The notes below the pieces were generated by a model. It ran no database searches. It saw nothing but the letters and a program-made list of their open reading frames with translations, and had not been told where the DNA came from. From the NCBI RefSeq assembly GCF_042100115.1, contig NC_091272.1, positions 1,736,001-1,800,000 on the forward strand: a stretch of DNA of 64,000 nucleotides. The letters run 5' to 3'. Shown piece by piece: positions 1 to 64,000 of the stretch. A program made the position numbers and the translations under genes. The DNA is from Alternaria dauci (taxonomy: Eukaryota; Ascomycota; Dothideomycetes; Pleosporales; Pleosporaceae). Each line of letters begins with the position of its first letter. Position 1 is the first letter of the stretch.

Positions 1-276
1 ACTTAAAAATGGAAGGAATAATGCAGACAAAGATCTGATACTGATTTTGGTCTAGGCTTCTCAGGTTCTGACATCACTGCGCTCGCGAAAGACGCCGCTA
101 TGGGACCATTACGGTCACTGGGCGAGAAACTGCTGTCCATGACAATGGATCAAATACGGCCGATACGATTCCAGGACTTCATAGCGAGTCTGCAGACTAT
201 CAGGCCCTCGGTGAGTAAGCAAGGATTAAAGGAGTTTGAGGATTGGGCTACGCAATTTGGTGAGCGTGGAGGTTGA
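1..276 (+). CDS. AAA ATPase, Sap1/Yta6 (spastin/fidgetin) type, 3' end only
   Basis: Only the last exon is in the window (about 56-276, stop TGA at 274-276); bases 1-55 look like intron ending in TCTAG. The 73 or so residues start at the GFSGSDI motif (AAA sensor-2/lid region) and end in the Vps4-type C-terminal helix (SLQTIRPSV, then EFEDWATQFGERGG). This ending is typical of the meiotic-clade AAA ATPases: spastin, fidgetin, katanin and yeast Sap1/Yta6. The family remodels proteins or severs microtubules as ATP-driven hexamers. Walker A and B are upstream of the window, so catalytic competence cannot be judged. The subfamily within the clade is inferred from the C-terminus alone. Confidence 0.85.
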
Positions 277-510
277 AGCACTAATTAGGGACTAGCAGCG
301 CGCCTTTGCAACGAAGGAGTTATTTACATGATTGTATTCAGGCTACCAATATACCTGGATCGATCAGTCTGATTCCGCACTACATGTTTACCCCACCTTC
401 CTGGGTTGTGGGTGGCTGCTTCCATGTGAATTATGCTCATGGCCTAGCGCCGTCTCAGCAAAACCTGAATATCCCACACACGACACCTTCTCTCACATTC
501 ACAGTATAGC

Positions 511-1433
511 ATGGCACCACGTAAGAAGACAGAAGAGAAGCCGACAGCCAACGAAGCATCGGATCTGGTGTTGGAATACCTGCGTAAGTCACTCACCTTA
601 CCCTCCCATCCGAAAAGCTCTACAATCAGACTATGGCTTAGCTTCAACCACTAACCGGCCACAGGCAAGCAAAACCGCCCATACTCAGCTATCGATGTCT
701 CCGCAAACTTGCACAACAAGGTCACCAAAGGTGTGTTTGCTGACAACGTACTACCCCGTAGCGCAACCATTGATCACGACGCAGCTTCCGCAGCGAAGAT
801 TCTGAAAGATCTCCATGAGCAAAAAGCGATCGAGGGACGAGCCGCTGGTGAGCCTTGTCAGTCTAACTTCCGGCTCAACTAGGTTGACATGTCTAGGCAA
901 ACAGATCGTCTATCATGCTCTCCAAGTAGGCTGCGCTCTTGGCTCTTCCTGTCAAAGTCTAACTTACACTCCTAGAACGTCGCTGAAGCATACACGACTG
1001 AACAACTGGCCGCCCTTGACGAAAGCATTCTCGATGTGCGCACGCGAACCACCTCTCTTCTCGCTAGTGCAAAGAATCTCCGCAGCTCACTCTCCAGCCT
1101 CAACTCCACACTCAGCACTGCGGAGCTCATCGCTAATGTCAGTGCTCTTGAGACGGAGAGGACGGAAATCGAGACCAGACTGGATGGACTGAAGAAAGGA
1201 AAAGCGAAGAAAGTAAGTTCACTTCACTTCGAGACATTGACAAATGCATGTGTTGATTTTATAAGATCACAGCAACGGAGCGGGAAGCCATTGAGAAGGA
1301 GTGGAAGAAGAGCATTCGTGTGGCGAAGACAAGAAAGAAGATTGCGACGGAGATGTGGAAGGAAATCGAGGACATGCTGCCTGATCAACAAGCGAGAGAG
1401 GAGCACCGGGAGAGATTTGATCTAGATGGATAG
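511..1433 (+). CDS. HOP2: Homologous-pairing protein 2 (Hop2/TBPIP family)
   Basis: Five exons (511-583, 665-847, 897-925, 976-1212, 1266-1433) give a 229-residue protein. The N-terminus is a short basic Lys-rich tail followed by a winged-helix segment with RPYSAIDVSANL and LHEQKAIEGR, matching the TBPIP/Hop2 DNA-binding domain. The middle (LDESILDVRTRTTSLL to ERTEIETRLDGLKKGK) is the leucine-zipper-like coiled coil, and the C-terminus is Lys/Glu-rich. Hop2 acts with Mnd1 to help Dmc1/Rad51 invade homologous DNA in meiosis, in the nucleus. All junctions have GT and AG ends and keep frame. It converges with ATG22 downstream. The family call is firm; the orthologue name is inferred from length and domain order. 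Confidence 0.88.
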
Positions 1434-1874
1434 GCACATCATGTTACGAGGGATGTAGTGGATGCCAGATAGGATCATGTGCTGGCCATGCTGTACAAAC
1501 GCAGATGGAGAAACATGTGGGTAGTGTAATGAGTCCAATCAGAACTCGGGTTCTATAGAGATCGTGTTTGAAGACATCCGAATGGGCATCTCTACAATAT
1601 ATATAATTATACGTATCGTGTGTAGGCGTCGCTCATCTGACCTTTCCAACGCCGCGCTTACAGATAACACTAATGTGACCAAGAATTGAGAAAGAGAGGG
1701 AGTATGTATCCTCAATGGCAAACAAACGTCTCTACAATGCAAATCCAACACTGGTGTTTGAAATGCACGCTGCAGCCGACCAGGGCAGCTGATAAACCAA
1801 GGAGCTATTACGGAAGCACAAGGGAACAAATGCAACTATATGCAACGTGTAAAGTATCATGGAGTCGCGGCGAT
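1434..1874. other. Intergenic, convergent 3' ends of HOP2 and ATG22
   Basis: This 441-bp gap lies between two converging genes and should hold both 3' UTRs and polyadenylation signals. An AT-rich stretch near 1597-1615 (atatatataattata) is the only conspicuous sequence. No convincing coding frame was seen. Confidence 0.6.
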
Positions 1875-4155
1875 TCAAGAGCGCTGGTAAGAGAACGAAC
1901 TGCGGAGGTCATCTCTGATTTCCTGCGACAAGTTGTCACCGTCCTCGTCTATTTGATAAGCATCCCGTGTGCGCGATAGCTCTTCGAGAGTCTTGGCGAG
2001 GGCAGCGCCTTCAGTGCGACCCCGATCTACGTTGATAAGCATCATGATCGGGAAGGGAAGACCGACCAGAATAGCTAGGAACCAGAAGGCCTTCAATTTG
2101 CATTAGTAAGCCGCGTCTATGAAGGAAGGTTGTTTGGGAATTATTTACCGGTCTGATCTCTCCATAAGCATCGGTAATGGCGCCAACAATTGCTGGACCG
2201 AAGACACTGCTGCCTTTGTCTGTAATAGCATATAGGGCGTAAAAGGCCGCCTCATAACCTGGGGGGATGAGCTCGCCGAATAGCGCGCGGCAGTAACTGC
2301 TTAGTCCGCCAAGGACGAAGCCGTAGACTGCGCCTAGAGGGTACATTTCCCACTGCTGCTGCAAGCCCAGGTATCCCAGGCGTTGGACTGCTGGAATGTA
2401 GCCGAGAAGACCATATATGGGTATCACTTCGAACAGCGTGATGCAGAGCAGTATTGTTTGTGTTGGTGACAGTCGAAAGAAAGCTGACAGGCGTGACCAC
2501 AGGAAGGCGCCCAAGACGCCAAAGACTGTGGCGATGACGTTGATCAGGGCGAGCATAGCGTACGACATTCCGAGTGTTGTCTTCGCAAAGAGCACTGCTG
2601 TACCCGATACAGTAGCTATACTGTCTGAAAGGAGGAACCACGCTGCAAGGAAGAGCAGGACATCTTTGAGGTGTCGCGCATGCATTGCTGTACGACCAAG
2701 GGATTTCCACGAGTATAAGAAGTACGCTAGTGCAGTCCCGAAGTTGGAGGTTTGCGCACCAATATGCAGAGGCGGTCCTGGACGAGGGCGCAGCCAGCGG
2801 GCGGTGGGCAGTGTGAAGACGAACCACCACGCGCCAATGACAAAGAGAACGAGCCGGAGACCAAAGTTGGAGGACTGGAATGCGATGACAATGAGGATGC
2901 CGAGGGTCTGCACAAGCAAAGCGGCGATGTAACCGATTGCAATACCGTAGGATGAGATTTTGGTTGCGAGCGCAAGCTCAACTGAAGGAGCGGCCCTGCT
3001 CTTCGCCCTTGGGATGGTCAAGTCCGCGGCTGAAGGGTTGCTTGGAATCAGCGCGCTTGTCGCATCGGCAATTTCGTCAAGAAGGCCTTCTCTCTCTCCA
3101 AGCTGATTCGCATATTGCGCTCCTCGTATGATGTTCTCTTGTGTAGGCGTTTCCCCACCTCTTTCCTCGTCCTCCTCTGTCTCTGGCTCATCTTCTTCGT
3201 CCGCATACGAAGTCTCGGTGATTGAGTCGGCATATTTGACTGTCGGATGAAAACGCACCATGAGTGGTAGGAAGCTGTTTAACAGTACGAAACTAGCACC
3301 AAAGCATGTGTTTGCGATGATTGCCAGCAGTGCGCCTAGAAGGTATACCTTGGGCACCACGGGCAGGAACAGCATGGTCGCTATACTTCCCACGAATGCG
3401 AACCACAAGAGGAACGTTTTCCTGAACCTCCCATGGTCTGCAGCACCACTCATGCTTATGATCAGCAGAGCCTGTATCAGGACTGATATGCTGAAAGTAT
3501 ACATGGCAAAGCTCGCAGTGTTGATCTCGACGCCAAGGATATGGACGACGCATTGTCCCTTTTCAGGATTCGGTCTGAGCAGGGCTCCTAGGGCGTGGGT
3601 GGAGAAGGAGAAGCTAGGGTGACCGGTAGGCTTCGAGGCTTTGCATGGCATGGACGGGTCGGACAGGAGGACGCCATTTTCGCGTGCGAGCTGCTCGAGT
3701 GTTACGGGTATGAAGGATCCGATGCCACAAACGACGAAGACCTGGAGTTGTTAGTGGTGGTATTCGCGTAGCTTTTGCGCTTGACGCGGCGCGTAAAAGG
3801 CAGCAACATGGCAGCGAGGAAGCGCACACGTCGGAGGTATGGCGGAAGCTCCAACAGGTCCGAAGCAGGTTGGAATGGTGGTAGAGGGCATGGGAAGAAG
3901 TACCTCGGCAGCCCATCCGTACATGTAGAAGCCGCGGAGCTCCTTGTCGCTCGTCAACCGCGTGTCTTCGCCCTCGTAGTGGGGCTGCGAGTCGTTGGAC
4001 TCCATGTCGAGGCTCTGATCGGACGAGAGACTCTGCTCATCGTCTGCCTCGTTGGACTGCGATATGGACGGCACCGAGACTTTGGACTGTGAGGATGCAT
4101 TTCGCGTGAAGGTCGGTCGCTGGTAGGGCGGGAGCTCGGGCGCGCGCGGTGCCAT
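1875..4155 (-). CDS. ATG22: Autophagy-related protein 22 (vacuolar amino-acid effluxer)
   Basis: Three exons on the minus strand (4155-3904, 3741-2149, 2090-1875) encode 686 residues. Exon 1 ends in [15 protein letters not shown] and exon 2 continues [20 protein letters not shown], the conserved ATG22 opening. The rest has about 11-12 hydrophobic segments and a long acidic loop ([14 protein letters not shown]) between the first and second membrane halves, as in the family. ATG22 is a major-facilitator-type protein that exports amino acids from the vacuole after autophagic breakdown. The 162-nt first intron begins GTACTT and ends CCAG. The divergent neighbour is MED14, 1.1 kb away. The start ATG is the first in frame. 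Confidence 0.93.
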
Positions 4156-5299
4156 CGAATAAACGCAGCCTTCCGCAAGCAGGGTCTACACTAATTGGCG
4201 GAAGTGCGTCACCGCAACTGAGACATGATGAAGGATCAGAGAATAAAAGCGCGACAGCTGATACGGGCCGGGACTCAGGTTGGAGGGCAGGTTTCAGTGG
4301 GCACGGCGAGGTCAGGACCAAGCTGGGGAGAGATGTGGAGTTGTTGGGGCAGCGGGCGATCCCATGGTCGTGCTGGGGTCATGAGGATTGAAGTATTGGC
4401 GGCATGACAGAGCATCCTGATAATGCGTCTAGTTGCAGTAGAGGCTATCCGAGAAGGCATTGGGCAAGGCGCTTGCGCTCAAGCTCGCCTTTGGACAGAC
4501 TACTGGCCGCCGCAGCCGCAAGCTCGGCGAACCGTGGACGCGAATGCGGTGAATGATTGAATGTGCCAATGATTAAATTGACTAGCTGTATCGTACCCAC
4601 TCTAGAAGCGACCCTGCGTTCCTTGACACACATTCGGGGAGCGCACTGCACCTACAAGGCCTGCCTCGATTTTGGATGCATCCTCGATGTGCTGGATGCG
4701 AAGGACGCAGGGCTTTCCACTAGCACGCCAGGTTGCATGGGTGGAGTGACCACCGCCAAGGCGCTAAACCCAATACAATCCCTCCCGTTTCGACGACCTC
4801 ATTCCTGATCGCTGAAACAACATCATCGCTCAGCTACGCGGCGTCGCGCACCCCATCCACAACCACTCCAGTCCGACTTCGCCTTTTACACGACCGCGCC
4901 TGCCCCCACGACCTGTTGCGACATTCGCAGTTCACGATGCGCTAATCGACAGTGCCCCAACCTCGCTTTCTTTCACCTGCTGCATTCAATCAGCGCCCTT
5001 TCACCAGCCGCTGCGCCCTGTGCTACCTGTGCGCATCCATTGTTACGCCAGAAAACATTCGCTTCATGATCGCGCGCCTCTCCTCAATCGCCCAAGTCAC
5101 CACGCATTCCACCGCCAGCCCGCTGAACCTGGCCCCGGGCACTCTGACCCGATCGTCCTACTGTACATACCACGCTCGACGCATTCGCGAAAACATCACG
5201 GAGACTCAGACTCGCCGGGCACATTAGGCACAGACTAGACGCGCGCAGAGCGGGTGCGCAGACGGCGCCCCAGGGTCGCGGGACGGAGGACGACGTAGC
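4156..5299. promoter_or_regulatory. Divergent intergenic region ATG22 / MED14
   Basis: This 1.14-kb region separates two genes read away from each other, so both promoters and 5' leaders lie here. Stretches of pyrimidines precede the MED14 start (about 4,960-5,240). Short open frames on both strands lack family resemblance and were not called. Confidence 0.5.
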
Positions 5300-8200
5300 A
5301 TGCCAGGCATTCTCACCATGAACCACACCGGGTCAGACTTAGCGACAGCTTCACGCGATGCAGATGGCAGGAAGCGCAACCACGACGCCGACATGTCCAA
5401 CGGCGGACTCAATGGGATGCGAAGCGATACACCGGCAGGAGGACCTGCCGTCAATGGAGGTGCTTCGAAAGACACCAATACCAACGGCGCATCCATAGCA
5501 GTCGCAACAACGGCGGGCTCCACGCTCGAACACTACTCGGATCTGCCACCGGAGATCGCCCACATTGGCCCTGAGCAGTACAACTCCCTCTCAACGTTAT
5601 TGCTGCGGATATCGCAGGAATCTTACAATGAGCTCGAGGAAGTATTGAAGAACATGGCCGCTATTCAAATGGCTCCAGTAACCAATGGCGCTCTTCCCAA
5701 TGGTCTTGGTGCAGCGAGCATGCAAGGGAATGCTGATGCAAACAGGCGCAAGAAGCTGGTTCTCCTATCATTCGCCCAAGAGCAACGGGCAAAGTTTATC
5801 AAGCTGCTGGTCCTTACTGAGTGGGGAAAGAAGGCTGCCTCTGACATTTCCAAGCTCATTGACTTGCTGGCCCACGCGAGTACACAGGCAGCCCACATGG
5901 ATGCTGCTGATTACAAACTGGAGAGAATCAAGGTTCTCTCTAACAATGCAAGGGAGAACAATCCGGATATCGCGACGGCTCTGGAGGTGTTATCAACTGG
6001 CAAAGCACCGTGGATGCCCAGCCTTGGCTACATACCGCCTGAGCCCATCTCTGCTGAGCAAGCCCTGAAATTGTTACGTTATATGAACACTTCCCTGTCG
6101 ATACGCCTAAACGTGCACGAAAGCCTTCCACGGCATCTCCGAAACTGGCGCGTGCATTCTGGACGCGCGACCTTTGTCGTCGACAACGAGTTGGAATTCG
6201 ATGTCATGTCCTTTGTGGAGGATGCCTCAGAACAGTGGTTCCTCATTGATGTCCGGTTACTGTTTACCCCTGCGCCCACAATCACCGTCGGTAGCCGCTT
6301 CTTCATGCAGCTTAAGCTGCAAGCTGACTTGGTCTTGAAAGACAAGGGCCTGACCGGTCTTTTCGATTTCTTGCATAATTTCATCTTGACGCATAAGATT
6401 TCTGTACTCCGATCGCAAGCAGTAGACCTCATCCGCACCGGCTGGGCAGGTTCTCTCAAGGTTGAGCCTGTGCATCGCTTGCTCGTAGTGTCGTACTGGA
6501 CCAACAAGCCCGGAAAGAAAAACTGGATCGAGATTGGCGTATCCAACAACAAGCCCAAGAACGGCAAGGTCTCGTGGAGAGGACCGCCCATCCCGTCACT
6601 GACAACACGCTGGTTTCGTCAAGGCAAGGAGGTGAAAGATGCCAAGTTCCAGTTCAACTGGAAGGATCTGTCCATGGAATGCGTCCTCAAGCAAGTCATC
6701 GCATGCCACACGAGCGAAATTCTGCGTTCTACAAAGGACAGTTTCAAACCTGGGGTGATAGCGAATGCACGTCTTTCCGAGACTGACCCTGCGGATTGCA
6801 CACTCGACGCAACACTGGGTGCTACACCCACTTCACTCACACTGTCACTAGAGCAAGTCACTGGCAACTATATTTTACGACCAGCCAGTGCACTGTCTGC
6901 GCGGGCGGAGAACGCGTTCAATCAAGGCAGAGAGCCTGGGCAAATCGCCAATGTAATGACCCAAGTACTTGCCGGTACACTGCTCAGCCTGATCCAGAAG
7001 AACGCACAACAACTCGGCTGGCAATCAGTAGCGAGACAAGCTTTACATCAACAGGTAGTTTCGGCTGCTGTCAGGTTGGATGTTATCTCATCCACTCTGT
7101 ATTGCCCTCGCGGTTGGACGCCAAGCTGGGCTTTGGCAGCGTTGATCGACTCGTCGGGTGAGTCGTGGTGGATTTTAGAAATCGGATCTGATGGAAGCAG
7201 CATAGAGTATGCTGAGCAGATCAGAATGGACAGGCCTGACGGTAGCCCCTTGCCCATCAACCGCAACACGTTGGCAAGTCTCGAAAGAGTTGCCGTGCAG
7301 CTGCTGTCATTCCGTGTCACAGCTCGTCAACTTGGGAAGGAGAAGAAGAACTATAGCCTGAAGAGTGAGATCGGTTCCTCCGTGGAAGCTTGTCGCGTCG
7401 CCCGTCGGTGGGTTCTGCATGTACAAACCGCTGATCTTCTCCCGGCTCAAGCAGGTCAAGACGCCTGGCTCGAATCAGACATCAAGATCACCTGCGAAGG
7501 CATGAAAGTCGGAGGTCAGCACGTTTGGCACATGGCTGCTGGTAGGATGATTAAAACTGTTGCTGCAGATATGCACAAGCTCATGGCGGCCTCACCGCAA
7601 CACGCTTTCAAATTTTCAGAGGATGGCAACTTCAGGATCCTCCTTGCCACACCCTTTGGACAACATGTACTTGGAGACTTGCGAGCACGACTGCGAGATG
7701 TCAGTCGTCTTCGAACCTTTGCAACTACACTCCAAAAACGCAAGATGTCGCTCAAATCCTCCTCCTTACAACGCGTACAGTTTCAATACGGTCCATCGCC
7801 ATACTCTGCCACCGTTAATTTTGGTTCCGAAAAAGAGCTCACAATCGAGCTATCGCCCAGCAACCCGCACTACCGAATCCTGTCTCAACTCACTGAGATT
7901 GCCAACGATCGGTCGCCTTCCTTCCCGGTCATCGATTCCGGTGATACCAATGGTCTAGATCGCTTCTGTACAATACTCGTTGCCACTCGACCTCTCTTCA
8001 AAATCCTGCGCGAAATCGAGCAACGATCGCCAGGCAACTACAGCAACCCTGCAATCCATGTTCACACCATCTTGAAATATCGTCTTACATATGACAATCC
8101 CGTCTGCACTTTCGATGTGCATCTTCAGCCCAAAGACGACAAGGTGTTTTGGTTCATCGAAGACAACTTGCGCCCAAAGAATCCCGATGTACTACCAACT

Positions 8201-8710
8201 CCTGAGCGTGCAACGGGTCATAGACGCCTTGACAACCTACAGGCTAAGCTCAAGGAGCTGTTCAGTGGGAAGGGTAATGGGTGGTTTGGTACCCGCAATG
8301 GTATGGTGGCGGAATTGGATGCAATTCATAGAGCCCTCGAGGAGCTTGATAAATGTGTCTTGAGTTGTAGAATGGCCGGTGGTTATGTTGCGCCTCCACC
8401 ACTTGAGAAACCCACACAGCAGAGTCAAACACAGGCGAACGGGGGCCAGCAGGGGAACCAACAACAGCAACAGATTAGGATGCAACAGGCACGTCAACAA
8501 CAGCAGCAACAACAGAGGCAGGGTCAATCAGGGAAACAGCACCCGAACCAGCAGCAACATTCGAGGGGCCAACAACCGAACGGCAGACCATCTCAACAGC
8601 AAATGCCCAACGGCCGTCAGCAAGCCTTGCAACAGCAGCAACAGCAAGGTCGGGGTGGTCAAGGAGGTCGTCCAGGACAGTCTAAAAACGACGTGATCAC
8701 TATCGATTAG
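5300..8710 (+). CDS. MED14: Mediator complex subunit 14 (Rgr1)
   Basis: This single-exon gene encodes 1,136 residues. After a low-complexity N-terminus, the segment around residue 85 (YSDLPPEIAHIGPEQYNSLSTLL) matches the MED14 N-terminal signature, and the following helices (LLVLTEWGKKAASDISKLID) fit the domain that scaffolds head, middle and tail modules. The C-terminal 100 residues are a Gln-rich tract. MED14 is the backbone subunit of Mediator, which links activators to RNA polymerase II. An alternative in-frame ATG lies six codons downstream at 5318. Length agrees with other filamentous fungi. MED11 and TAF5 are in the same window, 10-14 kb downstream. Confidence 0.93.
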   Translation: MPGILTMNHTGSDLATASRDADGRKRNHDADMSNGGLNGMRSDTPAGGPAVNGGASKDTNTNGASIAVATTAGSTLEHYSDLPPEIAHIGPEQYNSLSTLLLRISQESYNELEEVLKNMAAIQMAPVTNGALPNGLGAASMQGNADANRRKKLVLLSFAQEQRAKFIKLLVLTEWGKKAASDISKLIDLLAHASTQAAHMDAADYKLERIKVLSNNARENNPDIATALEVLSTGKAPWMPSLGYIPPEPISAEQALKLLRYMNTSLSIRLNVHESLPRHLRNWRVHSGRATFVVDNELEFDVMSFVEDASEQWFLIDVRLLFTPAPTITVGSRFFMQLKLQADLVLKDKGLTGLFDFLHNFILTHKISVLRSQAVDLIRTGWAGSLKVEPVHRLLVVSYWTNKPGKKNWIEIGVSNNKPKNGKVSWRGPPIPSLTTRWFRQGKEVKDAKFQFNWKDLSMECVLKQVIACHTSEILRSTKDSFKPGVIANARLSETDPADCTLDATLGATPTSLTLSLEQVTGNYILRPASALSARAENAFNQGREPGQIANVMTQVLAGTLLSLIQKNAQQLGWQSVARQALHQQVVSAAVRLDVISSTLYCPRGWTPSWALAALIDSSGESWWILEIGSDGSSIEYAEQIRMDRPDGSPLPINRNTLASLERVAVQLLSFRVTARQLGKEKKNYSLKSEIGSSVEACRVARRWVLHVQTADLLPAQAGQDAWLESDIKITCEGMKVGGQHVWHMAAGRMIKTVAADMHKLMAASPQHAFKFSEDGNFRILLATPFGQHVLGDLRARLRDVSRLRTFATTLQKRKMSLKSSSLQRVQFQYGPSPYSATVNFGSEKELTIELSPSNPHYRILSQLTEIANDRSPSFPVIDSGDTNGLDRFCTILVATRPLFKILREIEQRSPGNYSNPAIHVHTILKYRLTYDNPVCTFDVHLQPKDDKVFWFIEDNLRPKNPDVLPTPERATGHRRLDNLQAKLKELFSGKGNGWFGTRNGMVAELDAIHRALEELDKCVLSCRMAGGYVAPPPLEKPTQQSQTQANGGQQGNQQQQQIRMQQARQQQQQQQRQGQSGKQHPNQQQHSRGQQPNGRPSQQQMPNGRQQALQQQQQQGRGGQGGRPGQSKNDVITID
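8455..8655 (+). repeat. CAA/CAG-rich poly-Gln tract in MED14
   Basis: The coding strand is an imperfect CAA/CAG repeat giving runs of two to six Gln separated by Gly, Arg and Asn. The mixed codons argue against recent pure-repeat slippage. Such tails are common and length-variable in Mediator subunits. Confidence 0.85.
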
Positions 8711-10131
8711 TGGTTGAGACGAACCTGGCCATTGCAATGCCTCTGATCACATTTAACCATGACTATTTTCTATATTCATGCATGTACCATGTTTCTCTTT
8801 CACGTTTTCACATTTCTTGCATTGGGTTAGCGGGACTACGGTATAACTTGCATTTCTAACACGCCTTTCTGTTTTGTGGTTTGTTCAGGGTTTCCTATTG
8901 TCGTGTGCACCTCACCTGGTTTAGATGCGCTACTGGTGTATTCACCTGCACTTTGTTCTTCTTTCTTCGTACTTTGTATGATACTACTTATACCAATTTC
9001 CTGTGGTGGGAAAACCAAGGCACGGGATTTACGCACGGAGTCGTTTTACCTCTTAGAGTGGTACACGCAACTGCTTCAATAAACGATCAATATCTACATG
9101 CCATGTGTTACAACCTAGAGACAGCAGATTGCTTTATGTTGCAACTGCTCTTGCGTACAGTGTTCAAGTCACATTCCTATAAACGACAGTATGAAAAATA
9201 TGTCGTGCCGCAACCACCTCTGGTTATACCCAAGTTCCTTTCTCAGGTAGTCTTGACTGACGACATAGCTCTCTCTGTTCTCGACGATACAAAGTGAATA
9301 GACTACCAACAGTTCCCCAATCAGTCTTTTTGGTAGTTATATCGCACTTCCTACTTAACATTTCTTTCTTGAAATGAATATGCATCAACTCAGTAATTGC
9401 TTTGTGCGGCCGCAAACTGGGTGTCGCTCAGGATTTGAGTGCGAGTCATTTATGTCATGTATGGAATTGTATTCGACTAGTTTTCATCGCGATCATATCA
9501 TTATGTGCGCCTGAGCTATTGATTAGGAACGTCTCTGCAAACGACTCTAGGAGGAACGCAAGGGAGGGACTATACGATAAGTTCAGCGAAGACGCTTTTT
9601 CACATTTCATTGATGATTTTAATTGATCGACTGTAGTCTAAGCTATATTAGTTGTTCGTCTTCGACGTCTGCAAACACCATGGGTCATAGCAAGCATCAT
9701 TTAGAAGCGCTTCAACACTGCCCAGGTGGGTCCCTCAGATACCGCAAGTATACCGTAGGAGCACCCAAGTCCATGGTAAACATTTACCCCTCAAAGACAA
9801 GGATCAGGCTCAAAATTCGTCATGATCAGCTGTATCACTGGCAGATCTCTTGCCGCTCTCTTACCCCAAGGTGGTGCGGAGGGTAGCGCCTTTACCTGTT
9901 CGCGATTACTCCTTTGACCCGAAGCGTTGGCGCTAGCTGGTCATACAAACCAGCACCCGGCCTCTCTCTTTCTCTTTGCTCATATATTCTGCTTCCGAGG
10001 CTTGAGTACTATACCCGGGGTTGTTCCTGTAGACGATCTACGCAGATTGTCGACATCTGTTGGCTTTAATTCACTCAACTCTTCATAATACAGGCTACAT
10101 CTCTTCCAAAGAGATCATCGGATCAAGTACG
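8711..10131. other. Intergenic, 1.4 kb, no gene recognised
   Basis: The stretch contains several open frames of 60-140 codons on both strands, none with family resemblance, good start context or supporting splice signals. It probably holds the MED14 3' UTR and the promoter of the next gene. Pyrimidine-rich sequence near 9,960-9,985 could be promoter. No tRNA fold was seen. Confidence 0.5.
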
Positions 10132-10943
10132 ATGCCTGTCGCTGTAAGCTCCAACAGTACCATCGATACTAGCGAGCTAGTACGCCAGACGTCCACGATG
10201 GACATTAATGCGATGGATGTTACTACACAGCCATGGCTGGAGAACACCGACAAGGTATGCGATCTATTCCTTAATTATTCAAGTTGGCTAATAGCATTAG
10301 CTCAATACAGTGCAGACTCTCAAGGAGATTTGCCTAGGAAATTGTCGTCTTCTTTACGGCAGCGAGCGGTTCAAATTTTACGGTAAAGTCTGCATATGAA
10401 TGCTCGAGACTAGGGCTGACACGAGGCCAGATATTGTCATCTGCGAGGACGAGGATACCAAGAGATTTGCTGCTATCTTGACATGCAACCAAGACGGCCA
10501 GACAAAACTTCTGCGCACCGAGCTAAGCGTGTGTCCTGTCGTGGCGGTTCGTACCTTAGTGGATGGTCTTCAGAAAGATACCGCTAAGTTGTTCCGTACG
10601 TTCTTTGCCATATTTGACGCCTCTAGTTGGTTACTGACTCGAGAGTGTAGTCAAGTACGCAGTGGGCTCGCAGATTCGAGGCCAACAAGGATTCACCAAC
10701 ACGGAGACCGGAAAGTTCGAGTTATGGGATGAGGCACAGGAGAAGCGTATTCGTGGTCCTAACGATGACACGCAAGGCCTTCTTCGCAGCTGGAGTGACG
10801 CGCCGGGAGCTGATGGTCGGCCCCCGTCAGGTCCCCGTGGTGATGGCTATAATGGTCGGAACAACAAACGCATGAGGCCCGTCGAACGTCCGGAGAAGCC
10901 CATGGTTGAGGCGGAGATTGTTGATCTCGATTACTATGGCTAG
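10132..10943 (+). CDS. Hypothetical protein, 215 aa, four exons
   Basis: I do not recognise this family. Exons 10132-10254, 10316-10382, 10431-10595 and 10651-10943 join in frame at GT-AG sites (one branch-like GCTAAT in intron 1). The order is a Ser/Thr-rich head; a compact core with TLKEICLGNCRLLYGSERFKFYG, DIVICEDEDTKRFAAIL and CPVVAVRTLVDGLQ; then a hydrophilic Gly/Pro/Arg tail ending in EAEIVDLDYYG. There is no signal peptide and no membrane segment. The core alternates short hydrophobic strands with charged turns, like a small globular domain, and the Arg-rich stretch KRMRPVERP could be a nuclear signal. The spliced frame is convincing as a gene; function is unknown. The start could lie upstream if a further exon exists. 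Confidence 0.7.
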
Positions 10944-11376
10944 TAAGGAATGAAGGACCGGGGTACTATCTACGTACTAGGAGTTCAGGAGGACGAGAGT
11001 CTGGGCTAGCATTTGACTAGACATTGTGATGAAACTTTAGTATAGTCAAGGATAGAGTGTCCAGGCTTCCACCAAGTATTCATCAATGCAGGTGTCGTGA
11101 CAAACCCCAAGGTCGTCCATGTGCCTGTGATCAGCGTAAAATGTTTTGGCAACAGTGATTTTGATACGAAGATTTTGATATGTTGAACCGGATGTTCAGA
11201 CCAGATGGACTCAAGGATGCTCCAGCGAACCTCTCCGCTTGGAAGCGCGACGCGTGTGCACGTGAAGTGGAGTTTGACTGGGTCCAAGCGCCCGCGTCAT
11301 GACGTACCATTACTCTTCTAGCACGTCCCCATCCACTTTCCTCAGGACGCATGTCACCTGAACCTGTCTTCACATC
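10944..11376. other. Intergenic upstream of DNA ligase I
   Basis: This 433-bp gap between two genes on the same strand holds the 3' end of the unknown gene and the ligase promoter. A minus-strand frame here has no recognisable content and is not called. Confidence 0.5.
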
Positions 11377-14022
11377 ATGAACAGTCCCTCCAAACGCCGG
11401 AAAAAGAATGATGGATCAGGGAAGCCGATACGCAGCTTGGACTACTTCTTCGCAAAGCAAACGGCTAGAGCGACACCCAAAGATACACCGACGAACACAG
11501 GCCCCAGTGAACCGCCTCCGGATCAAGACCACATAGGTCTGACCGACGAAGAACTTGCGCGCAAACTCCAGGAGCAGTGGGATAAAGAAGACAAACAGCA
11601 ACGATCAAACCAGGAGCCGGTGGAGCCGGTGAACTCGAACGAGCTGTATGAGGAGCCTGACAAGTTTCCCGCAGACACGGCTGAAGACGCAAAAGGACAG
11701 AGTGGAAACTCAGAGTTGGCAATACGTGAAGCCACCGTAGAAAACACGAAGGCTACCGAACTCATCCAGAAGAAGAACACGTTATCTCTCCAATCGACCG
11801 CATCCGAAGAAGACGCGATAACAGCAAACATACCCTTCGATCAGAGTCCTCTCGAATTCGAACCGGGAAGATATATACCAGAGTTACAGAAACATTGGGC
11901 GAACGATGGAGGGCATGCCACTTACGCATTGTTGACGCGATGTTTCATTCTGGTTAATAGCACAACAAGTCGCATCAAGATAGTCGATACCGTCGTGAAC
12001 CTTATTCGGACGATTGTCGAAAGCGATCCTAGCAGCCTACTTCCAGCCGTCTGGCTCGCGACGAATGCGATATCACCCCCCTACATCGATATGGAGCTTG
12101 GGTTGGGAGGCTCAGCGATTTCGAAAGCACTTAAGAAAGTTTGTGGACTGGATAATGCAGGCTTGAAAGTATTGAATGCAAAGTATGGCGATGCTGGCGA
12201 TGTTGCGTTCGAGGCGAAGAAGAAGCAGAGCTTCACCCTGCGCAAACCGAAGCCCCTGACAATCAGGAGCGTCTTCGACTCACTAGTCAAGATCGCAAAC
12301 AGCAAGGGCCATGGCAGCGTGGAGAACAAGCAGCGAATTGTCGAAAGATTGGTCCAGGATGCACGGGGTGCTGAAGAAAGTCGCTACATCGTCCGGACGC
12401 TGGTACAGCATCTGCGGATTGGAGCTGTGAAAACCACGATGCTTATCGCCCTATCCCGCGCCTTCATGCTTTCAAAACCTGCAGGTGCTAAGTTTGAGGT
12501 CCGTGACCAAAAGGAGATGGCAAAACTAAAAAAGGAAGAACTCATGGAGATCTACAGCAAGAACGAAGAGATCGCAAAGGCATGTTTCGCCCGACGACCC
12601 AACTACAACGACCTTATACCTGTGCTTCTCGAGATTGGTGTTTGCGACGAACTACTCGTGCGCTGTGGGCTGTCACTACATGTTCCTCTAAGACCTATGT
12701 TAGGGAGTATCACTCGTGATATGGGAGAGATGCTCACAAAACTGCAAGGACGAGACTTTGCCTGCGAGTACAAGTACGATGGACAAAGGGCGCAGGTACA
12801 TTGTGATGCCAAGGGCAAAGTCACAATCTTTTCACGACATCTGGAAGTGATGACGGACAAGTATCCAGATTTGGTAGCGCTGGTGCCCAAGATACGAGGC
12901 GAGGGTGTCTCGAGCTTCATCCTTGAAGGCGAAGTTGTAGCTGTCGATCGGGAGAGTGGAGATCTCAAGACCTTCCAGACACTTGCGAATCGCGCGAGAA
13001 AAGACGTCGTCATTGGTGCTGTGACGATCGACGTCTGTCTGTTTGCATTCGACCTGATGTACCTGAATGGGGAAGAGCTGCTCAATCGGCCTTTTAGAGA
13101 ACGGAGGTCTCTACTCAGGAGTCTTTTTGTGGAGATACCACATCATTTTACCTGGGTCAAGAGCCTGGATGCCACGTCTGCCGACGTAGAAGCAGTCCAG
13201 GCCTTCTTTCAGAGTGCCTTGGAAATCAAATGCGAAGGCATCATGGTGAAGATTCTCGACAACCTCTCTAACCCCGACCTACTCGCCGAAGTCGACGAAG
13301 CTATTGAGAAGACGCCCTCTCTTCCACCAACACCTAAGAAGAAGAAACCCGCCAAGTGCAAAGCTAAGTTAAAGTCCAACGAGGCCGAAAAGGACGAACC
13401 AAAGACATCTGGCCGCCGTAAAGCACTTTTGTCAACCTACGAACCGGACAAACGTCTAGACAGCTGGCTTAAAGTGAAGAAGGACTACAGTACCACGTCC
13501 GAAACTCTCGACCTGATTCCCATCGCCGCTTTTCATGGCTCTGGTCGAAAAGCAGCATGGTGGTCACCTATCCTCCTTGCCATCCGCAACGCAGAAACTG
13601 GACAACTAGAAGCAGTTACCAAGTGCATGTCCGGCTTCACCGACGCCTTTTACAAAGCCAACCGCGCAAAGTACGATCCAGACGACCCAGATTGCACAAA
13701 CGTGCTCTCTGGGAAACCACATTATGTCGAATACAATGGTGGCGCTGGAACGCCAGTTGTTTGGTTTGAGCCGCAAGAGGTCTGGGAGGTGGCTTTTGCG
13801 GATTTGACTTTGAGTCCGACTTATACGGCTGCAATCGGCTTGGTCAGTGAGGAGAGAGGGTTGAGTACAAGATTTCCGAGATTCTTGAAGGTCAGGGAGG
13901 ATAAGGGCATCGAAGAGGCTACTGAAGCAGAGGAATTAGCCAGTCTTTATCGGAAACAAGAGGCCAAAGCGCCTAAGAAGAACGATACCATCAAGGAGGT
14001 CGGGGACGAAGATGATGAGTAG
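11377..14022 (+). CDS. CDC9: ATP-dependent DNA ligase I (Cdc9 type)
   Basis: This intronless gene encodes 881 residues. Residues 17-30 (GKPIRSLDYFFAKQ) form a PCNA-interacting box. An acidic, disordered stretch leads to the DNA-binding domain from about residue 150, then the adenylation domain with the catalytic lysine at about K466 in CEYKYDGQRAQ, motif III-like LYLNGEELLNRPFRERR and motif IV (KCEGIMVK). The OB-fold domain carries SWLKVKKDY. A Lys-rich insertion (TPKKKKPAKCKAK) sits between motifs IV and V. The enzyme seals nicks between Okazaki fragments and in excision repair. In yeast one gene also supplies the mitochondrial form by alternative starts; no clear presequence is visible here. 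It converges with the eIF1 gene. Confidence 0.95.
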   Translation: MNSPSKRRKKNDGSGKPIRSLDYFFAKQTARATPKDTPTNTGPSEPPPDQDHIGLTDEELARKLQEQWDKEDKQQRSNQEPVEPVNSNELYEEPDKFPADTAEDAKGQSGNSELAIREATVENTKATELIQKKNTLSLQSTASEEDAITANIPFDQSPLEFEPGRYIPELQKHWANDGGHATYALLTRCFILVNSTTSRIKIVDTVVNLIRTIVESDPSSLLPAVWLATNAISPPYIDMELGLGGSAISKALKKVCGLDNAGLKVLNAKYGDAGDVAFEAKKKQSFTLRKPKPLTIRSVFDSLVKIANSKGHGSVENKQRIVERLVQDARGAEESRYIVRTLVQHLRIGAVKTTMLIALSRAFMLSKPAGAKFEVRDQKEMAKLKKEELMEIYSKNEEIAKACFARRPNYNDLIPVLLEIGVCDELLVRCGLSLHVPLRPMLGSITRDMGEMLTKLQGRDFACEYKYDGQRAQVHCDAKGKVTIFSRHLEVMTDKYPDLVALVPKIRGEGVSSFILEGEVVAVDRESGDLKTFQTLANRARKDVVIGAVTIDVCLFAFDLMYLNGEELLNRPFRERRSLLRSLFVEIPHHFTWVKSLDATSADVEAVQAFFQSALEIKCEGIMVKILDNLSNPDLLAEVDEAIEKTPSLPPTPKKKKPAKCKAKLKSNEAEKDEPKTSGRRKALLSTYEPDKRLDSWLKVKKDYSTTSETLDLIPIAAFHGSGRKAAWWSPILLAIRNAETGQLEAVTKCMSGFTDAFYKANRAKYDPDDPDCTNVLSGKPHYVEYNGGAGTPVVWFEPQEVWEVAFADLTLSPTYTAAIGLVSEERGLSTRFPRFLKVREDKGIEEATEAEELASLYRKQEAKAPKKNDTIKEVGDEDDE

Positions 14023-14416
14023 AGTAAATCACTGCATAGCAACATTTGGATACCCTGGAGCAAGTCACTTGAAAAGATGAATAATGTGAAAGCACTCCAT
14101 GATTAAATGCATCCTTCGAAACTGGCATCTCAATCGGCATCCCAACGTTCCCAGAGCACCTGATACTTCAGCGTGCGAAACCTCAGATGTGCTTATCTGT
14201 TTCTTTCAAGGAGATGGAGATAGGAAAGGCGTCATCCTCCTCCAATGTGGCATATCTGCTCTGCGGCACCGCGGCTCAGCATTATCGAGTGTGTTCCACA
14301 CACGCGGCATGCTGGCATGTCCATCCTCGACCGTATCGTTGGCTCGACCTTGAAGCGGTCGTTCGGCTTCGGCGGGAGGAGCGGCGGTGTGCATCGCATC
14401 CACATCCTTTGTGGGT
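14023..14416. other. Convergent 3' region of ligase I and eIF1 genes
   Basis: These 394 bp lie between two converging stop codons and should contain both 3' UTRs. No other feature was found. Confidence 0.5.
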
Positions 14417-14895
14417 TTAGAAACCGTGGACCTTGATGGTCTTGCCATCAAGGCCCAGGCCCTCCTTCTTGTCGGTCAAGAAGTCTTGAACATCCTTGCG
14501 CTGGTCTCCCTGCAACTGGATCACCTCTCCCATCTCAGTGTCTGCGACGACGGTGCCATTGCAGGCAAACTTCTTCTTAATGACTTTAAGAATCTTCTTC
14601 TGGTCGAACTTCTTAGGCAGGCCTTGGACCGTCGTTAGAGTCTTGCGACCATTGCGCTCTGTAGGGGGTTGACGTCAGCGTTGCGCGATTTCTTGAGACA
14701 TGGGGGAAAGAGGGGAAAGAACGGCGCTCCGATAACGCACAGAAGACGAGATCGAGCAACGGAATATTAGATGGCATACGTACGCTGGATACGAATATGG
14801 ATGTAGTTTTGCTGAGTAGACTTTACTTCTCCTCCAGCATCATCAGCCTCCGCGAACGGATCGAAGGACTTGAGATTCTGGATGTCCGTGGTCAT
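14417..14895 (-). CDS. SUI1: Translation initiation factor eIF1
   Basis: Two exons (14895-14784 and 14658-14417) encode 117 residues, close to the usual 108-113. Exon 1 ends in YIHIRIQ and exon 2 continues QRNGRKTLTTVQGLPKKFD, then CNGTVVADTEMGEVIQLQGDQR and the terminal IKVHGF, all hallmark SUI1 segments. eIF1 binds the 40S subunit near the P site and enforces start-codon selection. The 125-nt intron lies in the conserved IQ-QRNGRK stretch, with donor GTACGT and acceptor CTACAG. The gene lies tail-to-tail with DNA ligase I. Confidence 0.96.
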
Positions 14896-15662
14896 GAAAT
14901 CGACTGGGGGCGCTCTGTGGGTGCTGAGTAGTAGGGCGATCGTTTGTGGATGCGGCAGGAAAGTAGAGCGTAGTTGTGTGTGATAAAGGTCGGAGCAGTT
15001 GGGCGGAGCGGCTGAGGGTATTAACCGGCGAAGGGAAGAGTGGCGAGGGGACCACCATCTATGGGGGAGCCTGCAGGCGGTCTCAGCCCCCGCTGCCAAG
15101 CGCCAACTCCGGAACAGTGATTAGCGCTGATCCACAGACCTCCAAGGGCTGCCTGCATTCACCAATCCTCCTGTTTGTTTGTTGGCGTAGGTACCGCTCA
15201 CGATAAGCATCACGGTTCTCAAGACTTCATCGCTGGTCAGAACCATGGCTGTCTTCGCAGCCACGGCGTCTTCTCTAATTCCGTGTCACTGTCTTATCAT
15301 GCACATGCGCATTGTCACCCGCCTCAACAAAAGCGCATGGCGCACCAACAGGCTTGAGGCTTTATCGCTCAAGGGAAAGCAAGCTTATCCACGATTCATG
15401 AGTATGGCAGGAGCGACTTGCTGACCTTTCTAGAACCTTCCACAGAGATATGAAGCCCCTATTGGTCACAGACTCTCTGCTCCCATGATTGCAGATGACT
15501 CTCGTGTGACCTCCTTGTAGTATTGGTGTACAAAAATACCCAAACAAGCAAAGAAACATAAACGTCGAGTTTTCTTAGATTCCCTCACGTCCATCTGGGT
15601 ACGCTGAAAGAATATGGTGAGTATGATTAGGTTCTGCTGTATCTGCTTGGCCAGTACAGTGC
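14896..15662. other. Intergenic upstream of eIF1
   Basis: This 767-bp region carries the eIF1 promoter at its left end and the 3' UTR of the next minus-strand gene at its right end. No coding frame or RNA gene is supported. Confidence 0.5.
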
Positions 15663-16878
15663 TCAGGTAAAGCTTTCCAGCAGTGAGCCTATGCCAACCT
15701 TCTTATCATCGCGCAATTTCCTCTTCTTACCATCAGGTCGAGACTTGTCTTGCTGGACACGCTTCACAGGTCGAGCAGATTCGTCTTTCAGCTCACGGAC
15801 GAACCATGCAATCTCTCTAGCCGTGTCAGGCATGCTACACTGAATATAGTGCATGGACAGTGACCGGTATGTTCCAATATCAGTGGATACGTCTTGCGAA
15901 AATGCGAGCGAGGCATCATACAGCCTTCGCATGTCGGAAGCTCTTGTGGTCGAAGAGCTTCCCTCCCAGCTGTCTGCATCTGTCTCGTTCCCACGGCTAA
16001 AACCACTGTTACTTCAACGAGCCAACATCTGAACTCAGGTAACTTACTCTGGGTGTGGATGTGGACGCCAGCCCCCCCAGTATGGTTCCCCTGGAGATGG
16101 GTCTGCTAGGCCGAAAATTCCAACAACGGTCAATCTGGGGAAGGCGGAGATGCACTTTAAGACAAACCTGGTTTGGAATGGGTCGCAGCCATCCATAAGG
16201 AGTACTCGCAGTTTTTTGAAAGCACCACTTTCGCCAACGCTTCGTCCCCAGTCGCGTAGCCTTTGGACAGTCAGTGTTTCGCGATTCTCTCCAAGTTGAG
16301 TGTTCCTTCCGATCTCTAATGCGAGAACTGCAAGCGTGTTGATAGTGTTAAGAGAAACGAGTTGATCAATTGTCATGTCGGCGATCCGGATACAGAGGAA
16401 CGTCAATATGCCATTATCGAGCTTGACCAAACGATCAACGACAGAGGGCAAGAGACCTTCGGATTTCCCGTCATACACATGGAAGGTAGAGTGGCGACTG
16501 CCTTCTTCGGGAAATGCTTTTCGAAAAAGACTCCAAGTCCGAAAAGTCATTGTGTCGCTGGACACATAGATTAGCCAGAGCACAGAGGCCCAAAGTGCGA
16601 CCTCTGACCCACGTTGACTTTAGATAATCATACACGCGACTAGCGTAGGACCACCCGAGCCACTGCAGAGCCTCGGGTTCCATGTTGTCAATGTTCCAGA
16701 TGCAATGACGGAAGGCCATTGATTGCAGAGTATCGCATCCTGGAGTTGGGCGACGATGCTTCGATGGATCTACTCGCCTGCCCCGAGAATGGCTTGTCCA
16801 TTTTGGAACCATTGAACGGACGGAAGCTGATGTAGTCTCCCTGTAGACAAGGCCAGATGAAGGGTCGAAGCTCTCCAT
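15663..16878 (-). CDS. Hypothetical fungal protein, Leu-rich, three exons
   Basis: Exons 16878-16613, 16557-16048 and 16005-15663 give at least 372 residues. The frame change near 16.58 kb is explained by a 55-nt GTGGGT...CCAG intron with a GCTAAT branch site, so it is not a frameshift. The centre reads RTWSLFRKAFPEEGSRH, then repeated leucine-spaced segments (LVSLNTINTLAVLALEIG, GAFKKLRVLLMDG), resembling degenerate leucine-rich repeats of F-box-like fungal proteins. The C-terminus is strongly basic (KKRKLRDDKK), a possible nuclear signal. No F-box was seen. The true start is uncertain: the frame stays open to about 16,970 without an ATG, and 16,878 is the first in-frame ATG. Function is unknown. 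Confidence 0.65.
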
Positions 16879-17458
16879 GCCTCTGACTGACTCTTCGATG
16901 AAGTGAACACGGCTAGAGGGAGGCGGCGGCCGATATAGGCCCAAGATGTGCTGAGCTAGGTTGACAGCGAAATACTAGAAATGGTTCATATTCGACCGGC
17001 ATTCCGACGGGTGTAGTGGTTGGCTGTAGCAGTCATGTCGTGCATGCAGGAACAAGGCGGAAGGAAGGTGATGCTCGCGACGCGTCGATTAGGGACCCAC
17101 AATTGCTATTAGTGCTTCCTGCTCATTCGTCGCTTCTCCAAGATTGCACGCATTCACTTCACCCACGATCAGGTCGGGCAATGACAGGTTATCATGTGTT
17201 GTACTGTCCTGGAAGATGATACCTGGGCAGGTAAAACACATTGGAAGTGTCAACAAAGCAGGGTCAACGGCTTCCCAAGTAGAACTCTCTCCAGACGTTT
17301 GAGTGCCCATTGAGCATCGGCGTTCAAACCTCCGCACATCGGACAATGACTAAATTTCAACACACAACTCCAACACACGATCAGACTTCAATCTCGGTCG
17401 AGACTTGAACGATCTATTCCTCTCCAAACTTCTCGCGCATTTCCCCCGAATACTCGCC
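16879..17458. promoter_or_regulatory. Divergent promoter region
   Basis: This 580-bp region lies between the Leu-rich hypothetical gene (minus) and the homocysteine S-methyltransferase gene (plus). It may contain the missing first exon of the former. No motif could be assigned. Confidence 0.45.
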
Positions 17459-18424
17459 ATGGCATCACCACCACTCAATGTATTGTCTGCCCACATCGCC
17501 AAAGGTTCTCCTATAATCCTAGATGGCGCACTGGCAACTTATCTGGAGACGTTGGGAGCAGACATTAGCGGCGCGTTGTGGTCTGCATCGATCCTCTTAG
17601 ATCAGCCATCCCTGATCAAACAAACGCACCTCGACTACTATCGTGCAGGCGCCAATGTAGCGATCACAGCATCCTATCAAGCGTCCGTTGCGGGATTAGT
17701 CAAGCACTTGAGCCTAAGTGAAAAGGAGGCCAAGCAAGTTGTGGCGAAAAGCGTGGAGTTATCCAAGCAAGCAAGAGACGAATACGTTAGCGAAACAGGT
17801 GAAGATGTCCGGGGTAAGTTGTTCATAGCGGGCAGTGTAGGCCCATACGGCGCTTTCCTCGCAGATGGCTCGGAATACCGGGGCGACTATTCTATTCCCC
17901 GAGAAGAGATGAAGGACTTCCATCGCGGACGCATTCAGGCCCTTGTGTCTGCCGGCGTCGACATTCTAGCCTGCGAGACCATACCGTCCAAAGGCGAAAC
18001 CGAAGCTCTCCTCGACCTCCTTACCACAGAGTTTCGAAACACAGAAGCTTGGTTTGGCTTCACACTGCGGGATAGCTCGCACATCAGCGATGGAACGCCT
18101 TTGTCGGAGATTGCAGCACTTTTTGACAATGTGGAACAGGTGGTTGCGCTGGGCTTCAATTGCGTACCGGATGATTTGGCATTGGCTGCATTGAAGAATT
18201 TGAAGCCGTTGGTGAAGAGGGGGACGTTACTTGTGTATCCCAATTCTGGTGAGCAGTGGAATGCTCAGGCAAGGAAGTGGGGAGGCAAGAGAACAGAAGG
18301 GTCTACATTGGCAGAAAAAACGAGGGAGTGGTCCGAGGCTGGCGCTGGTTTGATTGGAGGTTGTTGCAGGACTACGCCAGAGGACATTAGGGTCATGAAG
18401 AAGGCGCTCGAGGGGGATCATTAG
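17459..18424 (+). CDS. Homocysteine S-methyltransferase family protein
   Basis: This intronless gene encodes 321 residues. It has the family start (ILDGALATYLETLGADI) followed by LDYYRAGANVAITASYQAS, GSVGPYGAFLADGSEY and DILACETIPS. The three zinc-binding cysteines are present: C235 in GFNC and C302-C303 in GGCCRTTPEDI. The family uses zinc to transfer a methyl group from S-methylmethionine or S-adenosylmethionine to homocysteine, making methionine (yeast Mht1/Sam4). An upstream in-frame ATG at 17,405 would add 18 residues; 17,459 is preferred because homologues begin close to it. The substrate donor cannot be read from sequence. It converges with MED11. Confidence 0.93.
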   Translation: MASPPLNVLSAHIAKGSPIILDGALATYLETLGADISGALWSASILLDQPSLIKQTHLDYYRAGANVAITASYQASVAGLVKHLSLSEKEAKQVVAKSVELSKQARDEYVSETGEDVRGKLFIAGSVGPYGAFLADGSEYRGDYSIPREEMKDFHRGRIQALVSAGVDILACETIPSKGETEALLDLLTTEFRNTEAWFGFTLRDSSHISDGTPLSEIAALFDNVEQVVALGFNCVPDDLALAALKNLKPLVKRGTLLVYPNSGEQWNAQARKWGGKRTEGSTLAEKTREWSEAGAGLIGGCCRTTPEDIRVMKKALEGDH

Positions 18425-18873
18425 ATCATCGAGCGAAGAAAGGCTCAAGAAGTGATTTGGAAAAGTCACGGCTGCTATATTGTAGACGCTCGATTGATGT
18501 GTAAATGTATCTTAGACTACCCCTTTCGCTGCATCCACTCGCTGGGTAATGACAAAATCCCCGCACTTAGCATATAATCCTCCATCATGCCTCGTGCTGG
18601 GGAGATGAGAGTGTGCTGTTGAACTCCTTGGAGTTGAGCGACCCTCTGACCCGGCTTTATTGGGCATTAATGGCCGCCATCAAGCTTCCAGATACTTCCT
18701 GTCTGTTCAGATGACTGGTTTGGCAACACTCCACAGGATCTCTGAACGCAAATACTCCGCTGTTCGGGACATGATCCATCGCTCTAGGATCGTCACTTGT
18801 AGTGCACCGCGTGCGTGCTGCTCGTTTGTTTGGCTCGGTTGGACGCATCTCACTCCGTATATCGTAGCCCCCC
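18425..18873. other. Convergent 3' region
   Basis: These 449 bp lie between the converging methyltransferase and MED11 stop codons and hold both 3' UTRs. Nothing else was recognised. Confidence 0.5.
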
Positions 18874-19500
18874 TCACCCGTCAACGTCCATGTATTCCTC
18901 TCCACTTACTGCACCGCCAGTTCGTCTCTGTAGCTCCTCTAGTATGGCCTTGGCTCGATCCAGTACATCTTCGGTCCCAACCTGTCCCGAGCTCGCCCTT
19001 GCGTTCAGCACGCCAACATCAAATTCCCCGTAGCCTCCATTCTTGACTTCCTTCTCTGGATCCACAACTTCAGTCTCACTCTCCTTGCCTTTCTGCCCCT
19101 GTCCTTGTCTCTGCGTCACGGTGAACTTGGGGTGGCTTTTTGGTATGACTTTGTACCGCTCCAGCGCGTTGATTTGCTTGACCAACTCTGTTCGTATTAC
19201 TTCGCAGGACGCGCCTACGAAGAGAGCGTTGATTCGAAAAGCTTCCTTGCGCGCTTCGAGGGTGCCAGGAGTACACTCCATAGCGTCATGTTGGAAGGGG
19301 ATCGGGTCGTTGGTGAGCTGGCTGAGGGCGGTTGCGAAATATTTGAGCAGTTTGGGTATTTGGTGGTTGATTTCGTTGAGGGTGTCGATGTGTTCGGCAG
19401 CGACCTCACGATATGTTTTCGGCTCTTCAGAAGCTTTGGCGGCTCCTGCCTGCTGCTGGTCCATCTCGTTTGCGGTCTGTGGATCGGCTTCGGTGGACAT
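18874..19500 (-). CDS. MED11: Mediator complex subunit 11
   Basis: This single exon encodes 208 residues from the ATG at 19500. The diagnostic segment is YREVAAEHIDTLNEINHQIPKLLKYFATALSQLTN, a MED11-type helix pair that packs against MED22 in the Mediator head. A second helical segment follows (EAFRINALFVGASCEVIRTEL), then a filamentous-fungus-specific Gln/Gly/Lys-rich linker and an acidic C-terminus (EEYMDVDG). The open frame continues upstream to 19746 but the MSTEADP start best fits the family. A long open frame on the opposite strand is its shadow. The divergent neighbour is TAF5. Confidence 0.8.
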   Translation of the reverse strand: MSTEADPQTANEMDQQQAGAAKASEEPKTYREVAAEHIDTLNEINHQIPKLLKYFATALSQLTNDPIPFQHDAMECTPGTLEARKEAFRINALFVGASCEVIRTELVKQINALERYKVIPKSHPKFTVTQRQGQGQKGKESETEVVDPEKEVKNGGYGEFDVGVLNARASSGQVGTEDVLDRAKAILEELQRRTGGAVSGEEYMDVDG

Positions 19501-19974
19501 GGTGGGATGCGTCGAGATTGCGGACAATAGCAGCAACCAAAGTACCAGACAGGTCGACTGGGTTATGAGGTTGAAAAGGAATCGTTTGCGACAAGAGCAA
19601 ATTTGCCGGAAAGCAATGCGACGTATATCTGGCGCGAGTCTTTGCGTCTTTGAGCCAAAGCTGGGGAAGCTCAGGGCCGCCCGCCATGTATGCGCGCCGC
19701 CTTCTTGGCAGGCCCGCGCGAGTCGAACCTCACTTCCGTCTTTCACTCCGCAACACGGCTAGCCTCGGTGGCGTCCTGGGAAGCTTCAGACGCGACTCAC
19801 CCATCTACACGGAGAAACCACGCGCCAATACCTCATTGCTACCACTTGCGACGCGGAAGCACCCATCGGAAGGCGTGCCCGGCCTTTGATGCGCATTGCG
19901 ACTCGTCTCCCCCAGCCTCGAGGTGAAGGAGCAGCCATCTGCCAACATAGAAGAGAAGGAGCAACACCACAACC
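19501..19974. promoter_or_regulatory. Bidirectional promoter MED11 / TAF5
   Basis: Only 474 bp separate the start codons of two divergently read transcription-machinery genes, so both promoters must lie in or overlap this segment. No TATA box is placed well for either gene. Co-regulation is an inference from layout. Confidence 0.6.
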
Positions 19975-22651
19975 ATGTCAGGGCCCCCGCAAGGGCCCGG
20001 GCCTGTAAGGCAAATGAGTGTAGGAAATGGACCCCCCAGCGCAGGTTTACCACCGCACAACGCCATGCCTCCCCAAGGCGGCCCTCCGCCGCCAGGTGCC
20101 TCGGGCCCGCAATCCCAGCAGAACTTGAATCAGATTGTAGGTACACTTCTTTTTCCTATCATCCTATTGTCCGCTATTGTAGTGCCTGCACAATTGCGAC
20201 AGGTGAGAGCGCGTTGTTCGCGCGGGTTCTGGCTGTCGCGTTTGGTGAAAGAAAGCTGTCCCTGGCTGTATTCTTGACTTACGCTTCCTTCCACCTTGTA
20301 CGCCACTCCGCTCTCACTCTGTACGCACTCTACTGCTACAAATATATCACGACCTTGTTTCCCTACTGCGACGGGTATTCGGCTTTGCGCGCTTTGCTTT
20401 ACAACCTGGCCGGCAGCGTTACGACAGTCAAATATGAGCGGATCCTTGTACAGCCAGACCTATGCGGCGAGTTCCAGTGGTGACAATACGGTACTGTGCA
20501 CTTGGGGCTTCAGTTGCTTCAAATCTGGGCATGATTGTACATTGAAGCGCGTTGTTGCTAACATCCATACAGGTCTTGGAGTACCTATCGAAAAAAGGTT
20601 ACGTTCGCACCGAGGCGATGCTCCGCAAGGAGTCTGAGCCACAGACCAACGGCCAACCTCTCACGGCGCAGAGCACCGAAGCAGGCGGCGCCAAATACAC
20701 AAAAGCATTCGAGCTTCTGCGCAAATACACCGAAGACAACCTCGACCTGTACAGACCAGAGTTGCGAAAACTGTTGTGGCCCGTTTTCGTGTACTCGTTT
20801 CTGGACCTGGTGCGCGACTTTTACACGAAAGATGCGGAGACCTTTTTTGCGACGTATCAGGGCCTCTTTGAGCGCGACCACGACGAAGACATCAAGACAC
20901 TTCGCCAAGTACGGTTACAAGCACATCTGCAGGAAAGTCGAATAGCGAAGCTGTATATCGACAACAAGTACCGGATTACGCTCACGACGATGCCATTTTT
21001 CAACCTCATCCAGTTCCTCGAATCCAAGCATTTTGACGGTGGTGCGACCATAATCGACGTGATCCGGGAACACCTAAATATCGTCACTGTTGACCGGACA
21101 GCCACCGCCGAGAAAAGCATCGCAGCAATTCTTGCCAGTGGACACGGCGAAGACGAGCTCCCGGCAGAAGACGAAGGTATTCCAGGGCACGCCCCAGGTC
21201 ATCCTCTTACTGCGCGCCACGATCCCGAAGCGGAAGCCGCCCGAATAAGGCTACAGTTAGGAGCATACCCGCAGGAGGCAGATCTGCAGGAAGACGTCCG
21301 AGCAGCTCTACAAGACGAAGACGCTAAGAATGCGCCAAGACCAGGACAACCAAGTCTGGTAGAGGAGTTTGAGCAACGCATAAAACAGGAACCAACAGAA
21401 GACGGACCTTCGCGGGAGTTTGTTCCTCTGCCTCCCTCTTTAGCGCGCGATGTGTCCATGGAGGTTCAGAAGATCATCGAGCACCGAGATCGCTACAAGA
21501 TGGAAGGCAGAACAGGCGGTGTTGGTCCCGCTGTGAGCGTGACCATGTATACCTTCCATAACACGTATGACAGGTCAGTATACTCATTGTGCCCTTGTAA
21601 AATTCATGACTGACGCGGCAATAGCATCAACTGCATCGACTTTTCTGGTGACAACCAGCTTGTTGCGGCCGGTATGAACGAGTCCTACATCCGCGTCTGG
21701 TCCATGGACGGCAGTCCTCTCACCTCTCCAAACGACAACCCAGACGCCCAGCCATCGTCGTCCAGGCGGTTGGTTGGCCACTCGGGTCCCGTTACCGCGG
21801 TGGCCTTTTCACCCTCCACAGCCAATCCGTATCCGTCCGGCCCGCCCACAAATTCAGAGTGCCTGCTTTCGTGTTCGGAAGACAAGACTGTCAGACTTTG
21901 GTCATTAGATACATACACCTGTCTTGTAGCGTATCGCGGACACGACAATCCTGTCTGGGATGTACAATGGGGACCTTACGGACACTATTTCCTCACTGGC
22001 TCGAACGATCGTACCGCGCGTCTGTGGTCAACCGACCACATTGAACCTCTACGCATCTATGTTGGCCACGACAACGACGTCGACTGCGTCGCTTTCCATC
22101 CCAACAATCTCTACGTTTTTACTGGCTCTTGCGACCGCACAGTGCGCATGTGGCACATCGCTGGTGGTAACTGCCTGCGCCTCTTTACCGGTCATACAGG
22201 CAACGTAACTGCTATAGCCTGTTCTCCGGACGGCAGAACCCTCGCATCCGCCGATGACGCTGGCAACATCATTCTCTGGACCCTTGAGACTGGGCGGAGA
22301 CGCAAGCGCATGCGCGGACACGGCAAGGGCGGTATCTGGTCGCTGTCTTGGAGTGTGGAGTCGAGCGTCCTTGTCTCAGCTGGTGCGGATAAGACAGTTC
22401 GTGTCTGGGATGTACTGCAAGAGACTAGCGACAAGGCTGCTGACGGTGTGGCTGCGAAGGCAGATGGCGCCATGACGACCAAGGGCGCGAGTGGTACCAC
22501 AGTCACGGGGAAGAAGGCCAGCAAGGAGGCTGGTGTGTCGGCAGACCAGATCAGCGTCTTTCCGACTAAAGACAGTCCCGTGTACAAGGTACAGTTCACC
22601 CGGATGAATCTGGTGCTTGCCGGCGGTGCGTATCTACCAACACGCCAGTAG
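19975..22651 (+). CDS. TAF5: TFIID subunit TAF5 (WD40; possible SAGA subunit)
   Basis: Exons 19975-20136, 20573-21573 and 21625-22651 encode 729 residues. A Pro/Gly-rich head leads to a LisH motif (NQIVLEYLSKKGY) split by a 436-nt intron. It is followed by the TAF5 N-terminal domain (YTKAFELLRKYTEDNLDLYRPELRKLLWPVFVYS), an acidic linker, and six WD40 repeats from about residue 420, with repeated SGSNDRTARLW / TGSCDRTVRMW type endings. The frame ends with VLAGGAYLP, the usual TAF5 finish. TAF5 scaffolds TFIID and, in yeast, SAGA. The first intron is unusually long for this window and contains a possible alternative first exon (see findings). Confidence 0.95.
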
Positions 22652-23289
22652 CATTTAGTACTAGGCTAGACCTCAAAGTGTTCTATGCGGATAGGTGTAT
22701 TCGGGCGTTTTAGGGGGAGTAAAAGCATCAAGATGACTAGCTATAGTATACCCGCATGTAGAATCTCATTCTTCCCACCCTAAACTTCATGTTGTTGATC
22801 CCGATCTCTGGCAGTGACGTGTTCAGACAGCACCGTGAGTCGTCGATTAGGCATATCTGTGGTGCCAACCTCACTCGGCCTTGACCTGAAAGACTGCTCT
22901 CTTGCAACAGTGCAGCTTCCTCTCAAAAGTTGCGACTGCGCTCGGAGCTGCCGAAGATTATCTCGTGACGTTGCTGCAGTGTCATACCATTCCAATGGCC
23001 TCCAAGGGTTGTTGCCCTTGCCACTTGGACTTGTTTGTTGTGACCTGAGAGCACCTTCCCGGACCTCAAAGCTTCACAGGGGTCGCCCATCCCTTGGCAC
23101 TCGTGCCTCCTCAGATAAAGTCCATCGCCGAGTGTTTATCATCTCCCTTCTGCCTGCACAATCTTCCTACACTCGTTTGGCACAATCATCCTCGCCCTCC
23201 TTAGCAACTGATCTGGTCCTCTGATCATCTTGCTCACCAGGTGCACTCTCTTATCCAATCTCACTTCAACCGCCAGTTCGACGATTGAA
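22652..23289. promoter_or_regulatory. Promoter region of the GPI-anchored protein gene
   Basis: This 638-bp segment lies between TAF5 and the wall-protein gene on the same strand. The last 200 bases are rich in C/T, as in many fungal promoters. No coding frame is supported. Confidence 0.5.
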
Positions 23290-25370
23290 ATGAAGGTCAC
23301 TCAGCTTGCCGCTCTCTTCGGAGGTACTGCTCTTGCAGTCCAGCCTCTTGCAGCTCCTCGTAAGTCATACCCTTCCTTCATATAGTCGCTGGTTACTATG
23401 GCTGCTCAATAGGGGAGCGATACTCTTGGATCCCAAACCGGTGATCGTGAACGTTCAAGCAACTCTGACATGTGAACAGGTGTCCAGCGCGCTCTCACAG
23501 ATACGGATTCCATGGTCGTTATGATCACGTCAACCCATCTAGTCTCCGAGATCTGCACGGACATTGCGAGCTGCCCTCCTTATACTACGACTGCTCAGAC
23601 ATCTGTAGTCCATGTCACTGCAACAACAACTATCTGTCTTCTCTCATCGACGCCTCCTGGGTATGGGCCACCTGCAACGACAGCTGCTCCTTCATCGGTT
23701 GCCAGTTCTATGTACCCTACCGAGTCTGCGGGTATCACTGTCAGCATCATTCCAGGTCCTTCAATCTCTCCTACCAGCTCCGGATATCCCAGTGCCTCTG
23801 CTACCCAGCCGAGTGCTCTACCAACAGACGCCTCGTCAAGCGCTCTGCCAACAGACGCCTCGTCGAGTGCCTATGCCACGTTCCCTAGTGTGAGCGTAAT
23901 CACTCCGTCGGAGTCTCACAGTGGCCCTGTCGTTGTTACTCTTACGTCCGTGTACCCCGGGTCAAGCGGTGTCATTGTGCTTCCTTCATCTACCTCCGTA
24001 GATGACATCGGTTCGTCTTATTCCGGTTCATCGACTGCAGTCAGTCCCATTGGCTCTTCGACTGGATACGTCGCACCTCCTGACAGCTCATTCGTCACAT
24101 CCTTGACGAACACAGCTCCCGTGATTACTGGTAGCTCAGTGGTCTCATCAGTGTCGTACCCAGGCTCTATTCCGTTCGGTAGCTCAGCAACTCCACCCTC
24201 CAGTAATGCCGATATCGTACCTACCCCATCAGTCGTGCCACCTTCAGGATCCAGTTCCGGCAACTCACCTTCAACACCAGGCTATGCTTCCTCTGGCTCA
24301 GCAGCTTCATCCTACAGTAACATCAATGTAGTACCTACCTCATTGGTCGCACCATCTTCGGGAGCCACTTCCAGTAACTCAGTTACTCCTTCGACTCCAG
24401 GCTATGCTCCTTCTGGCCCAGCAACCCCACCTAGCAGCAATACAGATGCTTTGCCTACTTCTCCCAGTGCCACTGGTATTGATTCATCGTCGAGTGGGTA
24501 CAGTGTTACGTCCAGCGTTTCAACTAAACTATCGAGCTCTTACACCGACGCTGTGCCGACTACTTTCACGGTCTCGTTGTCCATAGGTCCATCCTCAAGC
24601 AGATATACGCTGTCGTCAAGCATCTCGGCTATCCCTTCAAGCTCTGCTGGTATGTCTTCAAGTGGATACATTGTGCCGTCGGGTAGCTCAGACGCACCGA
24701 CAAGTACCGACACTGCCCTTCTACCTACTTCTCTCACAGCCTCTTTACCAGGTGCCAGCTCTGCCCCAACTTCCTCGAGTAAGCTCCTCACAGGCTCCGA
24801 GACGTACGTTGTGTCCACCTCCTTTCCGTCTGGTAGCTCCTCGGCCGCGCCTTCATCAGGTAGTTACTTTGTTCCATCCGGGACTGTCACAGAATCTTCG
24901 GACAGTGTCTCTGGCACCTATCCGGCTAGCACGTCTGCGACGTCTGGCTATGCTAACCCCTCGCCCTCAGCGGGTCCTAACTCTACCGTTGCCGATAGCA
25001 CGATTAGGATTACGAGCTACCAGACGCAGACGTTCACGTCATACGTCACTGCGAGACCTTCCTCAGCCGGGCCTGGGCCGCCTGGAAACAACACAAGTAC
25101 GAATACACAGGCGGTAGCGACAAGTTTCCCTTCAAGTGTTTCTGGTTATCCGTCTGGATCTGGGTATGTCTTGCAATCTTTTTGTACTTTTGAACATTCA
25201 CTGACTAGTCCTTTAGTTACCCATACCCATCCGGCGGCATCAACGGTACAATTGTTGCCCCCTTTCCCAGCTACATCGAAGTCCCCATCAACACAGGTCA
25301 TATTGTCGGCGCCGGAAAGAGCTCTCTTGTAGCAATTGTCATCGCTCTCGTCTTCGCTCATCTCGCATGA
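23290..25370 (+). CDS. GPI-anchored Ser/Thr-rich cell-surface protein
   Basis: Exons 23290-23359, 23480-25163 and 25217-25370 encode 635 residues. The start MKVTQLAALFGGTALA is a signal peptide. A short Cys-containing region (EICTDIASCPPYTT) is followed by about 480 residues of Ser/Thr/Pro/Gly with imperfect tandem repeats. The last exon supplies a small conserved-looking stretch (YPYPSGGINGTIVAPFPSYIEV) and a GPI signal: small residues GAGKSS followed by the hydrophobic tail LVAIVIALVFAHLA. This layout is that of heavily O-glycosylated wall or plasma-membrane proteins. No enzyme domain was seen. Without splicing of the last intron the GPI signal is lost. It converges with the TBCC gene. Confidence 0.85.
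23817..24480 (+). repeat. Internal repeats in the Ser/Thr-rich protein
   Basis: A near-perfect 27-bp direct repeat (two adjacent copies of ALPTDASSS, 23,817-23,870) is followed by two or three degenerate units of roughly 35-40 codons, each with an SN-x-VPTS-x-V/SP core and PGYA-SG (about 24,180-24,480). Unit boundaries are blurred, so copy number is approximate. Confidence 0.7.
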
Positions 25371-25757
25371 GTCAGCGACTTTACTCTTTCACGCAATCTG
25401 CTTTTGCCTGTGACGGAAGTATGCTGGGTAGGTGGGCCCGGTGGGACATTCTTGCATCGCGTATCGCGTCTAGCATGGAGCATCCTGGCTCTATACATAT
25501 AATTACCGTGGTTTCTTCGGGTAACAGGGTGATGGTACAATCTTTTTAGTGTTCTCTTAGCTAGGCAGGGTTTTCCTCACATGTACTACTAGTTACACGG
25601 CCGCAACAGATCAGCATACAATATACAACACCTTTTACTAAGGCCGTTAAAAACATCTTGGATGCACTGTGAAGTTCTGCTGAGGGCTTGTCGTGACGAA
25701 TGATCTGCCAGGCAGACACTGGTGACTCGACGGTAAACCAAATGGTCTCGTGGTCAT
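25371..25757. other. Convergent 3' region
   Basis: These 387 bp lie between the converging GPI-protein and TBCC stop codons. Nothing else was recognised. Confidence 0.5.
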
Positions 25758-26917
25758 TCATCGATACTGGATACCAACGGCTTTCAGGGTATCATCCAAA
25801 CTTTCATCGTTACCAGGTACCTTTTCCCTCCAAACATCCTCTGAAACACGTTCAGATGCAGGGAGTATGTTGAAATGCGGACTTGGCTCAGCCTTCAACC
25901 ACTTGAAGTCGTCGATCTGATCCCACCGATTCGCTGACTGCTCGATCTCCGGTGTTTTCTATACGACTATTAGAACTATCGCAACAACAAAGACTTCGAG
26001 TATCATAAGATCAACTCACGTAGCAATCGGGTAGTGGCGCAAATCTCAAGCCCTCACAGTCCTCAAAGATTGGTCGACTAGCACTATGCAGATACACATC
26101 CACGTCTTTGCTGCCATGGATACGGAACTGTCGGCATGCTGTTACTATGACACTATTGGAGACGTCTGTTATATGGATTGCGCCTGCGACTTGACCGGTG
26201 ATGATGAGCGAGGAGGTTATGGAGCGGAGGTAAAGAGCGGCGAAGGGTGCGTTGGCTTTTGTTGGGGCACTGAGATCGACGACACAGTGGGTGATATGGG
26301 ACACGGTTGGTGAGCTTGTGGTGTAGGGGGTCTGGGTGAGAGTTGTATGGGCGTGCGATTTGTTGGAGAGGGCCGACGTCCATGCATCAGTTTGCGCCGT
26401 TTCTTGATGTTTTTGTTGTGGTGGTGGCGGTTGTTCAGGTAGAGACGACGGTTGCGAGGTCGATGTGTTGGATGTCTCCGGTTTAGCTTGTGGTTTCGTC
26501 ATGTCCTTCCTTTTGTTCTTGAAATTGAACTTTTTGGGTGGATCGAAGCTGTTCCTCACACTTGACAATTTTTCACTCAACTTCTTGATCGCCTATACTT
26601 TCCTGTTAGCTCAGTCCTCACCTAGTCGCTTTCCGATGTGAACTCACTTCGCTATATGTCCGCTGATCATACGCAGGCAGAAGACTTGACGCGTCTTGGA
26701 CATCGTGGGACAATCGGTCTATGCCTGCGAGACAGTCGTCTATCGCTTGGTTGCGCTCGCCACCGGATGTGGACAGGGAAGACAGGCCTTCAATTTGCTT
26801 TTGGAGTGCTGGCCTATGTTATTTCAGTGTGTCCAATGCTGTTGGTTAGAACTACGCACTTGCGACATCCTGGTGGAATTGGCGGTAGAAGGTCTCTTTG
26901 AGGTTGGACTCGGCCAT
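25758..26917 (-). CDS. Tubulin-folding cofactor C (TBCC)
   Basis: Four exons (26917-26860, 26808-26648, 26592-26020, 25958-25758) encode 330 residues. The N-terminus (MAESNLKETFYRQFHQDVA) opens a helical spectrin-like segment (LQKQIEGLSSLS to YDQRTYSEAIKKLSEKL). The middle is a Pro/Gln-rich linker. The C-CAP/TBCC beta-helix carries AALYLRSITSSLIITGQVAGAIHI and, in VIVTACRQFRIHGSKD, the catalytic-finger arginine context QFRIH. The end is DFKWLKAEPSPHF. TBCC acts as a GTPase activator for beta-tubulin in the cofactor complex. The second acceptor choice (GGCCAG) is set by frame and by a CTAAC branch site. Confidence 0.92.
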
Positions 26918-27707
26918 TGTGCGCAGGATTTAGTTGCGGTATGGGTTGACTGGCCTGAATACGCTCAAAATTTAAGTTCTTATTCACCGCCTTGGAAAAC
27001 GTGCTGAACCTTGATGGGTTTTGAGAAAGGTTCACGCGTCATGTGGTTGGGGGTTTGGTGGGGTTGGAGAAGAGCGCGACAAAAACAGCATCATCACGCA
27101 GAACGCTGGACTACAAAACCCGAGACTTGGAATTCGATTGTGCTACAGTGAGAAAAGGGTTTCCAGGGAGCTTCTTCCTCAGCACTGTAGTAGCGAGTAC
27201 ATCTAAGGTAAAGGTGAAGCGACGCGATGTGGTCGAACTGGTGGGATGCACGCTACCCCGCATTTCACCAATAACATCTGGTATATCTACTATCACTGAT
27301 TGCAGAAGCGAGAATGTTATCCCCGACAGACACATTGTGTTCAGCAGTCGATGAGAGCTATCTGAATATCACGCCATATTGTGCGCCCTCCTCTCGTTGA
27401 TTTGACTAGATGGCCTTTAACAAAGCGGATAGCTGAAACCCAAGTTTGGACATGGCCAGCGCTGCATGGCTTGTGACATCAGTGTTCAGAATGTTCACCA
27501 ATTCATAAAAGAGTCTACTATTCTTTTTCTTTTCGTCCACGTTGAGGCTAAGAAGGTTCCGCCCACCACAGGTTTCTGCCAAAGGCAATGCCACAATCTT
27601 GATGAACAGTTTGATTGTCGAGATGGTATATACACGAGCCAGATGCAGCCCCGGTCTTTGTGATGAGGTATTTGTTGCGGTAAACTCCAAGGAAAGATGT
27701 GTTGCTT
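26918..27707. other. Intergenic between TBCC and NDUFA11 genes
   Basis: This 790-bp region holds the TBCC promoter and the 3' UTR of the NDUFA11 gene, both minus strand. Open frames of 60-100 codons occur on both strands without family features; none is called. Confidence 0.5.
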
Positions 27708-28459
27708 TTAGTCCGACTCTTGCGCTGCCTTGACGTCGATGCCGTACTTGTCCAACAGTCGTTGCCGCCTCCTCTCTTCGTAGCCGGGGCCATAGATTCC
27801 TAGGAGAGTCAGCCCCAGTGAGCGTGTGCTGTCCAGTGCTCAACATACCTCGTCCCTCGCCCAGTTGCTGGAGCGTCTCGGAGAGTGGCCGCCTGCGAAT
27901 CTTCTTGAGCTCCTCCCTGCGCTCGACCTCGCCATCGTCGTCGACCTGGTTCTTGATATCGCCTACACCGCGCATACCATTGGTGTATCGGTAGGCAGTG
28001 AGGACGGTAGAGAAGCATGCTCCGGCGCCGAGCATGAAGGGAAGGCTCCGCCCTGTGGTCCGTTAGTACCAGCGTATGCACGAGTGTCGGGCGTGTATGC
28101 GTACTGGCAATACCGACACCGCATCCAGCGACGAAACCAGCGACTGCTTCGCTGTAGCAGTCGTCCTTTTGTCGCAGGTTGCTGGTCGCGTCGAGGGTGA
28201 ATTGATAGGCGGCTCCCACGCCAGCTGCAGGTCAATTAGCTTCGTCCCGATGTGTCTTGCTGCAATTGGGGTGCTACGGACCGTACAGGGCGATTGTGCC
28301 TCCGGAGCGGGTGAGGATGCCCATGGCTCCGACATTCTGCTTGCGCAGTGTGTTCTGGACACCGGCAATGACGGCGCCGAGGGCCGTGGTCTGGAGAGTG
28401 GTATTCGCCGTGTTGGCGAGGGCATCCCGGGGGTGGAAGGTGGCGTGCTGGTCGGCCAT
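27708..28459 (-). CDS. Mitochondrial complex I subunit NDUFA11 (B14.7-like)
   Basis: Four exons (28459-28282, 28224-28105, 28052-27849, 27799-27708) encode 197 residues. The order is a short N-terminus (HATFHPRDALANTANTTLQT), glycine/alanine-rich membrane segments typical of the Tim17-like NDUFA11 fold (ALGAVIAGVQNTL, AGVGAAYQFTLDATSNLR, AVAGFVAGCGVGIA, LPFMLGAGACFSTVLTAYRYTNG), and a charged C-terminus ending in RLLDKYGIDVKAAQESD. The protein is an accessory subunit of NADH:ubiquinone oxidoreductase in the inner membrane. It shares a 504-bp divergent promoter with the UBP2-type gene. Confidence 0.88.
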
Positions 28460-28911
28460 GGCGGGCGGAGTGGGCGTGGGTGTCGTCGTGGAAGCTCTAT
28501 CGACGTCGTCGTTGAAGTCGGCTGCGGCACGATGCGCCAGAGGGCAAGCGTCTTGGCGCTCAGGGCTCAGGGCACTGCATCATCGCGCGCCGCGTCGTCG
28601 CATGGATTGTGGCGAGGCTCTTTGCCTCGCCGCTCGTGTCTCCCTGCTTCTACCTGCGGCCATGCATACAGTGGCCCTTGGCGTGAAGCTCACGTCGACG
28701 CGTGCGAGTTGTTCCGTTCCTTCTGGAACCTAGCACTGGCACGGTAGTGTATACTAGGCGGTTGCCGTCTGCGATGATGCCCTCGCGGTAAACGCTTCAA
28801 TCGCCCAGTTGCAACCTCTCCTCGCCCTTCTCCACCCATAATCGCCGTGCGTGCTGTGCTGTGCTGTGCTGCTCCACCTCGCCATCTGCCATCGATAACA
28901 CACAAGCTGCA

Positions 28912-28942
<31 letters not shown>

Positions 28943-28963
28943 TCGCTACCACGCCCAGCAGAC
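28460..28963. promoter_or_regulatory. Bidirectional promoter NDUFA11 / UBP2 with microsatellites
   Basis: 504 bp lie between two divergent start codons. The UBP2 side carries four copies of GTGCT at 28,851-28,870 and a run of CTG triplets at 28,912-28,940, probably within the UBP2 5' leader. Confidence 0.6.
28912..28940 (+). repeat. CTG trinucleotide microsatellite
   Basis: Almost ten uninterrupted CTG units lie 24 bp upstream of the UBP2 start codon. It is likely length-polymorphic. On the opposite strand it produces a poly-Ser or poly-Gln shadow frame, which is not a gene. Confidence 0.95.
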
Positions 28964-31900
28964 ATGGCGCCCGGTACTTTTTCCGCCCTCGTGCCACAAG
29001 CGTGTGCTAACCATGGCTGCCAGGCAAGACGGCGCCGCGGTTGCTCCAGGACCTCTTCACGTACGACCCGCGACACGAAGAACGCGCCGGCCGTAACCTG
29101 TTGACGAGCCCCCCGCCGCAACACGACAGCAAAGCCCCCGCCGTCCCTGCCGTGCCCTTTAGAAACTGCCGTCACAACCTCTTCACCAAGTCGGAGCAGT
29201 CGCTGTTACCCGTTGCAGGCCAAGACCCATCCTCGAGCACCGTATACAAGGTCGCCTCCTACTGCACAAAGTGTCGCTACCATGTCCATGTACTGGTCGA
29301 CCATCGCAACGATGCTGCCAAGGTCAAGTCGTGTGGCAAGGGAAACGAGGACTACGCCTTGCACCACTTCCTCTACCAAGGAGAGGATGACCCAAACGCC
29401 ACGGCCACGCTCGAGGCCCAGCTGCGGCCGCGCACCTATACCTTTCGCTGTTCTGCGCCAGAATGTGCCGTCCGCGTACGGATTAGCATGAAACCGCCCT
29501 GCTTCTCGGAGCACGACATCGAGACCTTGACAAACCAGGCTCAACTTAGAAGGCGATGGGAAACAGCCAAACAGATTGCCGGCGACCGAGCAGACACAAG
29601 CATGGCACGGAGGGTCGATGCTCCTGACTACCTGAACACGTACCTGCAAGACTCGTTGAAGCCAGCAAAGGGCAAGGCGCGCATCCCCCTGCTGAACAAG
29701 AAGTTTCTCAAGACTTTTGGCAGAGATTGTGACTCGATACTGAAACGTCTGGGCTTCGAGAAACACGAGGAACAAGACGAGGATACTATTGTAGAAGCCT
29801 GGTATCTTCCCAAGCCTGAGGAGGCCATGTCTCCTCTCGAGTCAACCCTGCGCAACAAGATCGAGGATGCTCGCTATGAATTGAACACCATAATCATGGA
29901 CATGCCAGAGAGCGAGCGCACCGGTTGCAGACACCAACCCATGTATCCTACCCCGTCACGGGGCGACATGGAAAGGGCATTAGCATGCGCGGATTGTATG
30001 TCCATGTACACGCTGCTCGTTACACAATGCGGATACTGACATGCTGCACAGACGCCAAGGTAAAAGGACGGGAGACACGCAGCACAAACCACGAAGAAGA
30101 TCATCCGTACGTCTTCTGCCTTCACCTTTACTTGTCCCCTGGATACTGACACAGGCAGCAGCTACTACGCTAGTCTAGGTGCCGTTGGTGACTTTGACGA
30201 CTCGTTGATCCTCTTCGCCTTTTCTCGACAAGGCGCTGTTGACATTGAGAACAAGGCGTATTATTTCGAATGCCTGCAGGATCTCGCAACCGGTCGCCAA
30301 AGTGACATGCTCGGGATGCAGGTAGCTATGCTGGCTTCACAGGGTCTCACAACCAAACGGGAGGCCGAGCGCGCATATCAGTACTTTGGTATCGACCCAA
30401 CACACGCAAGTGTAATAGGCGACGATCACATCATTGGGTGTTTCCGATCCCGGCTAGCCGATGTCAGCGTTATGCAAGCCGACGAGGCACGAAAGCAACT
30501 GCGAGTTCTGGGAGACGTGCGCGAGAGCGACAGGATACGAGCAGAAGCTTCGGGTTCTATTGAGACGTACGAACAAGCAATGGCCTTCTTCGACCTTGAT
30601 CCTAGCGTAGCTGACGATTTCGTTCCAACCATGTATTCGCTCAAGGTACCGTACACGGATTCCTACGTGGACTGCTTGTTGTCTACAACAATTGCTAACA
30701 CGCAAACTAGACTCAAGACAACCCTTCAAGCATAGAAACTGCAAGAAAGGCCGTGGAAATCATAGCAGAGACGCGCGATAGCGAACGACTACGCCATTTT
30801 GCCAAATTCGGGACGATGAGCGACCCTGAAATGGACATAGGCGACGCATACGCCCTCTTTGACCAAACCGACAGGACTGTCCCGCTAGATCCTGCAGTTC
30901 TGGAATCTGTTCTTAGCACGTATGAAATCGGCACAAGCGAGAGGTTAAGAATGGAGAAAGCGCATGCTCTCATCCAGCACGATCAATCACAGAGATTTGG
31001 CGACAATCATGTCAACCCGAATCGCTCAGAAGCCAGACGAAATCTCTACCCGCTCGACAAATGGCCAGTCGGGCTTCGCAATATCGGCAACACCTGTTAC
31101 CTCAATAGCGTACTTCAGTTCTTGTTCACCATCAAGCCTCTAAGAGACCTTATTCTCGATATCGAAAAGCATATGCAAGACCCTTCCCCGGAGGCATTGA
31201 AGAACAAGAAAGTTGGGCGCATGCTCGTCACATCCGAAAGAGTTTTGACGGCGCAGAAGTGTCAGTATAAGCATCCCTTGTTCCGGATCAAGATTAACTT
31301 TGGGCAGTCGTTCGTGAGTTACGAGCTCTCTTTGAGCGAATGATTACCGCTCCAACCGACACGGTACAGCCTGCGATAGATCTCGCCTCTCTCGCACTCT
31401 GTAAATCGGACAACCCTGTAGAATCGGCACAGGTGCCACCAACGGACAATACCGATCACACTGGTTTAGGTACCATCGATGGAGCAGCGGTCAGCGGACC
31501 CATGCTGCCACCTGCTGAAATGCAGTCGATTCCTGCAGAAGCCCCAGCAGGTTCAGTCATGACTGATGATGAGGCAAAGCCTGTGGATTCCGTCATGGAG
31601 AATACCGATGCAGCCCCAATTGCACGTGCTGACTTGGTCATGGCCAATGATGGTTTAGAAAGCAAGGGCGACAGCGACATACCTGCTCCGCCCACTCGAC
31701 CTCCCCCGATCCCACCACGAGCAGATCCTAAGCCGGCCATGAAGCCTGCCGTTCAATCAAGTACAAAGATTGGTCGGATCGAGGAGAGTGCCCGGCAGCA
31801 GGACGTCTCAGAAGTCATGGCCAACATATTCGATCTCATCTCCTGCGCCATAACGGGGGATGAGATTCTACGAGAAGGCGAGCAAGGAGACGCTATCAAG

Positions 31901-33160
31901 AAGCTATTCTTTGGTGATGTCACCACAGTCATGGAGAAACCAGATGGTGTACAGAAGGTCCAGGAGCTCCGAGATCATTTCCTTGTAGCTACTGGACAAC
32001 GAGATCGCTCACTCTATGCTACTCTTGACGAAGACTTTGGGCTAGTCGAGATAGAAGGTGGCAGTGGAACAAGATACGATTACGTCGAACAGGCTGCGCC
32101 GATTCAGATCATCAACGTGAAGCGGTTGCAATTCCGCAAGGGCCAGCCCGTATACGATCACTCGCACATCGGTCTGGAGAAGACCATGTATCTAGATCGT
32201 TACTTGGCGAGAACACCAACACTAGACGAAGCACAACTGCTAGAACTTCGCAAAGCGCAGTGGGCGAAACAGAAAGAGCTGCGCGAGCTAGACGCAAAGA
32301 GAACAAAGCTACAGACAACAGGCGTGGAGGGCATGAACCTACCTGACTGCCTAAAGGCCACGGGCGAGTTTGTTGACAGCCTCACTGAAGAGAAGTCTGA
32401 GCATGAGCAAACACCATCGCGGCAGGCATTCTTACCCACTCCACCTCCCGAACTCTCTGACGCCCTCCACACTCGGGCCACGGACCTCGCCGCCGATCGA
32501 TCAGGCATTGATGACCAGATGACCACGCTGGAGTCGGAAATCAACACCGTCTTCAAGGACTGTACTTCTGTTCCCTACCGTCTCCATGCTGTCTTTACGC
32601 ACCGCGGCGACACCAAAGGTGGCCACTACTGGATCTACATCTACGACTTCCAGAACAACGACTGGAGAGTTTATAACGACGAACAGGTAGATCCCGTTGT
32701 GGAGGAGGGTACAGTGCTCGACAAGGAGGGAGGATCCCGACCAAAGGTCAGCACAGGAGTGGTGTACGTGAGAGCTGATCTCGCGGACAAGTACACTGAG
32801 GCTGTATGTCGCCGACCTGAGAAATCCGAGGAGGGTACACAGGCGGATGTGGAGATGGAGGACGTTGCGAGTGCCGACGATGAAATGCCGGCGGTGGAAC
32901 CGGTGGAACTCAAGGACGTACCTGTCATTGAGGGTGTGGAAAAGGAGTAAGCTCTTCTTTTTCTGAGCCCCTGCTCCTTTTCCCCCCTTGTTGATTGTCC
33001 GTTTGCTGATTTTGGCTGTTATTCTAGCATGGATTTGTTACTCCAGGATGATTATGTGACCACTTCCCCGGAGAAGAGAGTAGGCGGGCGTCTAGAGTCT
33101 CCGACCAAGAGAGGCAGAGGCGATGTTGGGGTCAACGATGGACCTAATGGGATTGCTTGA
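28964..33160 (+). CDS. UBP2: Ubiquitin carboxyl-terminal hydrolase, UBP2 type
   Basis: Seven exons: 28964-28973 (10 nt), 29024-29995, 30052-30106, 30162-30645, 30711-31260, 31308-32946, 33028-33160; 1,280 residues. The N-terminal third has Cys pairs (YCTKCRYHVHV, FRCSAPECAVRV) and a winged region, then helical repeats. The USP domain starts at GLRNIGNTCYLNSVLQ (catalytic Cys codon 31,095-31,097) and closes with THRGDTKGGHYWIYIYD (catalytic His codon 32,624-32,626), with a long Pro/acidic insertion between them. UBP2 trims K63-linked chains with Rsp5/Rup1 in yeast. The first exon (M-A-P plus one base) is inferred because TAA blocks the upstream frame and a CTAAC/CAG intron end fits. Without the last intron the protein stops at 32,950. 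Confidence 0.93.
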
Positions 33161-33403
33161 TTAGAGAAGAATACGGCTAATGTGCCAACCGGGCTACGCT
33201 GAGCGTACGCAACGATGTTGACGGGCATGACTTATGAATTGCGCTTGGGTTGGCACTGGTATTGGTAACGGCTCAACAAATAAAAGAGGAATAATGCATA
33301 GCGACAGGAACCATTTTCGTGACTGGTGAAGGCTGATGTAGGATGACACGCATGTGACGCATTTTTTTCTCCTTGTCATAATCACTGAAGTCAGACATGA
33401 AGC
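33161..33403. other. Convergent 3' region UBP2 / RPAP1
   Basis: A 243-bp gap between converging genes; no other feature seen. Confidence 0.5.
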
Positions 33404-34819
33404 TCACACAGCTTGTCTCTTCCTCCCGCCACCTCTCCGCCAATTCCACAGCGCTTCTTGAGCAAATGTGCGCGCAGTAAGATGACCCCTCTCCTTGTTC
33501 GCCTCTTCAGTCAGCGTCTCAATCACCCTTCCTTGTTCGATACACTGCCACAACCCTCCTGCCATGGCACTGCCAATATCCTCCTCTACCCACTCCTCTC
33601 CATCCTCATCTTCTACAACCTCTGGGTTCTTGGCTACTTTTGCCGGTCCGTCCGTCGCTTGTTCCGCGCTCTCCACGCCAAACTCTCCTCTGCCTAGTCT
33701 GTATAGAATGCGCCCTAGCGTTTGGTACGCGATGCATCGTTGGCTTGCCACTTTACTCCTCGCCGTCACTGCAAGTTCTGGAATTGTGTATCCTGCTGCC
33801 TCTGGGGCTTCGGCGTGATGATGAAGGCCCCTGTCGGTGGGTATAGCTCGTGCGACGCTAGGTGGGAGTAGGTTGCCAGAGAAGTCGAAGCGCAGTTCTG
33901 CAGGATTCAGGGCGGTTTGAGAGGGGTGGTAGGGAGATTTGGTATCGGAGGGGTCGATGGGCGACATCCATGACAGCGAGGAGGGATCGTAGGGTAGCGT
34001 GGGGAAGTATTTCTCGTGTAGGTTTTTGAGGAACGCGGGATCGTTTGGGTCGAGGTCAGGTGGTTGTGGGGGTCGCGGGAAGTGTATTGAGTCTGAGGTG
34101 TCTGGCATGGCCGTCGATGTGGTGTTGTCGTCTGGCGGGGACTGTGTGGTGGGTATGGAGCTCGATGCTGGTCGCGACGTTTCTTCCTTTGTTGGCTCTG
34201 GTGCAGCAAAGGAAACTTTCTTGCTACTTGGGGTCTTGGGCTGGGGTTCTGGTTGGGCTTGGTCAGTCACCGGGGGCGCAACGGCTGCTGGTGCTGGCGG
34301 CTCTGTGTCAAAGTCGCGCTCATTGCTCCCTTGGTCAATGTTGGACCGCATGAGCAGCTTCTGCAGTAGGGCTGGATTGAGACTCGCCATGAGCTCTTGC
34401 CGTTCCTGCTCAATCTCGGCATCCGACATGCCCGCCAATGTCTGTCTGTTCTCCTCGTCTATCGCTCGTCTCTCCTCGTCGCGGTCGAGTCCAAATGCGC
34501 TTCGTGGTTTGGGCGCATCTTGCGTCTTCGCAGGTGCTTTTGGTGCCGCCGCCGCCGCCTGCTGCTCTTTGGCTGCGCGCTGCTGTTTAAAGGCCGACAC
34601 TCTGGGTACGCGTTTCTTGTGCGCCGGAAATCCGTTGACATTTGGCTTGAGCGAGGGCGCGACTGGAGGACCGGCTGGTGACGATTCGCGCTCTTGGATG
34701 TCGCTCACAAAGGTAGGGAATGACGGCATACGGAACTCATCCTGCTCTTGTTGATCCAGCTTCTCGACTGCGCCGGTATCGAAGTTCAAGTTGACGCGCT
34801 CCCCTCGCTGGAACTCCAT
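33404..34819 (-). CDS. RNA polymerase II-associated protein 1-like (RPAP1/Rba50)
   Basis: This single exon encodes 471 residues from the ATG at 34819. Near the N-terminus, FPTFVSDIQERE and FGLDRDEERRAIDEENRQTLAGMSDAEIEQERQELMASLNPALLQKLL match the RPAP1 N-terminal motif. Near residue 320, LRFDFSGNLLPPSVARAIPTDRGLHHHAEAPEAAGYTIPEL is the RPAP1 C-terminal motif. The linker is Pro/Glu-rich and disordered. Rba50/RPAP1 helps assemble RNA polymerase II, with Npa3/RPAP2-type factors, before nuclear import. The fungal protein is much shorter than animal RPAP1, as expected. It is divergent from the AUH-like gene by 314 bp. Confidence 0.92.
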   Translation of the reverse strand: MEFQRGERVNLNFDTGAVEKLDQQEQDEFRMPSFPTFVSDIQERESSPAGPPVAPSLKPNVNGFPAHKKRVPRVSAFKQQRAAKEQQAAAAAPKAPAKTQDAPKPRSAFGLDRDEERRAIDEENRQTLAGMSDAEIEQERQELMASLNPALLQKLLMRSNIDQGSNERDFDTEPPAPAAVAPPVTDQAQPEPQPKTPSSKKVSFAAPEPTKEETSRPASSSIPTTQSPPDDNTTSTAMPDTSDSIHFPRPPQPPDLDPNDPAFLKNLHEKYFPTLPYDPSSLSWMSPIDPSDTKSPYHPSQTALNPAELRFDFSGNLLPPSVARAIPTDRGLHHHAEAPEAAGYTIPELAVTARSKVASQRCIAYQTLGRILYRLGRGEFGVESAEQATDGPAKVAKNPEVVEDEDGEEWVEEDIGSAMAGGLWQCIEQGRVIETLTEEANKERGHLTARTFAQEALWNWRRGGGRKRQAV

Positions 34820-35133
34820 GTTGACAGCAGTACCGTGACGGTGGTGTACGTGACGCAAATGTTCCCTGTCGAACTTTGGACTGACGGACCCCTTGCATGC
34901 GGGGTGGGGGCGCCATGAGCGCATCGGCTGGACCTGCCCCGGCCCTTGTTCGCGCGACACTTCCAGCAGCAATGCGCGCGGGCAGCTGCCTCGGCTAACC
35001 GCGGTCTACTACTATGCCATCGCCAAACCTCATCCCCCACAGCAACGGCACGGTAGCTTTGAACACTATTATATTCGGGCAAGGACTGAACTAAATCACT
35101 GCGGTCGCATACAGAACGCACACATCATCAACA
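34820..35133. promoter_or_regulatory. Bidirectional promoter RPAP1 / AUH-like gene
   Basis: The 314-bp gap between divergent start codons must hold both promoters. No specific motif was identified. Confidence 0.5.
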
Positions 35134-36076
35134 ATGCCTTCATTCCGTGTCAGTCCCCGCATCCTGCACCGTGCTCTCCAAAGCCGCACCTATGCCACCG
35201 CCCAGGCCCCGGCTATAAACGTCACAAACATCCCAGCACCGCATTGTGGAAGCATACGTATACTGTCTCTGAATCGGCCTGCCGCACGTAATGCGATATC
35301 ACGGCAATTGCTCGCGGATCTAACCCACCAAGTAAACAGCATCCACAATGAGGGGGACAATGGGCCAACAAGGGCGTTGATATTGGCGAGCGATATCGAC
35401 ACCAGTTTCTGTGCGGGCGCAGATTTAAAAGAGAGGGCTACATTCACCCAGGAAGAGTGTGTCTAGTCATTGACGCAGGAAGAGCAGCAGCTAACAAGAC
35501 ATTAGAACCTCCAACTTTCTAACCACACTACGAGGAACATTTGCATCCATCTCGCAATTGCCCATTCCCACAATCTCCGTGCTCGCGGCACCGGCATTCG
35601 GTGGTGGCCTCGAACTAGCCCTTACCACACACATGCGCGTCTTTGCCTCTACCACCACCGTTGCCCTCCCAGAGACTCGTCTCGCCATCCTTCCTGGCGC
35701 AGGAGGAACATACCGTCTCCCTGCTTTGATTGGCCTCTCGCGCGCACGGGACATGATATTGACAGGCCGCCGTGTAGGAGCGCCGGAAGCCTACTTTTTA
35801 GGGCTGTGTGACCGTTTAGTGGAAATTACTGCTGAAGAAGGACAACAAGAAGGTGCTGCGCGAAAGAAGGTCTTGAATGAGGCAGTCAGACTAGCGAGGG
35901 AGATATGTGAAGGTGGGCCGATAGCAATCAAGGCTGCGCTCCAAGCCGTCGAGGGATGTGCGCTGGGCGAGAAGGCCGAGAATGCTGCGTATGAACTTGT
36001 AGTCAGGACAAAGGATCGCGACGAGGCCCTTCTTGCCTTTAGGGAGAAGAGGAAGCCTGTTTTCAAGGGTGAGTAG
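35134..36076 (+). CDS. Enoyl-CoA hydratase/isomerase, AUH-like, mitochondrial
   Basis: Exons 35134-35456 and 35506-36076 encode 297 residues. The first 26 residues are Arg/Ser-rich without acids (MPSFRVSPRILHRALQ), a mitochondrial presequence. The crotonase fold shows LNRPAARNAIS, the first oxyanion-hole segment SFCAGADLKERATFTQEET, and the second, APAFGGGLELALTTHMRVF, with the catalytic-Glu region ETRLAILPGAGGTYRLPALIG. A likely activity is 3-methylglutaconyl-CoA hydration in leucine breakdown, as for AUH; related enoyl-CoA hydratases cannot be excluded. The 49-nt intron has a GCTAAC branch site, and its phase-2 donor restores the conserved ETSNFL junction. It converges with the HIT gene. 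Confidence 0.93.
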
Positions 36077-36180
36077 ACAAATATTGGCCGTGTCGCCATC
36101 AAGTATCGACACTTGCGCACCTAGCCTGAGCCGACATGCTTCATTTCTGCATTACCGGGTCCTGTGCTACATGCTACCTT

Positions 36181-36727
36181 CTACATCTTACTCTTAATCT
36201 CCTCCAGTAGCTTGCTTAGCTCGCCCTTGTCCGCCTCCTTGGTCGGCCAGCTGATACCCAGCCCTTCCTGCTCATTTGGCTTGGGAATGAGGTGGAAATG
36301 CACATGATCCACAACCTGATGCGCAATCCTTCCGTTGTTCTGCAGAATATTGTAGTCTTGGATGTTTTGCGCGATGGCAATGCGCTTCGTGACGGACAGG
36401 ACTTCGGAAAGTTGGTCGTCGGGTATGTCATGGAGCTTTGCGCCGTGGTGTTTGGGGATGATTAGCTAGTAGGGACATTAGCATCAATCACATGGCGCTT
36501 GCCGTGCGGCGGCATCGAGTGAGATGGAGAGAGCGGGATCACGCACCGAATGGCCCTTGCTCAGTGGGCCAATGTCAAGGAAAGCAAGCGTCTTCTCGCT
36601 CTCAAAGATCTTCATCGAAGGGATCTCGCCTAGCTATTCCGTCAGCCATTGTTGATTGAGACAGGGGTCAAGGGAAGCAGAGAGTACCCTTGATGATCTT
36701 GCAAAAGATGCATGCAGCAGAAGACAT
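36181..36727 (-). CDS. HIT-family hydrolase (Hint/Hnt1-like)
   Basis: Three exons (36727-36688, 36629-36547, 36465-36181) encode 135 residues. The start ACIFCKIIKGEIPS is the typical Hint opening, followed by LAFLDIGPLSKGHSLIIPKHH and ILQNNGRIAHQVVDHVHFHLIPKP, which carries the histidine triad H-x-H-x-H. The family hydrolyses nucleoside phosphoramidates such as AMP-lysine. Size matches yeast Hnt1. All introns are 40-85 nt with GT-AG ends. The 104-bp gap to the AUH-like stop codon is among the tightest convergent pairs here. Confidence 0.95.
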
Positions 36728-36994
36728 TGTGGTACTCTCGGATCTGGAGTGTTGGTTGGTTGGTTAGTTGGTACAAGTGTGGATTGGAGAGAGCAGTGAG
36801 GATGACGCAGGGAGCTTGTTGTGAGCCAAGTGGGGTTGACCGAGGACATGTGGGGTAGCTTTCTGGCGGGACGGTTCCGCTTTGCCTAACGTGAGATATT
36901 CTAGTTTCAAAGACATGTCTTTTTGGACGCTACTACTATTCATGACTGTTCGTATACTCTCAATTGTAGCTCCGAGGCATCATGTCCTTGCGGG

Positions 36995-37876
36995 TCATGA
37001 CTGCGCCCACTTCCACGATGCACACTCAAAATTCGCATAGCATCTGAACTCGTTGCTCAATCCTTTCGCGTGCTTGATCTCGTAGTCGGTCGTCTTGGTT
37101 CCTACTTTCCCGTATAGCTTGTCTGTGATTAAAGTCTCCATTCGCTCTCCAGTGCACACAATCAGACGGAGAGAGTCTTGTGACCAGGACCTGGCGAGCC
37201 ATCGCACAGTCAACGCAGCTACGTGCCATTAGCGACATCTAACCCACGCTTGTCCGGAGCAGAACCAGAACCTACCTTTTGTTTGACAATCTTGACTTAG
37301 AAATGGCGGATCGCAAATGATTACGTCAAATGAAGCCTTCATCTCAGCTGGTAGTTGAATAGCTTTTTCAAAGTCGTAGCGCACAAACTCCTTGAAGACA
37401 GCAAAGCGTTCGTCGAATTCCAACAGTTTGATCTGTGGTCGACACTTGACTTCGCCTGAGTTCTGAACTGAAGTCAACATTTGCTCCTCTCACCGATCCT
37501 GAAATCTTACTAGTAGATTCTTTAGCTGGATGAAAGCACTCGGAGCAGACACAACTGCTATTCTCGTCTCGTCGGTCGCATTCTCCAGAAGTTGCCGCGC
37601 GAGCACCATGGCAGTTCCATCGCTATACCAGAACTGACTTGCATTCCAGTCCTCGGTGAACGCATCCATGGATAGTTTTCCCGCAAAGTCATCTTCGGCT
37701 TGGCCTTTTAGTTCTTCAAACTGTTTTTGTCGTGCGTCCCGCTCGCCATAAAATTCCTTCAGGGCGGCAAGAGCATCGCCGGAGAGCTGTCTTTATCTTT
37801 CAGCATTTGTGTTGCAACCCTGGAGCCGAGTAGGGACGACCTACGGGATCTCGTCGTCGTGTTCGATTGATGCCAT
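36995..37876 (-). CDS. EFM5: EFM5-like protein-lysine methyltransferase
   Basis: Four exons (37876-37845, 37790-37511, 37462-37276, 37218-36995) encode 240 residues. The start MASIEHDDEIPQLSGDALAALKEFY is conserved in EFM5/EEF1AKMT1. Next come DWNASQFWYSDGTAMVLARQLL, the AdoMet region RIAVVSAPSAFIQLK, LLEFDERFAVF, and the catalytic DPPF motif in FDVIICDPPFLS. The DPPF motif led to early annotation as an N6-DNA methylase, but EFM5 methylates a lysine of elongation factor eEF1A. Exon 2 uses an AAAG acceptor, chosen because it alone preserves frame and the conserved PQLS. It shares only 190 bp with the divergent LACTB2-like gene. Confidence 0.92.
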
Positions 37877-38066
37877 GCTAATTTTGGCTAAAAGCGATTG
37901 TCGCGAAATGCACTTGAAAAGTGTTGGTCTGTCTGAGTCGCACCCCACTATCGATAAGCGACGTGCCTCGGTAAGTCATCTTCGGCTGTAGCCTGAAGTA
38001 AGAGCGACAATGCACCTGCGACTGCGGTGTCTGTCAGCCACCTGCACGCGCAGACTGTATTCAAAG

Positions 38067-38995
38067 ATGGCAGAACCTTTGGCATCGCTCCCGGACGTTG
38101 AGCAGGTTAGTGACCGGGTGATTAGGATTCTCGGAGGGAACCCTAGCAAGGTAAGCGCACTTAGCATACCAAAGCACGGCGCACTCTGACAAACCTCAAG
38201 TTCACGCTTCAAGGTAGACGCGTCTGCACACGCTAGGCTGATGAGTTTCTAAGCATCGTAGGCACGAACACGTATATAGTCGGTCGCGGCGCATCACGAC
38301 TCCTCATCGATACTGGTCAAGGCAAGCCGCAATGGATAGCCTCGATCAAACATGTCCTTTCACAGCAAAGCATTACAATTGACAAAGTGCTCTTGACACA
38401 TTGGCATCACGATCACACTGAAGGCGTCCCCGATCTCCTCGAGCACTCTCCAGACACGACAGTCTACAAGAAAGACCCACACGATGGCTGGCTTCCCATA
38501 GGCGATGGACAGAAGTTTGAGACCGAAGGCGCGACCCTGCGAGCTTTCTTCTGTCCGGGGCACACCACAGACCACATGGCGTTTGTGTTGGAGGAAGAAG
38601 ACGCCATGTTCACAGCAGACAATGTATTAGGACAGGGCACAGCGGTATTTGAGGATCTGTCAGCGTACATGAAAAGCCTCGACGCCATGTCAAAACAGTT
38701 CAGGGGTCGTGCATATCCTGGCCATGGACCCGTCATCGAAGACGGCCCATCAAAAATCACCGAATACATCAAGCACCGCAAGCAACGTGAGAAGCAGGTA
38801 CTAGATGTGCTAGCAGAGCACAACGGGGGTGGGATGAGCTCAATGGATATCGTCAAGGTGATATACAAGGACTATCCAGAGAGTCTATGGGAACCTGCAG
38901 AGAGGGGAATACGACAGATTCTTGATAAGTTGCAGCTGGAAGGCAAGGTGGACGGAGAAATGATGTGGGCCCTTAGTGGGAAGAGTAGTCTTTAG
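38067..38995 (+). CDS. LACTB2-like metallo-beta-lactamase-fold hydrolase
   Basis: Three exons (38067-38150, a 13-nt exon 38201-38213, 38262-38995) encode 276 residues. Conserved blocks are VIRILGGNPSKFTLQGTNTY, the zinc motif THWHHDH in LLTHWHHDHTEGVPDLL, FCPGHTTDHMAF, FTADNVLGQG and the late histidine in YPGHGPVI. The C-terminal helices (KQREKQVLDVL, MSSMDIVKVIYKDYP) form the winged-helix tail of LACTB2-type proteins. Human LACTB2 is a mitochondrial endoribonuclease; related fungal proteins act as thioesterases in polyketide clusters, but no polyketide synthase is present here. No presequence was seen, so location is open. Confidence 0.92.
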
Positions 38996-39179
38996 ATGTT
39001 CCAATGACACATAGTTTGCCATGGCGAGACTTTGATAAGCGACTTGCTCGAAACTTGACTGTGCCCCACCACTCTCATCACATATTGTTCGGTCGATGTC
39101 GCCTGACGTTGTCAAGACTGTCAGTAAAATTTCTAAAATTATGTATGATTTTCTGATCTCAATGTTCATCGAATCATCA

Positions 39180-39274
39180 GTCGTGATGCCAGAGTGGTTA
39201 ATGGGTTAGACTTGAATTCTTCATTCAGTCATCTAATGGCTTCGGCCTCGAGAGTTCGAATCTCTTTCACGACG
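39180..39274 (+). tRNA. tRNA-Ser (anticodon TGA) with 14-nt intron
   Basis: The fold is class II. The acceptor stem gtcgtga pairs with tcacgac (39,180-39,186 with 39,267-39,273; discriminator G at 39,274). The D-arm is CCA...TGG, the anticodon stem TTAGA/TCTAA, the variable arm GGC-TTC-GGCC, and the T-arm GAGAG-TTCGAAT-CTCTT. The loop reads C-T-TGA-A, with TGA at 39,213-39,215. A 14-nt intron at 39,217-39,230 sits at the standard position between bases 37 and 38. A run of ten T at about 39,304-39,313 is a suitable Pol III terminator. Confidence 0.93.
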
Positions 39275-39366
39275 AAACCATCTGTTCGATGGGCAACCAC
39301 GTCTTTTTTTTTTCGCACGACCCAGGTCCATCGACGTCATCCTTTCCCCACCCCGACGTCAAGCGT

Positions 39367-40261
39367 CTACTTCTTCATCTCCACAGCAGATAAAGCATTG
39401 ATAACATTCTGCCAGTCTTTCACAGTCAGCGACTTTCGCTGGAGAATGAGGAGCGACATGGCGTTGTCCCAGGCCTTCGCGAGACGCCTGGCGCTGCTGT
39501 TCCCGCCGGAAGCGAGGATCCACCGGGTGAGCTCGTGGAAGGTGACCTTTGGGGAGGATGAGGAGTAATCCGACATTTTGTAGCTGAAGTTTTCGATACC
39601 AAAACCACCTCCGGTAATATACTTCCCGTATTGCCTCATGGTCTCTAATCAAGGCAGCTTGCAACACGATCGAACGTTGGATTAGAACAGCGGCCCGAAC
39701 AAACTTCTCGGTGTCGCTATAGCCAAACCTGGACGCCTGGCTAGCCCAGTCGCAGCTGCAATAGTCAGCAATGTACTTCGAAAGATAACTGTGTCTGAGA
39801 CTCTGAACGTACCTTTTCCACAAATCCGCAAAGCTTGGCTTGGCGATCTCTACTGGTTCTAAGTAGAACCATTGAACTGTAACTGGACCGGTAGGAAGAC
39901 ATCCAAGTATAACTGGCGGGAACTCTTCTTGGTATCCAGTGCTATATCGTGCACGGATAGCAGAGCGACGTGTGGGGTCGCATTGCTTAAAGGCCTGCCA
40001 GTTCTGGCGGTCCTTCTTGAGCTCAGGACCTACAATGACTAGCCCTCTCTTAAAGTGACGAGCCCAGCAGGAGTACTTGTGTTCTTTGTCGAATATGGCC
40101 AGTGTATTTCGATCGCCAGGATGATAAAGCTCCTCGAGGGTTTCCATAAGTTTTTCGGCCGCACCCACGTTTTCCTTTGCATCAAGATCTTTCGTTGATA
40201 CAATCACACCAGAAATCCTAAGGGCACTGATCAAGAGCGCTTGAGAGCTGCTGGGCTTCTT
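39367..40261 (-). pseudogene. Unknown protein gene, probably damaged
   Basis: I do not recognise the family. A long open region reads ISALRISGVIVSTKDL, YHPGDRNTLAIFDKEHKYSC, PPVILGCLPTGPVTVQWFYL, and after a possible 57-nt GTACGT...TGCAG intron (39,756-39,812) SCDWASQASRFGYSD. The last part (ITGGGFGIENFSYK, KVTFHELTRWILAS to the stop at 39,367) is in another frame, shifted near 39,640. No well-formed intron of normal length joins the two, although a 58-nt intron with a weak GTTCGG donor is possible. Upstream of 40,261 the continuation is interrupted by stops, so no start was found. It may be a frameshifted relic or a gene whose exon structure I could not resolve. Confidence 0.45.
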
Positions 40262-41444
40262 CTACATCCATTCACTCGGTTTGTATACCATCGGCGGATG
40301 CGAACCTTCCAAGGTTGGAAGTCTGTTGTTGCTTCGATCGCAGTTGTGGTATGAATTGATCGGCCGACTGAGAGCTTAAGAAATCTGGGGGTACTTGTGT
40401 AGGTGAGTAATCGTTGTGGTAGGGCCCTGTTAAATGTGAGCCCGACAGTTTTGATTGGCAAACGAAACAGTACTTACCTACCAATGCAGGTGACTCCGTG
40501 CCCAAGTGGCGACGCGCCGACCTTGCATCGTTTTCTGCTCAGGTGAACGGCGCGTGCGCACCGACTGTGTTTGGCAAACGGATGGTGCCTAGGTAACAAT
40601 GACTCCCTATTACGTACTGCAGGCGACCTGGAGTAGCGACCAGCTGAGGCCTGAAGGTGATTGTGAAGTGGCCGTGTGTCAATCGAGCGCAGGACTTTAT
40701 CGAGCAAACAGGAAACCGCGGCGACTTCATCGCCAGTACAAATCAGGTAGTAGAGCTACTTGCACATGTACCTAGATTTATTTGTGCTGATGACCTGGTT
40801 GCATCATGATGTCAGAGGTCGTCTTACGCGTCAATGGGTAGGTAGGTCTCATGGTGCTGATTTAGGTTAGATTTCACCTCACTTCTGTCACGTTCACAGT
40901 ACTCACCGTATACCTAGGTAGCGACCCCTAACATGCCCGCGAATATTATATGCTTAAAATCCGCTGTCAAGTACGTCGGGGGCTTACAGTGGCTCTAATG
41001 TGCCCTATCCAAGTGTACTTCACTCTTGGTAGTCAAACTCGTGGGGTACCTAGGTAGCCTTTCATCAACGCCCGGGTAAGATTGGTGGCTGCCTACCTAG
41101 GGGTCTAGAGAAAATCCACGGGCGGCATCATCTGGGCAAATGGCCAACATCTCAGACACACTGTCTTCCCACTCACTGGCCTTTTGTTTGTTGTGATCAC
41201 GCTAGCCGCTTGCTGTCCCACTCTCGCGGCCTGCGGTCACAACTGACGCTAGGTAGTTTGGGTCAGGTCAGTGCGCATAAGGAAGCCTCCAAACCGTTTC
41301 TCACTCACTACAGCTACTTAAATACACGGATCACCACTTGATTCGCGGGGTCAAACTTGCATCCACTCCACTCCCAGTCTCAACGGCCCTCTTGTTCTAA
41401 TTCCAATCTTTCTGAGGTCCTTGTTGGACAAATAACAATCAGAT
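40262..41444. other. Intergenic with repeated CCTAGG palindromes
   Basis: This 1.2-kb segment has no supported gene. It contains exact copies of TACCTAGGTA at 40,911-40,920 and 41,047-41,056, and partial copies at 40,588, 40,769, 41,094 and 41,249. Confidence 0.6.
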
Positions 41445-43829
41445 ATGCTCTGGATTCAGATTACAGATGCTCCAATCCTCTCGGACACCAACATCTGGGC
41501 GATGCTTCGAGATGGGAAGATGACAAAGAATTTGCCTCCACCGACAGTCGGCTTCCGAGTGATAAAGCCTTTCACCGCTCCAACACGGCTAAAGAGTCGA
41601 TTTTTGCCAGGCATGCAGGGACAAGCCCTCTACCGTAAGCCCGCCCAAATCGTTGTCCTAATCTAATGATAAACATACTGACTAATTGAATACATCAGGT
41701 CGAGACAACAAAGTACGTGTAATGGTCCAAGGCCTGTTCGACGCCAACGGGAACTTTCTCGAAGACTGGATCCACGAAGACTGTATTCACATCGGTACCA
41801 AGCTCTACGATACATGGAAAATGGACCTGTGCAACGTTCCATGAACACCTTCAAGATTCACGTCAGAAGAACTTGGCGAACTCAAGGACCCGAAGCATCG
41901 GCATCTCGCGCGTGGTATCAGTACATTTCTCATAAAGCTGGCAGCGGCAAAGCCGCAATGTCTCACTGAGGAGACTCATAAGAGGCTTGGCGGTGTGTCG
42001 GGAAATAAGGTTCTGTGGATCACCAACAGGGTCATCAAGGGCGTCGAAAAGGCTGGTCTCCTCAGTGTGTTGAACGATCCCCACTTCACCATTCAAGCAA
42101 TCCGGGATAACTCCAACCTTGATTGCAAGCATCTCGCAGCTCAGGGCGAGACTGGTTTCTATCTCCGCATATACTCCAAGGTCAATCCGGGTCAGTTAAA
42201 GAAACACGGCTCGATGTATGTTGGTCAGGCCAAGGATTTTTACCGACGCTGCGGCGATTGGAGCCGGCCAGGACAGACGCAGCACGCCGACTTGATTCAG
42301 GAGTCGGACACCATTGAAATGCGCACCATATGCCGCCTGGATATGACGTTCTATCAAGACCACAAGTACATCATCGAGTAACTGTTCACATCCCTGTTCC
42401 AAACATACAAACCAGGACTTGCAAATTAAAAAGTACGTCCCAAAGGCGGTCGAGACAACTACCATATCAAGGCCTACTTGGAAATGGACAAGATTGCCAC
42501 TGTATCCGCCAATGAGAGCGGATGGACTGGGGCAGTGCAGAGGGACAGCTTTTGGAAAGGTTCTTTTTCCGCATGCGAAGGCCTCAACTCCCAATCCCCC
42601 ATATCAGAAGCACCTATGTATGAGCCATGGGTCTGGCTTGAGTCTCGTGGTTACATGCAAGATCCGAAAGACCTAGGCAGTTCGGTTCCGATCTCGAACT
42701 TTACTTCCCAGGTGCCAAAGAAGATGACGATTCAAACTCCTAGTGCAAAGGCGGCGTCGAAGAATAAGTCTTTCATCATCTTTGACCTGAAGACCGATTA
42801 CAAATCCGAAACGAAGAAAGGCTACACATGGCGCACTACTCGAGTGCTACCAAAAGATTTTGCCTCTGACGGCGTGGAGTGGCCAGCTGAGAACTCCTTC
42901 TTCAGTGTCACGTTCGAAATTCGCACAGATTGGAAGCCTCATCCCTGCTCTTGGGCTCGTTTACCACTGATCGGTCCATTTGAAGATTGGGATCGAGCCA
43001 ACAGCTGGGCTATGTCAATTAGTTGGGTTGATGCGTCCGGACAAGATCGGCCCAAGTACCTCCATTGCGAAACCCCTTATATGATGTTGAACAAGGAGTC
43101 TATGGGCAGCATTCAGCCTTACGCGCGGGGCATTGAGGTAAGAACCACGAGTGAACTTTAACGCGGCGAGATTAATCCGACTTATACTGACTTTATTCCT
43201 CTAGGTTATTCACTGGCTGTTCAACGAGAGAATACCAAGTGGTCAACAACATCGTTGGCTTCAGACGCCGCCTATGGCTGCTGTGAAAGTCATCCAACAC
43301 GATCATGTCCGCCAGCTCATTACGCTCGAAGCTGGCAAAGGAGTCACTACCACTGCACCCATATCCAGCAACCGCAAGAGCAAAGAAGATATCCTAAAAG
43401 AGATGCAGGGGAAGGATGTACATGGGTATTTTGGACTTGACAACGTGGGTCGCACGCTGGCCGACGCGAAGAAAGCTGCTCCAGGCAAATGGCCCCGCTT
43501 TAGAGACAAGTGTGACTGCTGCGTGTTCTATAATCGTGGTACAAACACTATCGGCTGCACCTTCAAGGATGGAAATACAGTCTGCGAGAGTTGCCTCTGG
43601 GTCTTTGGACGACCAGCCTGCTCTTGGACTCTCCATATTCCGCCTACGAGTGCTGGAAACACGTTCAAAGACCTCGCATTACGGAGACACCGCGAGCGCG
43701 CTTATACGGAAGGCTCTTCATGGGCTTGAGGGCTCAACAGGCGACGCGCTGTCAGTTCCCGATCCACAGATGATGGAGATTGACCAAGAAGGTGATGAGT
43801 CGGAAGGTCAAGCTTGGGAATGGGCTTGA
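41445..43829 (+). pseudogene. GIY-YIG-like nuclease-domain gene with in-frame stops
   Basis: A continuous coding signal starts MLWIQITDAPILSDTN and crosses two plausible introns (41,639-41,699 region with GTAAGC...CATCAG; about 43,138-43,204 with GTAAGA...CTCTAG). The segment SMYVGQAKDFYRRCGDW followed by DMTFYQDHKYIIE resembles the GIY-YIG fold. A C-terminal Cys-rich part (CDCCVF, CTF, CESCLW) may bind metal. The frame is broken by TGA at 41,842-41,844, TAA at 42,379-42,381 and TAA at 42,427-42,429, and by a frame change around 43,640-43,700, after which an acidic tail (PDPQMMEIDQEGDESEG) is in another frame. Each stop could derive from CGA or CAA by one C-to-T change. No intron with correct phase removes them. 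Confidence 0.7.
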
Positions 43830-44620
43830 GGTCTGCGTGGTGTTCAAACCATAGCATGATGTAGGCCTTTATCATAAGGTTAGATATGCCTTGAGTGATA
43901 CAAACTCCTTTGTATCTATTGCAAACATGCTCGTGGGTTAGCTAGATCTTTTCTCGAACCTCTACTCTTATCAGTTTGCGATTGACTTTCTTAACTTATC
44001 GTCTAAGCTAAGGCCTTGTATCCTCAGATCACGTCGGACTGCCTACTGCACTCACTGTATGATACGGCTAAGGATTACCGGCACCCTGCGCGCCTCTGTG
44101 GTGGCCATACTCTGGTATCAGTTATCGCAGTGTACCTCTGTTATGTCATTGCTTACCATTTTCTCAACATCTGTAGCCCATTGCCGCATTCCGCCTTTCA
44201 CACACTTCGTTGTTACCGTCGCCTTTATCCTCGCTTTCGCTGTCGCTACAGCTGGAATTACACTTTCTGGCTTTCGTTGAAGATTACGAAGTCGCGAAGA
44301 TGGAAGTCGCGACAATTCGGGTTGTGCCAAACATCTGAACAGCTTTGAAGTCATCATGCTATCTCAGTATCAGGACGTGCCGTAGAGGCTCACCCACAAG
44401 GAGCATCGCTCTCATCACAAAGCACATAGTTTCGCCTCTCGCATCACCGGAGCGTCTAGCGAGATGCATTGCTTGTTTCGTTGCACTACAGTTGCTTTGC
44501 GGACCTTCTCGTCGAGACGAGGAGGGTGCGCTTTCCATCTGAGTGCTCTTTCCACCTGAGTGCTCTTTCCATCCTCGAACGTCAACACAGCGCTTGGCGC
44601 TCCGAAGCTCAACAAAAATA
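43830..44620. other. Intergenic with a short direct repeat
   Basis: No supported gene. At about 44,540-44,575 the 15-mer GAGTGCTCTTTCCA(T/C)C occurs twice in tandem, spaced 20 bp apart. The rest is unremarkable. Confidence 0.55.
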
Positions 44621-44677
44621 CAGGCGGCTACTCACTTCATCTTTAGTTATCCACAAGATGAAGTGAGTTTCCGCCTG
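44621..44677. repeat. 23-bp inverted repeat (hairpin), 11-nt loop
   Basis: Left arm 44,621-44,643 and right arm 44,655-44,677 are complementary at 21 of 23 positions; the two mismatches are adjacent (CT against TT). The loop is TAGTTATCCAC. The right arm contains the proposed ATG and splice donor of the Lys-rich gene. Confidence 0.92.
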
Positions 44678-45200
44678 TCGATGTGTCTTAGAGCATAATG
44701 GATGGGTGTAATAGAGCTAACATGTGCGTAGATTCCCTACCACCATCACCGCCGCGGGTAACCGCATACCGCAGCACCTCCCTCCGGTGTTCACCCAGCC
44801 GGGGGAGGAAGTTGCTCCCCCATCCGAATGGGATGAATCGGTGTTTGTCGTGCGTCCTTGCACACCTCCACTCCAGCTGTCGCGACCCTCCCTACCTTTC
44901 ACACCTCCGCCAAAGGAAAAGGAAGTCGAGGCCGCAGATCCCAACGAGGAAGGGGAGGACACTGGAGTGGAGGTGGCGCTGAAGAAGAAGCGAACAAGGA
45001 AGGAGAAGGGGGATGATGCCCTACCCAAGAAGAAGACCAAGGTACGTTCTGTACAGGCGGATTTAGGTGACACTTCCATTTAATTTGTATCTCACATTTA
45101 CTAGGCTGCCGAGAAGAAGGGCGAGGACAAGGAGAAGAAGAAGAAGAAGAAGAAGAAGGACAAGGAGAAGAAGGACAAGGAGAACGTGCCTCCGGAGTGA
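44658..45200 (+). CDS. Small Lys/Glu-rich hypothetical protein
   Basis: Three exons (44658-44662, 44732-45041, 45105-45200) encode 136 residues. The first exon supplies only ATG-AA; a GTGAGT donor, a GAGCTAAC branch and a GCGTAG acceptor join it to exon 2 to read MKFPTTITAAGNRIPQ. Exon 2 is Pro-rich, then acidic and basic (EDTGVEVALKKKRTRKEKGDD). Exon 3 is almost entirely Lys, Glu and Asp (a run of eight Lys) and ends ENVPPE. The family is unknown; composition suggests a disordered nuclear or nucleolar protein. A GTG at 44,724 keeps the frame open, so another start cannot be ruled out. The AAG run at about 45,139-45,168 is a coding microsatellite. Confidence 0.6.
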
Positions 45201-46803
45201 ACATGGTTTTTTTGGTTTTTGGTAATGGAATTCAGGTTCACGACGCCGTGTGTCTTCTTTTTTGCCAATGTCTGCTTGCTACCGCAGAGGATCACTGACC
45301 TGGACAGATACCGCACGCGGAACAACTCGTAATCTAGCATTCGAAGAGCGAAGACAAGGCGATTCGTGAAACAGACGACGTCGCCGAATCATGCGAGGAA
45401 CCCACGAAATCCAGCCAAACTGTAGAACAAACATACCTAGGTACGACGTACTTACAGCTAAGCAAGTCAAGGATAGGGTCATACATGACGAGCTTTTGCA
45501 GCCAGGGTGTGTTGTTAACGGGCCTGGGCTACTACCAACGACCGCACAAGACGCTCAGGCGCTCAGTGCTAATCTCAGGGAGGAGGAGGAGGCGCTTCGC
45601 AAGCGTTTCATTAATCAGGTCATTCACTGCGCTTCCGCTGCGCAACCTCGAAGGAAGCTTTAAACTTGTCGTCGCTGTCGCCGTCGCAGTAGTTTCCCCA
45701 GAGAATGAACAAGGGGGTTTGTGGGGACCCCACCTTTTCTAGCTATGGTGAAATTGGGCTGATGGGTGATCACAAGAGACGGTGACGTTGTTTGGTGTTA
45801 TACCAGAATGTCGGAAGGATACTTACGTCGGCGGTGGACATTACTGTAGATCGGTAGTGCGCCCCACTTCGTCGGCGACTCTTTCCTTGCGATGATGATC
45901 AGGGTTAGCGTCCTGTCTAGCGTCTGCCTATCTAGACTTCTTCAGTAATTCTCGCCGCCACGTCCACTTTGCTCGGCAGTTTTTCCCTCAGGATGGTCTG
46001 CTTTGAAAAGACGTTTACCCAACTGGACGACAGCACTGCGCGGAACGACGCGAGGCTAACTATGGGGAATCTGGGGTAGCACAGACATGCTCATGCGCGT
46101 TTTCTGGGGTCTCCGAGCACCCCATACCGTTACCGCGGCCTTTGAAGATGCGGAGACGGGCTTATGACGACGGTGGCAGGGGGGTTGAAGGCTTGCGGTT
46201 TCATTTCAGCCTCTTAGAAGCTTATTTCGCGGGTCAATGACACGCAACCTGACATCGGAAGAGCAAGATTAGGGTCAAGGTATTCATCGAGCTTCCACTA
46301 CCGATTCTTACGATCTGTAGCAGAGCAGCTCGGCCAGTCTCGGACGCAAGGGTCCCACAGAAACTTCGAGCGAACCTTTCGACCCAAGCGGCGCTGCCTC
46401 AACAGAAGGACCCCCACACGCGCACAACGCGGTCAGATCCAAAGCCACCCAAAAACCAACTGACATGCTCCCAAAAGGTGGTTATCAAGACCAATTAAAA
46501 TGCATTCGCTTGAGGCAACGTCGGCCGCTCTCCATACATAGCATTCAACCCGTCCGTCTTGGCGTTTGCCCCAGGAAATAGCCGGATGAGCGCCTAACGG
46601 CAGTCATATGCCTGGCACTAGCGTTGGCAGATGCTGTACATGGTGTGGGCCCACCGGACAAGAGTTAACGCGACATCAAGCGAGATATCGAAAGTGCATA
46701 AAGCTGTCGATTGCCTCCCCTCAATCACTGCTTCATTCAGGCAGAGCCATTCACTACACCTGGCGGTTTCAGCGCGTCACGAACCATACCACTGAACGGC
46801 ATC
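45201..46803. other. Intergenic, 1.6 kb, no gene recognised
   Basis: One exact TACCTAGGTA lies at 45,434-45,443. A plus-strand frame at 45,391-45,663 (REEEEALRKRFINQV) looks mildly protein-like but has no start context or family. The right end is the promoter of the sugar transporter. Confidence 0.5.
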
Positions 46804-48736
46804 ATGGGTGAACAAGATTCCATCAAGAGCGCGCCTTATGAGCAGCGCGAGTCGATGCCCCCGTACTCCAGCAAGCAGGGAATGGTAACCAGAGAGCCCT
46901 ATGGACCAGGAGGTATGCATCTTCACCTACCAGAATTGAACCGTATTGCAATATGTATGGAAACTAACTTCAATGCTAGGCTTCCGTGGGCTCTTCTCCA
47001 ACCCATACGTTGCCATGTGTGCAGCGTTCGCTACGATCGGTGGTCTTCTCTTCGGGTACGACCAAGGTGTCATCTCGGTGACCCTTGTCATGGATCAGTT
47101 CCTAAACCGATTCCCGCGTGTCTCAAGCGAAGCGTCAGGGGCCGGCTTCTGGAAGGGGTTGATGACTGCCATGCTTGAGCTAGGCGCCTTGATCGGTGCT
47201 CTGTTTGCCGGTTGGATCGCAGACAAGCTGTCCAGGAAGTACTCTATTGTCGTTGCAGTCATCATCTTTACCATCGGAAGTATTCTACAGACAGCAGCAA
47301 TGGACTACGCGATGCTGGTAAGTTGTAACTATACGAAACTCAATTGAGACACAGACTGACTTTCTGCAGACAGTCGGACGTTTGATTGGTGGGTGGGGAA
47401 TCGGAGCGTGAGTTCTACCCATTTCTATCCACTGGATATGTACTAACTATACGTAGTCTTGCAACTATCGCTCCACTCTACATTTCCGAAATCGCACCTC
47501 CAGAGATTCGCGGTGCTCTTCTCGTTTTGCAGGAGTTCAGCATTGTTCTCGGCATTGTCATCGCCTTCTGGACAACCTATGGTACGCGCTTCATGGCCGG
47601 CGAGTGGTCATGGCGTCTTCCGTTCCTCATCCAGATGCTCCCAGGTCTTGTTTTGGGTGCTGGAATCGTTTTCCTGCCGTTCTCTCCACGATGGCTCGCT
47701 AGCAAAGGGCGCGACGACGAAGCGCTGGTCGTACTGGGCAAGCTTCGCATGCTCCCTACCGATGATCCTCGTATATTCCAAGAATGGTGTGAGATCCGCG
47801 CTGAGGTCACTTTCAACCACGAGGTCAGCGTTGAGAGGCATCCCCAATTGCAGGCCAAAACCCGCATGAATGAATTCAAGCTGGAGGTACAATCTTGGCT
47901 CGACTGCTTCAGGCATGGATGTTGGAAGCGCACTGTCGTTGGAGTAGGCATCATGTTCTTCCAGCAGTTTGTTGGTATGTACCCCATTGGCTCCAGCATT
48001 GCAAACAACTAACAACACTAGGCATCAACGCTCTCATCTACTACTCGCCCTCTCTCTTCGAAACGCTAGGCCAGGACTACGAAATGCAGCTTCTGCTTTC
48101 TGGAATCATCAATTGCACACAGCTCGTTGGTGTCGTAACAAGCTTGTGGACTATGGACCGCTTTGGACGCCGACCGCTGCTCCTTGTGGGTGCTGGCCTC
48201 ATGTTCATCTGCCATCTCATCATCGCGGTCCTGGTTGGCAAGTTTGGTAGCCGATGGCTGGATTACGCAGCGGAAGGTTGGGTTGCTGTCGCCTTCTTGT
48301 TCTTCTTCATGTTCAGCTTCGGAGCTACTTGGGGACCAGTCCCATGGGCCATGCCTTCAGAGATCTTCCCGTCTTCATTGAGGGCAAAGGGTGTTGCACT
48401 CTCGACGTGTTCGAACTGGTTCAACAACTTCATCATCGTAAGACTACACTTCCTCTGTAACCCACATAGCCAGCGACTAACACGTATCAGGGTCTCATTA
48501 CCCCGCCTCTCATTCAAAATACCGGCTTCGGAGCCTACACCTTCTTCGCTGTCTTCTGTCTGCTCGCCTTCGTTTTCACTTTCTTTGTTGTGCCGGAAAC
48601 TTCTGGAAAAACGCTCGAGGAGATGGACCAGGTTTTCAAGGATGTCAGCAGCGAGGCAGAAGAGCAACAGAAGGCTCGCATCATGCGCGATATTGTAGAA
48701 GGCAAACGGAACGAAACTGTGAATGTGGTTCCTTGA
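46804..48736 (+). CDS. MFS sugar transporter
   Basis: Six exons (46804-46912, 46980-47317, 47370-47407, 47457-47974, 48022-48437, 48491-48736) encode 554 residues with about 12 membrane segments. Sugar-porter marks are FGYDQGVISV in helix 1, the loop WIADKLSRKYS, APLYISEIAPPEIRGALL after helix 4, FSPRWLASKGRDDEALVVL in the central loop, QQFVGINALIYYSPSLF in helix 7, DRFGRRPLLLVG, and PETSGKTLEEMD at the end. The family imports monosaccharides, quinate or similar by proton symport at the plasma membrane; substrate cannot be assigned. Exon 3 is only 38 nt. It stands alone, with no sugar-metabolism genes beside it. Confidence 0.93.
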
Positions 48737-50893
48737 GGAGGATTACAATGACAGCCTCGCGCCGTCTTCGTTACATGTCTATCAAATGATGAGCAGACAA
48801 TTGAATATAATGAATTTTCGAACAGCTTTGCACGCAGGCACATAATCGTCAACCTCATGTCGCTAATATGTTACGCTGGCTCTATGCAGTAACAAGCTCT
48901 ATTAACTTATCGCCGTACCTAGAAATGCGGTATATGTCGCATCGATTTCTTTTCATATCTGGGGTCTGGATTTTCGTTGGGCATGTAACACAAAGGCCTC
49001 GTTGCAAGAGCAGGGCCCGACGAACATGGATGTGCAACTTGAACACTTGGGTCGAATGCGATCGCATTGCTCCTCATACTGGATTCCCCTGTTGCATCTC
49101 GAGCTCCAAATCTCTTCATAACGCGAATAGTCTTTCTCAGCAGGACTCTGTGGAACAAAGGCAAAGTTGTCCTGATAGGTCTGCTCCAAGAATTAAGCGC
49201 GTTATGGCTTCGTCTCACTTCCGAACCCCGTTGCCACCTTCACTATACAATTTCGTATTTGTCCCATCGTTATACTCCGAGGTTCTTCAGGCCGGATTCG
49301 ACGCTACCAGCTATCCCCACGGCTTTTGCGAGACGTCGTGGCTTCCCACCGGCAAAGTTCTGCAACCGTGTGGTGAGGTTTTCCCAGTTCTCGCCGCGCA
49401 CAACTCTCCCCAGCACGACATCGTGGCCCGGCTGGCTCCAAGGCCGTGATAGTTGTGAAGAATAGCGTACGGGTTGCCCAAGCACAGCTTCCAGCGCAAG
49501 GTGCGCATAGCGCACAGCCTCGTATGTATCGCACGGTATGCCTACGTCGAGTTGATTCAGTCCGCTTCCGCAACAGACGCTCAGTACCTGGATGTCCAGT
49601 GCGGATTGGGGACTCTTCATTATCTCTCCCATATCAATTTACCGGCTACTATAATCCTTTGCCGAGTCGTTGCGGTGAATGCTAGGCTTGAATGCTCTTC
49701 GGTCAAGCAATGCATTCGAACACCCTAGGTGCGGAGTCGATAAATATCTAAGTCTGGGAGGTGGTACCTGTCCAGTGGCGTATAACTGAGCCGTCGCCAG
49801 AGGTAGTTCGGGCCATATTCCCGTAAGACACGTTGCATAGGAAGATGCATGCTGAAGGTGAGCTGTGGAGATGGAGAGGAATAGCTAAGAACGTTACGCA
49901 AGAGTCAACAGATCCTGTGAGCTCTCGCCATACTGAGGATCATGTGATGTATTTGCAGTTCGTTACGACTTACGCGAAAGGGGAGAGTCGACCGGAACAA
50001 ACTCCCGGCTATCAAAACTGACGTAGCTGCTCGACAGGCATTCCTATGAAAACTCATCAGCACATCCACAATGAGGAAATACACAGAAGACTATGCAAGC
50101 ACGTATCTACTGCAGTCGTGTCACTTGAAAAGTTCCCAAAGTCAGGCAATAAACAGATAGTCTTTCGTGAATTGGTGCCTCTTTCCGAGGACTTGGAGGT
50201 GGTTAAAGTGATGCTGAAAGACATTCGTTGCTTGGGTCTTGTGCGCCGCACTAACGGCCCCAGTGGCGAAGCTCGTATTAGGTCATAGCGAGCTTCATGT
50301 GTGTCTCCAAGCTCAACCAGATACGTATAGGATCTGATATATTCTATACTGCGCAAAGAGCCTTGATCAGACCTCAGCAAGTGTTCCACAACATGGTATA
50401 TGTCAGCACTATTGGAAGCATCAAGAATGGAAAAACAAGATATGCTGATGATACACTCGGAACAATCACCCGGAAACTTGGGTTTCGAGATGTGAAACAT
50501 ACCAAAACACATATTCAGTTTTGAAAATTGATATGTCCGGGGTTATATCTACAGATTTAGTGTGTCGTAAAAGGGAGGGAGAAAACCGTATTGAAATCAC
50601 ACGACATGTAGATGGACATAGGTATAGAGTCGATCATAATGTTGACCGGCTACTTTGTCAATATTATGTTGATCCATACAGAGCATGATCACACTGGCTA
50701 CCCGAGACTGGAGCAGCTCATTCCTTACTTCGGGCGTCTTTCATCGTCTCCAACACCTTCTCCAATGGCCACCTTTCGGTGATTTTATAGAACTACCGGC
50801 AAATATGGACTTTGCTTAGTACCAGTGACTTCCCTTGACCGCAGTATATGCGAATGAAAGGTCAATGCCGACCCAGAACCGTGCTCCACAGTA
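48737..50893. other. Gene-poor stretch with unassigned coding-like fragments
   Basis: 2.16 kb without a supported gene. Coding-like fragments occur on the minus strand (DTYEAVRYAHLALEAVLGQP near 49.5 kb; EQTYQDNFAFVPQSPAEKDY near 49.1 kb) and on the plus strand (VSLEKFPKSGNKQIVFRELV near 50.15 kb). They lack starts, junctions and recognisable families and are separated by stops, which fits decayed genes. No inverted-repeat ends or target-site duplications were found. Confidence 0.45.
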
Positions 50894-52970
50894 CTAAGCC
50901 GGAGAGACGGTCGAGTCAGTAATACCCCATTCGGGTTTCAACGCATTAATGATCCAGGTTGTCGGCCATACGTGGTTTTTCTCGAAATCATCCAGGAGCT
51001 GTACTACCTGTTCCCTTTCTCTGGGGTCGCATACAAGAGGACCCCATATGAAGATGGTGTGGCAGACGGTAATTGCCAATGGAACCGTTTCCTGTGAGCT
51101 ATTACAGGCCCCGCAAATAGCGCGTGCATGTGATAAGATCTGATGCTGTTTGGATTAATGAATGTTTATTCTTCTTGATGGCTGTAGTCCTTACATCTGT
51201 GTCAGAAAGGCTCCCAACATTGCGGATTGCGAACTTGGGACCTGGCTTGTAGCGCAACAGCATAATGCAGGCAAAATGGTAAAAGCCAAATGACACGGCT
51301 GATGAGATTGGGAGCATCAGCGCAAGAATGAGTCTCGGGATGGATACAGAACTTACTATGCCAGTCGGCTGTGAACAGGATCTCAGGGAACGAGCCCCCG
51401 TCGCCGGCTGGACCTTCAAAAATCGGATTGAAACCGTCGGGCCTGTCACGCATCCACGTTTGGACAAGTTCCCATAGCTCAGTCCATCGTCGCATCTTGT
51501 AGGATTTCTCATTTTGTGGCTCCTTGCCATGGAAGCAGAAATTCACGACACATGCAAGATTCCACGTCATTTGGTTCGCCCAAGCGGTCTCCAATCTTAA
51601 TCGCGCCAGCGGGTGTGCATCTCGTAGGGAGCTTGGGGTCGGGTGCAGTTGTAACGAAAAGTCGATATCAGGCGGTTGCTGATTGATGGTGGCATTGTAG
51701 AGACACTGACGAACGTAAACCCAAAAGGCAGCTTCGCGCAGTGTAGGCGCCGATGGATCTACGTAGTGATTTCCTTGAGACGATCGGATAATGGCCGAGC
51801 AGCCTGCGAGATGCTGTTCATCATCAGAACCAGTGCTGGACGGGACTAGAGGTACGTATTAGGGAGGAGAAGCAAAAAGGGTGAGGTAGCACCTACCATT
51901 CAGCTGCTCGTAGAAACGCAGTATGACGATGGCACACAAAAGGGTTTCGTCATGACTAGCAGCTTGCTCATTCAATCGTTCTATGAGCAGGGCAATGCAG
52001 CGCTGGTAGGCCGCTTCCGCTGTTGCATCCTTTCTGCAGTGACGAGCCGCAAAGGACATGACGGCGTGGCACAAGACCGGGCATTGTTTGACTTTTTCCG
52101 GCACGCCCAGTGTAAACTGGCGAGTGGCGTCTGTACAGTCTAGCCAGCGACCAAGATGTTCGGTATAGTGGTGCACCAGTAGGGCCTCTTCATGTGTCAA
52201 TGAAACAGGTTGAGGTGAATATTTTCTCATCCCTTCTGGCGTGTCCTTGCGGCTATGCGAGTGTAAATGTGCTTGCTGCATCGCCTGACGGGTATGCGTC
52301 GGCAGCGAGCCCTCTGACATGCCGTCCGGGTTAGGCGACTGCAGCAGACTCGCCACTGACACGCCACCCGTTGTACTCTTGGACCTAGGAACAAAGTATG
52401 GTGAGCCTGGCGACAACTGAGCCGCTGGTGAGGAAACGCTGGTAGACTGGCCTTCCGATACCCTGTCGGTCCGACTGTTTTTCCGTCGTCCCGGTGAAGT
52501 GTTCCGGCTGAAGCTTCCCTCGCTGAACCTGTTTGCGTGGACGGCTTCATCCACTGTACTGATGCCATCGACTCCATCGACGCCGTCGACTTGCATCATG
52601 TCCCCCTTGGTCTCGGTTTCATCGTCGGTGCCACCGGCAGCAGAACGACTTGACGATGGTCTGTCAGGCCGGTAGTCCTTGAACTTGGTATGTGGCTCTT
52701 CCCATTGGCAAGGACGGTTCTTTTTGCCACAGGCTTTGCATACTGGACGGGTTTCGTCGCCTGCGTGCAGTATCAGCGTAGGAAGGAGCGCTCTGCAACA
52801 AAAGACTCACACTTGACGCGGCGGGCTCGACAGGTAAGGCTTGTGCAGATCAGCGGACTTTGTCACCGTAACCTCATGGGTCCACTTACCAGCCGCTCCT
52901 AGAGCGGAATTTACTGTATACAGTCAGTAATATGTTTCAGCTGTTGGCTGGGTACCGGTACTTACCCCAT
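50894..52970 (-). CDS. Zn2Cys6 fungal transcription factor
   Basis: Seven exons (52970-52966, 52913-52890, 52839-52811, 52760-51897, 51845-51357, 51298-51195, 51145-50894) encode 588 residues. The spliced start MGKFRSRSGCLTCRARRVKC continues DETRPVCKACGKKNRPCQW, a complete binuclear zinc cluster with all six cysteines. The middle is Ser-rich and disordered. The C-terminal half has fungal transcription-factor domain helices (EEALLVHHYTEHLGRWLD, CPVLCHAVMSFAARH, ALLIERLNEQAASHDETLLCAIVILRFYEQL, REAAFWVYVRQCLYNATI). It probably binds CGG-type sites in nuclear promoters. The first three exons carry only 5, 24 and 29 coding nucleotides. Targets are unknown. Confidence 0.93.
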
Positions 52971-55900
52971 ATATAGAAATTCGAATCTAATGTCCGAATC
53001 GAAGTGCACCTGTCGCCGTATTAGCGGATGCCCTGGACTGTGCCCTGCGCCTCGAGCTAGATACGCTACCAGGTAAAACGCTGACCAGGTCTAACGTAGT
53101 CTCGATAACATTAGTCGTTTGCTAATTCGCCAGTACATGTGCCTTGATCTCTGATGCGATGAAAAAGGAGTTGGACCTATCACTGACCTGGCTAAAACAC
53201 TGCTATCCGGTATGTCTGTGGTGTTGGCTAGACCAAGGTGCAACGCCACTTTGTGCCCGTGGAATCGATTGTGTGCTGAGTATACGGTATCCATGCAGAG
53301 CCTATGCTCACTCGGATCAATGCTGCCAGGTGCGCTCGATGTTGGTGGGCCCTGGCTAGGTGAAAGTCAAAGGACGGAACAAGATCCCGCAGCCAGTCAG
53401 AGCCGGCGAAAGCGAGACGCTTGGACCACATATGCTCTGTAGGTGCTTAGGTAAGTGGCTGTCGGAAGAGCTGGTGATTTGCTATGCCCCAGCTGTCTCA
53501 GATGCCTTCTAAACTGCTGGAGAAGAGCGCCTTTGTCCAAAGGTACTGAGGGTCCCACCCAGTCCTCCCCACCCGTCGGTCAAACGTCTCGCCAGACGGC
53601 CACCAACATGCTCCATTCAGCAAGGTCCAGACGCCGTCTCGACTTTGGAAGTTGGAACTTCGCGCCCTCACCAGGCGACCGTTGTTGACGCGTTTGCGGT
53701 CCCGTCGTCCACACATGCGCTCATGAGCGCCCTTACCACGCCACTTCATCCTAGCCGAAACTGTTCACACCTCCCACCCACGGGCTTCTCCAGCCGTACC
53801 TACCTACGAACACCGACAGTCGTACGCCGTCGTCCCCACCGTAATCCCGAGAGAAAACAACTAGATCCGCGTAGCCAGGGCTGACCAGGGTCACTTCTGA
53901 ACGCAGTCAGAGCGTCCCACTGCCTAGCCGCATTCTTGAGCGTAGGCCCGGTAGGCTAGGACTAGGTGCATCCTCCTGTACCCAACTCGTCCGAATTGTG
54001 GGCGCAGCGCCTTCCAGAGACGCACGACTGTTGAACATTCAAGGCCGTGTTCCAACATCTGTGGACTCGGTTTGTATCTTGACCTGTCTGAGCCGCAACA
54101 AACAGGGTCTGGAAGCCAAGACACTCGTAGGAGGAATCGTTCCTACACAGCGCATGACGTGGAATTTCTGCTGTTGCAACGCTATTCCGCCAGCCTGGGT
54201 ATCTGTCGAGTTCATCCCGTGTTTTGTTTCATCGAGTCCTTCCTAGGCATACATATTGTCCGCGAGTTCCGATAATGCAATCCTACACGTACTCGTTTCC
54301 GGACAAGGTTCGACGATACTACAAAGGTTTTAGGATCATGTAGTCGGAACATTCGTCGCCACTTATCAGAACGCGATCTGTATGCCCGAAGACACGGCCG
54401 ACCTACGTCTGAACAGTGGATTGTCTCGGTTGCACGAATTCGTGGAGTCCCGGTTTGTGTACGATACCAAAATGGAACTTGCAGCATTACCTTCCAGTCT
54501 GTACCACGGATCTGGTTTTCATGGTGTGCTTCATAATCTAAAGGCATTAGTGTATACCGTAACAAGACAAAATACACAAGGGAAAAAAATATACTAGCAG
54601 ACTTCGCTGGCCATTCCCTTCGGATATAGGACTTTTAGTGAGCAGACCGTGATCCATGACGTGACCTAAGGATGGTGGTAACTCCATTCAACGATTTTGA
54701 ACCGACTTTTTTGACCGAGACGAGCACAAGACGGCACAATCTGAAGCTTTTTGGATTATCGTTCCTGTCAGTCAAAGTCAAGATCGATCCAAAAAAGCAG
54801 TAGTTCTGTCACCGGTGAGCTCAGCATTGTAAAAAAACAGCCATATAATGCTGGACGTGTGGAGCGATTTCCATGTCGGAGTAAAGCTTCATGCAGCGCA
54901 TCGATCACACGGCAGTCGACAATTCACGGATGCGGTGAGATCGGATTGTCTCCACAAGATCGGCTTTAGCGAAATTGCATGGACCATGATGGCATTTGCG
55001 AGCTACCAACTAGACAGCCTTACGCGATCGGCCGATACGCGGACGTTATATCCGTAAAAGTCTCGGAATGTCTGGCATGCGACAGACCAAGGTATACACA
55101 ATGGAACGGGATTGGTCGAACGCGAGTACGCTCCGCGGAACAGTGGTCCTACCACTGCCTCGCGCTAAGTGCTACACTATGACTTACTAGTGAGGATTCT
55201 CCTCTGGGCCTTTCGTCACGACGATCGAGAGCGTCGGATCGGCTTAAGTAGGTATAGTTGATCATGGCTTGAAGGTAAAGTCAACGTCGGTTCATCAGAC
55301 CCTCAGAAAGGCACAGCTGCCCAAGGGGGAAAGTGTTCGAGTACAGAAGACATGGATACTATGACGCATGATGATTCACCAACATAGGCCTGTAGGGCTT
55401 AAGGCGTGCGCTTGGGCGCCTTGGACGATTCTTTCCGCGCTGGTGTGTACGCATTTCTCCTTCGTACAGGCACCAACACGTGTGATGCAAGCATCAAAAC
55501 ACGCTTGCCATGCGATTTCAATGCGCGACCGTACGTCAGGCTAGACTCCTGGTGTATAGACCACTGTCAGTGTAAATGGTCGAGACTTCCAGATGTGATC
55601 ATTTGATCGCCAGCAAGAGCCAATACCGGAAGTTTACTACCCTCGGCGTCCAGGCGACTTTCATATCTACGTTGCAGCGCTGTAGGGCTACTCAATGACA
55701 ACGTCTAACGTCAATGAAGCACTATACATGCAGAGCAACCTTTAACTACAAAAGTCTTTGCAAGCTCTCGATGGTTCCAATGATGCTCCAACAGGACAGT
55801 GACAAAGTGGAAAGGATTTTGCCATTGACTCTACTGTGCGCATCATACATGTATACTCTGTCCAACTTCTTTCTCGCCAAATTGTTCTCTGTTTCTTTCA

Positions 55901-56171
55901 CTTTCACTTTCACTTTCACCCCCACTTTTACATTCATTTTTGACTTTCGCTTGCCACATCAAGGGCACGTGTTGTTGGAACCGAGCGCAAACACGCTCCT
56001 GCTTCTGGCAGACTCTCACCTTCTTCCTCCTCGGGCACGCTCCGTTTGCATTGATTCGCTTAGGTCCGTACTTGCTCTTATGACCTTTGATCTCCTTCCT
56101 TCCTTCCTTCTTCCTTTACTAACTCCACCCTTTCCTAACACACACAAAGCCACCACGATCAGGCCATCAAC
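52971..56171. other. 3.2-kb gene-free stretch, promoter of the Cys-rich protein at right end
   Basis: No supported gene on either strand. Between about 54.6 and 55.7 kb frames are short and interrupted, as in decayed DNA. Four TTTCAC units lie at 55,896-55,919 and a CT-rich tract at 56,091-56,118, both likely in the promoter or leader of the secreted protein gene. Local GC-rich sequence occurs around 53.5-53.9 kb. Confidence 0.5.
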
Positions 56172-57328
56172 ATGACTCTGCTCCAGCTCTTCAAGATCTC
56201 TGTGCTCTTTCTGCTGGTCGCACTGACCACGGCTTCACCCATCGCAGTTCCCACTACTAAAGGTGTCTCGGTTCCGATCACTGTCCCCAGCGACGTCTCA
56301 ATCGCTATCCCAGCCGGTATCTCAGGCGATGTCTCCGACGAGGTGTCAACTCAGATCAACTGCTATCGCTGTGTATACATCACCCTCTTTTGCAAGCAAG
56401 TTCGCCTCAATGAGGACCAATGCTTCGAATTGCGATGCAAGGATCCTGACGTAAGTTCATTCCCCTAACACTGTACCACCTAGTGTGCGTAGGTTAAACC
56501 TAGAGTATACTAAAACATGAACTCACAATCACGCAGTGCTACCGATGCCGTAATAGTTGCCGCGAGACCCGTCAATTTGATGGCTCCGGCTCTGCTACTG
56601 TCGACAGTGTCGTCGCCGAGAGCTCTCCGACCTCTGTGGCTTCAGCAATGAAGCGCGAGGAAGCAAAGAAGTGCTTCTGGGTCTGCATTCATACATACTG
56701 CACGCGTCAGTGCATCGGCGATGATGCCGTTGCAGCTCTCAGGGCCAATAACGCACTCGTCATCGACGAAGCCGATATGAAAACCGACACGACCATCTCC
56801 GTCGCCTCGAGCCATGCGCAACTGAAGAAGCCTTTTCTCTACCACTGCGACTGGACCTCTGGTATATGCTGGACAGATCCCCCTCGCCAAGCGGTAGCTG
56901 GTACCGAAATCAGGATTGAGGAGATTCCGGATATTCCAACCAAGGTCTGTCGCGAGGTCTGTGCCACGGACGAGTCGCTCTGCGGATTGATCTGTGATGT
57001 GGATGAAAACGAGGACAAGAGTGTCGACTTTGAACAGGCTGACACTGCTTACCGCGGGCCAAAGTGCCACTGGGAATGCATGTTTGGCCAGTGTTGGGCC
57101 GTCTGTGGTCCGATGATGGCTGTCGGCTCCGCGGATGCCAATTCTGTTACGGAGGCATCCTCTCACACATGCAGCTGGGAGTGCTCTTTCGGTCAGTGCT
57201 ATGCATGCTGCGTTCCTCCGACCAAAGGAGAGGTGGCCGAGAAGCGCGGTACACCACCTCGACCCTGTCACGAACGCTGTGACGACGACAAGTGCTGGGT
57301 CGTCTGTCCCCGTCCACCGGTAGAGTAG
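56172..57328 (+). CDS. Secreted Cys-rich protein with repeated Cx3C-x4-Cx3C modules
   Basis: Exons 56172-56450 and 56537-57328 encode 356 residues. The first 22 or so form a signal peptide (LLQLFKISVLFLLVALTTAS). The 86-nt intron (GTAAGT...ACGCAG) joins CKDPD to CYRCRNSC. Exact Cx3C-x4-Cx3C modules are CFWVCIHTYCTRQC, CHWECMFGQCWAVC, CSWECSFGQCYACC and CHERCDDDKCWVVC; a looser one is CREVCATDESLCGLIC. Single pairs include CDWTSGIC. Lys-Arg sites precede two modules (MKREEAKKC, EKRGTPPRPC). No known domain was recognised. A secreted structural, antimicrobial or host-interacting role is possible, but nothing in the sequence decides. It converges with the mL49 gene. Confidence 0.85.
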
Positions 57329-57782
57329 AAGGGCCTTTTGTGGTACGGTAGCCAGCATATGATGATTCTACAATCTCTAACTAACTTTCACTAGTATGAC
57401 GGTTCTGCGAGGTGTTGGAGCACGACGACTATCAGCAGGACAAGAGCGGAGTTGAAGCTCAGTAATGTCGACACGTGGAATGAAGTGTCTGGGAAATACC
57501 GAGGCCTTGTACCAGTGATATAGAGGTACAGATAAAAGCAAACTCATAATAGTAATGCGATTCGGGTGTTTAGTTTGTGACGTCACTTCTATCAGTCGTG
57601 GTGGTGTACAATATGTACAATATGCTCTTTCGTCGCTGCTTGGCGCCTGATGGTAGCCAAGGTTAATCGTCTGCACTCTTTCCCATATGATACAAGTTTT
57701 GCTACAACAGAGGTATACTCGTCTGTACGCTCTGTTCTGCGCTCCATTCTTTTCCCGTGAAACACGTCTCTCCCTTGTGGGA
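57329..57782. other. Convergent 3' region
   Basis: These 454 bp lie between the converging stop codons of the Cys-rich protein and mL49. Nothing else was recognised. Confidence 0.5.
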
Positions 57783-58331
57783 TTACATGCCCCGGGCCTT
57801 TAAGAATTCGGCAATTTCACCAGAATGATGGCCCTTGACGATGACGTGTTGTGTCACGCTGTTGATCTTGACGTCCTCGTTCTTCTTGTTCAGGAACACT
57901 CTCAACTCGTCGCGCAGCGCCGATATGTCTCCAGTGATTTTGCGCACTGTTGTCAGGTGCAGGTTGCCTCCTCGCTTGTAGTCGGTGTAGATGGGCAGGT
58001 TCTTGTTGGCTGACCTCGAGACTGCATATTTGGGCGGTGGCAGAGACAGTTTGGGTGCGCGTGACGTCTTTGGCTTCTGGGTTGGCTTGTTGTCGGCTCG
58101 TGGATGCTTGGACGGCAGTGTGGGCTTCGGTTGGGGCGGTTGGGCGCTGTCGCCTTCGGTCAGCGACTCTGCTGCTGCAAGGCCGGCGGCTCGCTGGGCC
58201 TCGTGGGGCGTTGACGGGGTTGGTGGGAGTTCGGAAGAGGGTGTAGAGAAGCGGGCGTGCTGTCGGCATGCGACTGCTCTGGGGGCAGCCAATGGCCTCA
58301 GCAGCGGCAGCAGAGAGGGGAGGCGAGGCAT
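57783..58331 (-). CDS. IMG2: Mitochondrial large-subunit ribosomal protein mL49 (Img2)
   Basis: This single exon encodes 182 residues. The N-terminus (PRLPSLLPLLRPLAAPRAVACRQ) is an Arg-rich mitochondrial presequence, followed by a Pro/Ser/Lys linker. The mL49/Img2 domain is at the C-terminus: YAVSRSANKNLPIYTDYKRGG, LTTVRKITGDISALRDELRVFL, and TQHVIVKGHHSGEIAEFLKARGM. mL49 is a component of the mitochondrial 54S subunit. It is read away from the eIF3e gene with only 246 bp between start codons. Confidence 0.94.
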   Translation of the reverse strand: MPRLPSLLPLLRPLAAPRAVACRQHARFSTPSSELPPTPSTPHEAQRAAGLAAAESLTEGDSAQPPQPKPTLPSKHPRADNKPTQKPKTSRAPKLSLPPPKYAVSRSANKNLPIYTDYKRGGNLHLTTVRKITGDISALRDELRVFLNKKNEDVKINSVTQHVIVKGHHSGEIAEFLKARGM

Positions 58332-58577
58332 GCTGTGGCAGAGGAGGTGCCCGTTTCAAGTACAGCAAGCGCAGCAGCGAACAAGAGGCGGATAACGCGA
58401 TAGCGACGTGAAGGCTGCTGCCATGGTTTGCGGCTCAACACCACAAGTCTAGCGTACAGGGTTCCTCGCTTGCGCACAGTCGCGGGTTTTTTCACCCCGC
58501 CACGGCCGACATAGCGAATTTGCCCACCACCCTCACCCACCACGTTGCACCCGCACAACCTGCCACATCCACCCAAC
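58332..58577. promoter_or_regulatory. Bidirectional promoter mL49 / eIF3e
   Basis: 246 bp separate the two divergent start codons and must hold both promoters. No specific element could be assigned. Confidence 0.5.
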
Positions 58578-60002
58578 ATGGCCGACTCAGCGGCAAGCGG
58601 CGCAAACGTCGCCGAACAGTACTCGCTGCTCCCCAAGCTCATGCCCAACCTCGACCGTCACCTCATCTACCCGCTCCTCAACTTCTCGAGCGATGAAGAA
58701 GCCGACCAGACCGTCGAGCAGAAGAAGCTGCTGCTCGAGCTCCTCAAGCCCACCAACATGACGGATTTCGTCGGACAGCTGCACCAGGAAGTCCACGGCC
58801 TCGACGACATGTCCGACGAGTTCAAGACCAAGCGCGACGAGGTCCTCAAGAAGCGCGACCAGCTCGACGAGGCGACCAGCAAGATCAGCGGCCTGCTCGA
58901 CGACGAGAACGTCGTCACAAACCTGAGGAGCGACAAGCAGCAAAACTTGGCATACTTGAAGGAGAGCCATGGTGTTGACATGGACATGGTCAACCAGCTG
59001 CTCGAGTTTGGCCAGTTCCAGTACTCGTGCGGCGTATACCCCCACGCCGCTGAGCTGCTCTACCGATTCAGGGTTCTGGTATGTTTTGCACAACATGGCG
59101 CTTGCACTTGGCCTGCTTACTGACTCTCCGTGTCATGACAGACTACAGACGGCGACAAGGAGCGCGAAGCCACCTGGGGCAAGCTCGCCTGCGAGATCCT
59201 CTCCGTAAACTGGGACTCGGCCATGGAGGAGATCAACAAGCTCAAGGAGATTATCGACACACGCCTCTTCAACAACCCTCTCGCACAGCTCCAGCACCGC
59301 ACCTGGTTGATCCACTGGTCCCTCTTCCCCCTCTTCAACCACGAAGCCTCGCGCGAAACCCTCACCGACATGTTCTTCTCCCCCGCATACATCAACACCA
59401 TCCAGACAAACTGCCCATGGATCCTGCGTTACCTCTCGGCTGCCGTCATCACCGGCCGCAACCGGGGCCGCAACTCGAACCAGTACCAGAAGCAGCTCAA
59501 GGATCTCATCAGGATCGTGCGACAAGAGGGCTACGAATACAGTGACCCCGTCACCGACTTCATCAAGGCCCTGTACATCGACTTTGACTTTGAGGAGGCG
59601 CAGAAGAAGCTCAGCGAGACTGAGGAGATTCTGAAGAACGACTTCTTCCTGTTGGGTGCGGCGGAACAGTTTGTAGATGCAGCGAGGCATCTCATCTCGG
59701 AGAGCTACTGCAAGATTCACCAGAGAATTGACATCAAGTGAGTACTGGCCATTTCCACGCACTTGGCATCACACTAATATACGACCAGGGATCTTTCGAC
59801 TCGTCTCGGTCTTTCACAAGACGAGGGTGAGAAGTGGATTGTCAACCTCATCCGGGACACTCGTGTAGATGCAAAGATCGATTACCAAGCCGGCACAGTC
59901 GTCATGAACCACCCACCACAGTCCGTCTACCAGCAAGTCATCGAGAGGACAAAGGGAGGTTTCTTCAGGACACAAGTTCTGAGTGCGGCTGTTGCGAAAT
60001 GA
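58578..60002 (+). CDS. Translation initiation factor 3 subunit E (Int6)
   Basis: Three exons (58578-59078, 59142-59737, 59789-60002) encode 436 residues, the normal eIF3e length. The N-terminal motif is [17 protein letters not shown], followed by helical repeats ([68 protein letters not shown]) and the PCI domain ([53 protein letters not shown]). eIF3e is part of the eIF3 core that bridges mRNA and 40S. The start at 58,578 is favoured over non-ATG extension upstream. It converges with CWH43. Confidence 0.96.
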
Positions 60003-60435
60003 GCGTGACGCACACTGTATCCAATGCATTTGCGTGTTTTTTTTTTACTATGGGAGGGAGAGCCAACAGCTTCTGGGGAGGTTACAATTGGGGAGATGAT
60101 GACGATCATGGGAGGGATGAAGGAATGATCGAAAAGTATGGGTTCGGCATTTAGGGTTTTACGAACTGGGCGTGGCAAATACTTGCGCACTGCATGCATG
60201 GGTATGGGCGTCCTGCTATGGCTCTTGTAGAGCCATCTGTGTTCCTAGGCAACAGCACATGAAGCGCTGTGTCGGTAGTGGACAACAAGTAGTATCCGAA
60301 AACTGACATGGACGATGAAATAACACTACAATTGTAATTTCCCCGTTCCCACTATCATACAGTACAAGTCAATTCTCAGTAGAAGAACATCTCCTTTTTC
60401 CGGCACTCCCAATCTGTTCAGCCTGTGCCTCCACC
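60003..60435. other. Convergent 3' region
   Basis: These 433 bp lie between the converging eIF3e and CWH43 stop codons and include a run of nine T near 60,040. Nothing else was recognised. Confidence 0.5.
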
Positions 60436-63400
60436 TCAGGCATAATATCTCGGCTCATCAAAGACGTGATACCTATGGCCCCTGACACCTTGCCCCTTGA
60501 ACAGTTCCGGGAACCTCAAGCCCGCAGGAACCTGTGATTCATGTACAAGCTCGTTTCCGTTCTCTGGCTCGCCAACGACGAATTTGCCCACCTGCATCAA
60601 ACATCATTAGTACGTACTCATTCCGGTATGATTGACGGGACAAAGAGGGAGTAACTTACCTGCAACTCGGTATCCGTAATGGTATGTCTGGAAACACGTG
60701 CGTACCCACTCCTCTTCAAGCCCTTGAAGAGAATGTACTCGCACCATCTATCCCAGTCCGTCGGATCGATATCCTTCATGCCGCTCTTCTCGCCCACATA
60801 GGTGTTGTAATTGCCCTCGCCAGGTTTGATGACCAAGTACGATAGGAGAATGGCAGGGCGGGGCGTAGCCTTCATGCGTTCAGCTAGATACTCTGACTGT
60901 AAGCGGCGGTCCTCGGGATCCTCTTCCTGGCCCGAGTGGAAGACGAAGATGTCAATCATCTCGCCGTATGCGTCGATTGTGGCTTCGATGGCGGGCGCGA
61001 GTTCGCCGACGGGCGACGGGAGGAGATGGTGTGTCGAGTTTACAATTGGGAACTTGGAGAGGAGCGCTGAGCCCCATGTGTGCTTGTTCGGGCCCGGGCC
61101 AAAGTCGACATACATGCCTAGGTCTTCGGCGAGGAACTGCGTTGTATCACGATTGCCCATGATAATGCGTTGGAGATCACTTTCTAGGAGACCTATGACG
61201 TCGACTTCCATTTCTTTGATCAGATCACGCATGCGGTATTCAGAAGACCACATGTCGTTATCAAGGGAGAAGTGTATGGTCCAGATGCCAGCAGTAATGG
61301 ACTTGGTTTCGGGGTGGTAGGGCGTGTAGTCATATGACGGGAAGCGTAGGTAGGCGGTAGCAATGGCAATCAGCTCCAGAGCACCGAGCACGTACAGATA
61401 GTAGGACCGTTGTCTACCAGCGGCTGCCGTGATGACAGCTTTGCCCTTGTAGCTTTTGAGTGCAGGCGGTTGCGCGGAGACACTGAAGACGCCAGCGCCG
61501 ATTTGGAGCATCATGGCTGTCATGACCCAGTCCGTATGTTCGCGGACGAGCGGGCCACCGGGAACAAACGCGTAGGCTACAACCCAGACGTGGAAGAGCA
61601 CCATGAAGTTATAGACCAAGAATCCAAGCCCGAAAGTCCGGCCTGGTGAGTGGCGCGCCGCGTGGGCAATCAGGATGGGTGCTGCTGCCATGGTGTACAC
61701 GGCAAGAACGAGGGCACCATAGAACCCAGACCAGTGACTAGTGGTCGTTAGGACGGCAGCACCGATTGAACCTACGCCATAGAAGGCCCATGATTTTGAC
61801 AGGTTTGGCGCGAACAATCCAATCATAAGACCCAGTCCCATGGCTAACAAAGTCAAAGTGCCATGGGGAACAGCCAGGGGGCCCCGAACGGGGTAGCCTT
61901 CCCATACCCAAGAGATCATCGTGCTCGAATCGGAGAGCAACGAGTGCATGGCGAACATGACTCCCGCCAAACCAAAGCTCGCAAAAACAGACGATCCTTT
62001 AGTAGGGCCCTGAGCTGGCACATCAGCACCAGAGCTGGCGGTAGATCTGGTCGATATAAGCATCGATACGAAAGCAACCACGAGACCGGTCTTGTTCCAT
62101 CCGCCGTTCGCTTCATGCATGATTGGCCAGATTGGATTGTTTGTCCAAAAGGCAAACTTGGCAACACTAGAAGCTATCAGACCGATAGCAAAAGCAGAGA
62201 TGCGTGCTTCGAGACGATGTGGTTGGGATCGTTCGGCGAAGAAAGTAGCACACCATGCGAGGCATGACATTGATACGCCGAATCCAACAGCAAATAGTCG
62301 GTTGACAGGCGTCTTTGCGAGAAACGCGAGAAGTCCGGAAAGCGAGAGCAAATGGAAGAACCAGATGTAGCGGGTGGCAAGGTAGCGTACGGGCTTGATG
62401 CCAAGGAAGAATGGAGAGACGGTGCACATGACCAAGGCCTCGTAGCCAGAGATACCCATGTGCCAAAGCGGGAAGTCTAGATGTCATCAACAAGGGCGTT
62501 ACCATCGTGAAGCAGGAGTTGAACTTACACCAGACGCAGACGCCAAGTGAAGTCAGCATGGACCAGAAGACAAACTGTAACCAGTCAGTTGCGTCTAATA
62601 GCATCTTGATATGCCACTTACTCCATTGTACACATCTGCTGCAGCGTAAATGAGTCCAGACCAGGAAAAGGCGCCTGCGAAGGTCGCGCTCATCTCCTTG
62701 TTTTTTCTACCATCGTCAGCAACGCTTCATGTTCCGCAATCAAGTGACAGCTTACTCTTGAATGCTGTCTGACGTAGATTTGGAGCCCGCACTACAAGGG
62801 GTGTGTTGTCAGAATATGATCGCAAGAAGTATACATTGGTGATGAGTGTCTATCTATATCGGGAGACGAGGAACGTACAGGCGGGATACACCTCGAACAT
62901 CCTTAACGACAACCTCCAAGTGTTGGAATTCGATCATCGTAACAGCATCAAAGCCTACATCGAGCAGAACCAGGGCCCATTCGAAGAAAGCGTAAATGGT
63001 GTAGGCTAGAAACACATTAACGAGGACAGGACAATACGATGAGATGACATACCTCCAGCAACACGGTGCACCTTGTGTTGAATAAAGAAGTATATCAATG
63101 GCACAAGGGTTCCGAAGAAGCTGCCAGCAAGGACTTTTCGGTACTTGAGGGCAGTGGGGTTCTTGGGGCTGAGGGCAACACAGCCCAAGGTCCAAGGAAG
63201 CGTTGCGACCAGGTATGAGATCATGAAAATGTCGTGCCAGTCGTGGTCGTCGGTAGAGGTCACATATGTCCATCCACCGCAAGTCAAGGTCCGGAAGATG
63301 CCAACGCCAGCGATGAATGTGGGGAGGGACGAGTTAGGACGACGGGTCAAGATGTACCAGAGGCCGACCAGGGCAAATCGGGGGCCTACGTATGTCAGTA

Positions 63401-63893
63401 TAGTCGTCCATGTGTCCGGTCTTGTTCCGTACCAGATGTGAGAGCGATGAAGAGCATAAACACTGAACGCTCTGGGTAGCGGTCGCCGATAGTCGCGGAC
63501 ACGGATGGGAACCATTCATCTGGGTAGCCCTGAGTATTTGATCAGTCGATTGAAAGCCTCATGTGCAGCATGGGACTAACGTAGAACTCATTCTGTACAA
63601 TCTTGTGGTAGTGTAGCCATCTGTGGGTGTTCAGTCGCGTCGTGGGGTAGTTGAGAGTCAACTTTGGAAGTGCTTACATTCCGACTACGAGGGCGCCAAC
63701 GAAGGCACCTGTACTTGCCGTCAGCACAGAAGATCACTGGAGTGTCATGTGGACATACAGTAGGCCATGGCGGTATGCGAATATGATATCCATTTTCCAT
63801 TGAACTACGTTTTGTGAGCATGCGGAGCTCTCGGGGGTGAGGTCTGCCCGCGCATACCGTAGCGACGGTGTCGCCGTCCTTGTCCTTGACCAT
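60436..63893 (-). CDS. CWH43: CWH43-like GPI-lipid remodelling protein
   Basis: Twelve exons add up to 949 residues (63893-63858, 63804-63759, 63708-63678, 63620-63581, 63529-63433, 63385-63053, 63005-62879, 62791-62756, 62706-62622, 62574-62529, 62476-60660, 60591-60436). The first third is a PGAP2/FRAG1-like membrane domain ([37 protein letters not shown]). The middle has about ten further membrane segments. The last third is a luminal endonuclease/exonuclease/phosphatase-like domain ([39 protein letters not shown]). CWH43 exchanges the lipid of GPI anchors for ceramide in the ER. Every junction keeps frame, and total length matches the family. Confidence 0.93.
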
Positions 63894-64000
63894 TGTAGAA
63901 GATGCAGGTAGCCTCTCAGCGACGCTCGAGCATTGGAGGAGAAGAAAGAAGCAAAAGAGCGTCGTGAATTGATGATTCACAGTCGTCAGACACGCGAGTC
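63894..64000. promoter_or_regulatory. Upstream region of CWH43
   Basis: The last 107 bases are the 5' leader/promoter of CWH43. An open frame running through them is the same reading frame extended without a better start. Confidence 0.5.

Follow-up and report, generated by a model that had tools for sequence, protein, structure and literature searches.

The described systems closest to the protein reported here are the plant alpha-hairpinins, the tachyplesin and gomesin beta-hairpins, and the fungal Kex2-processed repeat proteins (KEPs). In the sections of the alpha-hairpinin source drawn on here, members with proven antimicrobial activity carry 11-13 residues between cysteines 2 and 3 of the Cx3C-xn-Cx3C core, the published search motif permits n = 4-20, and the same authors tabulate predicted plant peptides with n = 4-7 (PMC11591084). 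The cysteine positions given for five solved members in the excerpt of a second source fit n = 11-13; that excerpt also states that structure cannot be predicted from the arrangement of cysteines alone, and describes plant precursors (Sm-AMP-X and Tk-AMP-X) with several modules in a row (PMC7191063). Tachyplesins and gomesin, known from horseshoe crabs and spiders, are presented in the relevant passages as cationic two-disulfide beta-hairpins occurring as single peptides (PMC10096437, PMC11678162). The letters printed for the tachyplesin-type peptide QS18 show the Cx3C-x4-Cx3C spacing, and the same paper reports this peptide as alpha-helical (PMC11728142); that it is helical despite such spacing counts against reading a fold from spacing. 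KEPs are defined, in the passage used here, by at least three repeats of at least eight residues between Kex2 sites (PMC7329392).

The gene under study belongs to the plant-pathogenic mould Alternaria dauci (Pleosporales, section Porri) and lies in the 64,000-nucleotide stretch of contig NC_091272.1 that was analysed as a whole (the window), whose numbering is used throughout; all the features described are on the forward (+) strand. It is an intact two-exon gene (56172-57328), with the ATG at 56172 and the stop at 57328 in the model obtained by splicing of the window, and its product has 356 residues with 31 cysteines. Exon 1 (56172-56450) encodes residues 1-93, comprising the putative signal peptide and most of an eight-cysteine (8-Cys) block, and the relatives align across it; a phase 0 intron of 86 bp (56451-56536; GTAAGT...CACGCAG) precedes exon 2 (56537-57328), which encodes residues 94-356 and the stop. 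An alternative splice giving 367 residues was rejected in favor of the 356-residue model, because the A. arborescens protein (P0002) is likewise 356 residues long and can be aligned with the spliced product over its full length. The public A. dauci record (ACET3X_000563, P0001) matched the query with 100% identity over 87% of its length; it has 312 residues and ends in CSWECSFV, an end that was reproduced by removing 57192-57394 as an intron. Since P0002, P0003, P0004 and P0010 read through the place of this presumed intron, the public record is probably truncated, with module 6 and half of module 5 missing from it.

The protein starts with a putative signal peptide (residues ~1-22; 56172-56237), judged by eye from a hydrophobic start followed by TTASP; the relatives start alike. 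The secretion proposed from the letters alone is probable. Next comes the N-terminal 8-Cys block (residues 64-101; 56361-56560), split by the intron and predicted to be helical, with the spacing C-x2-C-x6-C-x9-C-x4-C-x4-C-x2-C-x3-C, and then a KR site at residues 132-133 (56651-56656). The four exact Cx3C-x4-Cx3C modules and the looser one counted in the sequence-only reading were all recovered: module 1, CFWVCIHTYCTRQC (residues 139-152; 56672-56713), module 4, CHWECMFGQCWAVC (residues 270-283; 57065-57106), module 5, CSWECSFGQCYACC (residues 305-318; 57170-57211), and module 6, CHERCDDDKCWVVC (residues 337-350; 57266-57307), are exact, while module 3 has the form Cx3C-x6-Cx3C (residues 231-246; 56948-56995). 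A degenerate module 2 (F...C-x6-C...P; residues 193-208; 56834-56881) keeps the inner cysteines only, as FLYHC-x6-CWTDP. Module 6 is part of a 26-residue C-terminal peptide that follows a second KR site (residues 329-330; 57242-57247). The protein has a net charge of -15. Counted together with one or two neighbouring residues, the modules carry charges between -2 and +3; the sole cationic one is module 1, at +3 with the two lysines next to it.

The module spacing was beyond chance. Among 100,000 shuffles of residues 23-356, 98,115 held no exact module, 1,846 held one, 37 two, two held three, and none held four. None of 1,642 stop-to-stop frames of at least 60 aa in 200 kb of the same contig held even one exact module, and a six-frame scan of the rest of the window yielded a single module match, interrupted by a stop codon. 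The pair of modules sharing W-E-C and F-G-Q-C, as first read, proved to be modules 4 and 5, which are identical at 6/10 non-cysteine positions in A. dauci (counted by eye), at 6-7/10 in P0002, P0003, P0006, P0007 and P0009, and at 4-5/10 in P0004, P0010 and P0014; in sequence, these two modules look like internal duplicates. Module 1 shared only 0-1/10 such positions with the other modules and module 6 only 0-4/10, so the modules appear to have spacing in common more than sequence, as would follow from old divergence or from convergence on the spacing.

Fourteen related proteins (P0001-P0014) came out of a database of 5.8 billion proteins clustered at 90%; because the search works on shared five-residue words and in two runs scored only the best 7,994 candidates, it may overlook distant relatives. 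An organism was printed for seven of the 14 proteins, in each case an Alternaria (A. dauci, A. arborescens, A. panax, A. rosae, A. triticimaculans, A. incomplexa and Alternaria sp. Ai002NY15), which is the taxonomic spread so far seen for the family. Only the gene itself was found when the A. dauci genome (34.9 Mb, 10 contigs) was screened for a second copy. The cysteines are conserved between species: 25 of the 28 cysteine columns were invariant, with 98% mean identity to P0002 (columns with at least five letters), vs 95 of the 309 other columns of the same alignment and 67% mean identity, P0002 being both the reference and a counted row. Single cysteines are lost in some relatives: H replaces the first cysteine of the 8-Cys block and S stands in module 5 of P0003, Y replaces the last cysteine of module 4 in P0004, R the last cysteine of module 1 in P0008, R the second cysteine of the 8-Cys block in P0011, and Y a cysteine of module 2 in P0014.

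Whole blocks and modules also vary, as read from gene models. The 8-Cys block is present once in P0002 and P0003, twice in P0006 and P0009 (the second block of P0009 being without its last cysteines), and is missing from P0005 and P0007. P0003 is without most of module 1 and P0005 has a fused module 4/5, two cases that errors in the gene models could explain; P0006, P0007, P0009 and P0014 stop after module 5. In a tree of ten core sequences, with only two of seven inner branches well supported, a single branch (support 98/96) separates the proteins that have module 6 from those without it. The proteins P0006, P0009, P0012 and P0013 carry the 8-Cys block twice, at residues ~38-80 and 142-185, and a third KR site lies between the copies in all of them (4/4).

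The initial statement that no known domain could be recognised was in keeping with the library searches. Pfam-A gave no family at E <= 10 for the 356-aa query, and Pfam and NCBIfam gave none for the related proteins beyond two weak single-member matches, NttC (E 0.0042) in one of the ten aligned family sequences and GEO12453p1-like (E 0.98) in another. A sequence search of solved structures (PDB) had no hairpinin among its matches, the sole one being a troponin C stretch at chance level (E 3.9). This bears on the idea of a metal- or redox-binding cysteine protein, to which the cysteine density and the CxxC pairs of the 8-Cys block would lend themselves; the troponin C match carries no weight for it, the secretory route is oxidising, and the spacing suits a disulfide ladder, so we consider this function extremely unlikely. 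A secreted structural or cell-wall protein, cross-linked through its odd cysteine, would agree with the odd number of cysteines (31), the acidic charge and the repeated modules, but Pfam gave no family for the query and no GPI-like hydrophobic tail was seen by eye at the C-terminus; such a role appears very unlikely.

Two AlphaFold2 models were obtained, one for P0002 from six sequences (model 1; mean pLDDT 36, pTM 0.23) and one for A. dauci residues 134-290 from ten sequences (model 2; mean pLDDT 54, pTM 0.49), the latter leaving modules 5 and 6 outside. Model 1 is not all strand, the 8-Cys block being helical. Strand-turn-strand elements were predicted for modules 1, 2 and 4 in both models, for module 6 in model 1 and for module 3 in model 2, while in model 1 module 3 appeared as a helix plus a strand and module 5 as a single strand. 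Read by hand from the element lists, the turn lies midway between C2 and C3 in modules 1 and 2 (both models), 6 (model 1) and 4 (model 2), within half a residue of it in module 3 of model 2, and one residue off in module 4 of model 1; because the gap between the strands is centred between C2 and C3, C1 would face C4. Most Cx3C-x4-Cx3C modules are thus predicted as two-disulfide beta-hairpins (C1-C4, C2-C3) with a two-residue turn. By blocks of model 2, the pLDDT was 75-76 for module 1, 42-59 for module 2, 46-60 for module 3 and 36-40 for module 4, so that the prediction has fair confidence only around module 1.

The tandem mini-hairpins suggested by the sequence-only reading therefore stand in part: strand-turn-strand hairpins are predicted by both models, whereas the alpha-hairpinin fold gave way to beta-hairpins. 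The view that the modules are helix-loop-helix units resembling alpha-hairpinins, which might mimic defence peptides of plants, could draw on the common Cx3C-xn-Cx3C core, on the passages in which the motif and the predicted peptides extend down to n = 4 (n = 4-20 and 4-7; PMC11591084), on the multi-module plant precursors excerpted in PMC7191063, which resemble the several modules per secreted precursor found here, and on the x4 peptide QS18, reported as helical in PMC11728142. The comparison fails on loop length, as had been suspected from the letters: n is four in four modules and six in one, against 11-13 in the proven members of PMC11591084 and the five solved ones of PMC7191063, as far as the quoted sections go. 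A gap of four residues seems too short for two antiparallel helices, the arrangement of alpha-hairpinins, and strands are predicted here at most modules, at low confidence away from module 1. We regard an alpha-hairpinin fold as very unlikely.

Another likeness is to tachyplesin and gomesin, which share the Cx3C-x4-Cx3C spacing and whose C1-C4, C2-C3 beta-hairpin fits the predicted register of most modules, in models of low pLDDT. Unlike these strongly cationic single peptides, the fungal protein is an acidic precursor of six modules, with a charge of -15 overall and -2 to +3 per module, and the likeness is one of spacing and predicted fold. Its acidity makes it unlikely that the protein lyses membranes as tachyplesins do.

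The KR at residues 132-133 was invariant in 7/7 aligned rows (the reference P0002 among them), and a KR before module 1 was present in 9/9 database proteins having this stretch (P0001, P0002, P0004-P0009 and P0014). This count includes P0001, which is the A. dauci gene itself, and P0008, in which a frame shift follows at a later point; the stretch is missing altogether from P0003, and P0010-P0013 do not extend to the site. All five proteins having module 6 (P0002, P0003, P0004, P0005 and P0010) carry a KR before it. The 20 residues before the first KR, in contrast to the site itself, had 55% mean identity and only one invariant position (1/20), and the linkers between modules 3-4 and 4-5 had 48% and 43%. 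In the alignment, the KR sites before modules 1 and 6 are invariant at domain borders and lie inside variable linkers. Further dibasic sites in A. dauci are KK 137 and KK 190, and there are none between modules 3, 4 and 5; unshared KR sites occur in P0002 (190, inside the core), P0004 (11), P0008 (7) and P0011 (111). An apparent signal peptide (by eye) and KR at module borders are also features of KEPs; unlike the at least three repeats between Kex2 sites of the definition as excerpted from PMC7329392, the two KR sites here enclose modules 1-5 together and set apart module 6 by itself.

Taken as a whole, the protein may be a secreted Kex2-type Alternaria precursor with mostly beta-hairpin modules, in which modules 1-3 belong to a core, modules 4-6 are beads, and cleavage at KR releases extracellular peptides; we give this reading a probability of about 0.5. 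Its parts would be an 8-Cys helical head, one conserved core with modules 1-3, hairpin beads (modules 4-6) predicted to sit on variable linkers, and the 26-residue C-terminal peptide. Kex2 in the Golgi would cut after KR132-133 and KR329-330, yielding the free 8-Cys head, the core with modules 1-5 and the 26-residue module 6 peptide. In what is the weakest step, these products may be protease-resistant and have an extracellular action, either within plant tissue or on microbial competitors, presumably as binding or inhibitory peptides rather than as cationic membrane-lytic ones. The spacing beyond chance, the difference between cysteine and other columns (98% vs 67%) and the invariant KR sites argue for the precursor; the weak models (mean pLDDT 36 and 54), a spacing that does not fix the fold, the unconserved KR sites elsewhere, the odd cysteine count (31), the loss of single cysteines in relatives and a charge unlike that of membrane-active hairpins argue against it.

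A second explanation, less likely than not, is that of one globular, apoplastic effector-like domain, the modules being structural hairpins in a larger disulfide fold and the KR sites removing only the 8-Cys pro-domain and the tail. Fungal effectors are known to include some whose pro-domain is cleaved off at a Kex2 site. The best-predicted part of the protein (residues 134-173), formed by the first four ten-residue blocks of model 2 (pLDDT 75, 76, 85 and 79), comprises module 1, the helix that follows it and one more strand, and residues 153-192 show 65% mean identity, above the linkers between modules 3-4 and 4-5; conservation of the region following module 1 resembles that of a folded domain, which fits this explanation. 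Modules 4-6, however, are carried by variable linkers, the fused module 4/5 of P0005 and the missing module 1 of P0003 (gene-model errors being possible in both) do not suit a single fold, and fold searches returned no convincing match.

The placement of the gene at the edge of a gene-poor accessory segment, as first proposed, is weakly founded, because several Alternaria species have retained the gene and its right-hand neighbours are housekeeping genes (Img2 and an eIF3 N-domain gene); PGAP2IP also lies on that side. To the left is a candidate transcription factor, whose Fungal_trans_2 match (19.8 bits) falls slightly below the cut-off of 21. Dinucleotide indices gave no signal of repeat-induced mutation in the two bins holding the gene; among 18 one-kb bins, that at 45001 was the only one passing both usual thresholds, and that at 53001 touched them. 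The former bin (45001-46000) also holds an AAG-rich tandem array (45112-45184), and the latter falls in a stretch (52807-55698) without any stop-to-stop frame of at least 150 aa. A CTTTCA array of ~9.5 copies with 67% matches (55895-55952) lies within pyrimidine-rich sequence, some 220-280 bp ahead of the start codon.

A literature search on hairpins, Kex2 and Alternaria effectors, performed on open-licence PMC articles, did not have this protein described among the matches listed, the one match to the exact spacing or the locus tags being a paper on ferredoxin, and a description elsewhere is possible. An extracellular effector-like role, or one in antimicrobial competition, would fit a secreted, cysteine-stapled protein so far known from a single genus of plant-associated fungi. 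Tentatively, and at less than even odds, we propose a modular precursor of two-disulfide beta-hairpin peptides that would be the first from a fungus: restricted to a genus, adding and losing whole beads and releasing the last of them through Kex2, convergent with animal beta-hairpin peptides, non-cationic and probably target-binding. If the modules are independent disulfide hairpins, the fungus would have arrived at a genetically encoded hairpin-peptide scaffold of its own, a natural parallel to the tachyplesin-type hairpins but without their positive charge, which would be useful for studying the protease-proofing of secreted peptides and the rise of effector-like families within one genus.
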